Shown in pieces: positions 1-39,777 of a stretch of DNA of 39,777 bases. A model generated the notes under the pieces. That model searched no databases. It was not told the origin of the DNA and saw only the letters and a list, made by a program, of their open reading frames with translations. The stretch covers positions 1 to 39,777 of the forward strand of contig REDA01000028.1 of assembly GCA_007693745.1 (NCBI GenBank). The letters are read 5' to 3'. The DNA is from Balneolaceae bacterium. Its GTDB lineage: Bacteria > Bacteroidota > Rhodothermia > Balneolales > Balneolaceae. Both the position numbers and the translations under genes were made by a program. The first letter of the stretch is position 1; each line of letters starts with the position of its first letter.

Positions 1-32
1 AGGTGGTCTGGTTTGGGCTGAAAGAGCCACTG

Positions 33-1673
33 CTACTTCCCAAGTACGGAATTAACGATTTCCACCGCTTCCTGCTGAATCTTTTTCAGGTGCTCCGCTC
101 CTTTGAAGCTCTCGGCATAGATTTTATAGATCTCTTCCGTTCCGGAGGGACGCGCAGCAAACCAGCCGTTTTCCGTCTCCACTTTGAGTCCGCCGATCGC
201 GGCATCGTTTCCGGGGGCGCGGGTCAGTTTTTTCAGAATCGGCTCCCCGGCCATCGTGTCGGCTTTTACCTGATCGGGGGAGAGCCCGGAGAGTACCTTC
301 TTCTCTTCGAGGCCGGCCGGTGCATCCATCCGTTCATAGACCGGGCTTCCAAACTGTTTTTCGAGCTCTCTGTACTGTTCGTCCGGACCCTTTCCGGTTC
401 TGGCTGTCATTTCAGCAGCCAGCAGGCAGAGAATGATTCCGTCCTTGTCGGTTGACCAGACCGTGCCGTTTTTCCGGAGGAAGGAAGCCCCGGCGCTCTC
501 TTCACCGCCAAAGCCATAGGAGCCGTCGAGCAGGCCATCCACGAACCATTTGAATCCAACCGGTACTTCCGACAGTTTTCTGCCGATGGAGGCAGCCACG
601 CGGTCGATCATGCTGCTGGAAACCAGCGTTTTCCCCACGGCTGCATCCGGGCTCCAGCCTGGCCGGTTTTCAAAAAGATAGCGAATGGCTGCGGAGAGGT
701 AATGATTCGGATTCATCAAACCCGTTTTGGTAACGATCCCGTGGCGGTCGAAATCGGTATCGTTGCCAAATGCGATATCATACTTATCTTTCAGGCTGAT
801 CAGGCTGGCCATCGCCCAGGGAGAGGAGCAGTCCATCCTGATTATGCCGTCTCTGTCCACACTCATGAAGCTGAACGTCTGATCCACCCGCGGATTCACC
901 ACTTCGAGCTCAAGCCCATATGTCTCCGCGATCGGTTCCCAGTAGGCGATCCCGGATCCACCCATCGGGTCGGCTCCGATCTTCAGTCCCGATTCCCGGA
1001 TCACCTCCATATCGATCACTTCAGCCAGTTCGTCTGTGTAGGGGCGCAGAAAATCGAAAGGCTGAACGGATTCCCTCCTCAGTGCCTTTGCAAGCGGCAC
1101 TCTTTTCACTCCAACCAGCCCCTTTTTGAGATACTGGTTGGCCCGCAGTTCGATGATGGCGGTGATCTCCCCGCCCGCGGGTCCGCCATGGGTGGCGTTA
1201 TACTTAAATCCGCCGTCCGCCGGGGGATTGTGCGAGGGAGTGATGACCACACCGTCAGCTTTTGGATGGGAACTGTTGCGGTTCCAGTTCAAGATGGCGT
1301 GAGAGACGGCGGGGGTGGGGGTGTAACCAAATCCATCCTGATAGCGCACTTCAACACCGTTGGCAGCAAACACTTCGATGGCAGAGACCATAGCCGGTTC
1401 CGACAGCGCATGGGTGTCGATCCCAAGATAGAGGGGGCCTCTGATTGAGTTCTCCCTTCTGTAATCGGCCACGGCCTGACTAATCGCCAGTATGTGATTT
1501 TCGTTAAATGTGTTGTGAAGTGAAGAGCCTCTGTGCCCGGATGTGCCGAATCGGATCGCGTGAAGCGGATTCTCCGGATCGGGCTGTTCGGTGAAATATT
1601 TCGTGATCAGTCGGGGTATATTCTCGAGCAGGGTGTGCGGGGCTTGTTTTCCGGCAAGTGGGTGGGCAGACAC
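33..1673 (-). CDS. pgm: Phosphoglucomutase, alpha-D-glucose phosphate-specific
   Basis: This cytosolic enzyme of the phosphohexomutase family interconverts glucose-1-phosphate and glucose-6-phosphate, linking glycolysis to glycan and nucleotide-sugar synthesis. All four family signatures are visible: FGTSGHRGS near residue 42, the phosphoserine loop TPSHNP near 145, the magnesium loop DTDFD at 305-309 and the sugar-binding GGEESAGAS near 390. The phosphate-binding RPSGTEE lies near 510. The 546-residue length equals that of the E. coli Pgm type. The start is a GTG preceded by AGGAGG at a 5-base spacing, a much stronger ribosome site than most genes here have. The gene stands apart, 290 bp downstream of the neighbouring glycoside hydrolase. 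Confidence 0.96.
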
Positions 1674-1963
1674 GGTTTCCTCCTTTTTGGTTTTTCTCTT
1701 TGGTATCGCTGAAAAATGGGGTTAAATCGGAATAATGGCAAATGAATCCTTTTGGGATAGCGGTTTTTTTATCAAGGAATTCCGATGTGGTATTCTTGAA
1801 AGGATCGGGTGTACAGATGTTAAGGAAAAATCCTGCTCTAACCACAACAGGCTGTCAAGCCGAAGTAAATCATGTCTGTCTTTGAATAATTACAGTGAAA
1901 CGTTCAGCAATATCTTCTTTTTCTTTACATAACAGCAAAGTAACGTTTGTGTTTTTGGCTCTC

Positions 1964-4360
1964 CTAATTTTTCAAAGTACGCTGGTATTGAACAAGCTGT
2001 TCACCGGGAAAAAGCTTTTTCTCCTCTCCCTTCCATACAAAAAGGCCTTCTACTCCCTCCGGTAGTGTTACAAGAGCCTCAATAGCGTCCCCCACGGTAG
2101 TTATTGCAAGCTTTATCTCTCCATTCGGATGCGGAACAGCTGCTTCAAACCACTCCAGATGGCCCGGCTGGGGTTTAATAACCACACTTCTGAATCCGGG
2201 TGAATCGGGCCGGATTCCCGCCACGGTTGCCAGAAAGTCATAATTTGGGCTGGCGCTCCAGGCGTGGGCATCCGATCGGCTCGGCTCCGGGTGTTCGGGA
2301 AAGGTGGTCATCCCAAGAGCCAGCGCTTCATACCATGGATCCAGCTGGCTGAGGTATTCATTGCCCATTCCGGCGGTATTCATTGCACGGTTCAGGTAGA
2401 ACCGGAAATAGTAGGTGGCCTGAACCAGATCTTCCTCTTCAAGAATCCGTCTCATCAGCCCTGCCTGTTCACCTGCATCAACAAGGCCTGTCAGCAGAGC
2501 CAGAATGTTTGCATGCTGGCTAAAGCGGTCATGATCCGGCGTATCCGCCATCATATTTCGTTCACTGTTCCATCCCTGCTCGGGAATGGTTACCTGCAGC
2601 TGGCCGATCAGCTCCCGATAGCGGGCTGCATCATGCTGGTAACCATACGCCTCTGCCAGCTCCAGGGCATATTGCAGGGCATAAAGAAACTGCAGTGAAA
2701 TCACAATTGAATGGCCGTCATCAGCGCCCGGGGGGGTGCCTCTCGAAAAGCCATTTGCTGCATCCACATAGTTCCACCAGGGCATCGGACCCAAAATTCC
2801 AGGTTCATCGTCAAGATGCGATTCATACCAGCTGATCACACTTCGTATTCCCGGAAAAAACTGTGAAATAAATTCATCATCGCTCCGGTGCATCCAGTAG
2901 TCGTGCACCATTGCGATCCAGAGCAGAGAATAGGGTGGAATATACTGCGGGTGGTGCGAGGGATACCGGCTCATGGTGATTCCGTCGGGCATTCTCGACT
3001 GATCAAACTGACTGATTGCATTACGCATCAGGCGGTCATCACCATCCACATAGAGGGAGATCAGTGCCTGAATCCGGGTATCTCCAACGTACTGCAGCTG
3101 TTCGTAGTAAGCGCAGTCCCAGTAGGTTTCAAACGCATTGATTCTTGCGGTTCGCCAGCCCGCCTCCCAGATCTCAGAGAGGGAGTCATCACTGCTTAAA
3201 AACCAGCCATTTTCCTCAAAAGGGTAAGCAGTAAAGAGTCCATGCAGGTCATGAATCACCAGTGGTTCGTCAGCCGTTTCTATTTCGAGCTTGATATACC
3301 TGTAAGAGCGCAGCCAGAGGGTCTGAAACCTGAACAGTTCTGTGCCGTCGGGATGGAAGAGGTCATAAAACCCGAGGATCGTTTTTCCTTCGATCTCATT
3401 TCGATTGCCTTTCGTGTTGTCTTCATAGCGAAGGGATTCGGCGTAGGTCAGTTTTATTGAAGCTCCCTCGCCCTTTGATACTTCCAACACCGGATAGGCA
3501 TTGGTGATGAAGCCCTGATCCAGAAGTAGTGTAACTCTGCTCGCCTGCGGAATCACCAGGGGTGCCTCTCCTTTCAGAAATCCCTCATCCACGTCTGCGC
3601 CCTCTGATCTTCTCACAGATTGGATCCTTTTCCGGCTCTCTTCCATCAAAGGGATCTCCCTTGGCACCAGGCTCCATCCGTACAGGTTTCCGTAGGGACT
3701 GGTTCCCCTTGGCTGTCCCCGCTGATAGAGCCTCACCTCATGCCATCCGGCATCATCAAAAAGCGGCTCTTTCCATCCATGCGGATAGCCGGAAGCGTCA
3801 AAGCGTTCGCCATGCGGTGCTGCATAGTAGCCATCCACATCCTGATAAGTGACCCTCAGTGGTGAATATCCATCATTTTTTTTCACCTTCCAGGTTTGAT
3901 CTGTATTGAGAACCGATTCTGCTTCACCATTTCCCTGAAGGATAAATGCCGTTTTGTGAGAGTGGTGCTGAAGGGCATTGAATTCCCCGAAATTCCATAC
4001 TGTTGCAGCAACGGTATTCTCTCCCAACGTCAGATATGGCGCTATATCCACGGTTTCAAAACGCCAGTGATGCTTGTCGCCTGCAGCCGGGCCTTTTACC
4101 ACAGAAACCCCGTTCACAAAAAAGCGATATCGCGTGTCGCCTGAAACATGAACAATAAATGACTCCGGGAGGGAGTCGGTATGAAATGAACGGCGAAAGT
4201 GAAATACTCCGTAGTCGGTTCCCGATTCAAGGGGATGGGTAATCCAGTATGCATCCCATGTCTGAGTTGTGATATCAGCTGAAATCCGATCCATACTCTG
4301 AGCATGGATCTTGCCGGTGCTGACAAAAACAATAAAAATGATAACCCATTTTAATCTCAT
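1964..4360 (-). CDS. Alpha-L-rhamnosidase-like glycoside hydrolase (GH78-type), secreted
   Basis: A secreted enzyme that probably removes terminal rhamnose (or a related sugar) from plant or algal glycans or glycosides. A signal peptide (hydrophobic run after MRLKW, ending near HAQS) is followed by N-terminal β-sandwich regions with a carbohydrate-binding character (about residues 25-370). An (α/α)6-barrel-like region follows (about 380-720), then a short β C-terminal domain. The barrel contains the motif DCAYYEQLQYVGDTR, which corresponds to the acidic catalytic region of GH78 enzymes. I chose the ATG at 4360 because AGGAGG lies just upstream; the frame stays open for 14 codons further. Family placement is by overall pattern and the substrate is unproven. 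No transporter or other glycan genes flank it. Confidence 0.8.
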   Translation of the reverse strand: MRLKWVIIFIVFVSTGKIHAQSMDRISADITTQTWDAYWITHPLESGTDYGVFHFRRSFHTDSLPESFIVHVSGDTRYRFFVNGVSVVKGPAAGDKHHWRFETVDIAPYLTLGENTVAATVWNFGEFNALQHHSHKTAFILQGNGEAESVLNTDQTWKVKKNDGYSPLRVTYQDVDGYYAAPHGERFDASGYPHGWKEPLFDDAGWHEVRLYQRGQPRGTSPYGNLYGWSLVPREIPLMEESRKRIQSVRRSEGADVDEGFLKGEAPLVIPQASRVTLLLDQGFITNAYPVLEVSKGEGASIKLTYAESLRYEDNTKGNRNEIEGKTILGFYDLFHPDGTELFRFQTLWLRSYRYIKLEIETADEPLVIHDLHGLFTAYPFEENGWFLSSDDSLSEIWEAGWRTARINAFETYWDCAYYEQLQYVGDTRIQALISLYVDGDDRLMRNAISQFDQSRMPDGITMSRYPSHHPQYIPPYSLLWIAMVHDYWMHRSDDEFISQFFPGIRSVISWYESHLDDEPGILGPMPWWNYVDAANGFSRGTPPGADDGHSIVISLQFLYALQYALELAEAYGYQHDAARYRELIGQLQVTIPEQGWNSERNMMADTPDHDRFSQHANILALLTGLVDAGEQAGLMRRILEEEDLVQATYYFRFYLNRAMNTAGMGNEYLSQLDPWYEALALGMTTFPEHPEPSRSDAHAWSASPNYDFLATVAGIRPDSPGFRSVVIKPQPGHLEWFEAAVPHPNGEIKLAITTVGDAIEALVTLPEGVEGLFVWKGEEKKLFPGEQLVQYQRTLKN

Positions 4361-4674
4361 CTGTTCCTCCTGATTCCGTTCTTTACGGCTATAAAGTGAC
4401 ACAGAGCCTGACTCTTATCCTGATTGCCCACTGACCGGCAATTGCATTCGGTGTCTTTACTCAGGCCATTTGCACAGCTCAGCAGAGCGCCGTTTTACGG
4501 CTACCTGAGGGGGCGGAATCCACGGATAAAATTCGAATCTGATTCTTGAAAAATGGTATTAAATCCACTCAATGGCAACTATCGTGAGCGGGCCGCATCC
4601 AATGGTTTCGCTATTGTGTATCAACCCTGCATTCCTCCTTTTTGTTTGCGGTTTCTGACGCTGCCGCAAACGGA
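4361..4674. other. Intergenic stretch with one inverted repeat
   Basis: About 314 bp between two minus-strand genes. I see no gene. Near the left edge an 8-bp inverted repeat (GTTTGCGG at 4644-4651 and CCGCAAAC at 4664-4671) lies 3 bp beyond the stop codon of the left gene. It lacks a U-tract on either strand, so it is not a classical terminator but could protect the 3' end of that mRNA. Confidence 0.5.
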
Positions 4675-7653
4675 TCAAAACGGAATCACCGCCTTTACCC
4701 TGTAATAGACCTCCTGATTCCGTTCCTTTCCAAGATCCTGAACCGGCTGGGCGTACCCCAGGCTGTGCACAAGTGACAGGGGACCCAGTTGCAGTACATT
4801 TTTCAGCTCCAGTCCGGCGCCGGCGCGTTTTACATAGCTTTCACCGGGTCCGGCCTGTTCGGTGCGAACCATCCCCGCATCCAGAAACGCACTCAGTGTG
4901 GTGCGTCTCAGGCTCACAATCCCAAGAAACCGGGTGTTCAGATCCGAAATAAACGGTATCCGGTATTCCAGGGTACCAAAAAAGAGCCTGTCGCCGGTCA
5001 CGTAGTCACTAAAGCCTCTCACCCGTTCTGCGTCGGTATAGAGAACATCGAGTCCCGGCAGTGCCGCTCCGATCTCAATTTCGTCAAATCGGCTGAAGCC
5101 GATATAATCCTGCACAAAGGCATTACCACTCTGTGCAATGGCTCTTCCATAGAGATAGAAACGTGTGGAGCCGGGCGCAGGCAGAACGGCATACGCTGTC
5201 AGATCGGTTCGGATGAATTCTGTTTCTCCACCCAGAAATGCAGCGGCAGCCGTAATTCGCGGTTCCACTCCCCAGCCATTGAGAGGATGTATGAGATTGT
5301 GCAGGTAGGGTTTCTGTTTTTGGATTCTCATCCCTATCCTGAGGTCGTTCTGCCAGCCACTCTCGGGAAATCCAAGTACCGGGCCGGAACCCTCCCGGTC
5401 CCAGAACCGGGATCCATCGGTATAATCGAACCGGAACCGGCTGTAGAGCGTCGTGTTTACGAATGGCGAGTCGATCCAGTCGCGCGGCAGGGATGCCAGT
5501 AAAAAAGCGCCGGAGTTGGTTGTAACCAGAAAGTCTCTTTCATAGATCCGGGCAGTAAAACTGTTGTGATAGGCGTTCAGGCTCAGCTGAGGACGAAACT
5601 GATTGTTCATATAGGAGAGGAAGATGAGGCTGTTCTCTTCGAAATTCGTGAATGAAATCGCCCCAAGCGCTGTGAACATGTGGTTGGACAACGGCTCACT
5701 GAATGCTGTGATAAGCCCTATACCCGTATTATCGCTGCCGATCAGCGGAAAGGGAATGGTGGTAACGTGCGAGATATTCCGGAACGAACGGTATCCGGCA
5801 CGCGAGCGGATCAGCGAGGGATCCGGATCTATTCGGGATGGAATGACCGCGGGGGGTGTATGGGTAAGCCACCGGCTGTAGGAGGGATTGATCACGGCCT
5901 GATCCGTTTCACTTCTTCTCGCTGCGTCTATCAGATAGGCCTTGCTGTCTCGTTTGGTATCTGTTGCGGTAATCACCAGCCGGCCTTCTGTATGGAGTGA
6001 ATCGGCCGGAAGCCACTGCCTTGCCGTCCCTCCGGTAAAGAGAAACGTCACACGCTCTTCATTCGCCTCATCCAAAAATGGGTCTGTAACAAAAATGTTG
6101 GGCACCTGGTCGCGCAGGCTGGTATAGAGAAGCCGGGTTCCGTCCGGACTCCAGACAGGATGCCGGTCATCCTCTTCCGGCCGTGTCAGGCTAAGCACCT
6201 CACCGCTCTGGAGGTTTCGTACTGCAATGTGGCGGGAGCCATCTGCTTCAAATGTGGCGTATGCCAGGTGTGTGCCGGCAGGGTGCATCGCCAGCCAGCC
6301 GATCTGATGATCTCCTTCATAGCGGGTCAGCCTCTCTTCCGCTCCATCAAAGAGAGTTTTGGAAAAGATATTTCCTGTGCCGGATTCATTGACCACATAG
6401 AAAAGCTTATCGCCGTCGGGAGTAAAAACCGGGTTGGAGGCCCTGCGCGAATGCGTGAGGCGCTCCCTTCTGCCTGTCTCCGCATCTGAAATGTAGAGAT
6501 CGTTGATCAGGGAACCGTACTGCCCTCTTGTGATGGCGCTGTAGGCAATGCGGGTACCATCAGGGCTCCAGCTCAGCGGAGGACGGATGGAACCCTCGCT
6601 GAGTACCCTCCTGTTCCGTGTGGAGTCATTTTGAGCCACATAGAGCTGGAGATAGGGCTCCTCTGCCGACTTCAGAGCCAGAACCGCTATTTTTGTGGTA
6701 TCGGGACTAAAACGAAGATCCTGGATAAACTGTCCGGGCAGCGATTCGGCTTTGGATCCGAGAGAATCACTTCGTTCCATCTGACCGGCCAGCGAGTGGT
6801 AGTAGATGGCCATATGCCGGCGCCACTCCTCCTCAAATTCCGGAAATGACGTTCCGGTTACCTCCTTAAATCCCTCCTCAAAATCGTGCAGGCGGATCAG
6901 GCCGAACAGCTTTTTCTCCCTCTGTTCCAGTATTTTCGGAAGCAGGGAGTCGCCATAGACGGATGCGAAATAACGGAGCTGTGAATTTCCGGTGGCATAC
7001 ATCAGCTGTCCGTTGAGAAGCGAACTGCCATCACGGAATGAGGGGCGGCCGTCATAAAAAGCGGCTCTGAGCAGGGCGTCTCCCCGCAGTGCATGCCAGG
7101 GTTCGGTCATGTACTGAGCTATTCCCTCCGTCCAGGGAACCGGCAGGCCCGGCGCGGTACCGAGAGTTCCGATCAGGGGAATGTTTGATTTGACCGCTTC
7201 AAAATGGAAAATATGTGCCAGTTCGTGTGCAAGTACGGTTCGAAGCCACTTTTCCGGGCCTGACCACTGAACAGCCACGTCGTTGAGATTGACCCAGATA
7301 TTGGTATAGGCTCTTGAGAAGGGGACGGCAAACCCGTTGATGATTTCATCCTCATCGCTCAGAAAAATCCGGATTTTATAGTCGAATGTGACCCCCATGT
7401 TTTCAGAGAGTGCCTGGTAGGCTGCTTCGGCAATGGAAGCCGCTTCATATTCGATACCGGAGAGATGCTCCGGGTAGTTGATGATAAAATGATCCGTTTC
7501 AGCGCTGACCCAGTTCAGCTCCGGGTGATTCCGGTTATTGAATATGGAAAAACCGACCGGTACATGCTGGGAAAAGAGCAGAACCGGATCTGTTAAAAAA
7601 AGCAGGGGGATGAGAATGGCTGTCAGCAGAGGTGTGTGGATTCTCGAAGACAT
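4675..7653 (-). CDS. Secreted gluzincin-like/PD40 β-propeller protein with C-terminal β-barrel
   Basis: A large cell-envelope protein of unknown substrate. In order it has a signal peptide, then a metallopeptidase-like domain with the zinc motif HELAH and a downstream WTEGIAQY (candidate third ligand Glu), as in gluzincins. Several TolB/PD40-type propeller repeats follow (motifs such as SWSPDGT, VFTPDGD, VWSPDGT). A long C-terminal section rich in alternating hydrophobic strands resembles an outer-membrane barrel and ends in ...VIPF. The terminal Phe is typical of barrels recognised by the BAM machinery. I prefer the ATG at 7653; a GTG at 7737 extends the frame by 28 charged residues that would precede the signal peptide. 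It may be a surface peptidase or a scaffold; activity is inferred only. Confidence 0.8.
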   Translation of the reverse strand: MSSRIHTPLLTAILIPLLFLTDPVLLFSQHVPVGFSIFNNRNHPELNWVSAETDHFIINYPEHLSGIEYEAASIAEAAYQALSENMGVTFDYKIRIFLSDEDEIINGFAVPFSRAYTNIWVNLNDVAVQWSGPEKWLRTVLAHELAHIFHFEAVKSNIPLIGTLGTAPGLPVPWTEGIAQYMTEPWHALRGDALLRAAFYDGRPSFRDGSSLLNGQLMYATGNSQLRYFASVYGDSLLPKILEQREKKLFGLIRLHDFEEGFKEVTGTSFPEFEEEWRRHMAIYYHSLAGQMERSDSLGSKAESLPGQFIQDLRFSPDTTKIAVLALKSAEEPYLQLYVAQNDSTRNRRVLSEGSIRPPLSWSPDGTRIAYSAITRGQYGSLINDLYISDAETGRRERLTHSRRASNPVFTPDGDKLFYVVNESGTGNIFSKTLFDGAEERLTRYEGDHQIGWLAMHPAGTHLAYATFEADGSRHIAVRNLQSGEVLSLTRPEEDDRHPVWSPDGTRLLYTSLRDQVPNIFVTDPFLDEANEERVTFLFTGGTARQWLPADSLHTEGRLVITATDTKRDSKAYLIDAARRSETDQAVINPSYSRWLTHTPPAVIPSRIDPDPSLIRSRAGYRSFRNISHVTTIPFPLIGSDNTGIGLITAFSEPLSNHMFTALGAISFTNFEENSLIFLSYMNNQFRPQLSLNAYHNSFTARIYERDFLVTTNSGAFLLASLPRDWIDSPFVNTTLYSRFRFDYTDGSRFWDREGSGPVLGFPESGWQNDLRIGMRIQKQKPYLHNLIHPLNGWGVEPRITAAAAFLGGETEFIRTDLTAYAVLPAPGSTRFYLYGRAIAQSGNAFVQDYIGFSRFDEIEIGAALPGLDVLYTDAERVRGFSDYVTGDRLFFGTLEYRIPFISDLNTRFLGIVSLRRTTLSAFLDAGMVRTEQAGPGESYVKRAGAGLELKNVLQLGPLSLVHSLGYAQPVQDLGKERNQEVYYRVKAVIPF

Positions 7654-7847
7654 AAGCGGCGGGTTATCGGTTTTGGATGGTGGGTGCGGGTTTTGAGATT
7701 CAGGATTGAAATCAGGTTTTCTCTTTTCACCCGGCACTCCGCAACTCAGGGATCTGATTCAAAAAAACCGTATCCCCGGCCAGCCCACCCCGGCTTTTAA
7801 AACCGGAGGCTGACGGAGTACGGTGAGAAAAATCATACTGAATTCAG

Positions 7848-9617
7848 TTAATCAATCAGAATGCTGAAAGGCATTCGTGCCTGGGCTCCCCGGGTGTTCA
7901 TTGCGGCCCGGTACTGTTCGAGCAGCGGATAGAGCGGACCCAGCTCTGTTTTCAGATGTCTGGTGCGGGCTTTATCACCCATCCCCTCGAGAATATTCTC
8001 GAAGAAGGTTTTCTGTTCCGGATAGAAGATCACGCGATACTCTTCTGTTTCTGAAAGTTCGGCTGCCAGTTCAACAGAACGATCGAGGCCACCGATCACA
8101 TCCACGAGACCGAGTTCAAATGCCCGGTTACCGCTGTACACACGTCCCTCTGCAATCAGACGGACCTCCTCATCGCTCATGTTGCGGCCTTCTGCCACTA
8201 CATTGATAAACCGGTCGTACCCCTCTTCAATGAACTCCTGAAAAATCGCTCTCTCAGCCGGATTCATCTGTCGGGATGGGTTTGGGAGGTCGGAAAACTG
8301 ACCCGTTTTCACCACATCGGTTCGTATTCCCATTTTATCATTCAGCAGTTCTTCCACGTTAAAAAAGAGGCCGAAGATACCGATGGAGCCGGTGATGGTA
8401 TTGGACTGCGCTACGATGGTGTCGGCCGGCATGGAGATCCAGTACCCTCCGGATGCGGCAACATTGCCCATTGAAATGACAACAGGCTTCTCCTTCTGCA
8501 GGCGTTCAAGCTCATGACGGATCTGTTCTGAGGCAAAGACGGATCCACCGGGGCTGTTCACTCTCACGACAACTCCTTTGATCCGGTCGTTGTCACGGAT
8601 CCGTTCAATCTCCCGGATCATTCTTCTGTCCTGGATGCCGGAACCCGATTCACTGCCAATATCGCCGTCTGCAAAAAGAACGGCGATACGATCGCGCGTT
8701 CTCGGCTCGGAAATCGTCTCGCCGCTTCGGTTAAACCGGTTTGCTGTGATCAGATTCACATCATCATCCTCTTCTCTTTCGGTGAGGATACGGAGAACAT
8801 TTTTCACTTCATCACGATAGTGAATACCCTCGGCAAAGCCGTGCTCGAGAGCGTCTTCCACCCGTCGGATCAGAAACTCATCGCTGATCTGCCTGACCCT
8901 CTCCTCGCTGAGTCCGCGGCTGGCTGCCACAGCTTCGATGGAGATATTATTCAGATCTGTCAGAAACTCCAGTGTCTGTTCGCGGTCTTCTGCGCTTCGG
9001 CTGCTGTTCATGAAGGTTTCAACAGCGCTTTTATACTCGCCAACAACAAAAATTTCGGGTTCCACACCTATTTTTTCAAACATCTCCCTCAGGTAGATTC
9101 CCTCACTCGCAAGCCCGGTAAAGTCAATTCCGCCGTAGGGGTGAATGTACACCGAGTCGGCAACAGAAGAGAGGTAATACCCTGCTTCCGAGTAATAGCC
9201 GGCATAGCTGACAATAAACTTTCCGCTCTCTTTAAAAGCCTCCAGTTCATTACGGAGCTCCTGCCGAAGCGCCTGTCCACCCCCGATTGTACCGGCCTCA
9301 AGAAAGATGCCCTTGATTTTATCACTCTCTGCAGCTGAACGGATCGCTTTACGAAGATCATTCAGACCTGAAACCGGAGCATCACCGATATTTCCGATCA
9401 GCGGAACAGGTATGGGGAAATCAAAATCGTCCGGGGAGCTTCGCTCTGCGAGAACCCTGCCGTTCAGATTCAGGTGCAGAATCGTATTCTCCTTTACCTC
9501 TACCTTATCTGAAGGAGATAAAATCGCGATGAAGGTAAGGCTGAAGAAAAAGCTGATGAAGAAGAAAAGGATGATTGCTGTAAATACAGCAAATACTGTT
9601 TTAAAGAAAGATTTCAT
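7848..9617 (-). CDS. sppA: Signal peptide peptidase SppA, 67K type
   Basis: A membrane-anchored serine protease that degrades cleaved signal peptides. An N-terminal transmembrane segment is followed by two tandem S49 (ClpP-fold) domains. The catalytic lysine is expected in the first domain (EYKSAVE near residue 203). The nucleophilic serine lies in the second domain, in the motif AASGGYW near residue 380. At 589 residues the length matches the long, double-domain type of E. coli rather than the short Gram-positive type. The ATG at 9617 starts a Lys-Ser-Phe-Phe-Lys leader ahead of the membrane segment. It may be read as a unit with the downstream metallopeptidase-like gene, 194 bp away. Confidence 0.95.
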   Translation of the reverse strand: MKSFFKTVFAVFTAIILFFFISFFFSLTFIAILSPSDKVEVKENTILHLNLNGRVLAERSSPDDFDFPIPVPLIGNIGDAPVSGLNDLRKAIRSAAESDKIKGIFLEAGTIGGGQALRQELRNELEAFKESGKFIVSYAGYYSEAGYYLSSVADSVYIHPYGGIDFTGLASEGIYLREMFEKIGVEPEIFVVGEYKSAVETFMNSSRSAEDREQTLEFLTDLNNISIEAVAASRGLSEERVRQISDEFLIRRVEDALEHGFAEGIHYRDEVKNVLRILTEREEDDDVNLITANRFNRSGETISEPRTRDRIAVLFADGDIGSESGSGIQDRRMIREIERIRDNDRIKGVVVRVNSPGGSVFASEQIRHELERLQKEKPVVISMGNVAASGGYWISMPADTIVAQSNTITGSIGIFGLFFNVEELLNDKMGIRTDVVKTGQFSDLPNPSRQMNPAERAIFQEFIEEGYDRFINVVAEGRNMSDEEVRLIAEGRVYSGNRAFELGLVDVIGGLDRSVELAAELSETEEYRVIFYPEQKTFFENILEGMGDKARTRHLKTELGPLYPLLEQYRAAMNTRGAQARMPFSILID

Positions 9618-9680
9618 GGAAAGGTTTTTTTAGATTAACAGATCTATGCCCTACGGGAATTTACTCAAGAATGTTTCAAA

Positions 9681-10049
9681 TTAAAGGTTGCTGCATTTTA
9701 TAAAACGGCTATGGATAAAATAACCAATAACCGCAAAAAATAGTCCGGAGAAAAGGAAGGCAGCCAAAACGACTCCTGCCACATCTTCATCCGGATTCAT
9801 ATATCGTAACACAGCGATCAAGCCGGCAGCAATAAACCCGCCAAATACAAAACCAGTGATGACCCCGGTCTTGAAGTTTTTACCTGCAAGTTCATATGCG
9901 AGGCCGGCACCAAGAAAAACAATTCCGAAAAATGCGAATGCGGTCCAGTTCCAATTCCACCCATCGACATAAATATTCCCAAAAAATGGAATGATCAATA
10001 ACCCGATTGTTATTAGAATGGGTTTTAAAAAAATTCTTTTTCTGTTCAT
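9681..10049 (-). CDS. Small membrane protein, four predicted TM helices
   Basis: I do not recognise a family. The 122-residue product is almost entirely hydrophobic, with about four membrane spans (around residues 9-28, 34-52, 60-82 and 88-112) and basic residues at the N-terminus (MNRKR) and between spans. It begins with an ATG and lies 63 bp upstream of sppA on the same strand, so co-transcription is possible. The length and the even spacing of hydrophobic blocks separated by charged turns support a real protein. Function is unknown. Confidence 0.65.
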   Translation of the reverse strand: MNRKRIFLKPILITIGLLIIPFFGNIYVDGWNWNWTAFAFFGIVFLGAGLAYELAGKNFKTGVITGFVFGGFIAAGLIAVLRYMNPDEDVAGVVLAAFLFSGLFFAVIGYFIHSRFIKCSNL

Positions 10050-10146
10050 CTGCGCTCACACAATCTGAATAAATCTACACATTTAAGAAATGAATTCCTT
10101 TGTGGAGTTTGGTACATCCATGATCTTTTGCAGCTTTCAAATACAC

Positions 10147-10282
10147 GGGCTTTTGAAAAACTGTTCTTTTGCCAACTATCATCGTTGGCGCAAATTTAAA
10201 ATTCTCACTGTTGGTAAACTGGTTGCGGTTTACCATTTGCTTACGCTTTGATCTTGTGCAAAACTAAATGTTTTGAAAGCCC
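10147..10282. repeat. Dispersed inverted-repeat element, copy 1
   Basis: An approximately 136-bp element with imperfect terminal inverted repeats (GGGCTTTTGAAAAAC at the left, GTTTTGAAAGCCC-like at the right). It recurs at 22924 and 33608. An internal pair, TTTGCCAAC (10168-10176) and GTTGGTAAA (10210-10218), is complementary with one G-T pair. The right end is only 4 bp beyond the stop codon of the minus-strand DUF5686-type gene. No transposase is associated. Confidence 0.85.
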
Positions 10283-10286
10283 AACA

Positions 10287-12743
10287 TTAAAAATAGCGCG
10301 GCACGCTGATCCCGAAAAACCAGCCCGGCCTGTCGATACGCAATGCGGCATCCAGGCGCGCAACTCCAAAAATACGGTTCAGGCTGACCCCTGCTTCGCT
10401 GTGAACGCCCTCAGTCAGCATCGGTTGGTAGGGGGTCCGGTCACGGTCTGATCCCGATTGGCCTGCGGCGGCAAACAGTATAATTCCGGTGCCTTTTTCC
10501 ACAAACCATTGCAGTCCCAGCCGTTCGAAGAAGATGGATTGAAAATCGTGTTCTGCTCCCAGCATCCAGTAGCGGTCGCCTTCATATGGAATCCCTTTTC
10601 GGGTGCGGAGTGTACCAAATGGAGAGAAGATATTTTTGCTCCCGTCTATTACACCATAGCGCTGAAGGGGCAGGGTTCCCAGGGTAACACCGGCCTTTCC
10701 GGTAAGATGAAAGGTGTTGCTGAAAATACGCCTCTGATAAAACGTGGGAAACCGCAGTTCAAAAGAGCCGGACAGGTGTGTAAAGTCAAAATCACTCGAT
10801 AGCAGTCCTCCGCTGTTTTCGGCTGTGACTATCAGCTGGTTGCGTCCAGCCGCACCATAGCTGTTCGGCTGACTGTTAAGAGAAAGCTCCAGGAATACCG
10901 AATTCAGGTTACCGTCGTCGATAGCCGGATTCAGTCGTCTGGGGGAGTGATTTCCAAAAAGGCTGTAATTCTGCGTCAATTCCTGAGCATAGGAGCGGTT
11001 CTTTTCCAGACGAAGGCCGGTTTCGATGGCCAGATTTCTGTAGAGCCTTCTCACTTCAGCGCTGACTTCCATCCTCTCATTATGAAAATAGTCGAAATAG
11101 TCGTTACCCCCGAAGAGCATGACCACACCGTTTGAAAATTGGGGATAGAACCCTGAATGCAGCCTGGCATCCGTACCCCTGTTGAACCTGCCGTTGAGAT
11201 AGAGCTGAGGCCGGGATCGGATTCCGCTGATTCTCTGTCGGATTTGCACACCGTAATCCAGCTCCTCACGGTTAAAACTGTATGAACCGTTCAATGTGAG
11301 GCGTAAACCGGGAAGGGTTTGCGGTGACCGCCATGAGAGGCCGGCTTTGTATCCGTCTATTCGGTTATATCCTGCGATTGGAGCAACCGATCCCAGTTTT
11401 CCGGAAAATCGGGATCCGGAGCGGGTTTCCCTCTCCTGATTCTCATTATCGATAAACCGTGTCAGAAATCCTTCCGGCTGAAAAGCTTTCTCAAGGGTAA
11501 CCGTGCTGTCGATTGAGGCGTAAGCATCTTCCTCTTCCCTTGAGAGGGGAATCCGCGCCATGCCAACTGGCTCTGTCAGGCGCACCGTATCGGGCAGAGA
11601 GATAAAGAGCTGATTCTGCTCAAAGAGCTCATCGGGCAGTGGCTGATTTACGATATAATCCGAGATTTGCGAGATCTGGCTCAATCGGATGGATGGAAAC
11701 TGCAGCCCGATCATACCGATACGGATATGGCCCTCAATTCTCATATCTACCGGAAGCCAGAATTCCCCCCCGTAGTTACTAAACTGCTGGCGATAGGAGA
11801 GCTCAAACTCCTGGACCGGAGGCGGAAAGCGCACTACATCATTGGGTTTGAGATCCACTTCCAGAAGGGCATAATCCCTTCCGAGCACCCATACGGTTCC
11901 CTCAAAGAGGGGTTGCAGTGTACGGCGGGGAGATACAGCAATTTTATAGACCGGTTTTCCCTCCATCATGGTTGTCTCCAGCAAAGAGAAACGGTAGTAA
12001 CTGAGCGCATCCGGATGGGTGACCCCCACCATTCTGAATCCGGATATGGTGATATCGTCATCATAAAAATTTGGAAAGTAGCTTACTCCGGCAAAATTCT
12101 GATCTTCACCAATATTGGATGTCTGCTCCTTGAAAAGCTGCTTTTCCCGTCTTCCTCTTTCGGCGTCCCAGTAGGCAATCGACGCGCTTTCACTGATGGA
12201 GACAATGGATGTGTCGTTGGCCAGTACCTGCCTTGTGTAGGCTGTGGCTTCGTACGCCCTGAGCTTTTCCCGCCAGAGTTGCTTCCGGTTAATCACCAGC
12301 TCCATGATGGAGAGTCCGGGATCATCTCCCGTTACCACAATCTCCTGCATCTCCGTCACCGCCGGTCTCAGAAGCACAAGGAGAGAGTCGTGCGAATCTG
12401 CTTCTGTAACCGTCACTCTCTCGGGTTCATACCCGATATAGCGAACGATCAGGGTTACGGGAAGAGAATCGGCTGTGATGGTAAACACACCGTCCTGATT
12501 CGTTGTGGTTCCCCTGTATGTCTGATCGATCAGAAGGGTTGCTGCCGGAAGTCGTTCTCCGGTTGATGCATCACTTACCGTTCCGGTCAGTACAACCGGG
12601 CCGGATTCAGTCTGAATCCGGTCTGCGGTCCGGTTTACAGAAACGTCCGGAAACGGCGATACACTGTTCAAAAACAGAGAAGGGCCGGACCAAAGTGCAC
12701 ACGGAAGGAAAAGAATGAAAAAAAGTAGGGATAGCTTTTTCAA
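10287..12743 (-). CDS. DUF5686-type outer-membrane protein with carboxypeptidase-regulatory-like domain
   Basis: An outer-membrane protein family common in Bacteroidota, of unknown transport or assembly function. A signal peptide (KKLSLLFFILF...) is followed by a CarboxypepD-regulatory-like Ig fold (VSDASTGERLPAATLLID near residue 55) with the usual YIGYE ending. A middle DUF5686 region follows, and then a long C-terminal β-barrel ending in SVPRYF. The start is uncertain because no ATG precedes the signal peptide. I prefer the TTG at 12743, which gives MKKLSLLFF; a TTG at 12788 would add 15 residues. Unlike SusC relatives it shows no TonB-plug pattern I can recognise, and no SusD partner is adjacent. 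Confidence 0.82.
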   Translation of the reverse strand: MKKLSLLFFILFLPCALWSGPSLFLNSVSPFPDVSVNRTADRIQTESGPVVLTGTVSDASTGERLPAATLLIDQTYRGTTTNQDGVFTITADSLPVTLIVRYIGYEPERVTVTEADSHDSLLVLLRPAVTEMQEIVVTGDDPGLSIMELVINRKQLWREKLRAYEATAYTRQVLANDTSIVSISESASIAYWDAERGRREKQLFKEQTSNIGEDQNFAGVSYFPNFYDDDITISGFRMVGVTHPDALSYYRFSLLETTMMEGKPVYKIAVSPRRTLQPLFEGTVWVLGRDYALLEVDLKPNDVVRFPPPVQEFELSYRQQFSNYGGEFWLPVDMRIEGHIRIGMIGLQFPSIRLSQISQISDYIVNQPLPDELFEQNQLFISLPDTVRLTEPVGMARIPLSREEEDAYASIDSTVTLEKAFQPEGFLTRFIDNENQERETRSGSRFSGKLGSVAPIAGYNRIDGYKAGLSWRSPQTLPGLRLTLNGSYSFNREELDYGVQIRQRISGIRSRPQLYLNGRFNRGTDARLHSGFYPQFSNGVVMLFGGNDYFDYFHNERMEVSAEVRRLYRNLAIETGLRLEKNRSYAQELTQNYSLFGNHSPRRLNPAIDDGNLNSVFLELSLNSQPNSYGAAGRNQLIVTAENSGGLLSSDFDFTHLSGSFELRFPTFYQRRIFSNTFHLTGKAGVTLGTLPLQRYGVIDGSKNIFSPFGTLRTRKGIPYEGDRYWMLGAEHDFQSIFFERLGLQWFVEKGTGIILFAAAGQSGSDRDRTPYQPMLTEGVHSEAGVSLNRIFGVARLDAALRIDRPGWFFGISVPRYF

Positions 12744-12937
12744 AAAAATTAAATTTTGTTCAATGTTGGATAATAACGGGTTTCGCAAAGCTTTTTTGAG
12801 GCCAAAACAACTGAAACCTGATCATTTTCAATCAGTGTTCACAATCTGTTACGAAATAGATATCCCACAGTTTCATTTGGAGAAAAATTTCAAATAAAAA
12901 GGTTATTATCCGAAAACCTGAAATTTAATTTACCATT

Positions 12938-15076
12938 ATGAAAACCACCCCTTTATCCATCCTTATTTTTATGATACTATTTGCAGGTTGTAAACAGACA
13001 GACACAAGTGAAGTGACCAGAGATACGGCTGTTCTCCTGGATTATCCTGAAACCCGCAAAGGAGATGTAACAGACCTTTATTTCGGTACTGAAGTGGCCG
13101 ATCCCTACCGCTGGCTTGAAGATGATCTCTCTGAAGAGACTGCGGAGTGGGTTCGTCAGCAGAATGAAGTCACTTTCGGGTTTCTGGATCAGATACCCTT
13201 TCGGGATCAGATCCGTGAACGGCTGACTGAGCAGTGGAATTATGAAAGGGTCAGTTCCCCGGTAAAGCATGGGGATTACTACTACTTTTACAGAAACGAT
13301 GGCCTTCAGAATCATTCTGTTCTCTTCAGAAGAGCCTCTGCTGAAGCTGAACCGGAGATATTTCTCGATCCCAATACGTTTTCCGAAGACGGCACCACAT
13401 CCCTTGCCGGAGTCAGTTTTACCAAAGACGGTTCCCTTGCGGCCTATGCAATATCCGAGGGCGGATCAGACTGGAGAAAAATTATTGTGATTGATACAGA
13501 ATCGTTCGAAGAGGTGGGAGATACCCTTGTGGATGTGAAATTCTCCGGTATTTCGTGGTATAAAAATGAAGGATTTTTTTACAGCAGTTATGAGCAGCCC
13601 GACGGCAGCCAGCTCTCGGCGATGACCGATCAGCACAAACTCTATTTTCACCGCATCGGTACTCCTCAGCGTGAAGATCAGCTTGTTTTTGGTGGAGAAA
13701 AGACACCGCGCCGATACATCGGGGGTGGTATCACAGAAGATGAATCCCTGCTGGTGATCAGTGCGGCTGTAAGCACCACTGGTAATGAACTCTATATTAT
13801 GGTACCTGGATCAGAAGATATCGTAACAGTTGTGGATAACTTCGATCACAACCATTCACTGATCGACACACACAACGGCTATCTCTACATCTATACCAAT
13901 CTGGATGCGCCTAATTACCGCCTTGTCCGCACACCAGCGACCACCCCGCAACCTGAGTACTGGGTGGATGTGATTCCGGAAACAGGCAATGTACTGAGTG
14001 TGAGCAGGGGAGGTGGTTCTCTGTTTGCCAACTATCTTGTGGATGTGCAGACGGAAATTCATCAGTTCGATTACGACGGTAATCTGATCCGCCAAGTGGA
14101 ACTGCCGGCTATTGGTACGGCGGGAGGATTCTCTGCACGAAAAGAGGATTCCTCTCTTTTCTACACGTTTACATCGTTTACCTATCCATCCACAATTTTT
14201 GAATACTCGATCGAAACCGGAGAGTCTCTGCTGTACTGGAATCCTGCGATCGACTTTAACCCTGATGATTATGTGACCGAACAGGTTTTTTATGAAAGTA
14301 AAGACGGAACCAGGATTCCGATGTTCATCACCTACAAAAAAGGATTGGAGATGGATGGTTCCAATCCCACCTATCTCTATGCTTATGGAGGATTTAATGT
14401 CAGTCTTCGTCCCTCATTCAGTATAGCACGGCTGATCTGGCTCGAAAATGGCGGAATCTATGCCCAGCCTAATATCCGGGGTGGAGGTGAATATGGACGC
14501 GAATGGCATCTTGCCGGTACCAAACTGAACAGACAGAATGTGTTTGACGATTTTATAGCGGCTGCAGAATATCTGATCGACAGCGGGTACACATCCAGTG
14601 AAAAACTTGCCATTTCAGGCGGTTCAAATGGCGGACTCCTTGTAGGGGCTGTTATGAATCAGCGGCCTGAGCTGTTCAGTGTGGCATTTCCGGCTGTTGG
14701 AGTCCTCGATATGTTGCGCTATCACACATTTACAGCCGGTGCCGGATGGGCATTTGATTACGGTACCTCGGAAGAGAGTGAAGAGATGTTCCGTTATCTG
14801 AAGGGCTATTCACCGGTCCATAATGTTCGAGAAGGCACTGTTTATCCCTCCACGATGATCACAACTGCGGATCATGATGACCGGGTGGTTCCTGCACACT
14901 CCTTTAAGTTTGCTGCTGAGCTGCAGTCGAAACATGCCGGTGAAAATCCTGTCCTGATCAGAGTAGAAACCCGAGCAGGTCACGGTGCCGGACGTACTAC
15001 AGAATCCGTAATCAGTGAATGGACGGATAAGTACGCCTTTGCCTGGTTTATGATGGGGGAAAATCCCTTTAAATAA
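12938..15076 (+). CDS. Prolyl oligopeptidase family serine peptidase (S9A), lipoprotein
   Basis: Cleaves short peptides after proline, or a relative of such enzymes, and is probably anchored on the periplasmic side by a lipid. The signal peptide ends in the lipobox FAGC (Cys about residue 18). A seven-bladed propeller occupies roughly residues 100-430 and an α/β-hydrolase domain forms the C-terminus. The catalytic triad is complete: Ser in GGSNGG near 570, Asp in ADHDDRV near 650 and His in RAGHGAG near 688. The 712-residue length is normal for S9A. It is the only plus-strand gene left of 18 kb. A strong intrinsic terminator follows, so it forms its own transcription unit. Confidence 0.95.
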   Translation: MKTTPLSILIFMILFAGCKQTDTSEVTRDTAVLLDYPETRKGDVTDLYFGTEVADPYRWLEDDLSEETAEWVRQQNEVTFGFLDQIPFRDQIRERLTEQWNYERVSSPVKHGDYYYFYRNDGLQNHSVLFRRASAEAEPEIFLDPNTFSEDGTTSLAGVSFTKDGSLAAYAISEGGSDWRKIIVIDTESFEEVGDTLVDVKFSGISWYKNEGFFYSSYEQPDGSQLSAMTDQHKLYFHRIGTPQREDQLVFGGEKTPRRYIGGGITEDESLLVISAAVSTTGNELYIMVPGSEDIVTVVDNFDHNHSLIDTHNGYLYIYTNLDAPNYRLVRTPATTPQPEYWVDVIPETGNVLSVSRGGGSLFANYLVDVQTEIHQFDYDGNLIRQVELPAIGTAGGFSARKEDSSLFYTFTSFTYPSTIFEYSIETGESLLYWNPAIDFNPDDYVTEQVFYESKDGTRIPMFITYKKGLEMDGSNPTYLYAYGGFNVSLRPSFSIARLIWLENGGIYAQPNIRGGGEYGREWHLAGTKLNRQNVFDDFIAAAEYLIDSGYTSSEKLAISGGSNGGLLVGAVMNQRPELFSVAFPAVGVLDMLRYHTFTAGAGWAFDYGTSEESEEMFRYLKGYSPVHNVREGTVYPSTMITTADHDDRVVPAHSFKFAAELQSKHAGENPVLIRVETRAGHGAGRTTESVISEWTDKYAFAWFMMGENPFK

Positions 15077-15101
15077 CACTCATTCCCTGCTTTTTTTTCA
15101 G

Positions 15102-15143
15102 ACCGGAACGGTTTCTGTGATAAGAAACGGTTCCGGTTTTTTT
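15102..15143 (+). terminator. Intrinsic terminator of the prolyl oligopeptidase gene
   Basis: Fifteen-base arms at 15102-15116 and 15123-15137 pair with a single mismatch around a 6-base loop and run into a stretch of T residues ending at 15143. It begins 26 bp after the stop codon. Confidence 0.9.
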
Positions 15144-15226
15144 ATGCATGAACTGAAATTAAAAAGAGTCTGCCTGATGGGCTCAAAAATACCGGATTTA
15201 CGAAATGCAGACTCTATTCTGAGTTT

Positions 15227-15916
15227 CTAACCGAATGAGGTTCCGTTTTTTTTGTTGTAGGCATTGATCACAATATCAGCCATCACATCCGGTGAAAATA
15301 CATTTGAATTGAGTACCAGATCGTAATCAGAAGGGGTGGTAGGATCTTTATGAAAGTTCAGCTTAACAAATTCATTTCGCTCTCTCTCTTTATTATCAAT
15401 AATTACAGATGCCTGCTTTTGAGAGATTTTTTCTTTATCAGCATATCTGTGAATCCTCTCTTTAAGCGGACAAACCACACGAACATTCAGAACTCCGGGA
15501 TGTTTACATACATAATTGGCTCCTCTTCCAACAATCACTGAGTTTCCATACTCTTCGATCGTGTTGACAACCTTTATAAGAGATCGTAAATAGGTGGTGC
15601 TTGTTGGTATATTCCTTAAAAAACCGGTTATAGTCTCTTCCATCGTCTGCTGTTTCTTCTCATCAATCAATTCGACAGCCCGAACGCCTCCACCCAGCTC
15701 GTTGGTGATTGCAATTAACAGATCCTTATCCCACACCTTAAACCCTATCTTCTTTTCGATCTGGGCTGCTACTGCTGCACCCAATGCTCCAAATTCCCTT
15801 GAGATTGTGATTACAGGATAGGTTTTATTCTTTGGGGATCGCCTGCTTGCCACTGAATTTTCATGTTTCCAGTTCGCAATTTGCTCCTCAATAATGTGTT
15901 CAGCTTTTCGGGGCAT
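15227..15916 (-). CDS. Cytidylate kinase-like family protein
   Basis: A P-loop-fold protein of the cytidylate-kinase-like family, which is distinct from the housekeeping Cmk. The nucleotide-binding region is seen at about residues 34-50 (TISREFGALGAAVA). This retains the SRE-G pattern of the family but lacks the Lys of a standard Walker A GxxxxGK. A second conserved block, NSVIVGRGANYV, lies near 125, and an arginine-rich segment (KERERNEF) lies near 180. The length of 229 residues fits. The start at 15916 has no clear Shine-Dalgarno sequence. Substrate is unknown; the altered P-loop is common in this family and does not show inactivity. Confidence 0.82.
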   Translation of the reverse strand: MPRKAEHIIEEQIANWKHENSVASRRSPKNKTYPVITISREFGALGAAVAAQIEKKIGFKVWDKDLLIAITNELGGGVRAVELIDEKKQQTMEETITGFLRNIPTSTTYLRSLIKVVNTIEEYGNSVIVGRGANYVCKHPGVLNVRVVCPLKERIHRYADKEKISQKQASVIIDNKERERNEFVKLNFHKDPTTPSDYDLVLNSNVFSPDVMADIVINAYNKKNGTSFG

Positions 15917-16243
15917 AGTTTTTAACTATTTATTGGGTTTTAATTTCAATATGCATCCATAAACAACGGTATTACGGCTCAATCACTCTATTCGGTCGGT
16001 TAGCTTTACAAACTCTTTTTTCGAATTTTTTCATTTAGGGACTTTAAAACCACTATTTATACAAAAGACAGTCCAATTATCTTTTTAAAGCCTCCATATT
16101 ACCTGGCTTTTTTTAAAAATGACTGTTTAAAGCTCCTGTGGTTTTAATTAAAATCGAAGCTTTTGAAAAGCTATCTATCCTAATAAAAAGTAAATCTCCT
16201 GATGATATAAGAAAACAGGGGTTTCTCTGATCTCTGCTCTTAT
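15917..16243. other. AT-rich intergenic region, no gene seen
   Basis: This 327-bp stretch lies between two minus-strand genes. It must hold the promoter of the cytidylate-kinase-like gene, but I cannot place it confidently. A perfect 7-bp inverted repeat with a one-base loop (AGCTTTT/AAAAGCT, about 16160-16175) could be a weak terminator for the upstream purM unit. Confidence 0.4.
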
Positions 16244-16585
16244 TTACTCAATGATAGAAAGAAGTTCTTCAGGAACCTCAATTTTCATGCGTAAAAGGGT
16301 GGATGCGTGCGTTTTACCCTGAGCATCGAGTTTCAGTGAAACGGTTCCACCACCACCCAGGCTTTCATTAAGAATAAAATTCAGGGCTCCGATGTTTGGA
16401 AGTTCATATCTCTCAACAGCGCCTTTACAGATGTGTTTCATTTCATTTTTTACACGCTCTTCAGTCAGAACCTCCTTTAAAAAAGGATAGATTTTTGGGT
16501 GACGGGCGATGATTCCCACATTACTCCCATTTCCTTTATCCCCGCTTCGTCCGTGTGCAATCCTAATTAATTGTACTTTTTTCAT
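16244..16585 (-). CDS. Stand-alone AtuA-like (ferredoxin-fold) domain protein
   Basis: Matches the C-terminal domain normally attached to DUF1446/AtuA-family proteins, which are linked to acyclic terpene or acyl-CoA catabolism. The signature IAHGRSGDKGNGSNVGI lies near the start, followed by the glycine-rich SLGGGGTVSL in the second half. Here the domain is a separate 113-residue protein. Two ATGs lie 6 bp apart; I chose 16585 because AGGAG is then 7 bases away, against about 2 for 16591. It starts 14 bp after the purM stop and is probably co-transcribed with it. The partner DUF1446 domain is not in this window. The precise role is unknown. Confidence 0.8.
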   Translation of the reverse strand: MKKVQLIRIAHGRSGDKGNGSNVGIIARHPKIYPFLKEVLTEERVKNEMKHICKGAVERYELPNIGALNFILNESLGGGGTVSLKLDAQGKTHASTLLRMKIEVPEELLSIIE

Positions 16586-16599
16586 AGACATTCTCCTTA

Positions 16600-17622
16600 T
16601 CAGACAACCTCTCCTATCTCAATAAACGGTTCTTCTAAATCAGAACAAATTTTTGTCACTTGTTTTAATGAATCGGGACTGCAAACTGCGATTAACCCGA
16701 TCCCGAGATTAAATGCTGAGCGCATATCCTCTTCCGGAACGTTACCGGTCTCCTGAATCAGATTAAAAAGTGCCGGACGTTCCCAGGAGTTCCAGTTCAC
16801 TTTCAGGGACTGACCCTCGTTTAAAATTCGTTTTGTATTACCGATGATACCCCCGCCTGTTATATGAGAAAATCCGTGGATTCCATCGGTTTCCTTCAGT
16901 TTTCGAATAAGGGAAAGATAGGATTTATGAACCGAGAGCAGTTCCATTCCAAGCGGCTGATTCATTCCAGGCAGCAGATCATCCGGATGATACGTACTGA
17001 ACAGAACTTTTCTGGCCAGTGAAAAGCCGTTTGTATGCAGGCCTGTGCTTTTAAAACCTAAAAGTTTATCCCCCTTCTGAATACTCTTACCTGTAATAAG
17101 TTTTTCCCTGTCCACTACCCCTACGATGGTTCCTGCCAGATCAAATTCACCCTCTTTGTATATATCCGGCATTTCAGCCGTTTCACCACCAATCAATGCC
17201 ACACCATTCTCTCTGCATGCTATGGTAAATCCTTTAATCACATCATATCCAATACCTTTATCAAGCTTACCTGTTGAAAAGTAGTCCAGAAAAAACAGGG
17301 GTTCTGCTCCGCATACGGCAATATCATTCACACAGTGATTCACCAGATCCTGCCCTACCGTATCGTAAATTTCCATGTTAAAGGCGACAATCAATTTTGT
17401 ACCCACCCCGTCCACACTGGATACCAGAACCGGTTCCCTGTATCCGGTAAAATCAGCTGAAAAGAGTCCTCCAAAACCACCAATATTCGATAAGACCCTG
17501 GCACTGTGTGTTTCACTCACAAGCTCTTTAATGGAATCAACAAGCTCCTCACCTGCCTTAATATCTACACCTGAATCTTTGTATGTGATCGGTTTTTTCT
17601 GATTCTCTGACGTTTCACTCAT
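16600..17622 (-). CDS. purM: Phosphoribosylformylglycinamidine cyclo-ligase (AIR synthetase)
   Basis: Fifth step of de novo purine synthesis: ATP-dependent ring closure of FGAM to aminoimidazole ribotide in the cytosol. Recognisable blocks are TYKDSGVDIKAGEE at the N-terminus, SSVDGVGTKL, the region HCVNDIAVCGAEPLFFLDY, GGETAEMPDIY and ITGGGIIGN, all in the expected order for PurM. I chose the ATG at 17622, which has AGAGG 7 bases upstream and begins MSETSENQ. A GTG at 17685 leaves an atypical 21-residue extension. It is the first gene of a unit with the AtuA-like gene, and its upstream region is the origin-like DnaA-box cluster. Confidence 0.96.
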   Translation of the reverse strand: MSETSENQKKPITYKDSGVDIKAGEELVDSIKELVSETHSARVLSNIGGFGGLFSADFTGYREPVLVSSVDGVGTKLIVAFNMEIYDTVGQDLVNHCVNDIAVCGAEPLFFLDYFSTGKLDKGIGYDVIKGFTIACRENGVALIGGETAEMPDIYKEGEFDLAGTIVGVVDREKLITGKSIQKGDKLLGFKSTGLHTNGFSLARKVLFSTYHPDDLLPGMNQPLGMELLSVHKSYLSLIRKLKETDGIHGFSHITGGGIIGNTKRILNEGQSLKVNWNSWERPALFNLIQETGNVPEEDMRSAFNLGIGLIAVCSPDSLKQVTKICSDLEEPFIEIGEVV

Positions 17623-17699
17623 CTGCTTGCCTCTGAATTTCTGATTTTCCGGATTAAAAAGATCGAATTGTATAAATAGTGCCACTGCCTGATAAAAAA

Positions 17700-18185
17700 T
17701 TACCAGCGTAAGGTTTTGGATCGAAGTTCTCCGGTTTTTTCATTCATCCGCAATCTTATTTTTCAAAACCAATTCAAACGGTCTCTAAATATATAAAGTT
17801 TAGTTTACCTTTTAAAGAGAGGTTATCCACAGCAGAATTCTATCAGAATTAAATTTCATAATCTCTTTCTTAGTAGTAGTACACTGTGGAGATGTGAATA
17901 AAAAAGTTATGCGGATGGAATGTAAATCACTGTTGATAATGTTGATAATTATGTTAATACTAAGTATAATAAAATTAATAATATAAATTTTTAATTATCA
18001 AGTTATAAACAACATATATAGATTATACCATAAGTTAACTCAAAACTGTTCACAGGAGGGGTATTTTCTGAATGCTGTGGAAAACAGTATTCTAATGTTT
18101 ATAGATGTGGATAGATTCTGATATTTTTAAAAAAATTCTGTTGTCCACAACTTACTGAACCGTTATCCACATTATTTTCCACACT
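17700..18185. other. oriC: Candidate chromosomal replication origin (oriC): DnaA-box cluster with AT-rich segment
   Basis: A gene-free region between divergent purM and dtd. Two perfect TTATCCACA boxes occur at 17823-17831 and 18163-18171. Other consensus-like boxes are 17893-17901 (minus, TTATTCACA), 18076-18084 (minus, TTTTCCACA) and 18175-18183 (TTTTCCACA). One-mismatch boxes are 17931-17939 and 17940-17948 (tandem TGTTGATAA), 18106-18114 (minus) and 18141-18149. Between the two groups lies a segment (about 17937-18035) that is roughly 85-90% A+T by eye, suitable as an unwinding element. TAGTAGTAGTA at 17871-17881 resembles DnaA-trio motifs. dnaA itself is not in the window. Function is inferred from this pattern. 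Confidence 0.75.
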
Positions 18186-18623
18186 ATGAGAATTGTTATT
18201 CAGAGAGTAAATAGAGCATCAGTCACGGTTGATGGAAGAAAAACAGGTTCTATTGGAAAGGGACTTCTTTTACTTGTGGGGATCCATCATACGGACAGTG
18301 AAGAGCAGTGTATATGGTGTGCGGAAAAAATTAGTAACCTCCGGATTTTTGAAGATGATGAGGGAAAAATGAACAGATCTCTTTTGGATGTAAAGGGAGA
18401 TGTACTGGTGGTTTCTCAGTTTACACTCTATGGAAATACAAGAAAGGGAACGCGTCCCAGTTTTGTGGAAGCGGCTCCTCCGGAGATTGCAGAGCCCCTG
18501 TATGATTTTTTTATTGAGAGGTTAAAGATGAATGACAGGAAAGTGGAATCAGGAATTTTTGGTGCGATGATGGATGTTGAACTGGTCAATGATGGACCTG
18601 TCACGCTGATTCTTGAAAAGTAA
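18186..18623 (+). CDS. dtd: D-aminoacyl-tRNA deacylase
   Basis: Hydrolyses D-amino acids mischarged onto tRNA, a translation quality-control step in the cytosol. The N-terminal [17 protein letters not shown], the catalytic [17 protein letters not shown] block (residues about 78-94, with the SQFTLY active-site motif) and the C-terminal [16 protein letters not shown] motif (the cross-subunit Gly-Pro-type loop region) are all present. The length of 145 residues is exactly typical. The start ATG sits 2 bp after the last DnaA box, so its promoter must lie within the origin-like region. The stop codon overlaps the next start (TAATG), indicating translational coupling. Confidence 0.97.
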
Positions 18624-19522
18624 TGGCTGTACTATTTGTATTTCTTGATGGTGTTGGTATTGGAATGAAGGGGGGAATGAATCCGCTTTCAAACCCGGCA
18701 TTGCGTTCATTTTCCTGGTTTACAAAATGTGATGGTCTTCATTCCGGGTGTAATGAGCAGCTAAGTGAAAACCATCTCTTTAAGAGAGTGGATGCCAATT
18801 TGAATGTAGAGGGTTATCCTCAAAGCGGTACCGGTCAGACCACTCTTTTTACCGGAATCAATGCGTCGGAACGTATAGGAAAGCACTTTGGCCCTTATCC
18901 TCATTCAGCCTTGAAACCTTTGTTAACGGAGGAGTCACTTTTCAGGAAAATGATAAAGAGAGGAAAGAGTCCCTTTTTTTTAAATGCCTATCCGGATATT
19001 TTTTTTAAAAAATCTGAGAGCAGAAACCGGTGGAGTTGTACTACACTAATGACAAGAGGGGCAGGAATTCCTTTAAACAGTGTGAAAGATGTAAAAAATG
19101 GAAAGGCTGTCACGGCAGAAATCATTCAGAATGCATGGAGGGAACAGCTTCACCCGGAGGTACCGGAAATAGAGCCAGAGGAAGCTTCAGAGAGAGCATT
19201 GAATGCGCTTCTTAATTACGACCTTGTACTCTATGAGTATTATTTAACGGATAAGGCAGGCCATTCCAAAGAGCTGGCAATTGCAGAGCGCATACTCAGA
19301 CCTCTTGATCGGTTTTTATTCAAAATAATCTCAGATTTGAAAGAGTCAGATACATTGATTATCACCAGTGATCATGGAAATATTGAGAATATGGATGTAA
19401 AAACCCATACCCGAAACCCTGTTCCTCTCTTTGTGAAAGGGCAGTGTTCATTTTTTAAAAATGTAAACTCAATCGCAGAAATTACACCTTCTATTTTGAA
19501 TCTTTTTGATGCTCAAAAGTAA
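18623..19522 (+). CDS. Alkaline-phosphatase-superfamily metalloenzyme, phosphoglycerate-mutase-like
   Basis: A two-metal enzyme related to cofactor-independent phosphoglycerate mutase and phosphopentomutase, but much shorter (299 residues). The metal and nucleophile motifs are present: FVFLDGVGIG at the N-terminus, the nucleophile region SGTGQTTLFTG near residue 73, TDKAGH near 210 and SDHGN near 250. The long insertion domain of GpmI is missing, so it is not expected to be an ordinary glycolytic mutase. Its start overlaps the dtd stop by one base. The substrate is unknown; a hydrolase or phosphotransferase role is inferred from the fold only. The gene converges with adk, with 11 bp between them. 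Confidence 0.78.
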   Translation: MAVLFVFLDGVGIGMKGGMNPLSNPALRSFSWFTKCDGLHSGCNEQLSENHLFKRVDANLNVEGYPQSGTGQTTLFTGINASERIGKHFGPYPHSALKPLLTEESLFRKMIKRGKSPFFLNAYPDIFFKKSESRNRWSCTTLMTRGAGIPLNSVKDVKNGKAVTAEIIQNAWREQLHPEVPEIEPEEASERALNALLNYDLVLYEYYLTDKAGHSKELAIAERILRPLDRFLFKIISDLKESDTLIITSDHGNIENMDVKTHTRNPVPLFVKGQCSFFKNVNSIAEITPSILNLFDAQK

Positions 19523-19533
19523 GGTTGTGGAAA

Positions 19534-20088
19534 TCAGGAGAGAGACTGCAGAATCCTTCCAAAAATTTCATCAATACTGCCGGTTCCGTCAATCACTTTA
19601 ACAATCCCTTTTGCATTATAGTGGTTCAGAACCGGAGCGGTTTCCTCATGATAGACATTCAGTCGGGTTTGAATTCCTTCCCGTGTGTCATCGGATCGTC
19701 CCTGTCCCCGGCTCAGGATTCTGCGGATCAGTTCCTCTTCGGGCACAGAGAGGGTAATAAATGCATCCACATTTTTCCCTCTGGATTGAAGATAGGTATC
19801 CAGGGCTTCAGCCTGGGCCACAGTTCTTGGAAAACCATCGAAAATGACACCATCATCATATATTTGATGATTCAGTTCATCAGCGACAAGCTCCACTACG
19901 GTTTCATCAGGAACCAGTTTTCCCTGATCCATAATGGATTTCACTTTTAAACCAAGGGGTGTATTGGCTTTGATGTTCTCCCTGAAAATGTTACCGGTTG
20001 ATAGGTGAGGCAGCTTCAGGTGTTCAATAAGCTTTTCAGCCTGTGTACCTTTACCTGCTCCCGGAGCACCAAATAGGATAATATTCAT
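19534..20088 (-). CDS. adk: Adenylate kinase (short-LID type)
   Basis: Balances AMP, ADP and ATP in the cytosol. The P-loop GAPGAGKGTQ lies at residues 7-16, the AMP-binding region HLSTGNIFRENI near 34, DGFPRT near 84 and the arginine-containing LID remnant RGQGRSDD near 125. At 184 residues it is the short form that lacks the zinc-finger-like LID found in many Gram-positive enzymes. The ATG start is clear. It lies 169 bp downstream of rplS on the same strand, so it may end the ribosomal-protein unit or have its own promoter. Confidence 0.96.
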   Translation of the reverse strand: MNIILFGAPGAGKGTQAEKLIEHLKLPHLSTGNIFRENIKANTPLGLKVKSIMDQGKLVPDETVVELVADELNHQIYDDGVIFDGFPRTVAQAEALDTYLQSRGKNVDAFITLSVPEEELIRRILSRGQGRSDDTREGIQTRLNVYHEETAPVLNHYNAKGIVKVIDGTGSIDEIFGRILQSLS

Positions 20089-20214
20089 GGATGAAATAGT
20101 CTGAATGACGGTGAGTGATACAGGTTCTTCTGATGGTATTCAGCACAGAAAGTTACCAGTCTTGATTCTGGTCTTTGAAGATACAGCAACAAGACCGGTA
20201 CCTGTGACCAGGGA

Positions 20215-20235
20215 GGTGATGATCTGCTCATCACC
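20215..20235. other. Perfect hairpin between rplS and adk
   Basis: Eight-base arms (GGTGATGA and TCATCACC) around a 5-base loop lie 23 bp beyond the rplS stop codon. There is no T-tract, so transcription could continue into adk; mRNA processing or stabilisation is a possible role. Confidence 0.5.
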
Positions 20236-20257
20236 CAGGGTAAAAGAATCTGCCGGA

Positions 20258-20626
20258 TTATTTGGTTTTGTTCTCTTTACCCGTTGTATCGAGTTCTTTA
20301 ATACGTGCAGACTTTCCTCGCCTGTCGCGCAGATAGAACAATTTGGCTCTTCTGACCTTACCCCGTTTTTTCACTTCAATTTTAGCGATAAAGGGTGAGT
20401 GGAGTGGAAAAATACGTTCAACACCAACACTGCCGGACATCTTACGCACAATAAAGGTTTTGTTGGCTCCGCTTCCTTTCTCGCTGATCACAACACCCTG
20501 ATATTGCTGTATTCTTTCTTTTTCCCCTTCCCGAACGCGGTAGTGTACGTTTATGGTGTCGCCGGATTTAAATTCCGGAAGATCATCCCGTACAACGGTC
20601 TGTTCAATAAGTTTCATTTTATCCAT
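20258..20626 (-). CDS. rplS: 50S ribosomal protein L19 (bL19)
   Basis: Structural protein at the 30S-50S interface. The family blocks are clear: [15 protein letters not shown], the conserved [29 protein letters not shown] and the basic [23 protein letters not shown]. The length of 122 residues is normal, with a short hydrophilic tail. The ATG at 20626 has GAGG 8 bases upstream. It lies 23 bp after trmD and is the last of the canonical rpsP-rimM-trmD-rplS order. Confidence 0.97.
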
Positions 20627-20649
20627 GGTCGTTTCCTCGTTACTGGGGT

Positions 20650-21345
20650 TTAGTTTTTCTTGGTATAAAGTTTATATAAATCGGGTCGTTTCTTTTTTGT
20701 TCGTTCTTCGGCTCTGCTTTGCCGCCACTGTTCAATTTTTTCATGATTACCTGAAAGCAGTACATCGGGTACAGATGCTCCGCGGAAGGTCGCCGGCCGT
20801 GTATAGACCGGAGCTTCCAGGAGGTTCTCCTGGAAAGAATCGGTCAGGGCACTTTCAGCATCTCCGAGCACACCCGGTAAAAGCCGGACAATGGCATCTG
20901 TCATCATCAGTACCGGAATTTCACCGCCGGATAAAACCACATCACCTACAGAAAATTCTCTGGTGATCAGTTCATCCCTTACCCTTTGATCGACTCCTTT
21001 ATAGTGTCCGCACAGAAACAGAAGATGTTTGCGAACGGAAAGTTCATTGGCATCTTTCTGTCTGAAGAGTTCGCCGTCGGGTGCGGTGAAGATAATTTCA
21101 TCGTAGGTACGTTCGGATGTAAGCTTATCGATACAGTCGAAAATCGGCTGCGGGGATAAAACCATCCCGGCTCCGCCCCCGTAGGGATAATCATCGATTT
21201 TTTTATGCCTGTCTGCCGAGTATTCCCTGAGATCATGCACCACAATCTGCACCTTCTGTTTATCGATGGCACGTCTGATGATACTGTGGCTCAAGGGACT
21301 GGCAAGAAGATCCGGCACACCCGATAAAATGTCGATTCTCATCAT
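20650..21345 (-). CDS. trmD: tRNA (guanine-N1-)-methyltransferase
   Basis: Methylates G37 next to the anticodon in tRNAs, preventing frameshifts, using S-adenosylmethionine in a SPOUT (trefoil-knot) fold. Diagnostic segments are [32 protein letters not shown] and the knot sequence [16 protein letters not shown], followed by [16 protein letters not shown]. At 231 residues it is of normal length. It begins 2 bp after the rimM stop, with two adjacent ATGs (MMRIDIL); the first is used here. The basic C-terminal tail is typical. Confidence 0.97.
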
Positions 21346-21347
21346 CT

Positions 21348-21890
21348 TCAGAGTTCGCTTAACTGATCCAGATTTAATCCTGTAAGGGTTTTGTCTCTGT
21401 GATCTGTTTCTGAAATATACTCATCTACCATCGGTATCAGAAGCAATCCTGTTTTGGTTTTTACTTCCAGTATGGGGTGAGCCGGATTTTCTATGATATC
21501 CAGCACTTCACCGTACAGGGAGCCGTTGTAGTACACCAGGTATCCGATCGGGGATTCATCACTGACTATTCTATTTTTTTGGATCAGCTGAACCTTTTTC
21601 TGATCGGCCCACAGGCTTTTATCGGATGCTTTCTCTGCATCACTACGGTTGGTAATCCTGTCAAATTTTACAAAGAACGATTGTTGATTCCGCTTGTTTT
21701 CTGTCTGAAGATCTTCCACCCGAAGGGGGATGAATCCAGGAATGTTCTCTTTTAAATAAACAAGAGAGTTTTTTGCAAGCAGATCACTGTAATCGGGTGA
21801 ATCCGGAATCACCTTCACCACTCCATGGAGTCCGCGGGCCTTTCCAATTCGTCCGATTTCAACATACCGGCCTGAGTTTTCTACTCCCAT
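21348..21890 (-). CDS. rimM: Ribosome maturation factor RimM
   Basis: Helps 30S subunit assembly, binding ribosomal protein S19 and the 16S 3' domain. The N-terminal domain shows IGRIGKARGLHGVVKVIPDSP, the usual G-x-HG-x-G/V-x-V motif of RimM. The C-terminal PRC-barrel contains PIGYLVYYNGSLYGEVLDI and AHPILEVKTKTGLLLIPMV. At 180 residues the length is typical. It lies 15 bp downstream of rpsP. The ATG at 21890 has only a weak ribosome site, consistent with coupling to rpsP translation. Confidence 0.94.
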   Translation of the reverse strand: MGVENSGRYVEIGRIGKARGLHGVVKVIPDSPDYSDLLAKNSLVYLKENIPGFIPLRVEDLQTENKRNQQSFFVKFDRITNRSDAEKASDKSLWADQKKVQLIQKNRIVSDESPIGYLVYYNGSLYGEVLDIIENPAHPILEVKTKTGLLLIPMVDEYISETDHRDKTLTGLNLDQLSEL

Positions 21891-21905
21891 AACCGGGTTG
21901 TTCTA

Positions 21906-22892
21906 TTACTCTTCCTGCTTGCTTTCCCAGGCGCGCAGTACCGTTACACGCTCTTCTTCAGCAGGAACAAATCCTTTCAGCTCTTCAACGGAATTATCCT
22001 TAATGTGAGCAATGGCATCGGTTGCTGTCATCTCTGTTGAAAGCTGTGAAACCGAATTGGTTTCAGGTGCTTTTTCAGTCTCTTGTTCAGGAGCAGCTTC
22101 TGCAATCTCTGCTACCTCTTCCCTGGCAACCGGAGTTTCCTCAGCTACGGGCTCTTCTTCAGTTTGCGCCACCGGCTCTGCTTCGGTCTTCACTTCAGCA
22201 GTCTCCTCTTCGGCGGATTCGGGTTCTGCTGTTTCCACCGTTGCTTCTTCAGCTTTCACCTCTTCCTGTTCGCTTTCGGCTTCCAGAGCGTCAATTTCTT
22301 CGCTTACTTCATCAGCAGCCGTTTCGGGCTCCGTCTCTTCGGCAGCGGCAACAGCTTCTTCTGCCTTCTCTGCTTCGGCGGCGGTTTCCTCAGCGGCTTC
22401 GCTTGCTGCTTCAGCTTGTTCGGCAGCTTTCGCTTCCTCCTCTTTTTTCTTCTCAAGAGCTTTGGCAGCGGCAGCAGCTTTCTCCTCCAGTTTTTTCTTG
22501 AATTCCTGCTCTTCAGCTTTCAGCAGTTCTTTCTGCTGGGCTCTGCGGCTTGCATCTTCATCTGAAGATTTGGATTCGCGTGCCGCTTTCCACTCAGCGA
22601 GTGCAGCTTCAATTTCTTCCTCCGTTTTTCCCCATCGTACCAGGTGCATTCTGTAGAGAATTCCCTCACTTTTGAGAATACTGCGAACGGTGTCACTTGG
22701 CTGCGCGCCGATTTTAAGCCAGTGCATCACTCTTTCCGCGTCAAGAGTCAGCTCTTTCTGTTCGCTTACATTGTCGAAGCGGCCAAGGCGTTCGATCACG
22801 CGTCCGTCGCGTGGTGACCGGCTGTCAGCAACCACAATGTGGTAAAATGGCCGTTTTTTTCTTCCTTTTCGTTGTAGTCTTAGTTTAATCAA
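21906..22892 (-). CDS. rpsP: 30S ribosomal protein S16 (bS16) with very long acidic C-terminal extension
   Basis: Residues 1 to about 90 are a normal S16 (KLRLQRKGRKKRPFYHIVVAD, SPRDGRVIERLGRFD, WLKIGAQPSDTVRSIL). The protein then continues to 328 residues. A charged probable coiled coil covers about 105-165 and a low-complexity Glu/Ala-rich stretch runs to about 285. A final compact-looking piece follows (TDAIAHIKDNSVEELKGF...RVTVLRAWESK). Ordinary S16 is about 80-90 residues. Translation starts at a TTG, with AGGAA 7 bases upstream and no in-frame ATG nearby. It leads the rimM-trmD-rplS genes. The tail role is unknown. Confidence 0.95.
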   Translation of the reverse strand: MIKLRLQRKGRKKRPFYHIVVADSRSPRDGRVIERLGRFDNVSEQKELTLDAERVMHWLKIGAQPSDTVRSILKSEGILYRMHLVRWGKTEEEIEAALAEWKAARESKSSDEDASRRAQQKELLKAEEQEFKKKLEEKAAAAAKALEKKKEEEAKAAEQAEAASEAAEETAAEAEKAEEAVAAAEETEPETAADEVSEEIDALEAESEQEEVKAEEATVETAEPESAEEETAEVKTEAEPVAQTEEEPVAEETPVAREEVAEIAEAAPEQETEKAPETNSVSQLSTEMTATDAIAHIKDNSVEELKGFVPAEEERVTVLRAWESKQEE

Positions 22893-22923
22893 TGGTGTGT
22901 TCCTGTGCGTTTTAGTTTAGTTA

Positions 22924-23062
22924 GGGAGCTTTTAAAAACCGTTCTTTTACCCAATATCTTCGTTGCCGCAAATTTAAATCCTTACGTATGGTAAATACGC
23001 TGCGGTTTTAAAGTTGCTTCCGCCTTGATCTTGTGCAAAATCCCTGGTTTTTCAAAACCCCC
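22924..23062. repeat. Dispersed inverted-repeat element, copy 2
   Basis: The second copy of the element seen at 10147 and 33608, in the same orientation on the plus strand. It fills the gap between ffh and rpsP, ending 28 bp beyond the ffh stop codon. The internal stem is TTTACC (22946-22951) with GGTAAA (22990-22995), where the copy at 33608 has TTTGCC/GGCAAA. Termini are GCTTTTAAAAACC and GGTTTTTCAAAACC. Confidence 0.85.
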
Positions 23063-23090
23063 AGTTAAATAAATTAGGTACTCTTCTGGT

Positions 23091-24431
23091 TTAGCGTCCG
23101 AGCGGGAGATTTTTAAGCCCTTCCATCGCGCGGCCCATTTTCCCCATTTTGCTCATCGTTTTCATCATTTTCTTCATCTGTTCAAACTGCTTGATCAGTT
23201 CATTAATCTCCCGAACGTGCGTTCCGGATCCTTTAGCAATACGCCTTCTCCGGCTGCCGTTGAGAAGGTCCGGATTTTTCCGTTCTTCCGGGGTCATGGA
23301 GTTGATAATGGCTTCAATCGGTTTAAATGTATCTTCATCCAGGTCTGCATCCTTTACAGCTTTGCTGGCTCCCGGAATCATTCCCACCAGATCGGTGATA
23401 CTTCCCATTTTCTTGATCTTCTGAATCTGCTCGTAAAAATCTTCCAGATCGAATTTATCCGAGCGAATTTTTTTCTGAAGGTCCTGTGCCTGTTTTTCGT
23501 CAAACTCTTTCTGGGCTTTTTCCACAAGGGAAACCACATCACCCATTCCCAGGATACGCTGGGCAAGCCGGTCAGGATAGAAAGGAGAGAGTGCATCCAG
23601 CTTCTCACCTGTGCTCATAAACTTAATCGGTTTCTCAACTACCGTCCGGATAGAGAGCGCCGCACCCCCCCGGGTGTCCCCATCCATTTTAGTAAGCACC
23701 ACTCCGTCAAAATTAATCGCGTCGTTGAACGCTTTGGCCGTATTCACCGCATCCTGGCCGGTCATGGCATCTACAACAAAGAGAATTTCATGGGGATTGA
23801 CCGCCTTTTTGATTTCAGCAACCTCCTCCATCATTTTTTCATCCACGTGCAGGCGCCCGGCCGTATCGATAATCACTGTATCCAGGGCCAGGCTCTTTGC
23901 CATCGAGACGGCTTCTTTTGCCACCCGAACAGCATCTTTCTGCTCGATGGAATAGACAGGGATATTGATTTCACCCGCCAGGGTTTTCAGCTGGTTGACC
24001 GCAGCCGGGCGATAGACATCCGCTGCAGCAAGGATCGGATTTCTGTTATTCTCTTTCTTCAGGTAGTTCGCCAGCTTGGCCGCAAAGGTGGTTTTTCCGG
24101 AACCCTGTAGCCCTGCAATCAGGATGACCGTTGGCGGGGTGTGAGCCACAGCAAGAGTCTGCCTCTCCTCACCCAGAATTTTCACCATTTCATCATAGAC
24201 AATCTTGGTAAACTGCTGACCGGGATTGACGCTGGTGAGCACGCCGGAGCCCATAACACGATCCTTGATATCGCTTGTAAACTGACGGGCTACCTCAAGG
24301 TTTACGTCGGCATCAAGAAGAGCACGGCGAATTTCGCGAACGGTTTCGGCGATATTCACATCAGTTATGCGCGACTGCCCTTTCAGGGACTGCACGGCTG
24401 ATTCTATTTTGGAAGACAAATCTTCAAACAT
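23091..24431 (-). CDS. ffh: Signal recognition particle protein Ffh (SRP54)
   Basis: A GTPase that binds hydrophobic signal sequences as they leave the ribosome and delivers them to the FtsY receptor. An N-terminal helical domain is followed by the G domain with GLQGSGKTTFAAKLA (G1) near residue 108, DTAGRLHVDE (G3) near 190 and TKMDGDTRGGAALSI (G4) near 248. The C-terminal methionine-rich M domain carries SRRRRIAKGSGT and the run QMKKMMKTMSKMGKMG. The length of 446 residues is normal. The gene is followed by a dispersed repeat, and its upstream region has a pair of DnaA-box-like sites. Confidence 0.98.
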   Translation of the reverse strand: MFEDLSSKIESAVQSLKGQSRITDVNIAETVREIRRALLDADVNLEVARQFTSDIKDRVMGSGVLTSVNPGQQFTKIVYDEMVKILGEERQTLAVAHTPPTVILIAGLQGSGKTTFAAKLANYLKKENNRNPILAAADVYRPAAVNQLKTLAGEINIPVYSIEQKDAVRVAKEAVSMAKSLALDTVIIDTAGRLHVDEKMMEEVAEIKKAVNPHEILFVVDAMTGQDAVNTAKAFNDAINFDGVVLTKMDGDTRGGAALSIRTVVEKPIKFMSTGEKLDALSPFYPDRLAQRILGMGDVVSLVEKAQKEFDEKQAQDLQKKIRSDKFDLEDFYEQIQKIKKMGSITDLVGMIPGASKAVKDADLDEDTFKPIEAIINSMTPEERKNPDLLNGSRRRRIAKGSGTHVREINELIKQFEQMKKMMKTMSKMGKMGRAMEGLKNLPLGR

Positions 24432-24838
24432 TACACAGTCGTTAAAGTAACAGTAAATAGTAAGTAGCTGAAAATGATACGACGATTCCGGCTATTTATC
24501 AACAACGTGTGGATAATTTTTTAGCTGTTGAGTTGAATTCAGCCCGGCCATAAGAGAAAAAGCAGTGCCGGTTCGTGTTGATGAGCGGAGGATGTGTAAA
24601 GGCACTGTCTCTCAATTCGACTGCAATAGCGGGTGCTTTGTGATCACAACAGCGTGAAGAATATGAGGCCGAAAATACCGGAGTGATGAATATCTGAACG
24701 TTTTGGCAGGGCAAGCCGTTTTTAATCGAACATTTACAGAAAAGCGGAGTTATGCATGGGTTAGGATACCAGCAACCGATTGAATATGCAGGCTTTCTTT
24801 GTGAAGTAATAATTATTAACGAAATAAACTTTACGGGC
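24432..24838. other. Divergent intergenic region with a DnaA-box pair
   Basis: 407 bp between the divergent ffh and Rieske genes, so it should hold two promoters, which I cannot place precisely. TTATCAACA at 24496-24504 and TGTGGATAA at 24508-24516 form an inverted pair of DnaA-box-like 9-mers, 65 bp upstream of ffh. No gene is evident. Confidence 0.5.
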
Positions 24839-25363
24839 ATGAATGAAGAAATGACAGCAACAAAGGAATCTGAATCGAGAAGGCAGTTTCTCAGAACAGC
24901 CGGATCCACAGCGCTTTTCGCAACGCTTGGGATTGGTTTTTACGGGTGTGGTTCGGACACGGTTACGGCGGATATTAGTGGTGATGATGCGGCTCCCGGA
25001 GCAAGGTTTTCCACAGTGAATGCGAATACAGAGGGGGTAACCATCTCATCAGGTAGTGTAGTGTTGGATTTGAGCACCGATGCGCTGCAATTTCTCAACA
25101 CACAAGGCTCGGCCATCCTGATCACCGGAGCCAATGTACTTGCGGTGAATGTTGGCGGGCAAAACATCAGGGCGTTTACCAGTGTCTGTACGCATCAGGG
25201 CTGCTCCATTCAGTGGACATTTGGCGAAGGACAATTTACCTGCACATGTCATGGTTCGCGGTTTGATACGGGCGGAGCTGTAACAAGGGGCCCGGCAACA
25301 AGGAATCTGGCGGAATACTCTGTCAGCCGTGGCGAAAATATAGTCACAATCACAATCGGGTAA
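24839..25363 (+). CDS. Rieske [2Fe-2S] protein with Tat-like signal
   Basis: An exported electron-transfer protein. The N-terminus carries a twin-arginine motif, SRRQFLRTAG, a hydrophobic stretch, then a possible lipobox ending at Cys (FYGCGSD). The cluster-binding motifs are complete: CTHQGC and, 15 residues after the first CxH, CTCHG. Both extra cysteines of the structural disulfide are present, suggesting a fairly high-potential centre. The usual proline-loop equivalent is GPATRNL. I use the ATG at 24839; another ATG 12 bp downstream is possible. No cytochrome b gene is adjacent; instead YceI-like and DUF5777 genes follow at 2 bp and with a 4-bp overlap. The redox partner is unknown. Confidence 0.88.
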   Translation: MNEEMTATKESESRRQFLRTAGSTALFATLGIGFYGCGSDTVTADISGDDAAPGARFSTVNANTEGVTISSGSVVLDLSTDALQFLNTQGSAILITGANVLAVNVGGQNIRAFTSVCTHQGCSIQWTFGEGQFTCTCHGSRFDTGGAVTRGPATRNLAEYSVSRGENIVTITIG

Positions 25364-25365
25364 CC

Positions 25366-25941
25366 ATGAAAAGTGACAAGGTATTGGTTCTCAAAACCCT
25401 TCTTCTGTCCACCTTTTTGATGTTCTTGTCTTTTGATGCTGACGCCCAGTCATATCATGGCGAAGACGGATATGTGGAGTTCATTTCCCGCGCGCCGCTG
25501 CTGGAGTTCAAGGGGGTGAGTGATCACCTGAACGGACTGATTGACCTGGATGAGAACCTGCTGGACTTTTACGTGGATCTGAATACACTGGATACCGGCA
25601 TTCGCCGCCGCGACCGCGATATGCGGAACACCTACCTGAAAACAGATCAGTTTCCGTTCGCAGAGTTTTCCGGTGAGATTGTTTCTGAGTTTGATCCTGA
25701 TTTACAGCAGGAACAGCCGGTAAGGGCTCAGGGAACCTTTACCATTCACGGGGTTCCGCGTGAGATGGAGGTGGAGGGAACCCTTCAGCCGGAAGGAAAC
25801 ACCCTGATTCTCAAGGCGAGCTGGACGGTGCTGCTGGAAGATCATAACATAGATCGTCCCAGAGTACTTTTTTACGAGCTGGCCGATGAACAGAGGGTAA
25901 ATATTCATATCGTGCTTGAAAAAACGGAGGATAACGAATGA
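25366..25941 (+). CDS. YceI-family periplasmic lipocalin-like protein
   Basis: A 191-residue protein with a signal peptide (cleaved after about FDADAQS) and a YceI domain, a β-barrel that binds isoprenoid or other long lipids in characterised relatives. Family-like segments include LDFYVDLNTLDTGIRRRDRDMR, TYLKTDQFPFAEF and GTFTIHGVPREMEVEG. The start is 2 bp after the Rieske stop, and the stop overlaps the next start as ATGA, so the three genes are almost certainly one operon. A role in quinone handling or electron transfer is an inference from the neighbours; the bound ligand cannot be read from the sequence. Confidence 0.87.
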   Translation: MKSDKVLVLKTLLLSTFLMFLSFDADAQSYHGEDGYVEFISRAPLLEFKGVSDHLNGLIDLDENLLDFYVDLNTLDTGIRRRDRDMRNTYLKTDQFPFAEFSGEIVSEFDPDLQQEQPVRAQGTFTIHGVPREMEVEGTLQPEGNTLILKASWTVLLEDHNIDRPRVLFYELADEQRVNIHIVLEKTEDNE

Positions 25942-26816
25942 AACCTCTACACAAGATGCGGATTCTGCTTTTTACTGCACTTTTACTTTACAGTGGCGAC
26001 CTTCTCGCTCAGCTGGAGCGGCAGAGGGTTGTGACCGATACCCCTGTGGAGCTGACGTTTATGGCGCCGCGAAATATCAACACCTACACAGTGGAACCCC
26101 TCTCCAGGGGGGAACTTCACTACTCGATTATGCATACCTTTGGCGAAGTCAAAACCGGTGCAGGTACACTCTGGGGGATAGACAGCGGAGCCAATGTGCG
26201 CTTTAGCCTCGAATATGGTTTTACCGATCGTATATCAGCGGGTGTAGGCAGGTCGAGCCTCGACAAGGTGTACGACCTGACTGTTCGCACCTCACTGTTA
26301 CAGCAGAGAAGCAGCGGGGGCAGCCCGGTTTCCGTGAGTCTGATCCCGACGTTTGGTATCATCACCGCCAGTTTCGGATTTCTTCAGAACGATTACTCGT
26401 TAGAAGATCGGCTTCACTACTCCGTTTCACTTCCAGTAGCCCGAAAATTTACAAACCGGATCAGCCTGCAGGTGACCCCGATGGTGGCCGGATTTAACCG
26501 AACCGGTCCGGAGCTGAATATTGCAGATCCCAATGTGAGTACCTACATAACGGTAGCCGCTGGCGGCAGGGTCAAGTTTTCACCCCGGTCGGCGTTTACC
26601 TTCCAGTATGTACCGCCACTCACGGATGCCCGAAATCTGAACCCGAATATAGCCATCGGTGTTGATATTGAGACAGGTGGCCATGTATTCCAGATGTTTT
26701 TTACGACATCCAGAGCGCTGAACGAATCGTATCTGATCGCGGGAGAGAACGGTTCCTTTACAGACAGGGAATTCCGTTTCGGTTTTAATGTAAACAGGCT
26801 GTTCAGGGTACGTTAG
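25938..26816 (+). CDS. DUF5777-type β-barrel protein
   Basis: An outer-membrane barrel of the DUF5777 kind, 292 residues with a signal peptide ending near LLAQ. The conserved opening FMAPRNINTYTVEPLSRGELHYSI with HTFGEV is followed by alternating hydrophobic strands such as SLEYGFTDRISAGVGRS. The C-terminus is FRFGFNVNRLFRVR, lacking a terminal aromatic residue. The start overlaps the YceI stop by 4 bp. It probably acts together with the Rieske and YceI proteins at the cell envelope. The molecular function of the family is not established. Confidence 0.78.
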   Translation: MKPLHKMRILLFTALLLYSGDLLAQLERQRVVTDTPVELTFMAPRNINTYTVEPLSRGELHYSIMHTFGEVKTGAGTLWGIDSGANVRFSLEYGFTDRISAGVGRSSLDKVYDLTVRTSLLQQRSSGGSPVSVSLIPTFGIITASFGFLQNDYSLEDRLHYSVSLPVARKFTNRISLQVTPMVAGFNRTGPELNIADPNVSTYITVAAGGRVKFSPRSAFTFQYVPPLTDARNLNPNIAIGVDIETGGHVFQMFFTTSRALNESYLIAGENGSFTDREFRFGFNVNRLFRVR

Positions 26817-26922
26817 GAAATGGGATATTCGGTTTTTCCAAGACACTTCCCCCAGCGATATGGCATGCCAATAATTCAGAAAAGTTGTCTGGAATTTTGA
26901 AAAGTAGTACTTTAGTATCACT

Positions 26923-27180
26923 ATGAAAACGGAGCTTGTTACAACACTCAAACGCCAGGCAACAAAACTCTTAAAAGAGCTAAGAGAGGAAAAAGAGCCG
27001 GTATTGATAACAGAGCATGGAAAACCATCGGCTTACCTTGTTGATGTGGATCATTTTGAACAGATTCAAAAAAAATTAAGACTGCTGGAAGGCTTAGCCA
27101 GGGGGGAAAAGGCTATTCTTGAAGATCGGATTGTTTCGCATTCAGATGCTAAAAAGCGCATGGCGCGATGGCTCGGGTAA
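26923..27180 (+). CDS. Phd/YefM-family antitoxin
   Basis: An 85-residue antitoxin and likely autorepressor. The family pattern is LKELREEKEPVLITEHGKPSAYLVDVDHFE (residues about 13-42), which forms the DNA-binding and dimerisation fold, followed by a helical toxin-neutralising tail. It overlaps the downstream RelE/ParE-type toxin gene by 13 bp, the normal arrangement for this module type. No operator palindrome is obvious in the 107-bp upstream gap. Confidence 0.9.
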   Translation: MKTELVTTLKRQATKLLKELREEKEPVLITEHGKPSAYLVDVDHFEQIQKKLRLLEGLARGEKAILEDRIVSHSDAKKRMARWLG

Positions 27181-27467
27181 TCTGGACTGAACCTGCTCTT
27201 CAGGAGCTTGATGAGATTGCAGATTATATTTCATTGGATGATCCTTATGCTGCAAAAATACTGGTTCGTAAAGTTTTCGAACGGGTGGATCATTTAGTGC
27301 AACATCCGAAAAGCGGAAAACCTACAGCAGAGTTTGAAATGTCTGTTTATCGTGAGATCATCATGCCACCGTGCAGAATCTTTTACCGAATAGCTGGCAA
27401 TATTGTGTACATCATCCATGTGATCAGAGAAGACCGGTTGTTTCGCACAGATGTTTTGAGGTCATGA
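27168..27467 (+). CDS. RelE/ParE-superfamily toxin
   Basis: A 99-residue toxin of the RelE/ParE fold. It opens with ARVIWTEPALQELDEIADYIS, the family's N-terminal strand and helix, then has the central helix AAKILVRKVFERVDHLVQHP and strands ending in YRIAGNIVYIIHVIREDR. Members either cleave mRNA on the ribosome (RelE) or poison gyrase (ParE). The YIS...AKILVRKVFERVDHL pattern looks more ParE-like, but the sequence alone does not settle the target. It forms a coupled pair with the preceding antitoxin. Confidence 0.88.
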   Translation: MARVIWTEPALQELDEIADYISLDDPYAAKILVRKVFERVDHLVQHPKSGKPTAEFEMSVYREIIMPPCRIFYRIAGNIVYIIHVIREDRLFRTDVLRS

Positions 27468-27577
27468 TAACCAACGATTTTATGGCAGAACAAATGGTTC
27501 AGGCGGCGGAATTCAGTTGGTGTCATCAATGAAATTTGATAATCTTCCGCTTAACCACTGAACCGATGTACAGAATC

Positions 27578-28333
27578 ATGAAAACCAGTAAATGCACATT
27601 TTTTCTGATCACCATTCTGACCCTTGTTTGGATGACTCCCGAAGCGGGATTCTCTCAGCAGACCGGGGACACCCCTCGCGGTATTCCGGTGAGTGCGGGA
27701 ATCAGCCTGGCCAATGAGGGTATCTCAATCATTCCGGCCTTCAGCCTGGGTGAACCCGCTGTTTTGACAAATTTTTCTGCAGGGAAACGGTTTCGTTTTG
27801 AACCGGAATTCTATTTTTCAACCAAGGGAGATCCCTGGGCTTTTCTTCTCTGGCTGAGGTATGATCTGGTTCGCCATGAACGGTTCTCATTTCGTATCGG
27901 GATGCATCCCGGTTACACATTTTTGAAAAGTGAGGGGAACGGTGTAGAAACAGTGACAGAGGTTGTAAAGATTCTGGCCGGTGAGCTTTCGGTCCGCTAT
28001 CAGTTTACAGACCGTTTTGATATGGGGCTCTACTACCTCCGCGGAGGAGCGCAGGACGGGGCGAGTCCGCAGGAATCTCATTTTCTGAGCCTGAGCAGTG
28101 TGCTGCCCTCCCTTCATCTGATGGGCGGAGTACGCCTTTCGGTTTTGCCGCAGTTCTACTATTTGAAATTGGATGATTCAGACGGGTTTTACGCGGCAGC
28201 AACCACAACGCTTGCAAAAGAGGGTTTTCCGGTCACCCTTTCCTCCGTGATTAACAAAATCATCGACAGCGACATCACGGGCAACGCCGATCCTCTCTGG
28301 AATATCAGCCTGAACTACAGCATACAATTTTAG
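27578..28333 (+). CDS. Predicted outer-membrane β-barrel protein, unknown
   Basis: I do not recognise a family. A signal peptide (MKTSKCTFFLITILTLVW...GFSQQ) is followed by about 220 residues of alternating amphipathic strands with aromatic girdles (for example FLLWLRYDLVRHERFSFRIG and LSVRYQFTDRFDMGLYYLR). The last residues, NYSIQF, end in Phe, as expected for a BAM substrate. I chose the ATG at 27578; an ATG 12 bp upstream and a TTG at 27536 are also in frame. It stands alone between the toxin-antitoxin pair and fabI. Confidence 0.7.
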   Translation: MKTSKCTFFLITILTLVWMTPEAGFSQQTGDTPRGIPVSAGISLANEGISIIPAFSLGEPAVLTNFSAGKRFRFEPEFYFSTKGDPWAFLLWLRYDLVRHERFSFRIGMHPGYTFLKSEGNGVETVTEVVKILAGELSVRYQFTDRFDMGLYYLRGGAQDGASPQESHFLSLSSVLPSLHLMGGVRLSVLPQFYYLKLDDSDGFYAAATTTLAKEGFPVTLSSVINKIIDSDITGNADPLWNISLNYSIQF

Positions 28334-28345
28334 ACAGACCGGGGA

Positions 28346-28381
28346 AACCTCAACCTTAACCTCAACCTTAACCTCAACCTT
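28346..28381. repeat. Three tandem 12-bp repeats
   Basis: AACCTCAACCTT is repeated three times without error, just upstream of fabI and 12 bp after the previous stop codon. The unit is itself two related hexamers. It could be slippage-derived sequence; a regulatory role is not evident. Confidence 0.9.
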
Positions 28382-28448
28382 AATCCTCTTTTCATTCTCC
28401 CCCCGAGGTGTTATTTTGCGTCAATTCTAACCACTAAATGAAACAGGT

Positions 28449-29294
28449 ATGTCTGAACTACAAGGGTATGGTCTTTTAAAGGGTAAAAAAGGAATGATAT
28501 TCGGAGCACTGGACGACCGGAGTCTTGCCTGGCGTATTGCAATAGCCTGTAAACGGGAAGGAGCTGACTTTGTACTATCCAATGCACCGATTGCACTTCG
28601 GCTGGGTGTTTTGGACGCCCTCTCAGAAGAGACAGGCGCACCCATCATACCCTGTGATGTCAGCAGTGATGATGAAGTGGCAGCTTTGATGGAACAGACA
28701 AAAGAGAAGCTCGGGTCTGTCGATTTTATTCTGCATGCAATCGGGATGTCGCCAAACATCCGAAAAAAGAAAGAGTACAGTGATTTGAACTATGCCTGGT
28801 ATAATCAAACGCTGGATATTTCGGCCATTTCACTGCACCGTGTATTGCATCATGCTGAAAAGAGCGGGCTTCTGAATGACGGAGGCAGTGTGGTGGCACT
28901 CTCCTATATTGGCGCGCAGAGAATTTTTTCCAAGTATTCCGATATGAATGATGCCAAGGCGCTGCTCGAGAGCATCGCCCGAAATTATGGAAGCCGACTC
29001 GCCAAACGGGGGATTCGTGTGAATACGGTTTCACAGGCACCGACCAAAACCTCCGCAGGCACCGGGATAAAAGGATTTGACGGGATGTACACCTATGCAG
29101 AGATGATTGCCCCCCTGGGAAATCCTACGGCGGATGAGTGTGCCGACTACTGCGTTACCCTTTTTTCAGATCTGACCCGAAAGGTGACGATGCAGAATCT
29201 CTATCACGACGGCGGCTTTGCAACAGCCGGTATTTCGGAAGAGATGATCGAAGGCCTGGCGAAGCTTTACGGAAAGGAGTCCGGACTGGATTAA
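28449..29294 (+). CDS. fabI: Enoyl-[acyl-carrier-protein] reductase (NADH), FabI type
   Basis: The last reductive step of each fatty-acid elongation cycle; target of triclosan-type inhibitors in other bacteria. It is a short-chain dehydrogenase-like fold with the N-terminal nucleotide site GALDDRSLAWRIA, the FabI counterpart of GxxxNRSIAWGIA. The catalytic Tyr-x6-Lys appears in KYSDMNDAKALLE (near residue 160-170), followed by RVNTVSQAPTKT, the FabI-type substrate loop. At 281 residues it is slightly longer than E. coli FabI (262). It is separate from ruvC by 38 bp. Confidence 0.93.
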   Translation: MSELQGYGLLKGKKGMIFGALDDRSLAWRIAIACKREGADFVLSNAPIALRLGVLDALSEETGAPIIPCDVSSDDEVAALMEQTKEKLGSVDFILHAIGMSPNIRKKKEYSDLNYAWYNQTLDISAISLHRVLHHAEKSGLLNDGGSVVALSYIGAQRIFSKYSDMNDAKALLESIARNYGSRLAKRGIRVNTVSQAPTKTSAGTGIKGFDGMYTYAEMIAPLGNPTADECADYCVTLFSDLTRKVTMQNLYHDGGFATAGISEEMIEGLAKLYGKESGLD

Positions 29295-29332
29295 CCATCC
29301 GTTCTTAAACAACTCTTTAATATCGGGCAGGT

Positions 29333-29914
29333 ATGCCTAAAAAAATTCTTGGAATCGATCCGGGCTCCAGAACCACCGGTTTTGCTGTTCTCTGTGAGCA
29401 GGAAAACCGCTACCGTGTCATCGAGTGTGATGTGATCCGGTTGGATAAAATGGAGGGTCACACCGAACGGTTGCAGTTTATATTTGATGAGGTGACCCGC
29501 CTGATCAGAACCCACTCACCGGATGAGTGTGCCATTGAAACGCCCGTGTACGGGGTGGATCCGCTGGCAATGCTGAAGCTGGGCCGGGCTCAGGCCGCCG
29601 CTATTCTGGCCATGTCCAACGAAGGGCTGGCGGTAGCGGAGTACTATCCAAAAGCGGTGAAGAAGGCGATTACCGGAAACGGCAATGCGAGCAAACAGCA
29701 GGTGGCGTTTATGCTGGGAAAAATGATGATTCTGGACGATGAGAAAATGCCGGAGGATGCAACGGACGCCCTTGCGGTGGCCTGGTGCCATTTTATCCAT
29801 AGCGGCCCGCAGACAGGAAACAAGCCGGCGAAGAAAATGCACCAGAATAACAGGAAATCGGACTGGGCTCAGTTTGTTGCAGACAATCCGGGCAGGGTAA
29901 AAGGGAATGATTGA
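29333..29914 (+). CDS. ruvC: Crossover junction endodeoxyribonuclease RuvC
   Basis: Cuts Holliday junctions symmetrically during recombination repair, acting with RuvAB. The four acidic catalytic positions are visible: Asp in GIDPGSRTTGFAV (residue 7), Glu in CAIETPVYG (about residue 66), and the two acidic residues in PEDATDALAVAWCH near 138-146. At 193 residues the length is normal, with a slightly extended basic tail. ruvA follows 51 bp downstream on the same strand; ruvB is not nearby. Confidence 0.96.
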   Translation: MPKKILGIDPGSRTTGFAVLCEQENRYRVIECDVIRLDKMEGHTERLQFIFDEVTRLIRTHSPDECAIETPVYGVDPLAMLKLGRAQAAAILAMSNEGLAVAEYYPKAVKKAITGNGNASKQQVAFMLGKMMILDDEKMPEDATDALAVAWCHFIHSGPQTGNKPAKKMHQNNRKSDWAQFVADNPGRVKGND

Positions 29915-29965
29915 ATCGGGCTTAAGACAGAACTCATCCGATGGTAATGAGATAATGGATAGAAT

Positions 29966-30559
29966 ATGATCGCATTTTTAAGAGGAGAGCTTTCGGAGAA
30001 GGCCGTTGACTATTGCATTATTGATGCATCCGGAGTGGGTTACAGGGTGGAGATTTCCGGGCATACATCCGACATGCTGCCACCCGGAGGGGATGAGGTG
30101 AAACTTCTCATCTATCATCACATTACGGAAAATGACCAGCGGCTTTTTGGCTTTTCGGCTCAAAAGGAGAAAAATCTGTTTGAACGTCTTATCACTGTGA
30201 AGGGAATAGGGCCAAAACTGGGCCTCACCATACTTTCCGGAATGAATGCTTCTGACCTGATCGAGGCGATTGTAACACAAAATACCACGTCCCTGTCATC
30301 CATCTCCGGAATCGGGAAAAAAACGGCTGAACGTATGGTTCTGGAACTGAAAGACAAACTGTTTGATGATTCGGGTCCGGCCGTCTTTCCTTCCGGCGGC
30401 AGATCAGCAACCCGGAGCGAAGAGGCTGTTTCTGCACTGGAGGCACTTGGATTCAGCCGCCGGGATTCTGCGCAGGTGGTTGGCCAGATCACATCAAAAG
30501 AGTCCGGCATGTCTGTTTCTGATCTTGTGAAACAGGCTCTTCTCCAGCTGAAAAGATAA
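29966..30559 (+). CDS. ruvA: Holliday junction branch migration protein RuvA
   Basis: Binds four-way junctions as tetramers and loads the RuvB motor. Domain I is an OB fold (MIAFLRGEL...DYCIIDASGVGYRV). Domain II has two helix-hairpin-helix motifs, VKGIGPKLGLTILSGM and ISGIGKKTAERMVLEL. The flexible linker near residues 140-155 leads to domain III (EEAVSALEALGFSRRDSAQVV), which contacts RuvB. The length of 197 residues is typical. Pairing with ruvC suggests joint expression. Confidence 0.97.
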   Translation: MIAFLRGELSEKAVDYCIIDASGVGYRVEISGHTSDMLPPGGDEVKLLIYHHITENDQRLFGFSAQKEKNLFERLITVKGIGPKLGLTILSGMNASDLIEAIVTQNTTSLSSISGIGKKTAERMVLELKDKLFDDSGPAVFPSGGRSATRSEEAVSALEALGFSRRDSAQVVGQITSKESGMSVSDLVKQALLQLKR

Positions 30560-30605
30560 TATTGGCTTAATCTTAATCTGTTATCTTGGGAATCTGAGGA
30601 GGGGT

Positions 30606-31415
30606 GTGACCCCCAAAGCGGTCACGACCGTTCCGGATGATGGGGATTATAAAAATCAGCCTTGCAGGGCTGGCCGGATGTGGTACTGTATTCATTATCC
30701 GGATCAATTGAAAACAAACGGAACCGTTTTGTCAAAAAATTCAAAGAAGACCATTCTGGTAGTTGACGATGAAAAAGATCTGCTCGATCTGATTGAATAC
30801 AATCTCAAAAAGGAGGGGTACCTTGTATTGAAAGCTGAGAACGGGGAAGACGGGATCGCACTGGCACGGGATGAGAGACCCAGCCTGGTACTGCTGGATA
30901 TCATGATGCCGGAAGTTGACGGGATTGAAGTGTGCAGGCGAATGAGAAAAGACAAGGAGCTGAAACTGATACCCATTATCTTTCTGACCGCCCGTAGTGA
31001 TGAAAAAACCGAAATTGAGGGATTGGATATCGGTGCTGATGATTTTATCACCAAGCCGATCAGTACCTCCAAGCTGATTTCACGGATTAATGCAGTGATG
31101 CGCCGGTATGATGAGAATGAAATCAAGCTTCAGAATTTCAAAATTCACGATCTTGAAATCGACAAAGACCGCTACATGGTGATCCGGGGTGAGCAGGAGT
31201 TTCAACTGCCCCGAAAGGAGTTTGAACTGCTCTACTATCTGGCCAGCAAGAAAGGGAAGGTAAGAGACCGGCAGACACTGCTCAATAAGGTGTGGGGAGA
31301 TAACATCTATGTGGTGGACCGAACCGTGGATGTGCACATCAGAAAAATCAGAGAAAAACTGGGAGATGACTATATTGAGACCGTAAAAGGTGTTGGATAT
31401 AAGTTCAGGGAATGA
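30606..31415 (+). CDS. Two-component response regulator, PhoB/OmpR type
   Basis: A transcription factor with a receiver domain (about residues 48-165: ILVVDDEKD, phosphoacceptor Asp in LVLLDIMMPEVDG, FLTARSDEKTEIEGLDIGADDFITKP with the conserved Lys). A winged-helix DNA-binding domain follows (FQLPRKEFELLYYLAS...VDVHIRKIREKLGDDYIETVKGVGYKF). The start is unclear. A GTG at 30606 has AGGAGG only 3 bases away, an ATG lies at 30678 and a TTG at 30729. The TTG would place the receiver at the very start, as in relatives, so the first 40 residues may not be translated. The kinase gene overlaps the stop by 4 bp. Phosphate sensing is possible but unproven. Confidence 0.92.
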   Translation: MTPKAVTTVPDDGDYKNQPCRAGRMWYCIHYPDQLKTNGTVLSKNSKKTILVVDDEKDLLDLIEYNLKKEGYLVLKAENGEDGIALARDERPSLVLLDIMMPEVDGIEVCRRMRKDKELKLIPIIFLTARSDEKTEIEGLDIGADDFITKPISTSKLISRINAVMRRYDENEIKLQNFKIHDLEIDKDRYMVIRGEQEFQLPRKEFELLYYLASKKGKVRDRQTLLNKVWGDNIYVVDRTVDVHIRKIREKLGDDYIETVKGVGYKFRE

Positions 31416-32494
31416 CTAAAAAAGAGATATCAGCCCGGAAGTTTTCAACAATTTCCGTACGCACCGCACTTCCGGCATCTGCGGGAATTACTGCAGTTTC
31501 TGCACTCTTTCTCTATTTGATACTATCCCCTTCTGCTGAGCAGCTGCTTCAGTTTTCCATTCCGGTTTTTCTGCTCTCTGCTGTGATAATCTATGGGGTT
31601 TCTTCACGGCTCCATACCAGGCGGCTGAATACGCTGTACAGTGTTGTTAAAAACATATCCCGAAAAAAATTCAGGGATGATGAAAAGTATCAGGAGCATG
31701 TGCGCGATGAGCTGGATCTGCTGATGAACCGTTCCGTACGAGCCAGCGATATGGTCAGCCGGGAACTGAAGCGTCTCAATCAGATAGAGAACTACCGGAA
31801 GGAGTTCATTGGTGATATCTCTCATGAGCTTAAAACGCCGATTTTTGCGATTCAGGGATTTATTGAGACACTGCTGAACGGCGCGATTTATGATAAATCT
31901 GTGAATGAGCTTTTTTTGAAGAAAGCGATGCGAAATGTGAACCGGTTGATATTTCTTACCAATGATCTGATGGAGATTTCAAAAATTGAAACCGGTGAGC
32001 TTAAATCCAATATCCGGGAGCTCTATTTGCGTGATATTGTACTGGATGTTGTGGAAAGTTTGCAGTACAAGGCACAGCAGGATGGTATTGAAATCAGGGT
32101 GAAGGAGTTTAATAAAAATCTGCAGGTACGTGCCGACCGGAATCAGCTGCGTCAGATTATGATCAACCTGATTGAAAACGGGATGAAATACAATAAACCG
32201 GGCGGTTTTGTGGAGATCGGTATTTCCGATTACCGGAAAGCATCCGAAAAAATTCTGCTTTTTGTGAAGGATAACGGAATTGGTATCGAAAAAAAAGATC
32301 TGCACCGGGTAACAGAGCGTTTTTTCAGGGTGGATAAATCCAGGTCCCGCGATAAGGGCGGAACCGGTCTGGGACTGGCGATAGTGAAACATATTGTGGA
32401 AGCTCATGGAGAGAAACTGTTCATCGACAGCGAACCGGAGAGCGGTTCCGTTTTCAGTATTACACTGACAAAATCCAATCCTGTAAAAGTTTAA
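31412..32494 (+). CDS. Sensor histidine kinase, PhoR-like
   Basis: A membrane kinase that should phosphorylate the regulator encoded just upstream. Two N-terminal membrane segments (about residues 18-38 and 43-63) enclose almost no periplasmic loop, so a stimulus is more likely sensed in the membrane or through partners. The H box is EFIGDISHELKTPIFAIQGF (His near 139). The N box is IMINLIENGMKYN, and the G boxes are DNGIGIEKKDL and GGTGLGLAIVKHIV. The ATGA overlap with the regulator implies coupled translation. The length of 360 residues is short for PhoR because there is no PAS domain that I can see. Confidence 0.93.
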   Translation: MTKKEISARKFSTISVRTALPASAGITAVSALFLYLILSPSAEQLLQFSIPVFLLSAVIIYGVSSRLHTRRLNTLYSVVKNISRKKFRDDEKYQEHVRDELDLLMNRSVRASDMVSRELKRLNQIENYRKEFIGDISHELKTPIFAIQGFIETLLNGAIYDKSVNELFLKKAMRNVNRLIFLTNDLMEISKIETGELKSNIRELYLRDIVLDVVESLQYKAQQDGIEIRVKEFNKNLQVRADRNQLRQIMINLIENGMKYNKPGGFVEIGISDYRKASEKILLFVKDNGIGIEKKDLHRVTERFFRVDKSRSRDKGGTGLGLAIVKHIVEAHGEKLFIDSEPESGSVFSITLTKSNPVKV

Positions 32495-32529
32495 CTTTTT
32501 CCCTACCTTTTCAGCAAAAGGAGGACACC

Positions 32530-33606
32530 ATGACCTATGCAGTGATCATGGCCGGCGGTGCAGGAACCCGTTTCTGGCCTAAAAGCCGGGTTTCCCGGCC
32601 CAAACAGTTTGTCTCTCTCTTTGGAGAGCAGACGATGATTCAGAAGACGATCTACAGGCTCAAAGGGTTTGCTGACCCTGAAAATACCGTAGTGGTGACC
32701 AATGAGTCGTACATCCCGATTGTACAGAAACAGGTGCCCGAGCTGAAGCATCAATTCATCATTGGTGAAAAAGTGGCGCGCAATACAGCTCCCTGTGTGG
32801 CCGCGGCGGCTGCGCTTCTCTATGAAAAAGATCCCGATGCGGTAATGGCCGTACTGCCGGCTGACCATGAAATTGGAAATCCGGAAGAGTTTTTGTCTGT
32901 GCTTCGGTCAGCCGCCGAACTTGCCTCAGCGCGCGATTCACTGGTCACGATCGGCATTCAGCCAAACCGGCCGGAAACGGGATACGGCTACATCCGCCGA
33001 AAGGAAGAGGAACTGTCAGGTACCGGTGGCAGAAAAGGTTATCCGGTTATGAATTTTACCGAAAAACCGGATCAGGAGACAGCGGAAAGTTTTCTGGCTT
33101 CGGGCGATTACTACTGGAACAGCGGTATGTTTATCTGGAAGGTTTCGGTGATTGTTGAGGCTTTCAAAACCCATCTGCCGGAGATTTATGCCGGGATGGA
33201 GAAGCTGATGAATTCCGAAAAGAGTCAGCAGGACATGGACGGGTTTTATCTTGGCTGCCCCTCGATTTCGATCGATTATGGTATTATGGAGAAGGCGGAG
33301 AAGGTGGATGTGATTCCGGCGGAGTTTGGATGGAATGATGTTGGAAGCTGGACTGCCGTGCATGAGCTTTCCGAAAAAGATGAAAATTTAAACGCTGTCG
33401 GCAGTGCAAGGGCAGTGTTTCTCGACAGTCGTTCCAATCTGGTTCATTCAGAAAGCGGAAAACTGATCGCGTTGGTAGGTATGGAAAATATCGCGGTTAT
33501 CGAGACAGACGATGCTGTGCTGGTTCTTCCGCTGGAGCAGGCGCAGAGCGTGAAGGAGCTATACGAGGAGATCAAAAAGGATCCGGATAAGAAGGGTTTT
33601 CTGTAA
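32530..33606 (+). CDS. manC: Mannose-1-phosphate guanylyltransferase
   Basis: Makes GDP-mannose from GTP and mannose-1-phosphate for glycan, capsule or glycolipid synthesis. The nucleotide-binding N-terminus VIMAGGAGTRFWPKSR (residues 5-20) is the pyrophosphorylase signature. Further along are VLPADHEIG, IGIQPNRPETGYGYI, NFTEKPDQE, YYWNSGMFIWK and FGWNDVGSW, all in the expected order. At 358 residues there is no C-terminal phosphomannose isomerase domain, so this is the single-function form. AGGAGG lies just upstream of the ATG. A dispersed repeat starts 2 bp after the stop. Confidence 0.95.
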   Translation: MTYAVIMAGGAGTRFWPKSRVSRPKQFVSLFGEQTMIQKTIYRLKGFADPENTVVVTNESYIPIVQKQVPELKHQFIIGEKVARNTAPCVAAAAALLYEKDPDAVMAVLPADHEIGNPEEFLSVLRSAAELASARDSLVTIGIQPNRPETGYGYIRRKEEELSGTGGRKGYPVMNFTEKPDQETAESFLASGDYYWNSGMFIWKVSVIVEAFKTHLPEIYAGMEKLMNSEKSQQDMDGFYLGCPSISIDYGIMEKAEKVDVIPAEFGWNDVGSWTAVHELSEKDENLNAVGSARAVFLDSRSNLVHSESGKLIALVGMENIAVIETDDAVLVLPLEQAQSVKELYEEIKKDPDKKGFL

Positions 33607-33607
33607 T

Positions 33608-33746
33608 GGGGGGCTTTGAAAAACTGTTCTTTTGCCAACTATCTTCGTTGTCGCAACGTTAATATCCTCACGGTTGGCAAACAGGCTGCGGTTTTACATT
33701 CGCTTCCGCCTTGATCCTGAGCAAAACTCCTGGTTTTTCAAAGCCA
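33608..33746. repeat. Dispersed inverted-repeat element, copy 3
   Basis: The best-preserved copy. Perfect 13-bp terminal inverted repeats GGCTTTGAAAAAC (33612-33624) and GTTTTTCAAAGCC (33733-33745) flank the element. An internal 9-bp inverted pair is TTTGCCAAC (33631-33639) and GTTGGCAAA (33673-33681), and a further GCGG/CCGC pair follows. It starts immediately behind manC and fills the gap to the convergent MBL gene. Related copies are at 10147 and 22924. Confidence 0.9.
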
Positions 33747-33801
33747 CCTGATGATCAGAGATAGCGGAGCTGATGATTTGAAGCGGCCGCACTGCTGTTG
33801 A

Positions 33802-34560
33802 TCAGATGTTGATTTCCAGCTGATCGTATGCCAGTTGTACCTCCGCTGGCAGTTTTGCGTTGCTTGAGCTGTGATCTACGTAGGAATTCATGTGGATGAG
33901 GTAGGTTTTCGGCACATCCAGCTCTCTTGCGATATCCACGGCTTCGGGGATGGTGAGATGCGTGGGATGTCTGGGTCCCCACCGCAGTCCGCTCAGAACC
34001 AGAACGCTGCTTCCTTTCACCTTCTCTTTGGTAGATTCGGGAATCTCTTTTACATCTGTCATGTAGGAAAAGTCGTTTACCCGGTAACCCATCACTTCGA
34101 CGGTGCCATGTGAGTAGGGCAGCGGCTGGATGGTGACATCCCTAAATGTCACTGTATCCGTGATCTCACTCATTGTCAGATCTGTAGAACCGGGGTAGCG
34201 GGACTCCCCGAACAGATAGTCGAACCGCTTGCGGATGGAATCGAGTGTGGTTTGGGTGGAATAGAGCGGGATGGGTCCCTTCTGCACATAATTGTAGATA
34301 CGCAGATCATCCAGACCGGAGATATGGTCCATATGCTGATGGGTGATGAGAACCAGATCGATTTTACGGATATTGGAGCGTATGGACTGGATTCGGAACT
34401 CCGGGGCTGCATCAATCAGAATAGAACTCAGGGGGGTTTGAATCCAGACAGAGCAGCGATGCCGCTGATTACGCGGGTCATTCCCGATCAGTTCCTGGCC
34501 ATAGCCGCCGGCAACAGGGACCCCCATGGATGTGCCGGTACCAAGGAACGTACATCTCAT
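33802..34560 (-). CDS. MBL-fold metallohydrolase, PhnP-like
   Basis: A metallo-β-lactamase-fold phosphodiesterase or hydrolase. It opens with FLGTGTSMGVPV, then has the metal motif THQHMDHISGLDDL (HxHxDH) near residue 75, PYSHGTVEVMGYRV near 148 and MTDV near 168. A C-terminal LIHMNSYVDHSS supplies the final histidine. The opening and the LDDLR sequence recall PhnP (cyclic phosphate diesterase), but no phosphonate genes are present, so a more general role is likely. Its start overlaps the upstream 99-residue gene by 4 bp, so it is the last gene of a three-gene operon. Confidence 0.88.
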   Translation of the reverse strand: MRCTFLGTGTSMGVPVAGGYGQELIGNDPRNQRHRCSVWIQTPLSSILIDAAPEFRIQSIRSNIRKIDLVLITHQHMDHISGLDDLRIYNYVQKGPIPLYSTQTTLDSIRKRFDYLFGESRYPGSTDLTMSEITDTVTFRDVTIQPLPYSHGTVEVMGYRVNDFSYMTDVKEIPESTKEKVKGSSVLVLSGLRWGPRHPTHLTIPEAVDIARELDVPKTYLIHMNSYVDHSSSNAKLPAEVQLAYDQLEINI

Positions 34561-34856
34561 GACAGCTCTTCAATCTGTTCGTCCTGTGCATGAAACCTGT
34601 CGAGTCGTGTCCAGATTTTTTCAAGCTCGTTGCGAACAGCGGGTTTGATAAAGAGTTCATCCGGATCAGAGTTGCGGATCACCCTGGCCAGGACTGCGGC
34701 TCTTGTTTCGGCCGGCCTGTTTTTATTGATCACGATCAGTTTTTCACCCTCAAAAACGCACTGATCTCCCCGGAAGGCACCTCTCTCCCTGCGTATTGTA
34801 TATCCGCTCTTTTCGCAGAGTGATTCCAGTTCGAGAAGCAGTTTTTCAACTTTCAT
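34557..34856 (-). CDS. Conserved hypothetical protein, 99 residues
   Basis: I do not recognise a named family. The product is soluble, with an N-terminal helix (VEKLLLELESLCEKSGY), a middle block with strand character (RGDQCVFEGEKLIVINKNRP) and a charged helical second half. It lies between a barrel gene (1-bp gap) and the MBL hydrolase gene (4-bp overlap). This tight packing strongly supports its reality. The ATG at 34856 is the only sensible start. Confidence 0.8.
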   Translation of the reverse strand: MKVEKLLLELESLCEKSGYTIRRERGAFRGDQCVFEGEKLIVINKNRPAETRAAVLARVIRNSDPDELFIKPAVRNELEKIWTRLDRFHAQDEQIEELS

Positions 34857-34857
34857 G

Positions 34858-35598
34858 TCAGAATGCGATACCCAGAGTTATGGAATGGGAGGTAAAATCA
34901 TAGTCGTAGATATTTCCGTCAATGTCGTAACGCCTGTAATCAAAATGGTAACCCAGAGTGAGGTCGCTCTCACCAAAAAGGTTATGAATAAAAAGAAGAG
35001 TCTTGCCATCGAAGCGGAAGAGAGAGCCGCCGAAGAAATTCCCCTGTGAAAAACTGAATCCGTAGTTTGGGGTGGCAGCGATATTGAGAGAAAAGCGGTC
35101 GGACAGCTTTACGTTACTGAAGAGTCCGGAGCCAAAAATGAGTGAGCTCTGCTGAAATTCGGTGTCGGTATCGTCGAGTCTCACCCTGGTAAGATCGCTT
35201 GTGAGTTGTATGGGAATTCCGAACTGAAAATCCGGTCTTCGGATAATACCCAGGTTGTTGAGAAGCCGGGCGTTTACTCCAAGAAAGGAGGTTCCATCCA
35301 TCCCCGTGATGTTGCCGCCAAAGCCCAGACTGATGACCAGTGACGGGCTGTCGAGCCGAAAGCGGAGAATAGAGTTATTGAAATCGAGAAGTTCATTGTT
35401 ATCAGCAGGATCGCCCCAGAAAGAGAACGAAGCGGGTTCCCAGCTCAGGCCTGCCATGCTTTTGGTGCCGAGTGTCTGTTCGCGCCTCGGTTCCGGATTG
35501 TCAATAGAGAACATCTGGGCCGTTGAGGCGGCCGGAAACAGAAGAATCAGGAAGAGGATTGAGAGCAGAAGTAAACGAAAAGATTTAACAAAATGCAT
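34858..35598 (-). CDS. Predicted outer-membrane β-barrel protein, unknown
   Basis: Signal peptide (hydrophobic run from about residue 9 to ASTAQ at 28) followed by alternating strands, including SLVISLGFGGNITGMDG, RFSLNIAATPNYGFSF and DLTLGYHFDYRRYD. It ends in HSITLGIAF with a terminal Phe. No family is recognised. It is the first gene of an operon with the unknown 99-residue protein and the MBL hydrolase. The gene is divergent from glutathione peroxidase, with 61 bp between the starts, so the two promoters must overlap or abut. Confidence 0.75.
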   Translation of the reverse strand: MHFVKSFRLLLLSILFLILLFPAASTAQMFSIDNPEPRREQTLGTKSMAGLSWEPASFSFWGDPADNNELLDFNNSILRFRLDSPSLVISLGFGGNITGMDGTSFLGVNARLLNNLGIIRRPDFQFGIPIQLTSDLTRVRLDDTDTEFQQSSLIFGSGLFSNVKLSDRFSLNIAATPNYGFSFSQGNFFGGSLFRFDGKTLLFIHNLFGESDLTLGYHFDYRRYDIDGNIYDYDFTSHSITLGIAF

Positions 35599-35659
35599 AG
35601 CAAATGGAATGATATATTCTTGGGGAAGCGTTAACAGATCAAATTAAACTGTTGGAACT

Positions 35660-36202
35660 ATGAAAACAATGATAACATTATTCACGCTGATTGGATTCCT
35701 TATGATCAACGGAGAACGGAATGATACTCTTTTTCAGTATGAACTGGATCTTATAAATGGAGAAACCATCACTCTTGAGGAGTACAGGGGGGAGGTTTTA
35801 CTGATTGTGAATACAGCATCGGAGTGCGGGTTTACCCGGCAGTATTCCGGATTACAGGAGCTTTTTGAGGCGTATTCTGACAAGGGCTTTAAGGTGCTTG
35901 GATTCCCTGCAAACAACTTTGGCGGCCAGGAGCCGGGATCGGATGAAGAGATTGCGGTATTCTGTGAGGTCAATTTCGGGGTCAATTTTCCGCTCTTTTC
36001 CAAGGTTTCTGTGCGGGGTGAGGACCAGCATCCCTTCTTTGAGACGCTGACAAACTGGGAGAATCCCGATTTTTCCGGAGATATTTCATGGAATTTTGAA
36101 AAATTTCTGATAGACAGGAACGGAAATCTTGTAAGAAGATTTAATACACGTACAGAGCCGGATAGCGAAGAGATGATTTCAGCTATTGAAGCGGTACTCT
36201 GA
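35660..36202 (+). CDS. Glutathione peroxidase family protein
   Basis: A thiol peroxidase that reduces hydrogen peroxide or lipid hydroperoxides, in bacteria usually with thioredoxin as donor. The catalytic residues are all present: the peroxidatic Cys in VNTASECGFT (cysteine rather than selenocysteine), Gln in NNFGGQEPG and Trp/Asn in SWNFEKFLID. The resolving-type Cys region FCEVNFGVNFPLF is also present. A hydrophobic N-terminus (MKTMITLFTLIGFLM) suggests export or membrane anchoring. The length of 180 residues is normal. It is a monocistronic unit closed by a strong terminator. Confidence 0.93.
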   Translation: MKTMITLFTLIGFLMINGERNDTLFQYELDLINGETITLEEYRGEVLLIVNTASECGFTRQYSGLQELFEAYSDKGFKVLGFPANNFGGQEPGSDEEIAVFCEVNFGVNFPLFSKVSVRGEDQHPFFETLTNWENPDFSGDISWNFEKFLIDRNGNLVRRFNTRTEPDSEEMISAIEAVL

Positions 36203-36241
36203 CGGATTTTCCTTACATACATCCCATCAACATCCCGATAA

Positions 36242-36277
36242 AAGGGCTTCGGTTGATCCCGGAGCCCTTATTTTTTT
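36242..36277 (+). terminator. Intrinsic terminator of the glutathione peroxidase gene
   Basis: Arms 36242-36252 and 36259-36269 pair over 11 bases with one G-T pair around a 6-base loop, followed by an A and seven T residues. It lies 39 bp after the stop codon. The remaining sequence up to the next gene at 36524 shows nothing I can identify. Confidence 0.9.
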
Positions 36278-36523
36278 CTAAAACGGACATAGGTTGAGTG
36301 CATTCCGCTTAATATAATATTCACAAAGCGTGGAAGACTGATTTTGCCGCACACTACTGTTTTTGAAGATGTTCTGAGTTGCAGTATTTCTTTCATTTTA
36401 TCAACTAAATAGCTCATACTGCCAAAACCGGTTACGCCAAACCGTTATAGACCTTCTGAATGCTGTTAAAGTTGCCTGTTCGGCACCTTTGTGTTACATT
36501 GTAATACAATTAAGATAACAACC

Positions 36524-36742
36524 ATGGATACAACACTTTCTATTCGCATCGATAAAGATCTTGAAGAACTTCTTGAACAGGCTGCCAGGCGAACCGGCCG
36601 CCCTAAAAGTGAACTTGTTCGGGAAGCCTTGCGACGGCAGTTATCGATCGAGTCATTTCAACAGCTCCGCAAAAAGCTTCTGCCTTATGGGGAAGCTCAA
36701 GGTTGGCTTACGGATGAGGATGTTTTTCGTGAAGTTTCATGA
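36524..36742 (+). CDS. Ribbon-helix-helix (CopG-type) antitoxin
   Basis: A 72-residue DNA-binding antitoxin. MDTTLSIRIDKDLEELLEQAARRTGRPKSELVREAL is split here as strand (TTLSIRID), helix (DLEELLEQAARRTG) and helix (RPKSELVREALRRQL), the classic RHH pattern. The C-terminal tail (YGEAQGWLTDEDVFREVS) should bind the toxin. I use the ATG at 36524; a GTG at 36491 is in frame but adds an unlikely leader. A PIN toxin gene follows after 87 bp. Confidence 0.88.
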   Translation: MDTTLSIRIDKDLEELLEQAARRTGRPKSELVREALRRQLSIESFQQLRKKLLPYGEAQGWLTDEDVFREVS

Positions 36743-36829
36743 GGGTGTTCATTCGTAATTTTAATGGACACACGGTTCACTCCTGAGTCAAATTTTGCAT
36801 TTGTTTAAGATTTATACCCGAAGTGTATC

Positions 36830-37231
36830 ATGAAGATATTTACCGACACGAATGTATTGGTCAGTGCCTTTACTGCAAGAGGGTTGTGTGCAGATCTGCT
36901 TGAAGTCATACTTTCTGATCATCAACTGATGACTGGAGAAGTCGTTTTAGATGAGCTAAGACGTGTATTGACTACAAAGCTCAACGTTCCCGAAAAAGAT
37001 GTTTCTGAAGTCATTCAATTTCTGCGTGGCTATCATGTAGAACCTATGCCCGAAAAACCGTCTGGAATAATAGTGAGGGATGAAGACGATCAATGGGTAC
37101 TGGAATCAGCGATACAGGCAAAAGCTGACATATTGATTACAGGGGATAAAGACCTTTTGGTTATATCAAAAAATGTACCGGGACTAAGGATTACCACGCC
37201 CCGAAAATTTTGGGAGCTGCTGAAAAAGTAG
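36830..37231 (+). CDS. PIN-domain toxin (putative TA system ribonuclease)
   Basis: A 133-residue PIN-domain protein of the kind annotated as a toxin-antitoxin PIN family. The acidic active-site residues expected for a Mg-dependent RNase are visible: Asp in IFTDTNVLVSAF (residue 5), Glu in LDELRRVL near 42, and two Asp in ILITGDKDLLVI near 103-105. Its partner is the RHH antitoxin upstream. The RNA target is unknown. The pair lies at the border of the accessory-looking right end. Confidence 0.9.
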   Translation: MKIFTDTNVLVSAFTARGLCADLLEVILSDHQLMTGEVVLDELRRVLTTKLNVPEKDVSEVIQFLRGYHVEPMPEKPSGIIVRDEDDQWVLESAIQAKADILITGDKDLLVISKNVPGLRITTPRKFWELLKK

Positions 37232-37576
37232 GTTCGGGCTGTAACAAAACAAATAATGTCTCAAAATTTTGAAATATTAATTTCAGACTGATCCGGGATT
37301 TTCCCTTCAGTTTCAATCAGTCCTTTCTTTCTCGCAGATTGAAATGCATTTTTGCCCTTTCATTTCCTCTGTTAGTTATGACAAAAGATCCTTTTGGTAT
37401 TGATTGTTCTGTATCTTGTAGGTATATTTATATCTCATTTGAAAAATCATATTGTTCTTTTTTCATACTGTTCGTTTGTGATTTTGGAGTATATAAAAAA
37501 AACCTTATGATTACAGAATTGATTACAAACGAATGTCAATACCTTGTAAAGTATTGATAAACAAAGATTTTAAAAT
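37232..37576. other. Intergenic, AT-rich, no gene seen
   Basis: 345 bp between the PIN gene and the first tRNA-like copy. An 8-bp inverted repeat TTTCAATC (37311-37318) / GATTGAAA (37337-37344) is the only structure that stands out. The promoter for the downstream tRNA should lie near the right end but I cannot place it with confidence. Confidence 0.4.
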
Positions 37577-37650
37577 GGTCCGGTAGTTCAGTTGGTTAGA
37601 ACGCCTGTCCCGATTACTCGGGAAGGTCGAAGGTTCTCGCCGGGAGTAAA
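37577..37650 (+). pseudogene. tRNA-Asp-like copy with anticodon arm replaced (copy A)
   Basis: The acceptor 5' strand and D arm are identical to the genuine tRNA-Asp 89 bp downstream. The anticodon arm is then replaced by the palindrome TCCCGATTACTCGGGA (37608-37623). The T arm is degenerate and no pairing acceptor 3' strand follows. It cannot fold into a working tRNA. Confidence 0.8.
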
Positions 37651-37665
37651 AGAATTTGAAATAGT

Positions 37666-37739
37666 GGTCCGGTAGTTCAGTTGGTTAGAACGCCTGCCTG
37701 TCACGCAGGAGGTCGAGGGTTCGAGTCCCTTCCGGATCG
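37666..37739 (+). tRNA. tRNA-Asp (GUC anticodon)
   Basis: A full cloverleaf. The acceptor GGTCCGG pairs with CCGGATC (one G-U), and the D stem is GTTC/GAAC. The anticodon stem CCTGC/GCAGG has loop CTGTCAC, reading anticodon GTC. The T arm is GAGGG-TTCGAGT-CCCTT, where the outer pair is G-U-type, and the discriminator base is G. CCA is not encoded. It is followed 5 bp later by an intrinsic terminator that also belongs to a 178-bp tandem repeat. Confidence 0.96.
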
Positions 37740-37744
37740 CAAGA

Positions 37745-37777
37745 GGCTGCTCATATTGATTATGGGCAGCCTTTTTT
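37745..37777 (+). terminator. Intrinsic terminator after tRNA-Asp
   Basis: Eleven-base arms (GGCTGCTCATA / TATGGGCAGCC, one G-T pair) around a 5-base loop, followed by six T residues. It terminates the tRNA-Asp transcript. Confidence 0.92.
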
Positions 37778-37818
37778 GTTTTATGAAATGGGTAAGATTG
37801 TCTAACTATGGTCTTACT

Positions 37819-37863
37819 ATGCATCATTTCAATATTCTTCATTCCGGTAGCTGGGTTGGTTAG
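37819..37863 (+). pseudogene. GIY-YIG gene 5' remnant 1
   Basis: An ATG-initiated 14-codon reading frame, MHHFNILHSGSWVG, resembles the start of the intact gene (MHHLYVLHSKS) and stops inside the tRNA-like copy. An 11-bp stretch upstream of its ATG is absent from the intact version. Confidence 0.6.
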
Positions 37864-37917
37864 AACGCCTGTCCCGATTACTCGGGAAGGTCGAGGGTTC
37901 GAGTCCCTTCCGGATCG
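37842..37917 (+). pseudogene. tRNA-Asp-like copy with anticodon arm replaced (copy C)
   Basis: The T arm and acceptor 3' strand are identical to tRNA-Asp. The acceptor 5' end and D arm are altered (GTTCA changed to GCTGG, so the D stem is lost), and the anticodon arm is the palindrome TCCCGATTACTCGGGA at 37872-37887. It is not a functional tRNA. Confidence 0.8.
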
Positions 37918-37922
37918 CAAGA

Positions 37923-37955
37923 GGCTGCTCATATTGATTATGGGCAGCCTTTTTT
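37923..37955 (+). terminator. Terminator, second repeat copy
   Basis: An identical copy of the hairpin and T-tract at 37745-37777, carried by the 178-bp repeat. Confidence 0.88.
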
Positions 37956-37996
37956 GTTTTATGAAATGGGTAAGATTGTCTAACTATGGTCTTACT

Positions 37997-38041
37997 ATGC
38001 ATCATTTCAATATTCTTCATTCCGGTAGCTGGGTTGGTTAG
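37997..38041 (+). pseudogene. GIY-YIG gene 5' remnant 2
   Basis: An identical second copy of the 14-codon remnant at 37819, displaced by 178 bp. Confidence 0.6.
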
Positions 38042-38095
38042 AACGCCTGTCCCGATTACTCGGGAAGGTCGAGGGTTCGAGTCCCTTCCGGATCG
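38020..38095 (+). pseudogene. tRNA-Asp-like copy with anticodon arm replaced (copy D)
   Basis: The same chimera as the copy at 37842, displaced by exactly 178 bp, with the palindrome at 38050-38065. Confidence 0.8.
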
Positions 38096-38100
38096 CAAGA

Positions 38101-38133
38101 GGCTGCTCATATTGATTATGGGCAGCCTTTTTT
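38101..38133 (+). terminator. Terminator, third repeat copy
   Basis: An identical hairpin and T-tract placed 30 bp upstream of the GIY-YIG start codon. Any transcript from the tRNA side should stop here, so the nuclease gene would need its own promoter or depend on read-through. Confidence 0.88.
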
Positions 38134-38163
38134 GTTTTATGAAATGGGTAAGATTGTCTAACT

Positions 38164-38433
38164 ATGCATCATCTCTATGTTCTTCATAGCAAATCATTAG
38201 ACAGATATTATGTGGGTCAGACAAAACAGGTTGAGAATAGACTGATCAAGCATAACAAAGGTCATTCAAGAGCTACAAAGGGTGGGATTCCGTGGGATTT
38301 GGTATTCAGCGTCTCTTTTAAAAGCAAAACAGAATGCCTCCGTGCGGAGAACTGGCTGAAGAAAATGAAAAGCCGCGTAATTGTTGAGCAGGTAATCAAC
38401 GGAGAGCTTGACCTGATGGATGTAATAAAGTGA
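38164..38433 (+). CDS. Small GIY-YIG nuclease-domain protein
   Basis: An 89-residue single-domain protein of the UvrC/homing-endonuclease-like GIY-YIG fold. The signature is LYVLHSKSLDRYYVGQT (residues 4-20), followed by the conserved Arg/His region VENRLIKHNKGHSRAT and the WDLVFSVSF strand. The Glu near residue 62 (LRAENWLKKMKSR) fits the metal-binding position. Short members of this kind occur as stand-alone genes in many bacteria without a proven role. The start codon coincides with the edge of the 178-bp repeat, and two damaged copies of its 5' end lie upstream. It converges with the integrase gene (63 bp). Confidence 0.88.
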   Translation: MHHLYVLHSKSLDRYYVGQTKQVENRLIKHNKGHSRATKGGIPWDLVFSVSFKSKTECLRAENWLKKMKSRVIVEQVINGELDLMDVIK

Positions 38434-38496
38434 AAGGGAAGAAAGGAGAGGAATCTTTGATCCCTCAATATACCTGTCAACTCAAAATTAAACCTA

Positions 38497-39456
38497 TCAC
38501 CTATCCAGCGGGCTTTTTACGCCTTTACCTCCCCGGTTTAGCACATGCGTGTAAATCATTGTGGTCTTAACACTATTATGGCCGAGCAGATCCTGTACTG
38601 TACGAATATCATAACCGTTCTTCAGCAAGTGAGTTGCAAAGGAATGCCGAAATGTGTGTGGGGTGACATGTTTTTGGATGTCTAAATTATTAATGGATCT
38701 GCTAACGGCTCGCCGTACATCACGCTGTGAAACATGGTACCTGTGGTGAACACCTGATCGTGGATCAACCGATCTTTTTTTAGATGGAAACAGATATTGC
38801 CATCGCAATTCTTTCGAAGCGTTTGGGTACTTCCGTGAAAGTAAATTCGGCAGAATAGTGCCTCCATAGCCCTTATTCAAATCATTTTTATGAAGTATTT
38901 TCACTTTTCCAATTTGTTTTTGAATTGGATGGATTAATGACTCCGGCAGCATGGTTACCCTGTCCTGTAAACCCTTTCCATTACGAACCGTAATCTGCCT
39001 GTAGGTTAAATCAATATCCAGAATTCTGAGCCTCAGAGCTTCAGAAATTCGCAGCCCTGAACCGTAGAGCAGACTCACAACCAGGCTGGGCACTCCTTCC
39101 AGTAATTGAATGACCGATATCGCCTCCCGCTCTGTTAGAACAACAGGGAGTCTTTTAGGTTTTTTTGCCCTTTTCAGTTTGTCTAGGTGTAGCAGTGGTT
39201 GACTGAGTATGTGGGAATAAAGAAACACAATGGCCGATAATGCCTGATTTTGAGTAGATGCAGCTACATTAAGATCATTTGCCAGATAGTTCAGATAGTC
39301 AACTACATCCTTCTCCGTCAGATATTTTGGATGAGTGAGGCCATGATACCGTACAAATCTGACAATCCACTGAGAGTAGGTTTTCTCTGTGCTGTAGCTA
39401 TAATTTCTACGCCTAATCTCTTCTTTAAGCCGGGTTAATAATTTCTTCTCATTCAT
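38497..39456 (-). CDS. intI: Integron-type integrase (IntI-family tyrosine recombinase)
   Basis: A site-specific recombinase. The core-binding domain covers about residues 1-100 and the catalytic domain the rest. Catalytic residues are Arg in GSGLRISEALRLR, His-x-x-Arg in PHTFRHSFATHL, His in LLGHNSVKTT and the nucleophile Tyr in MIYTHVLNRGG. Between them lies the segment diagnostic of IntI rather than XerC/D: LPNLLSRKYPNASKEL and WQYLFPSKKRSVDPRSG, aligning to the extra helix region of class 1 integrase. The end RGGKGVKSPLD is also IntI-like. At 319 residues it is intact. In integrons the attI site and cassettes lie on the 5' side of intI, which here is the right edge of the window. Confidence 0.92.
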   Translation of the reverse strand: MNEKKLLTRLKEEIRRRNYSYSTEKTYSQWIVRFVRYHGLTHPKYLTEKDVVDYLNYLANDLNVAASTQNQALSAIVFLYSHILSQPLLHLDKLKRAKKPKRLPVVLTEREAISVIQLLEGVPSLVVSLLYGSGLRISEALRLRILDIDLTYRQITVRNGKGLQDRVTMLPESLIHPIQKQIGKVKILHKNDLNKGYGGTILPNLLSRKYPNASKELRWQYLFPSKKRSVDPRSGVHHRYHVSQRDVRRAVSRSINNLDIQKHVTPHTFRHSFATHLLKNGYDIRTVQDLLGHNSVKTTMIYTHVLNRGGKGVKSPLDR

Positions 39457-39514
39457 ACTGTTTTTCTATGTATGAATTGAAAGAATCGCGTTGCTTACAA
39501 AAAGAATTTGATTT

Positions 39515-39617
39515 TTATCGGCGTTTTATTCGGACATTCTGATTATGCCGATAACTATTATTCGGACGAATCCCTTTGTTTACTTGCCTTGGATGGGATA
39601 TTGAATTATTATCGGAC
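39515..39617. other. Repeat-rich region upstream of intI, candidate attI / integrase binding sites
   Basis: An 8-bp inverted pair TTATCGGC (39515-39522) / GCCGATAA (39547-39554) is combined with direct repeats TTATTCGGAC at 39526-39535 and 39558-39567, plus a variant ATTATCGGAC at 39608-39617. CCGATAA and TTATTCGG face each other across 3 bp at 39548-39565. The position, 58-160 bp upstream of intI, is where attI is expected. The function is inferred. Confidence 0.35.
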
Positions 39618-39740
39618 ATCGGTGTTGTCAAAAACAGTGCCGGTAAATACATGTTATCCACCTGATATAAGGATCATCAATACTTATGAAATTTCCAATC
39701 CGTTAAGTAAATTATTGATGTCATTTAATTCCATGATCCT

Positions 39741-39777
39741 ATGATTACCAAGGAAAAAGTTAAAAAAGAGATTGATC
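39741..39777 (+). CDS. Possible start of a small gene cut by the window edge
   Basis: An open frame from ATG reading MITKEKVKKEID runs off the right edge. Its composition is like the N-terminus of small helical bacterial proteins, and its orientation, divergent from intI, is that of an integron cassette gene. A GTTAAGT heptamer (GTTRRRY type) lies 32 bp upstream at 39702-39708. Only 12 codons are visible, so this is tentative. Confidence 0.3.
   Translation, partial: MITKEKVKKEID

What the first reader, a model, noticed from the sequence alone, without database searches (positions are those of the whole stretch)
17700..18185. Likely chromosome origin next to dtd and purM, away from dnaA
Nine DnaA-box-like 9-mers fall in about 360 bp, two of them perfect TTATCCACA, on both strands. 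A strongly AT-rich ~100-bp core follows a tandem TGTTGATAA pair, and a TAGTAGTAGTA trio-like motif sits beside a box at 17893. Genes to the left mostly run left; many to the right run right. A box cluster this dense in an otherwise gene-free gap is not expected by chance. The origin of this lineage thus appears to sit between purM and dtd.
Basis: partly seen in the sequence, partly recalled or inferred. Interest (0 to 1): 0.75.

Follow-up and report, generated by a model that had tools for sequence, protein, structure and literature searches.

The report
Balneolales chromosome origin between purM/dtd
A 363-base stretch between two unrelated housekeeping genes is very probably where this bacterium (order Balneolales) starts copying its chromosome; the same stretch marks the start point across the order, hundreds of kilobases from dnaA, the gene where origins are usually looked for.

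Summary
The finding holds up. Nine DnaA-box 9-mers (within one mismatch of TTATCCACA, two perfect) lie at 17823-18183; shuffles never exceed 4. A profile of this 363-bp array finds one clear match in nearly every searched genome of the order: 26 of 30 relatives and all 30 order members in a phylum sample. It sits between purM and dtd in 23 of 26 checked cases. Two independent tests agree. In three single-contig chromosomes and one 2.16-Mb contig the GC-skew switch fits best at the element; on a fifth contig it lies within 10 kb. dnaA fits worse in all five. parS centromere sites lie 8-70 kb from the element in the 12 order genomes where this can be measured. Tandem boxes, a short spacer and GAT trios match the published basal unwinding system. 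In one relative the array sits in another gap without purM or dtd, so it is not their promoter. Origins away from dnaA are a known kind; what looks new is this location, probably a change specific to Balneolales. The window genome's own skew could not be measured (100 contigs) and no experiment was possible.

The parts
17821..18183 (+). origin element (oriC): conserved DnaA-box array with trio motif, 363 bp
   Evidence: Ungapped length 355-366 in 21 aligned relatives.
17823..17831 (+). DnaA box TTATCCACA, left border of the array
   Evidence: TTATnnACA within one mismatch in 21 of 21 aligned sequences.
17832..17870 (.). probable duplex-unwinding stretch (inferred)
   Evidence: Lies beyond the trios seen from the tandem boxes; AT 74% here, mean 77% in relatives. 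Function inferred from PMC8287927.
17871..17881 (+). DnaA-trio motif TAGTAGTAGTA (3'-GAT-5' repeats)
   Evidence: Three GAT trios in 17 of 21 aligned sequences, two in the other 4; single copy in the window.
17885..17901 (-). tandem DnaA boxes beside the trios: 17893-17901 TTATTCACA and the weaker 17885-17893
   Evidence: Within one mismatch of TTATnnACA in 21 of 21 and 15 of 21.
17931..17960 (-). boxes 17931 and 17940 (TTATCAACA) and weak box 17952 (GTATTAACA)
   Evidence: 17940 and 17952 conserved in 21 of 21 within one mismatch; 17931 is not conserved.
17949..18035 (.).
   Evidence: 87% AT here, mean 78% in relatives.
18003..18011 (+). weak box TTATAAACA
   Evidence: Within one mismatch of TTATnnACA in 21 of 21.
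18076..18114 (-). boxes 18076 (TTTTCCACA) and 18106 (CTATCCACA)
   Evidence: 19 of 21 and 18 of 21 within one mismatch.
18141..18183 (+). boxes 18141 (TTGTCCACA), 18163 (TTATCCACA), 18175 (TTTTCCACA), right border
   Evidence: 19, 21 and 16 of 21 within one mismatch.
16600..17685 (-). purM, left flanking gene
   Evidence: TIGR00878; neighbour of the element in 24 of 26 order genomes.
18186..18623 (+). dtd, right flanking gene
   Evidence: TIGR00256; neighbour of the element in 24 of 26 order genomes.

Best explanation
17821-18183 is the DnaA-dependent chromosomal replication origin (oriC) of this Balneolaceae bacterium. Shown by sequence: a conserved array of about eleven strong and weak DnaA boxes at fixed spacing, with a trio module; coincidence with the skew switch and with parS in relatives. 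Inferred: DnaA from the distant dnaA gene binds the strong outer boxes, fills the weaker ones, and from the tandem boxes at 17885-17901 (minus strand) extends onto the GAT trios at 17871-17881, opening the duplex leftward; two replisomes then leave in both directions and ParB at nearby parS moves the copies apart.
For: Box cluster far above chance. Array of nearly constant length, with boxes kept while bases between them change. One match per genome in 26 of 30 order genomes across five families and a strong match in all 30 order members of a 198-genome phylum sample; two of these also had a second, weak partial match. Two-arm skew fits: best switch at the element in G119, G237 and G043 (single contigs) and in G011 (2.16-Mb contig); dnaA worse by 3.6, 8.6, 15.0 and 17.5 log units; in G023 the best point is 315 kb against the element at 305 kb (1.9 units) and dnaA at 152 kb (21 units). 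parS sites: 14 kb (G043), 19 kb (G023), 26 kb (G119), 28-39 kb (G237), 68 kb (G011) from the element; about 8 (G003), 16 (G030), 25 (G186), 28 (G032), 41 (G036), 47 (G039), 48 kb (G005). The trio module meets the published BUS rule. In G055 the array, with five trios, stands apart from purM and dtd. The genome has one complete DnaA with the domain IV motif RDHSTVIHA, matching B. subtilis DnaA over its folded domains.
Against: In the window alone the best skew change point is at 25 kb, 7 kb right of the element; a leftward ribosomal gene block at 19.5-24.4 kb probably shifts it. The skew support is from relatives, sampled in 20-kb stretches, with weak skews (0.03-0.1). In G119 the margin over dnaA is modest (3.6 units). 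Four of 30 order genomes gave no match: G010 and G017 have no dtd in the assembly, G029's dtd is at a contig end, and G042 has boxes beside dtd but was missed. The G055 case rests on a 9-kb contig of an 84% complete assembly. No experiment.
Confidence: 0.95

Rival explanations
1. The real origin lies at dnaA, whose upstream region also has DnaA boxes; the purM-dtd array is a secondary DnaA-binding site.
For: Conserved boxes upstream of dnaA: -343, -332, -181 and -84 in most genomes. Origins next to dnaA are the commonest arrangement (PMC4285127, PMC10225481).
Against: dnaA lies inside one skew arm in the five genomes fitted, worse than the element by 3.6 to 19 log units. parS sites lie near the element and far from dnaA where both are on one contig. 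The four conserved dnaA boxes all face one way and no TAGTAGTAG trio is present, which fits autoregulation.
Confidence: 0.03
2. The array is a DnaA-titration or DnaA-reactivation site (like datA or DARS of E. coli) or a DnaA-controlled promoter of dtd or purM.
For: Dense boxes between two divergent genes; dtd starts 3 bp after the last box.
Against: Such a site has no reason to sit at the skew switch and near parS in every genome. In G055 the array persists without purM or dtd, and dtd there has no boxes. It has the trio module expected for unwinding. It is the richest cluster on the contig scanned whole.
Confidence: 0.02

Closest known systems
Bacillus subtilis oriC basal unwinding system (BUS: DnaA boxes 6/7, spacer, DnaA-trios; PMC8287927, PMC6669920)
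   Same: Tandem boxes, a spacer of about 4-5 bp to the first GAT trio, three GAT trios in the expected strand and direction; DnaA with the same domains.
   Different: Not beside dnaA; only two GAT trios in 4 of 21 aligned sequences; function not assayed.
Escherichia coli oriC (away from dnaA; strong boxes bounding arrays of weak boxes; PMC4285127)
   Same: Strong boxes at the borders and weaker ones between, on both strands at fixed spacing; origin separated from dnaA.
   Different: Different flanking genes, and a trio module in addition; much larger distance to dnaA (about 150-450 kb in relatives). IHF, Fis and SeqA sites were not examined.
Other origins not next to dnaA as handled by Ori-Finder and DoriC (PMC10225481)
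   Same: Identified by the same evidence: skew minimum, box cluster, conserved neighbour genes.
   Different: No paper in the held library links oriC with purM and dtd, and none found describes a Balneola origin; DoriC entries themselves could not be queried.

Membership tests
bacterial chromosomal origin (oriC) | cluster of DnaA boxes in an intergenic region, beyond chance | tested here: met
   9 against at most 4 in 5000 shuffles.
bacterial chromosomal origin (oriC) | cumulative GC-skew minimum / strand-bias switch at the site | tested here: met
   In five relatives at or within 10 kb of the element; not testable in the fragmented window genome, where the window's own best change point is 7 kb to the right.
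bacterial chromosomal origin (oriC) | one per chromosome, conserved among relatives | tested here: met
   One strong match per genome; 26 of 30 and 30 of 30 order members; two genomes have an extra weak partial match.
bacterial chromosomal origin (oriC) | parS centromere sites nearby (usual, not defining) | tested here: met
   8-70 kb in 12 order genomes; in the window genome parS is on another contig.
bacterial chromosomal origin (oriC) | replication starts there in living cells | not testable with these tools
   Needs marker frequency or an autonomous-replication assay.
basal unwinding system (BUS) | DnaA box (2 or fewer mismatches), spacer of at most 16 bp, at least three NAN trios | tested here: met
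   Window: TTATTCACA with one mismatch, three GAT trios; 19 of 21 aligned sequences have three or more NAN trios by the scan.
basal unwinding system (BUS) | DnaA opens the duplex at the trios | not testable with these tools
   Needs a strand-separation assay.
origin adjacent to dnaA | dnaA within a few kb | tested here: not met
   dnaA is on another contig here and about 150-450 kb away in relatives.

The most novel reading that the evidence does not exclude
The Balneolales origin moved as a compact unit away from dnaA in the ancestor of the order, and can move again (G055 has it in another gap), while the conserved box region upstream of dnaA is the remnant of the ancestral dnaA-linked origin. 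In four of five sampled genomes from other orders of the class, parS lies within roughly 20-60 kb of dnaA, and dtd is far from dnaA in all five.
Probability: 0.3. Interest if true: 0.6.

Novelty: new member of a known kind. Interest (0 to 1): 0.48.

Why it matters
It gives a precise, testable origin for a whole order for which no origin description was found in the held literature, and shows that numbering these chromosomes from dnaA (as in G043) misplaces the start. A ready profile allows replication rates to be estimated from metagenome coverage and replication arms to be assigned. The array, kept at near-constant length while its filler bases change, is a natural data set for which DnaA boxes matter.

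Tried and rejected
Outside the order the profile gave only weak partial matches (best 4.8e-7), treated as background. A bipartite origin made of this element plus the dnaA region was rejected because of the 150-450 kb distance. Rfam: only a tRNA in the window. Literature searches for oriC with purM and dtd, Balneola, Salinibacter/Rhodothermus gave nothing on point. Early misreading: I first suspected that G043's family lacks the array at dtd, from the box counts of one family member (G055); the profile finds it at dtd in G043. The first, coarse skew sampling of G043 left the switch anywhere between 0.26 and 0.65 Mb; denser sampling puts the best fit at the element.

Full report
WHAT WAS CLAIMED. 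Nine DnaA-box-like 9-mers in about 360 bp, an AT-rich core, a trio-like motif, and divergent gene directions, read as a chromosome origin between purM and dtd, away from dnaA.

CHECK OF THE OBSERVATION. The sequence and pattern searches confirm nine 9-mers within one mismatch of TTATCCACA at 17823-18183, on both strands, two perfect. In 5000 dinucleotide shuffles of the gap the mean is 0.21 and the maximum 4. purM (TIGR00878) and dtd (TIGR00256) flank it. The window is the whole of contig C98 in a 2.87-Mb, 100-contig assembly. The only dnaA is on contig C34, so its distance cannot be measured here.

LINEAGE. The best named relative by Dtd is Balneolaceae bacterium MES10 (L112, 66% identity), which carries the same array. 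Its genome (G244) gives a profile match at the same contig position, with the same E-value and genome size, as G144, which one search lists as same family as the window. The window is therefore placed in Balneolaceae, order Balneolales (taxonomy); this is inferred from that coincidence.

CONSERVATION. Upstream of dtd the relatives carry the same array with boxes at the same offsets. In 21 aligned sequences the ungapped length is 355-366 bp. Box positions and the trio are conserved (many bins of 0.75-0.9 identity) while filler falls to about 0.5. A sequence-only profile (R1) searched in 30 whole genomes gives one match in each of 26, covering five families. In a phylum sample of 198 genomes all 30 order members match; the other 168 give only 6 weak partial matches. 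Of the 26 places, 23 lie between purM and dtd, two are cut by a contig end with one of the two genes present (L211, L217), and one, in G055, lies in a different gap (L204), while that genome's dtd has no boxes. The array is thus a unit of its own and not a promoter of its neighbours.

STRAND BIAS. In G011 all ten sampled 20-kb stretches before 885 kb have negative skew and all eight from 905 kb to 1.72 Mb are positive; the last two are near zero. The element is at 894,860. In G023 the cumulative minimum over a contiguous 390 kb is at 298,952 and the element at 305,318. Two-arm fits give the best switch at the element in G119, G237 and G043 (single contigs) and in G011; dnaA is worse by 3.6-17.5 log units. 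(The circular fits allowed a terminus only 40-60% of the circle away, so the antipodal terminus is partly assumed; the raw samples change sign between 2.45 and 2.80 Mb in G119, whose antipode is 2.70 Mb.) In G023 the element is 1.9 units below the best point and dnaA 21 below. The window itself changes at 25 kb; the leftward adk-rplS-trmD-rimM-rpsP-ffh block between 19.5 and 24.4 kb is the likely reason.

CENTROMERE. The parS palindrome TGTTTCACGTGAAACA (one mismatch allowed) occurs in only one to three places per order genome, mostly as a close pair, and these lie 8-70 kb from the element in all 12 order genomes where both are on one contig. That parS usually lies near the origin is established (PMC7333895). 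Where dnaA is on the same contig it is about 150-450 kb from the element.

MECHANISM. The published BUS rule is a DnaA box, a spacer of at most 16 bp and at least three NAN trios, GAT being commonest (PMC8287927). On the minus strand here TTATTCACA (17901-17893) and a weaker overlapping box lead into the complement of TAGTAGTAG (17871-17879). Nineteen of 21 aligned sequences have three or more consecutive NAN trios by the scan and 17 have three GAT. The genome's DnaA has the domain IV motif RDHSTVIHA and aligns with the DnaA of solved chain 8btg, which I take from memory to be that of B. subtilis. Shown: the sequence modules and their conservation. Inferred: DnaA loading, leftward opening and bidirectional forks.

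dnaA REGION. Most dnaA genes of the order carry boxes at conserved offsets near -343, -332, -181 and -84, all on one strand, without TAGTAGTAG. This looks like autoregulation of dnaA; it could also be the remnant of an older origin. In five genomes from other orders of the class dtd is not near dnaA, and parS is within roughly 20-60 kb of dnaA in four of them, so the purM-dtd position is probably a change specific to Balneolales. This last step is inference; outgroup origins could not be read.

VERDICT. It is a chromosome origin of a known kind at a location not found described in the held literature (DoriC itself could not be searched).

Noticed in passing
window 38497-39456 (-), tRNA-Asp at 37666-37740: Tyrosine recombinase with Phage_integrase and Phage_int_SAM_4 domains about 0.8 kb from a tRNA-Asp gene; possible integron-type or tRNA-targeting integrase near the contig end.
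   Followed up: no
window 21906-22892 (-): Ribosomal protein S16 of 328 aa, about four times the 78-position core domain; the long extension is unexplained.
   Followed up: no
window 19534-24431 (-): adk-rplS-trmD-rimM-rpsP-ffh block runs toward the origin, head-on to the fork, within 6.5 kb of it; it distorts the local skew.
   Followed up: partly
relatives, e.g. G003:C8:270992 and 271146; also G030, G032, G186, G005, G011, G023, G237: parS sites come as a pair exactly 154 bp apart in many genomes of the family; in the window genome the pair is on contig C16 at 42398 and 42561, 163 bp apart.
   Followed up: partly
L204 (G055:C208:964-1327): Origin array with five trios in a different gap, without purM or dtd; the origin has apparently moved in that genome.
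   Followed up: partly
L003 10825-11092: Conserved DnaA boxes, all on one strand, upstream of dnaA throughout the order.
   Followed up: partly
G194:C1:26 and G194:C1:1718062: A genome of the same class has two full-length DnaA genes.
   Followed up: no
window 18010-18072: Two non-box motifs in the array are strongly conserved in relatives: ACACCTAT (window ATACC-AT) and AGTTATTCTTTT (degenerate in the window); possible sites of another origin-binding protein.
   Followed up: no

Follow-up and report, generated by a model that had tools for sequence, protein, structure and literature searches.

Described systems resembling the locus

The nearest system with experimental tests is SegB, a free-standing GIY-YIG homing endonuclease encoded by T-even phages. 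It is reported to cleave inside tRNA genes and to drive tandem amplification of a [tRNA + segB] unit by means of microhomology that the 5′ end of the tRNA shares with the 3′ end of segB (PMC13096335). The position of a GIY-YIG nuclease gene adjoining tRNA genes is shared by this system (PMC13096335) and by the DNA analysed here, which is a stretch of 39,777 nucleotides from a Balneolaceae bacterium (contig REDA01000028.1) that we call the window. Here too, the 3′ end of the nuclease gene is fused to tRNA sequence, the units occur in tandem, and an intact tRNA stands in front. The motif RAWTSGAAC reported for SegB also appears to be the reverse complement of T-loop sequence, near the piece that is swapped in the tRNA-Gly and tRNA-Asp copies described below. 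However, the units considered here are chromosomal, and their nuclease is about 90 amino acids long and has no match in the phage collection searched. The spare tRNA copies are probably disabled rather than being additional functional tRNAs. The exchange of a tRNA arm for a hairpin likewise has no counterpart in the accessible part of the SegB paper.

Other systems share single features with the locus. The UPF0213 proteins and related small GIY-YIG proteins also consist of one GIY-YIG domain, and the solved structures nearest to the nuclease are 1zg2 (E value of 1.7e-6) and 1ywl; we know of no tie between such proteins and tRNA genes or palindromes. Integrative elements with tyrosine integrases likewise insert at tRNA genes, keep an intact tRNA, and create a partial repeat at the other border. 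In contrast, the unit at this locus carries no recombinase, is often shorter than 400 bp, and has a partial copy in which one arm is swapped. The REP sequences associated with RAYT (Y1) transposases are short palindromes dispersed in bacterial genomes, as is the palindrome described here, but the latter is not beside Y1 genes at 23 of 24 loci and shows a strong association with tRNA copies. Double-hairpin elements and other mobile palindromes of fungal mitochondria are short GC-rich hairpins that invade tRNA-rich genomes. They belong to another domain of life, and to our knowledge they have no fixed layout of nuclease and tRNA copy.

Chimeric tRNA-Asp copies in the window

The only tRNA detected in the window by ARAGORN and Rfam is a tRNA-Asp(GUC), and it lies among three tRNA-Asp-like copies (chimeras A, C, and D), as the first-pass annotation had recognized. 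In each chimera, a 13-nucleotide piece of the anticodon arm, CCTGTCACGCAGG, is exchanged for the 16-nucleotide palindrome TCCCGATTACTCGGGA (TCCCGA-TTAC-TCGGGA) exactly between GCCTG and AGGTCG, and the flanking tRNA bases are retained, again as originally described. When both strands of the window were searched for TCCCGATTACTCGGGA with up to three mismatches, seven matches were found compared to 0.31 expected from shuffling, and none of 100 shuffles of the window reached this count. The features of the array, all on the plus strand, are as follows.

37577-37636 (+): chimera A; tRNA-Asp positions 1-30 followed by the palindrome (37608-37623) and by positions 44 to about 57, with the 3′ end lost
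37666-37740 (+): intact tRNA-Asp(GUC) (ARAGORN; Rfam RF00005, 70.7 bits)
37710-38065 (+): two identical 178-bp tandem units (repeat search)
37743-37778 (+): Rho-independent terminator-like hairpin and T-run, 3′ of the intact tRNA (from the sequence); repeated behind chimeras C and D
37819-37842 (+): truncated GIY-YIG ORF start, first 24 nucleotides, fused to chimera C (comparison with 38164 onward)
37843-37917 (+): chimera C, near full-length tRNA-Asp copy; palindrome at 37872-37887
37997-38020 (+): second truncated GIY-YIG ORF start, fused to chimera D (from the sequence)
38021-38095 (+): chimera D, same as chimera C; palindrome at 38050-38065
38164-38433 (+): GIY-YIG nuclease ORF, full copy, 89 amino acids (Pfam PF01541, E value of 9.8e-12, 45.5 bits against a curated cut-off of 22.6)

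Several details of the original description require revision. Chimera A had been taken for a 5′ half, which holds for positions 1-30 and for the missing 3′ end, but tRNA sequence resumes after the palindrome. Chimeras C and D are not 3′ halves. Rather, they begin at tRNA position 3, reach the 3′ end, and show a few changes in the D arm, and chimera C can be folded into a cloverleaf with a lengthened anticodon arm. The substitution is indeed precise and recurrent, but it does not represent three independent events. The segments 37710-37887 and 37888-38065 are identical, and each comprises the 3′ part of the tRNA, its terminator, the first 24 nucleotides of the GIY-YIG ORF, and the 5′ part of a chimera. 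Chimeras C and D therefore reflect one substitution event that was amplified, and at most two events occurred in the window.

The full copy of the GIY-YIG gene has no spare tRNA behind it. The window is best read as an array of a tRNA-resident GIY-YIG mobile unit that is partly decayed, because two of its units retain just the start of the nuclease gene. Rfam reports only tRNA in the window and in ten array loci, and the tRNA is uninterrupted, which gives no indication of a group I or group II intron.

Two neighbours of the array were also noted. A PIN-domain protein (PF13470) is encoded at 36830-37231 on the plus strand, behind a short antitoxin-like ORF ending near 36742, and these two genes probably form a toxin-antitoxin pair. 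On the other side, an integron integrase gene (TIGR02249, 434 bits) occupies 38497-39456 on the minus strand, approximately 60 bp behind the GIY-YIG gene. The contig ends 321 bp past the start of this gene, and a cassette array may lie beyond the contig end. Fifteen tRNA-Asp loci from relatives yielded no match to this integrase, and the gene is best taken as a neighbour of the array.

Recurrence in relatives and at other tRNA genes

The first-pass annotation had pointed to related genomes and to other tRNA genes as places where the arrangement might recur, and it is present in both. DNA searches and inspection of loci revealed tRNA-Asp chimeras adjoining the intact gene in numerous congeneric species and also in further families within the order. 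Their six-base stem does not vary among these relatives, whereas the four-base loop varies by species. Several Asp loci are arranged as chimera A, intact tRNA-Asp, GIY-YIG gene, and chimera C, as exemplified by locus L090 on a 592-kb contig of genome G005. Other Asp copies (L011, L015, L039, L040) carry the palindrome in place of the D-loop or the T-loop, and parts of tRNA-Arg, tRNA-Asn, and tRNA-Gly copies are likewise replaced by it. The window's own genome includes a tRNA-Arg(ACG) copy (L083) whose entire anticodon arm is replaced. In another genus, a tRNA-Asn is flanked by palindrome-bearing tandem copies with the GIY-YIG gene last (L058), which is the same plan as that of the window. In addition to tRNA-Asp, the tRNA genes at which the layout recurs are those for Val, Ala, Lys, Pro, Gly, Asn, Ile, and Arg.

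The recurrent order consists of an intact tRNA, a terminator, a GIY-YIG gene of about 90 codons, and a spare tRNA of the same isotype in which one arm is exchanged for a hairpin. This layout is found across Bacteroidota, with a few examples in Chlorobiota, Acidobacteriota, and Nitrospirota, and tandem arrays of the unit are common. A pattern scan of genome contigs, seeded on a TCCCGA hairpin with a tRNA T-arm behind it, yielded at least 119 stretches, mostly from Bacteroidota and representing many isotypes. For most Bacteroidota matches, an intact tRNA is located approximately 370-400 bp upstream and a GIY-YIG ORF approximately 250 bp upstream on the same strand. Matches to class II tRNA-Ser genes (L106, L121, L140, L145, L171, L175) were set aside as they look like ordinary variable arms.

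A second search was independent of the hairpin and used the nuclease protein alone as query. The nuclease was found in 86 of 198 genomes of the phylum, often as tandem copies 317-360 bp apart, and nearly all nuclease ORFs in the fetched loci lie behind a tRNA and are followed by a fragment of that tRNA. This set comprises 54 nuclease domains, part of which (L286-L297) were chosen since their nuclease matches formed arrays. An intact tRNA is present within 1.5 kb upstream for 33 of them, and 27 of these 33 have a fragment of the same tRNA directly downstream. When all nuclease genes with an upstream tRNA were pooled, the downstream fragment scored at least 35 against its own tRNA in 54 of 66 cases, compared to 33 of 330 comparisons with other isotypes and two of 62 with sequence located 500-750 nucleotides further on.

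The swapped arm and its hairpin

The swapped piece corresponds exactly to the 17-nucleotide anticodon arm in Ala, Arg, Ile, Lys, Pro, and Val copies. In Gly copies, and in Asp copies outside the window's genus, it is CGAGTTCG of the T-arm. When spare copies were anchored on the 3′ part of the tRNA only, a stem of at least 6 bp was found immediately to the left in 20 of 26 cases, compared to 2.7% of shuffles and to seven of 26 cases when the corresponding position of the intact tRNA was examined. The hairpin is mostly TCCCGA-n-TCGGGA, and lineage variants remain paired (TCCCGC/GCGGGA, CCCCGA/TCGGGG, TTCCGA/TCGGAA), while Pro lineages carry a TGGCGC/GCGCCA stem. Both the sequence and the position of the hairpin track the nuclease lineage. 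The recurrence of one hairpin across isotypes fits a component that travels with the unit, with the caveat that copies are also dispersed outside tRNAs. The earlier suggestion that the palindrome targets the anticodon arm is thus borne out in its link to tRNA genes, but it is too narrow with respect to position given the D-loop and T-arm swaps and the many non-tRNA sites. At loci L247, L069, and L016, further mini-hairpins such as TCCGTCAACCGACGGA and CCGTCGGCTGACGG are located in or near tRNA copies, which suggests that there is more than one hairpin family.

The GIY-YIG nuclease

Among 65 sequences, the residues that we take to be catalytic from the known GIY-YIG motif are strongly conserved (Y5, 0.95; Y16, 1.0; G18, 0.98; R26, 1.0; E62, 0.97). 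The nuclease is under purifying selection, with dN/dS values of 0.04-0.23, including between copies of one array. Its stop codon often lies within tRNA sequence, either as the TAG of TAGCTC or of GGTTAG (the latter in the D-loop), or within the hairpin loop.

In a tree of 64 nuclease domains, the isotype label changes 21 times compared to 43.2 times after shuffling, and none of 200 shuffles was as low, a clustering in which vertical descent and site specificity are not separated. Gly units form one branch, as do Lys units, and a single supported group unites six of the eight Pro rows, which come from four families. A pair of Asn units spans Bacteroidota and Chlorobiota. The Asp units of the window's genus, which have the anticodon-arm swap, and those of other families, which have the T-arm swap, occupy different branches. 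Because the tree is based on an alignment of just 77 columns and its clustering is inflated by near copies, it provides support, not proof, for site-specific lineages.

A proposed mobile unit at tRNA genes

Two comparisons of occupied and empty sites demonstrate that the unit has been gained or lost at tRNA genes. At tRNA-Gly, genome G119 is empty and G102 is occupied, and their downstream flanks are 96.5% identical over 1126 bp. In the empty genome, the shared flank restarts 20 nucleotides past the tRNA, whereas in the occupied genome it restarts past the hairpin. At tRNA-Val, the upstream flanks and the next Val-Tyr tRNA genes align between G215 and G386/G393, but the gap between the two Val genes is approximately 1.06 kb with two nuclease genes in G215 and approximately 85 bp without a nuclease gene in G386/G393. 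The right border differs among occupied sites.

We favour the explanation that the chimeras are spare tRNA copies belonging to a small GIY-YIG nuclease unit resident at tRNA genes, with a probability of roughly 0.7. By analogy, the best reading is that this unit would work like the tRNA-linked phage nuclease SegB. The nuclease might cut tRNA genes that do not carry the unit, or folded tRNA DNA, and repair from an occupied copy would then insert the unit while a functional tRNA is retained upstream of it. Tandem arrays such as the 178-bp repeat in the window could arise when tRNA copies recombine unequally. The hairpin probably disables the spare tRNA copy. Its insertion might strip the cut site or the fold from this copy, and might also prevent the copy from being read as a tRNA. 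The first-pass annotation had likewise raised a cutting-type mechanism, and a nuclease does belong to the layout, although the neighbouring GIY-YIG gene had been overlooked. Several observations are not readily accommodated by the mobile unit. Palindrome-bearing tRNA copies occur upstream of the intact tRNA with no nuclease gene between them (L063, L336, L337), and the intact tRNA persists beside the nuclease without an evident protective change. The missing spare tRNA behind the window's full nuclease gene, the varying right border, and the dispersal of the palindrome outside tRNAs, with a copy number that tracks Y1 transposase genes, also count against it.

A broader proposal, to which we would give slightly less than even odds, is that these units constitute an undescribed class of autonomous DNA element of approximately 320-400 bp that carries one GIY-YIG gene and homes into tRNA genes across Bacteroidota and beyond, with an occasional switch of isotype. 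The working tRNA would be rebuilt upstream, and a whole arm of the displaced copy would be replaced by a conserved hairpin as self-immunity or as a boundary mark. Searches of an open-access subset of the literature turned up no account of such an element. If the mobile-unit explanation holds, the tRNA genes of a large phylum harbour a mobile unit that has been overlooked and is compact enough to be studied completely, and its hairpin offers a natural example of a precise hairpin-for-hairpin exchange in DNA. The unit would also be a chromosomal counterpart to SegB-driven tRNA amplification, and it would be likely to cause false tRNA calls, tRNA pseudogenes, and the breaking of contigs beside tRNA genes.

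Alternative explanations

An unlikely, but not negligible, alternative is that separate processes coincide at these loci: tRNA genes duplicate in tandem and then degenerate, the GIY-YIG gene is carried along as a passenger, and a REP-like palindrome, perhaps moved by a Y1 transposase, settles in the dispensable copies. In the window's genus, the palindrome is present in 4-59 copies per genome compared to 0-2 for a reversed control, it occurs in 30 distinct contexts outside tRNAs, and the majority of copies in G005 and G014 are at non-tRNA sites. These many sites indicate an independent dispersed palindrome or several sources. Palindrome copy number also correlates with the number of Y1 transposase genes (rho of 0.60) more strongly than with that of GIY-YIG genes (rho of 0.41), and two near-identical Y1 transposase loci (L382, L383; G005 C21) are flanked by CTGTCG-TCCCGC-ATG-GCGGGA-CTTG repeats with a related stem, which are likely a REP/RAYT pair. 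However, the TCCCGA-N4-TCGGGA palindrome itself flanks just one of the 24 Y1 loci examined, and we therefore rejected RAYT/REP as its source, since copy numbers correlate but adjacency is absent. No Y1_Tnp match was found in the window's genome. The swaps end exactly at the arm borders in the same manner in many families, and the hairpin follows the nuclease lineage, as with the TGGCGC/GCGCCA stem of Pro units. Nor is the palindrome scattered without any link to tRNAs, which would have undermined the original observation. It is dispersed outside tRNAs in the genus, but tRNA-like sites hold four of six copies in the window's genome, three of nine in G011, and at least nine of 45 in G014, while tRNA genes make up, by our estimate, approximately 0.1% of a genome. 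The non-tRNA palindromes (L298-L337) are often preceded by GAGCCTG and are embedded in G/C-rich repeats; the idea that dispersed copies are always at the tip of longer hairpins was discarded as not significant (p = 0.085).

We consider it improbable that the spare copies are leftover att repeats of integrative elements whose tyrosine recombinases use the 3′ half of a tRNA as the attachment site. In G011 (L091, 4185-9133), an exact repeat of the 3′ half of tRNA-Asp stands in front of the GIY-YIG gene at a distance of approximately 4.9 kb from the intact tRNA-Asp, and the stretch between them is likely an integrative element with the same tRNA as its attachment site. The integron-type integrase behind the window array could be read in the same way, but its protein has no match at the 15 other tRNA-Asp loci. 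Moreover, the repeated unit lacks a recombinase, the GIY-YIG ORF is the sole gene in units of 317-360 bp, and att repeats are identical sequences rather than arm swaps. There is similarly little reason to think that the chimeras are themselves functional, either as tRNA-like RNAs or as folded DNA sites kept for their shape, for instance as attC sites used by the adjacent integron integrase. The compensatory changes that keep the stems paired and the cloverleaf fold of chimera C are compatible with this possibility. However, the folding energies of chimeras A and C are no better than those of shuffled sequences (z of 0.08 and -0.51), and many copies are truncated. The attC idea was rejected because no integron integrase was found at 15 other loci, including those that bear the same chimeras, and by inspection the boxes are imperfect, with proper RYYYAAC/GTTRRRY sequences absent. 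An assembly artefact created by repeats in a draft genome is very improbable. The genome is split into 100 contigs, one of which is the window, and contigs of several relatives end in these arrays. In general, however, the recurrence of the layout in many genomes speaks against such an origin, as it is found within long contigs, including that of 592 kb in G005, and in genomes assembled as single contigs of 3.3-3.7 Mb (G295, G336, G337).

Related arrangements

Sequences resembling parts of the proposed nuclease unit were noted elsewhere. Among viral contigs, 12 match the pattern of a hairpin followed by a T-arm, and one of these (L343) also has a GIY-YIG match. In G003 (L095, 5245-5790), five tandem copies of approximately 101 bp, each derived from the 3′ part of tRNA-Asp with the T-arm swapped, lie directly behind a tRNA-Asp without a nuclease gene.
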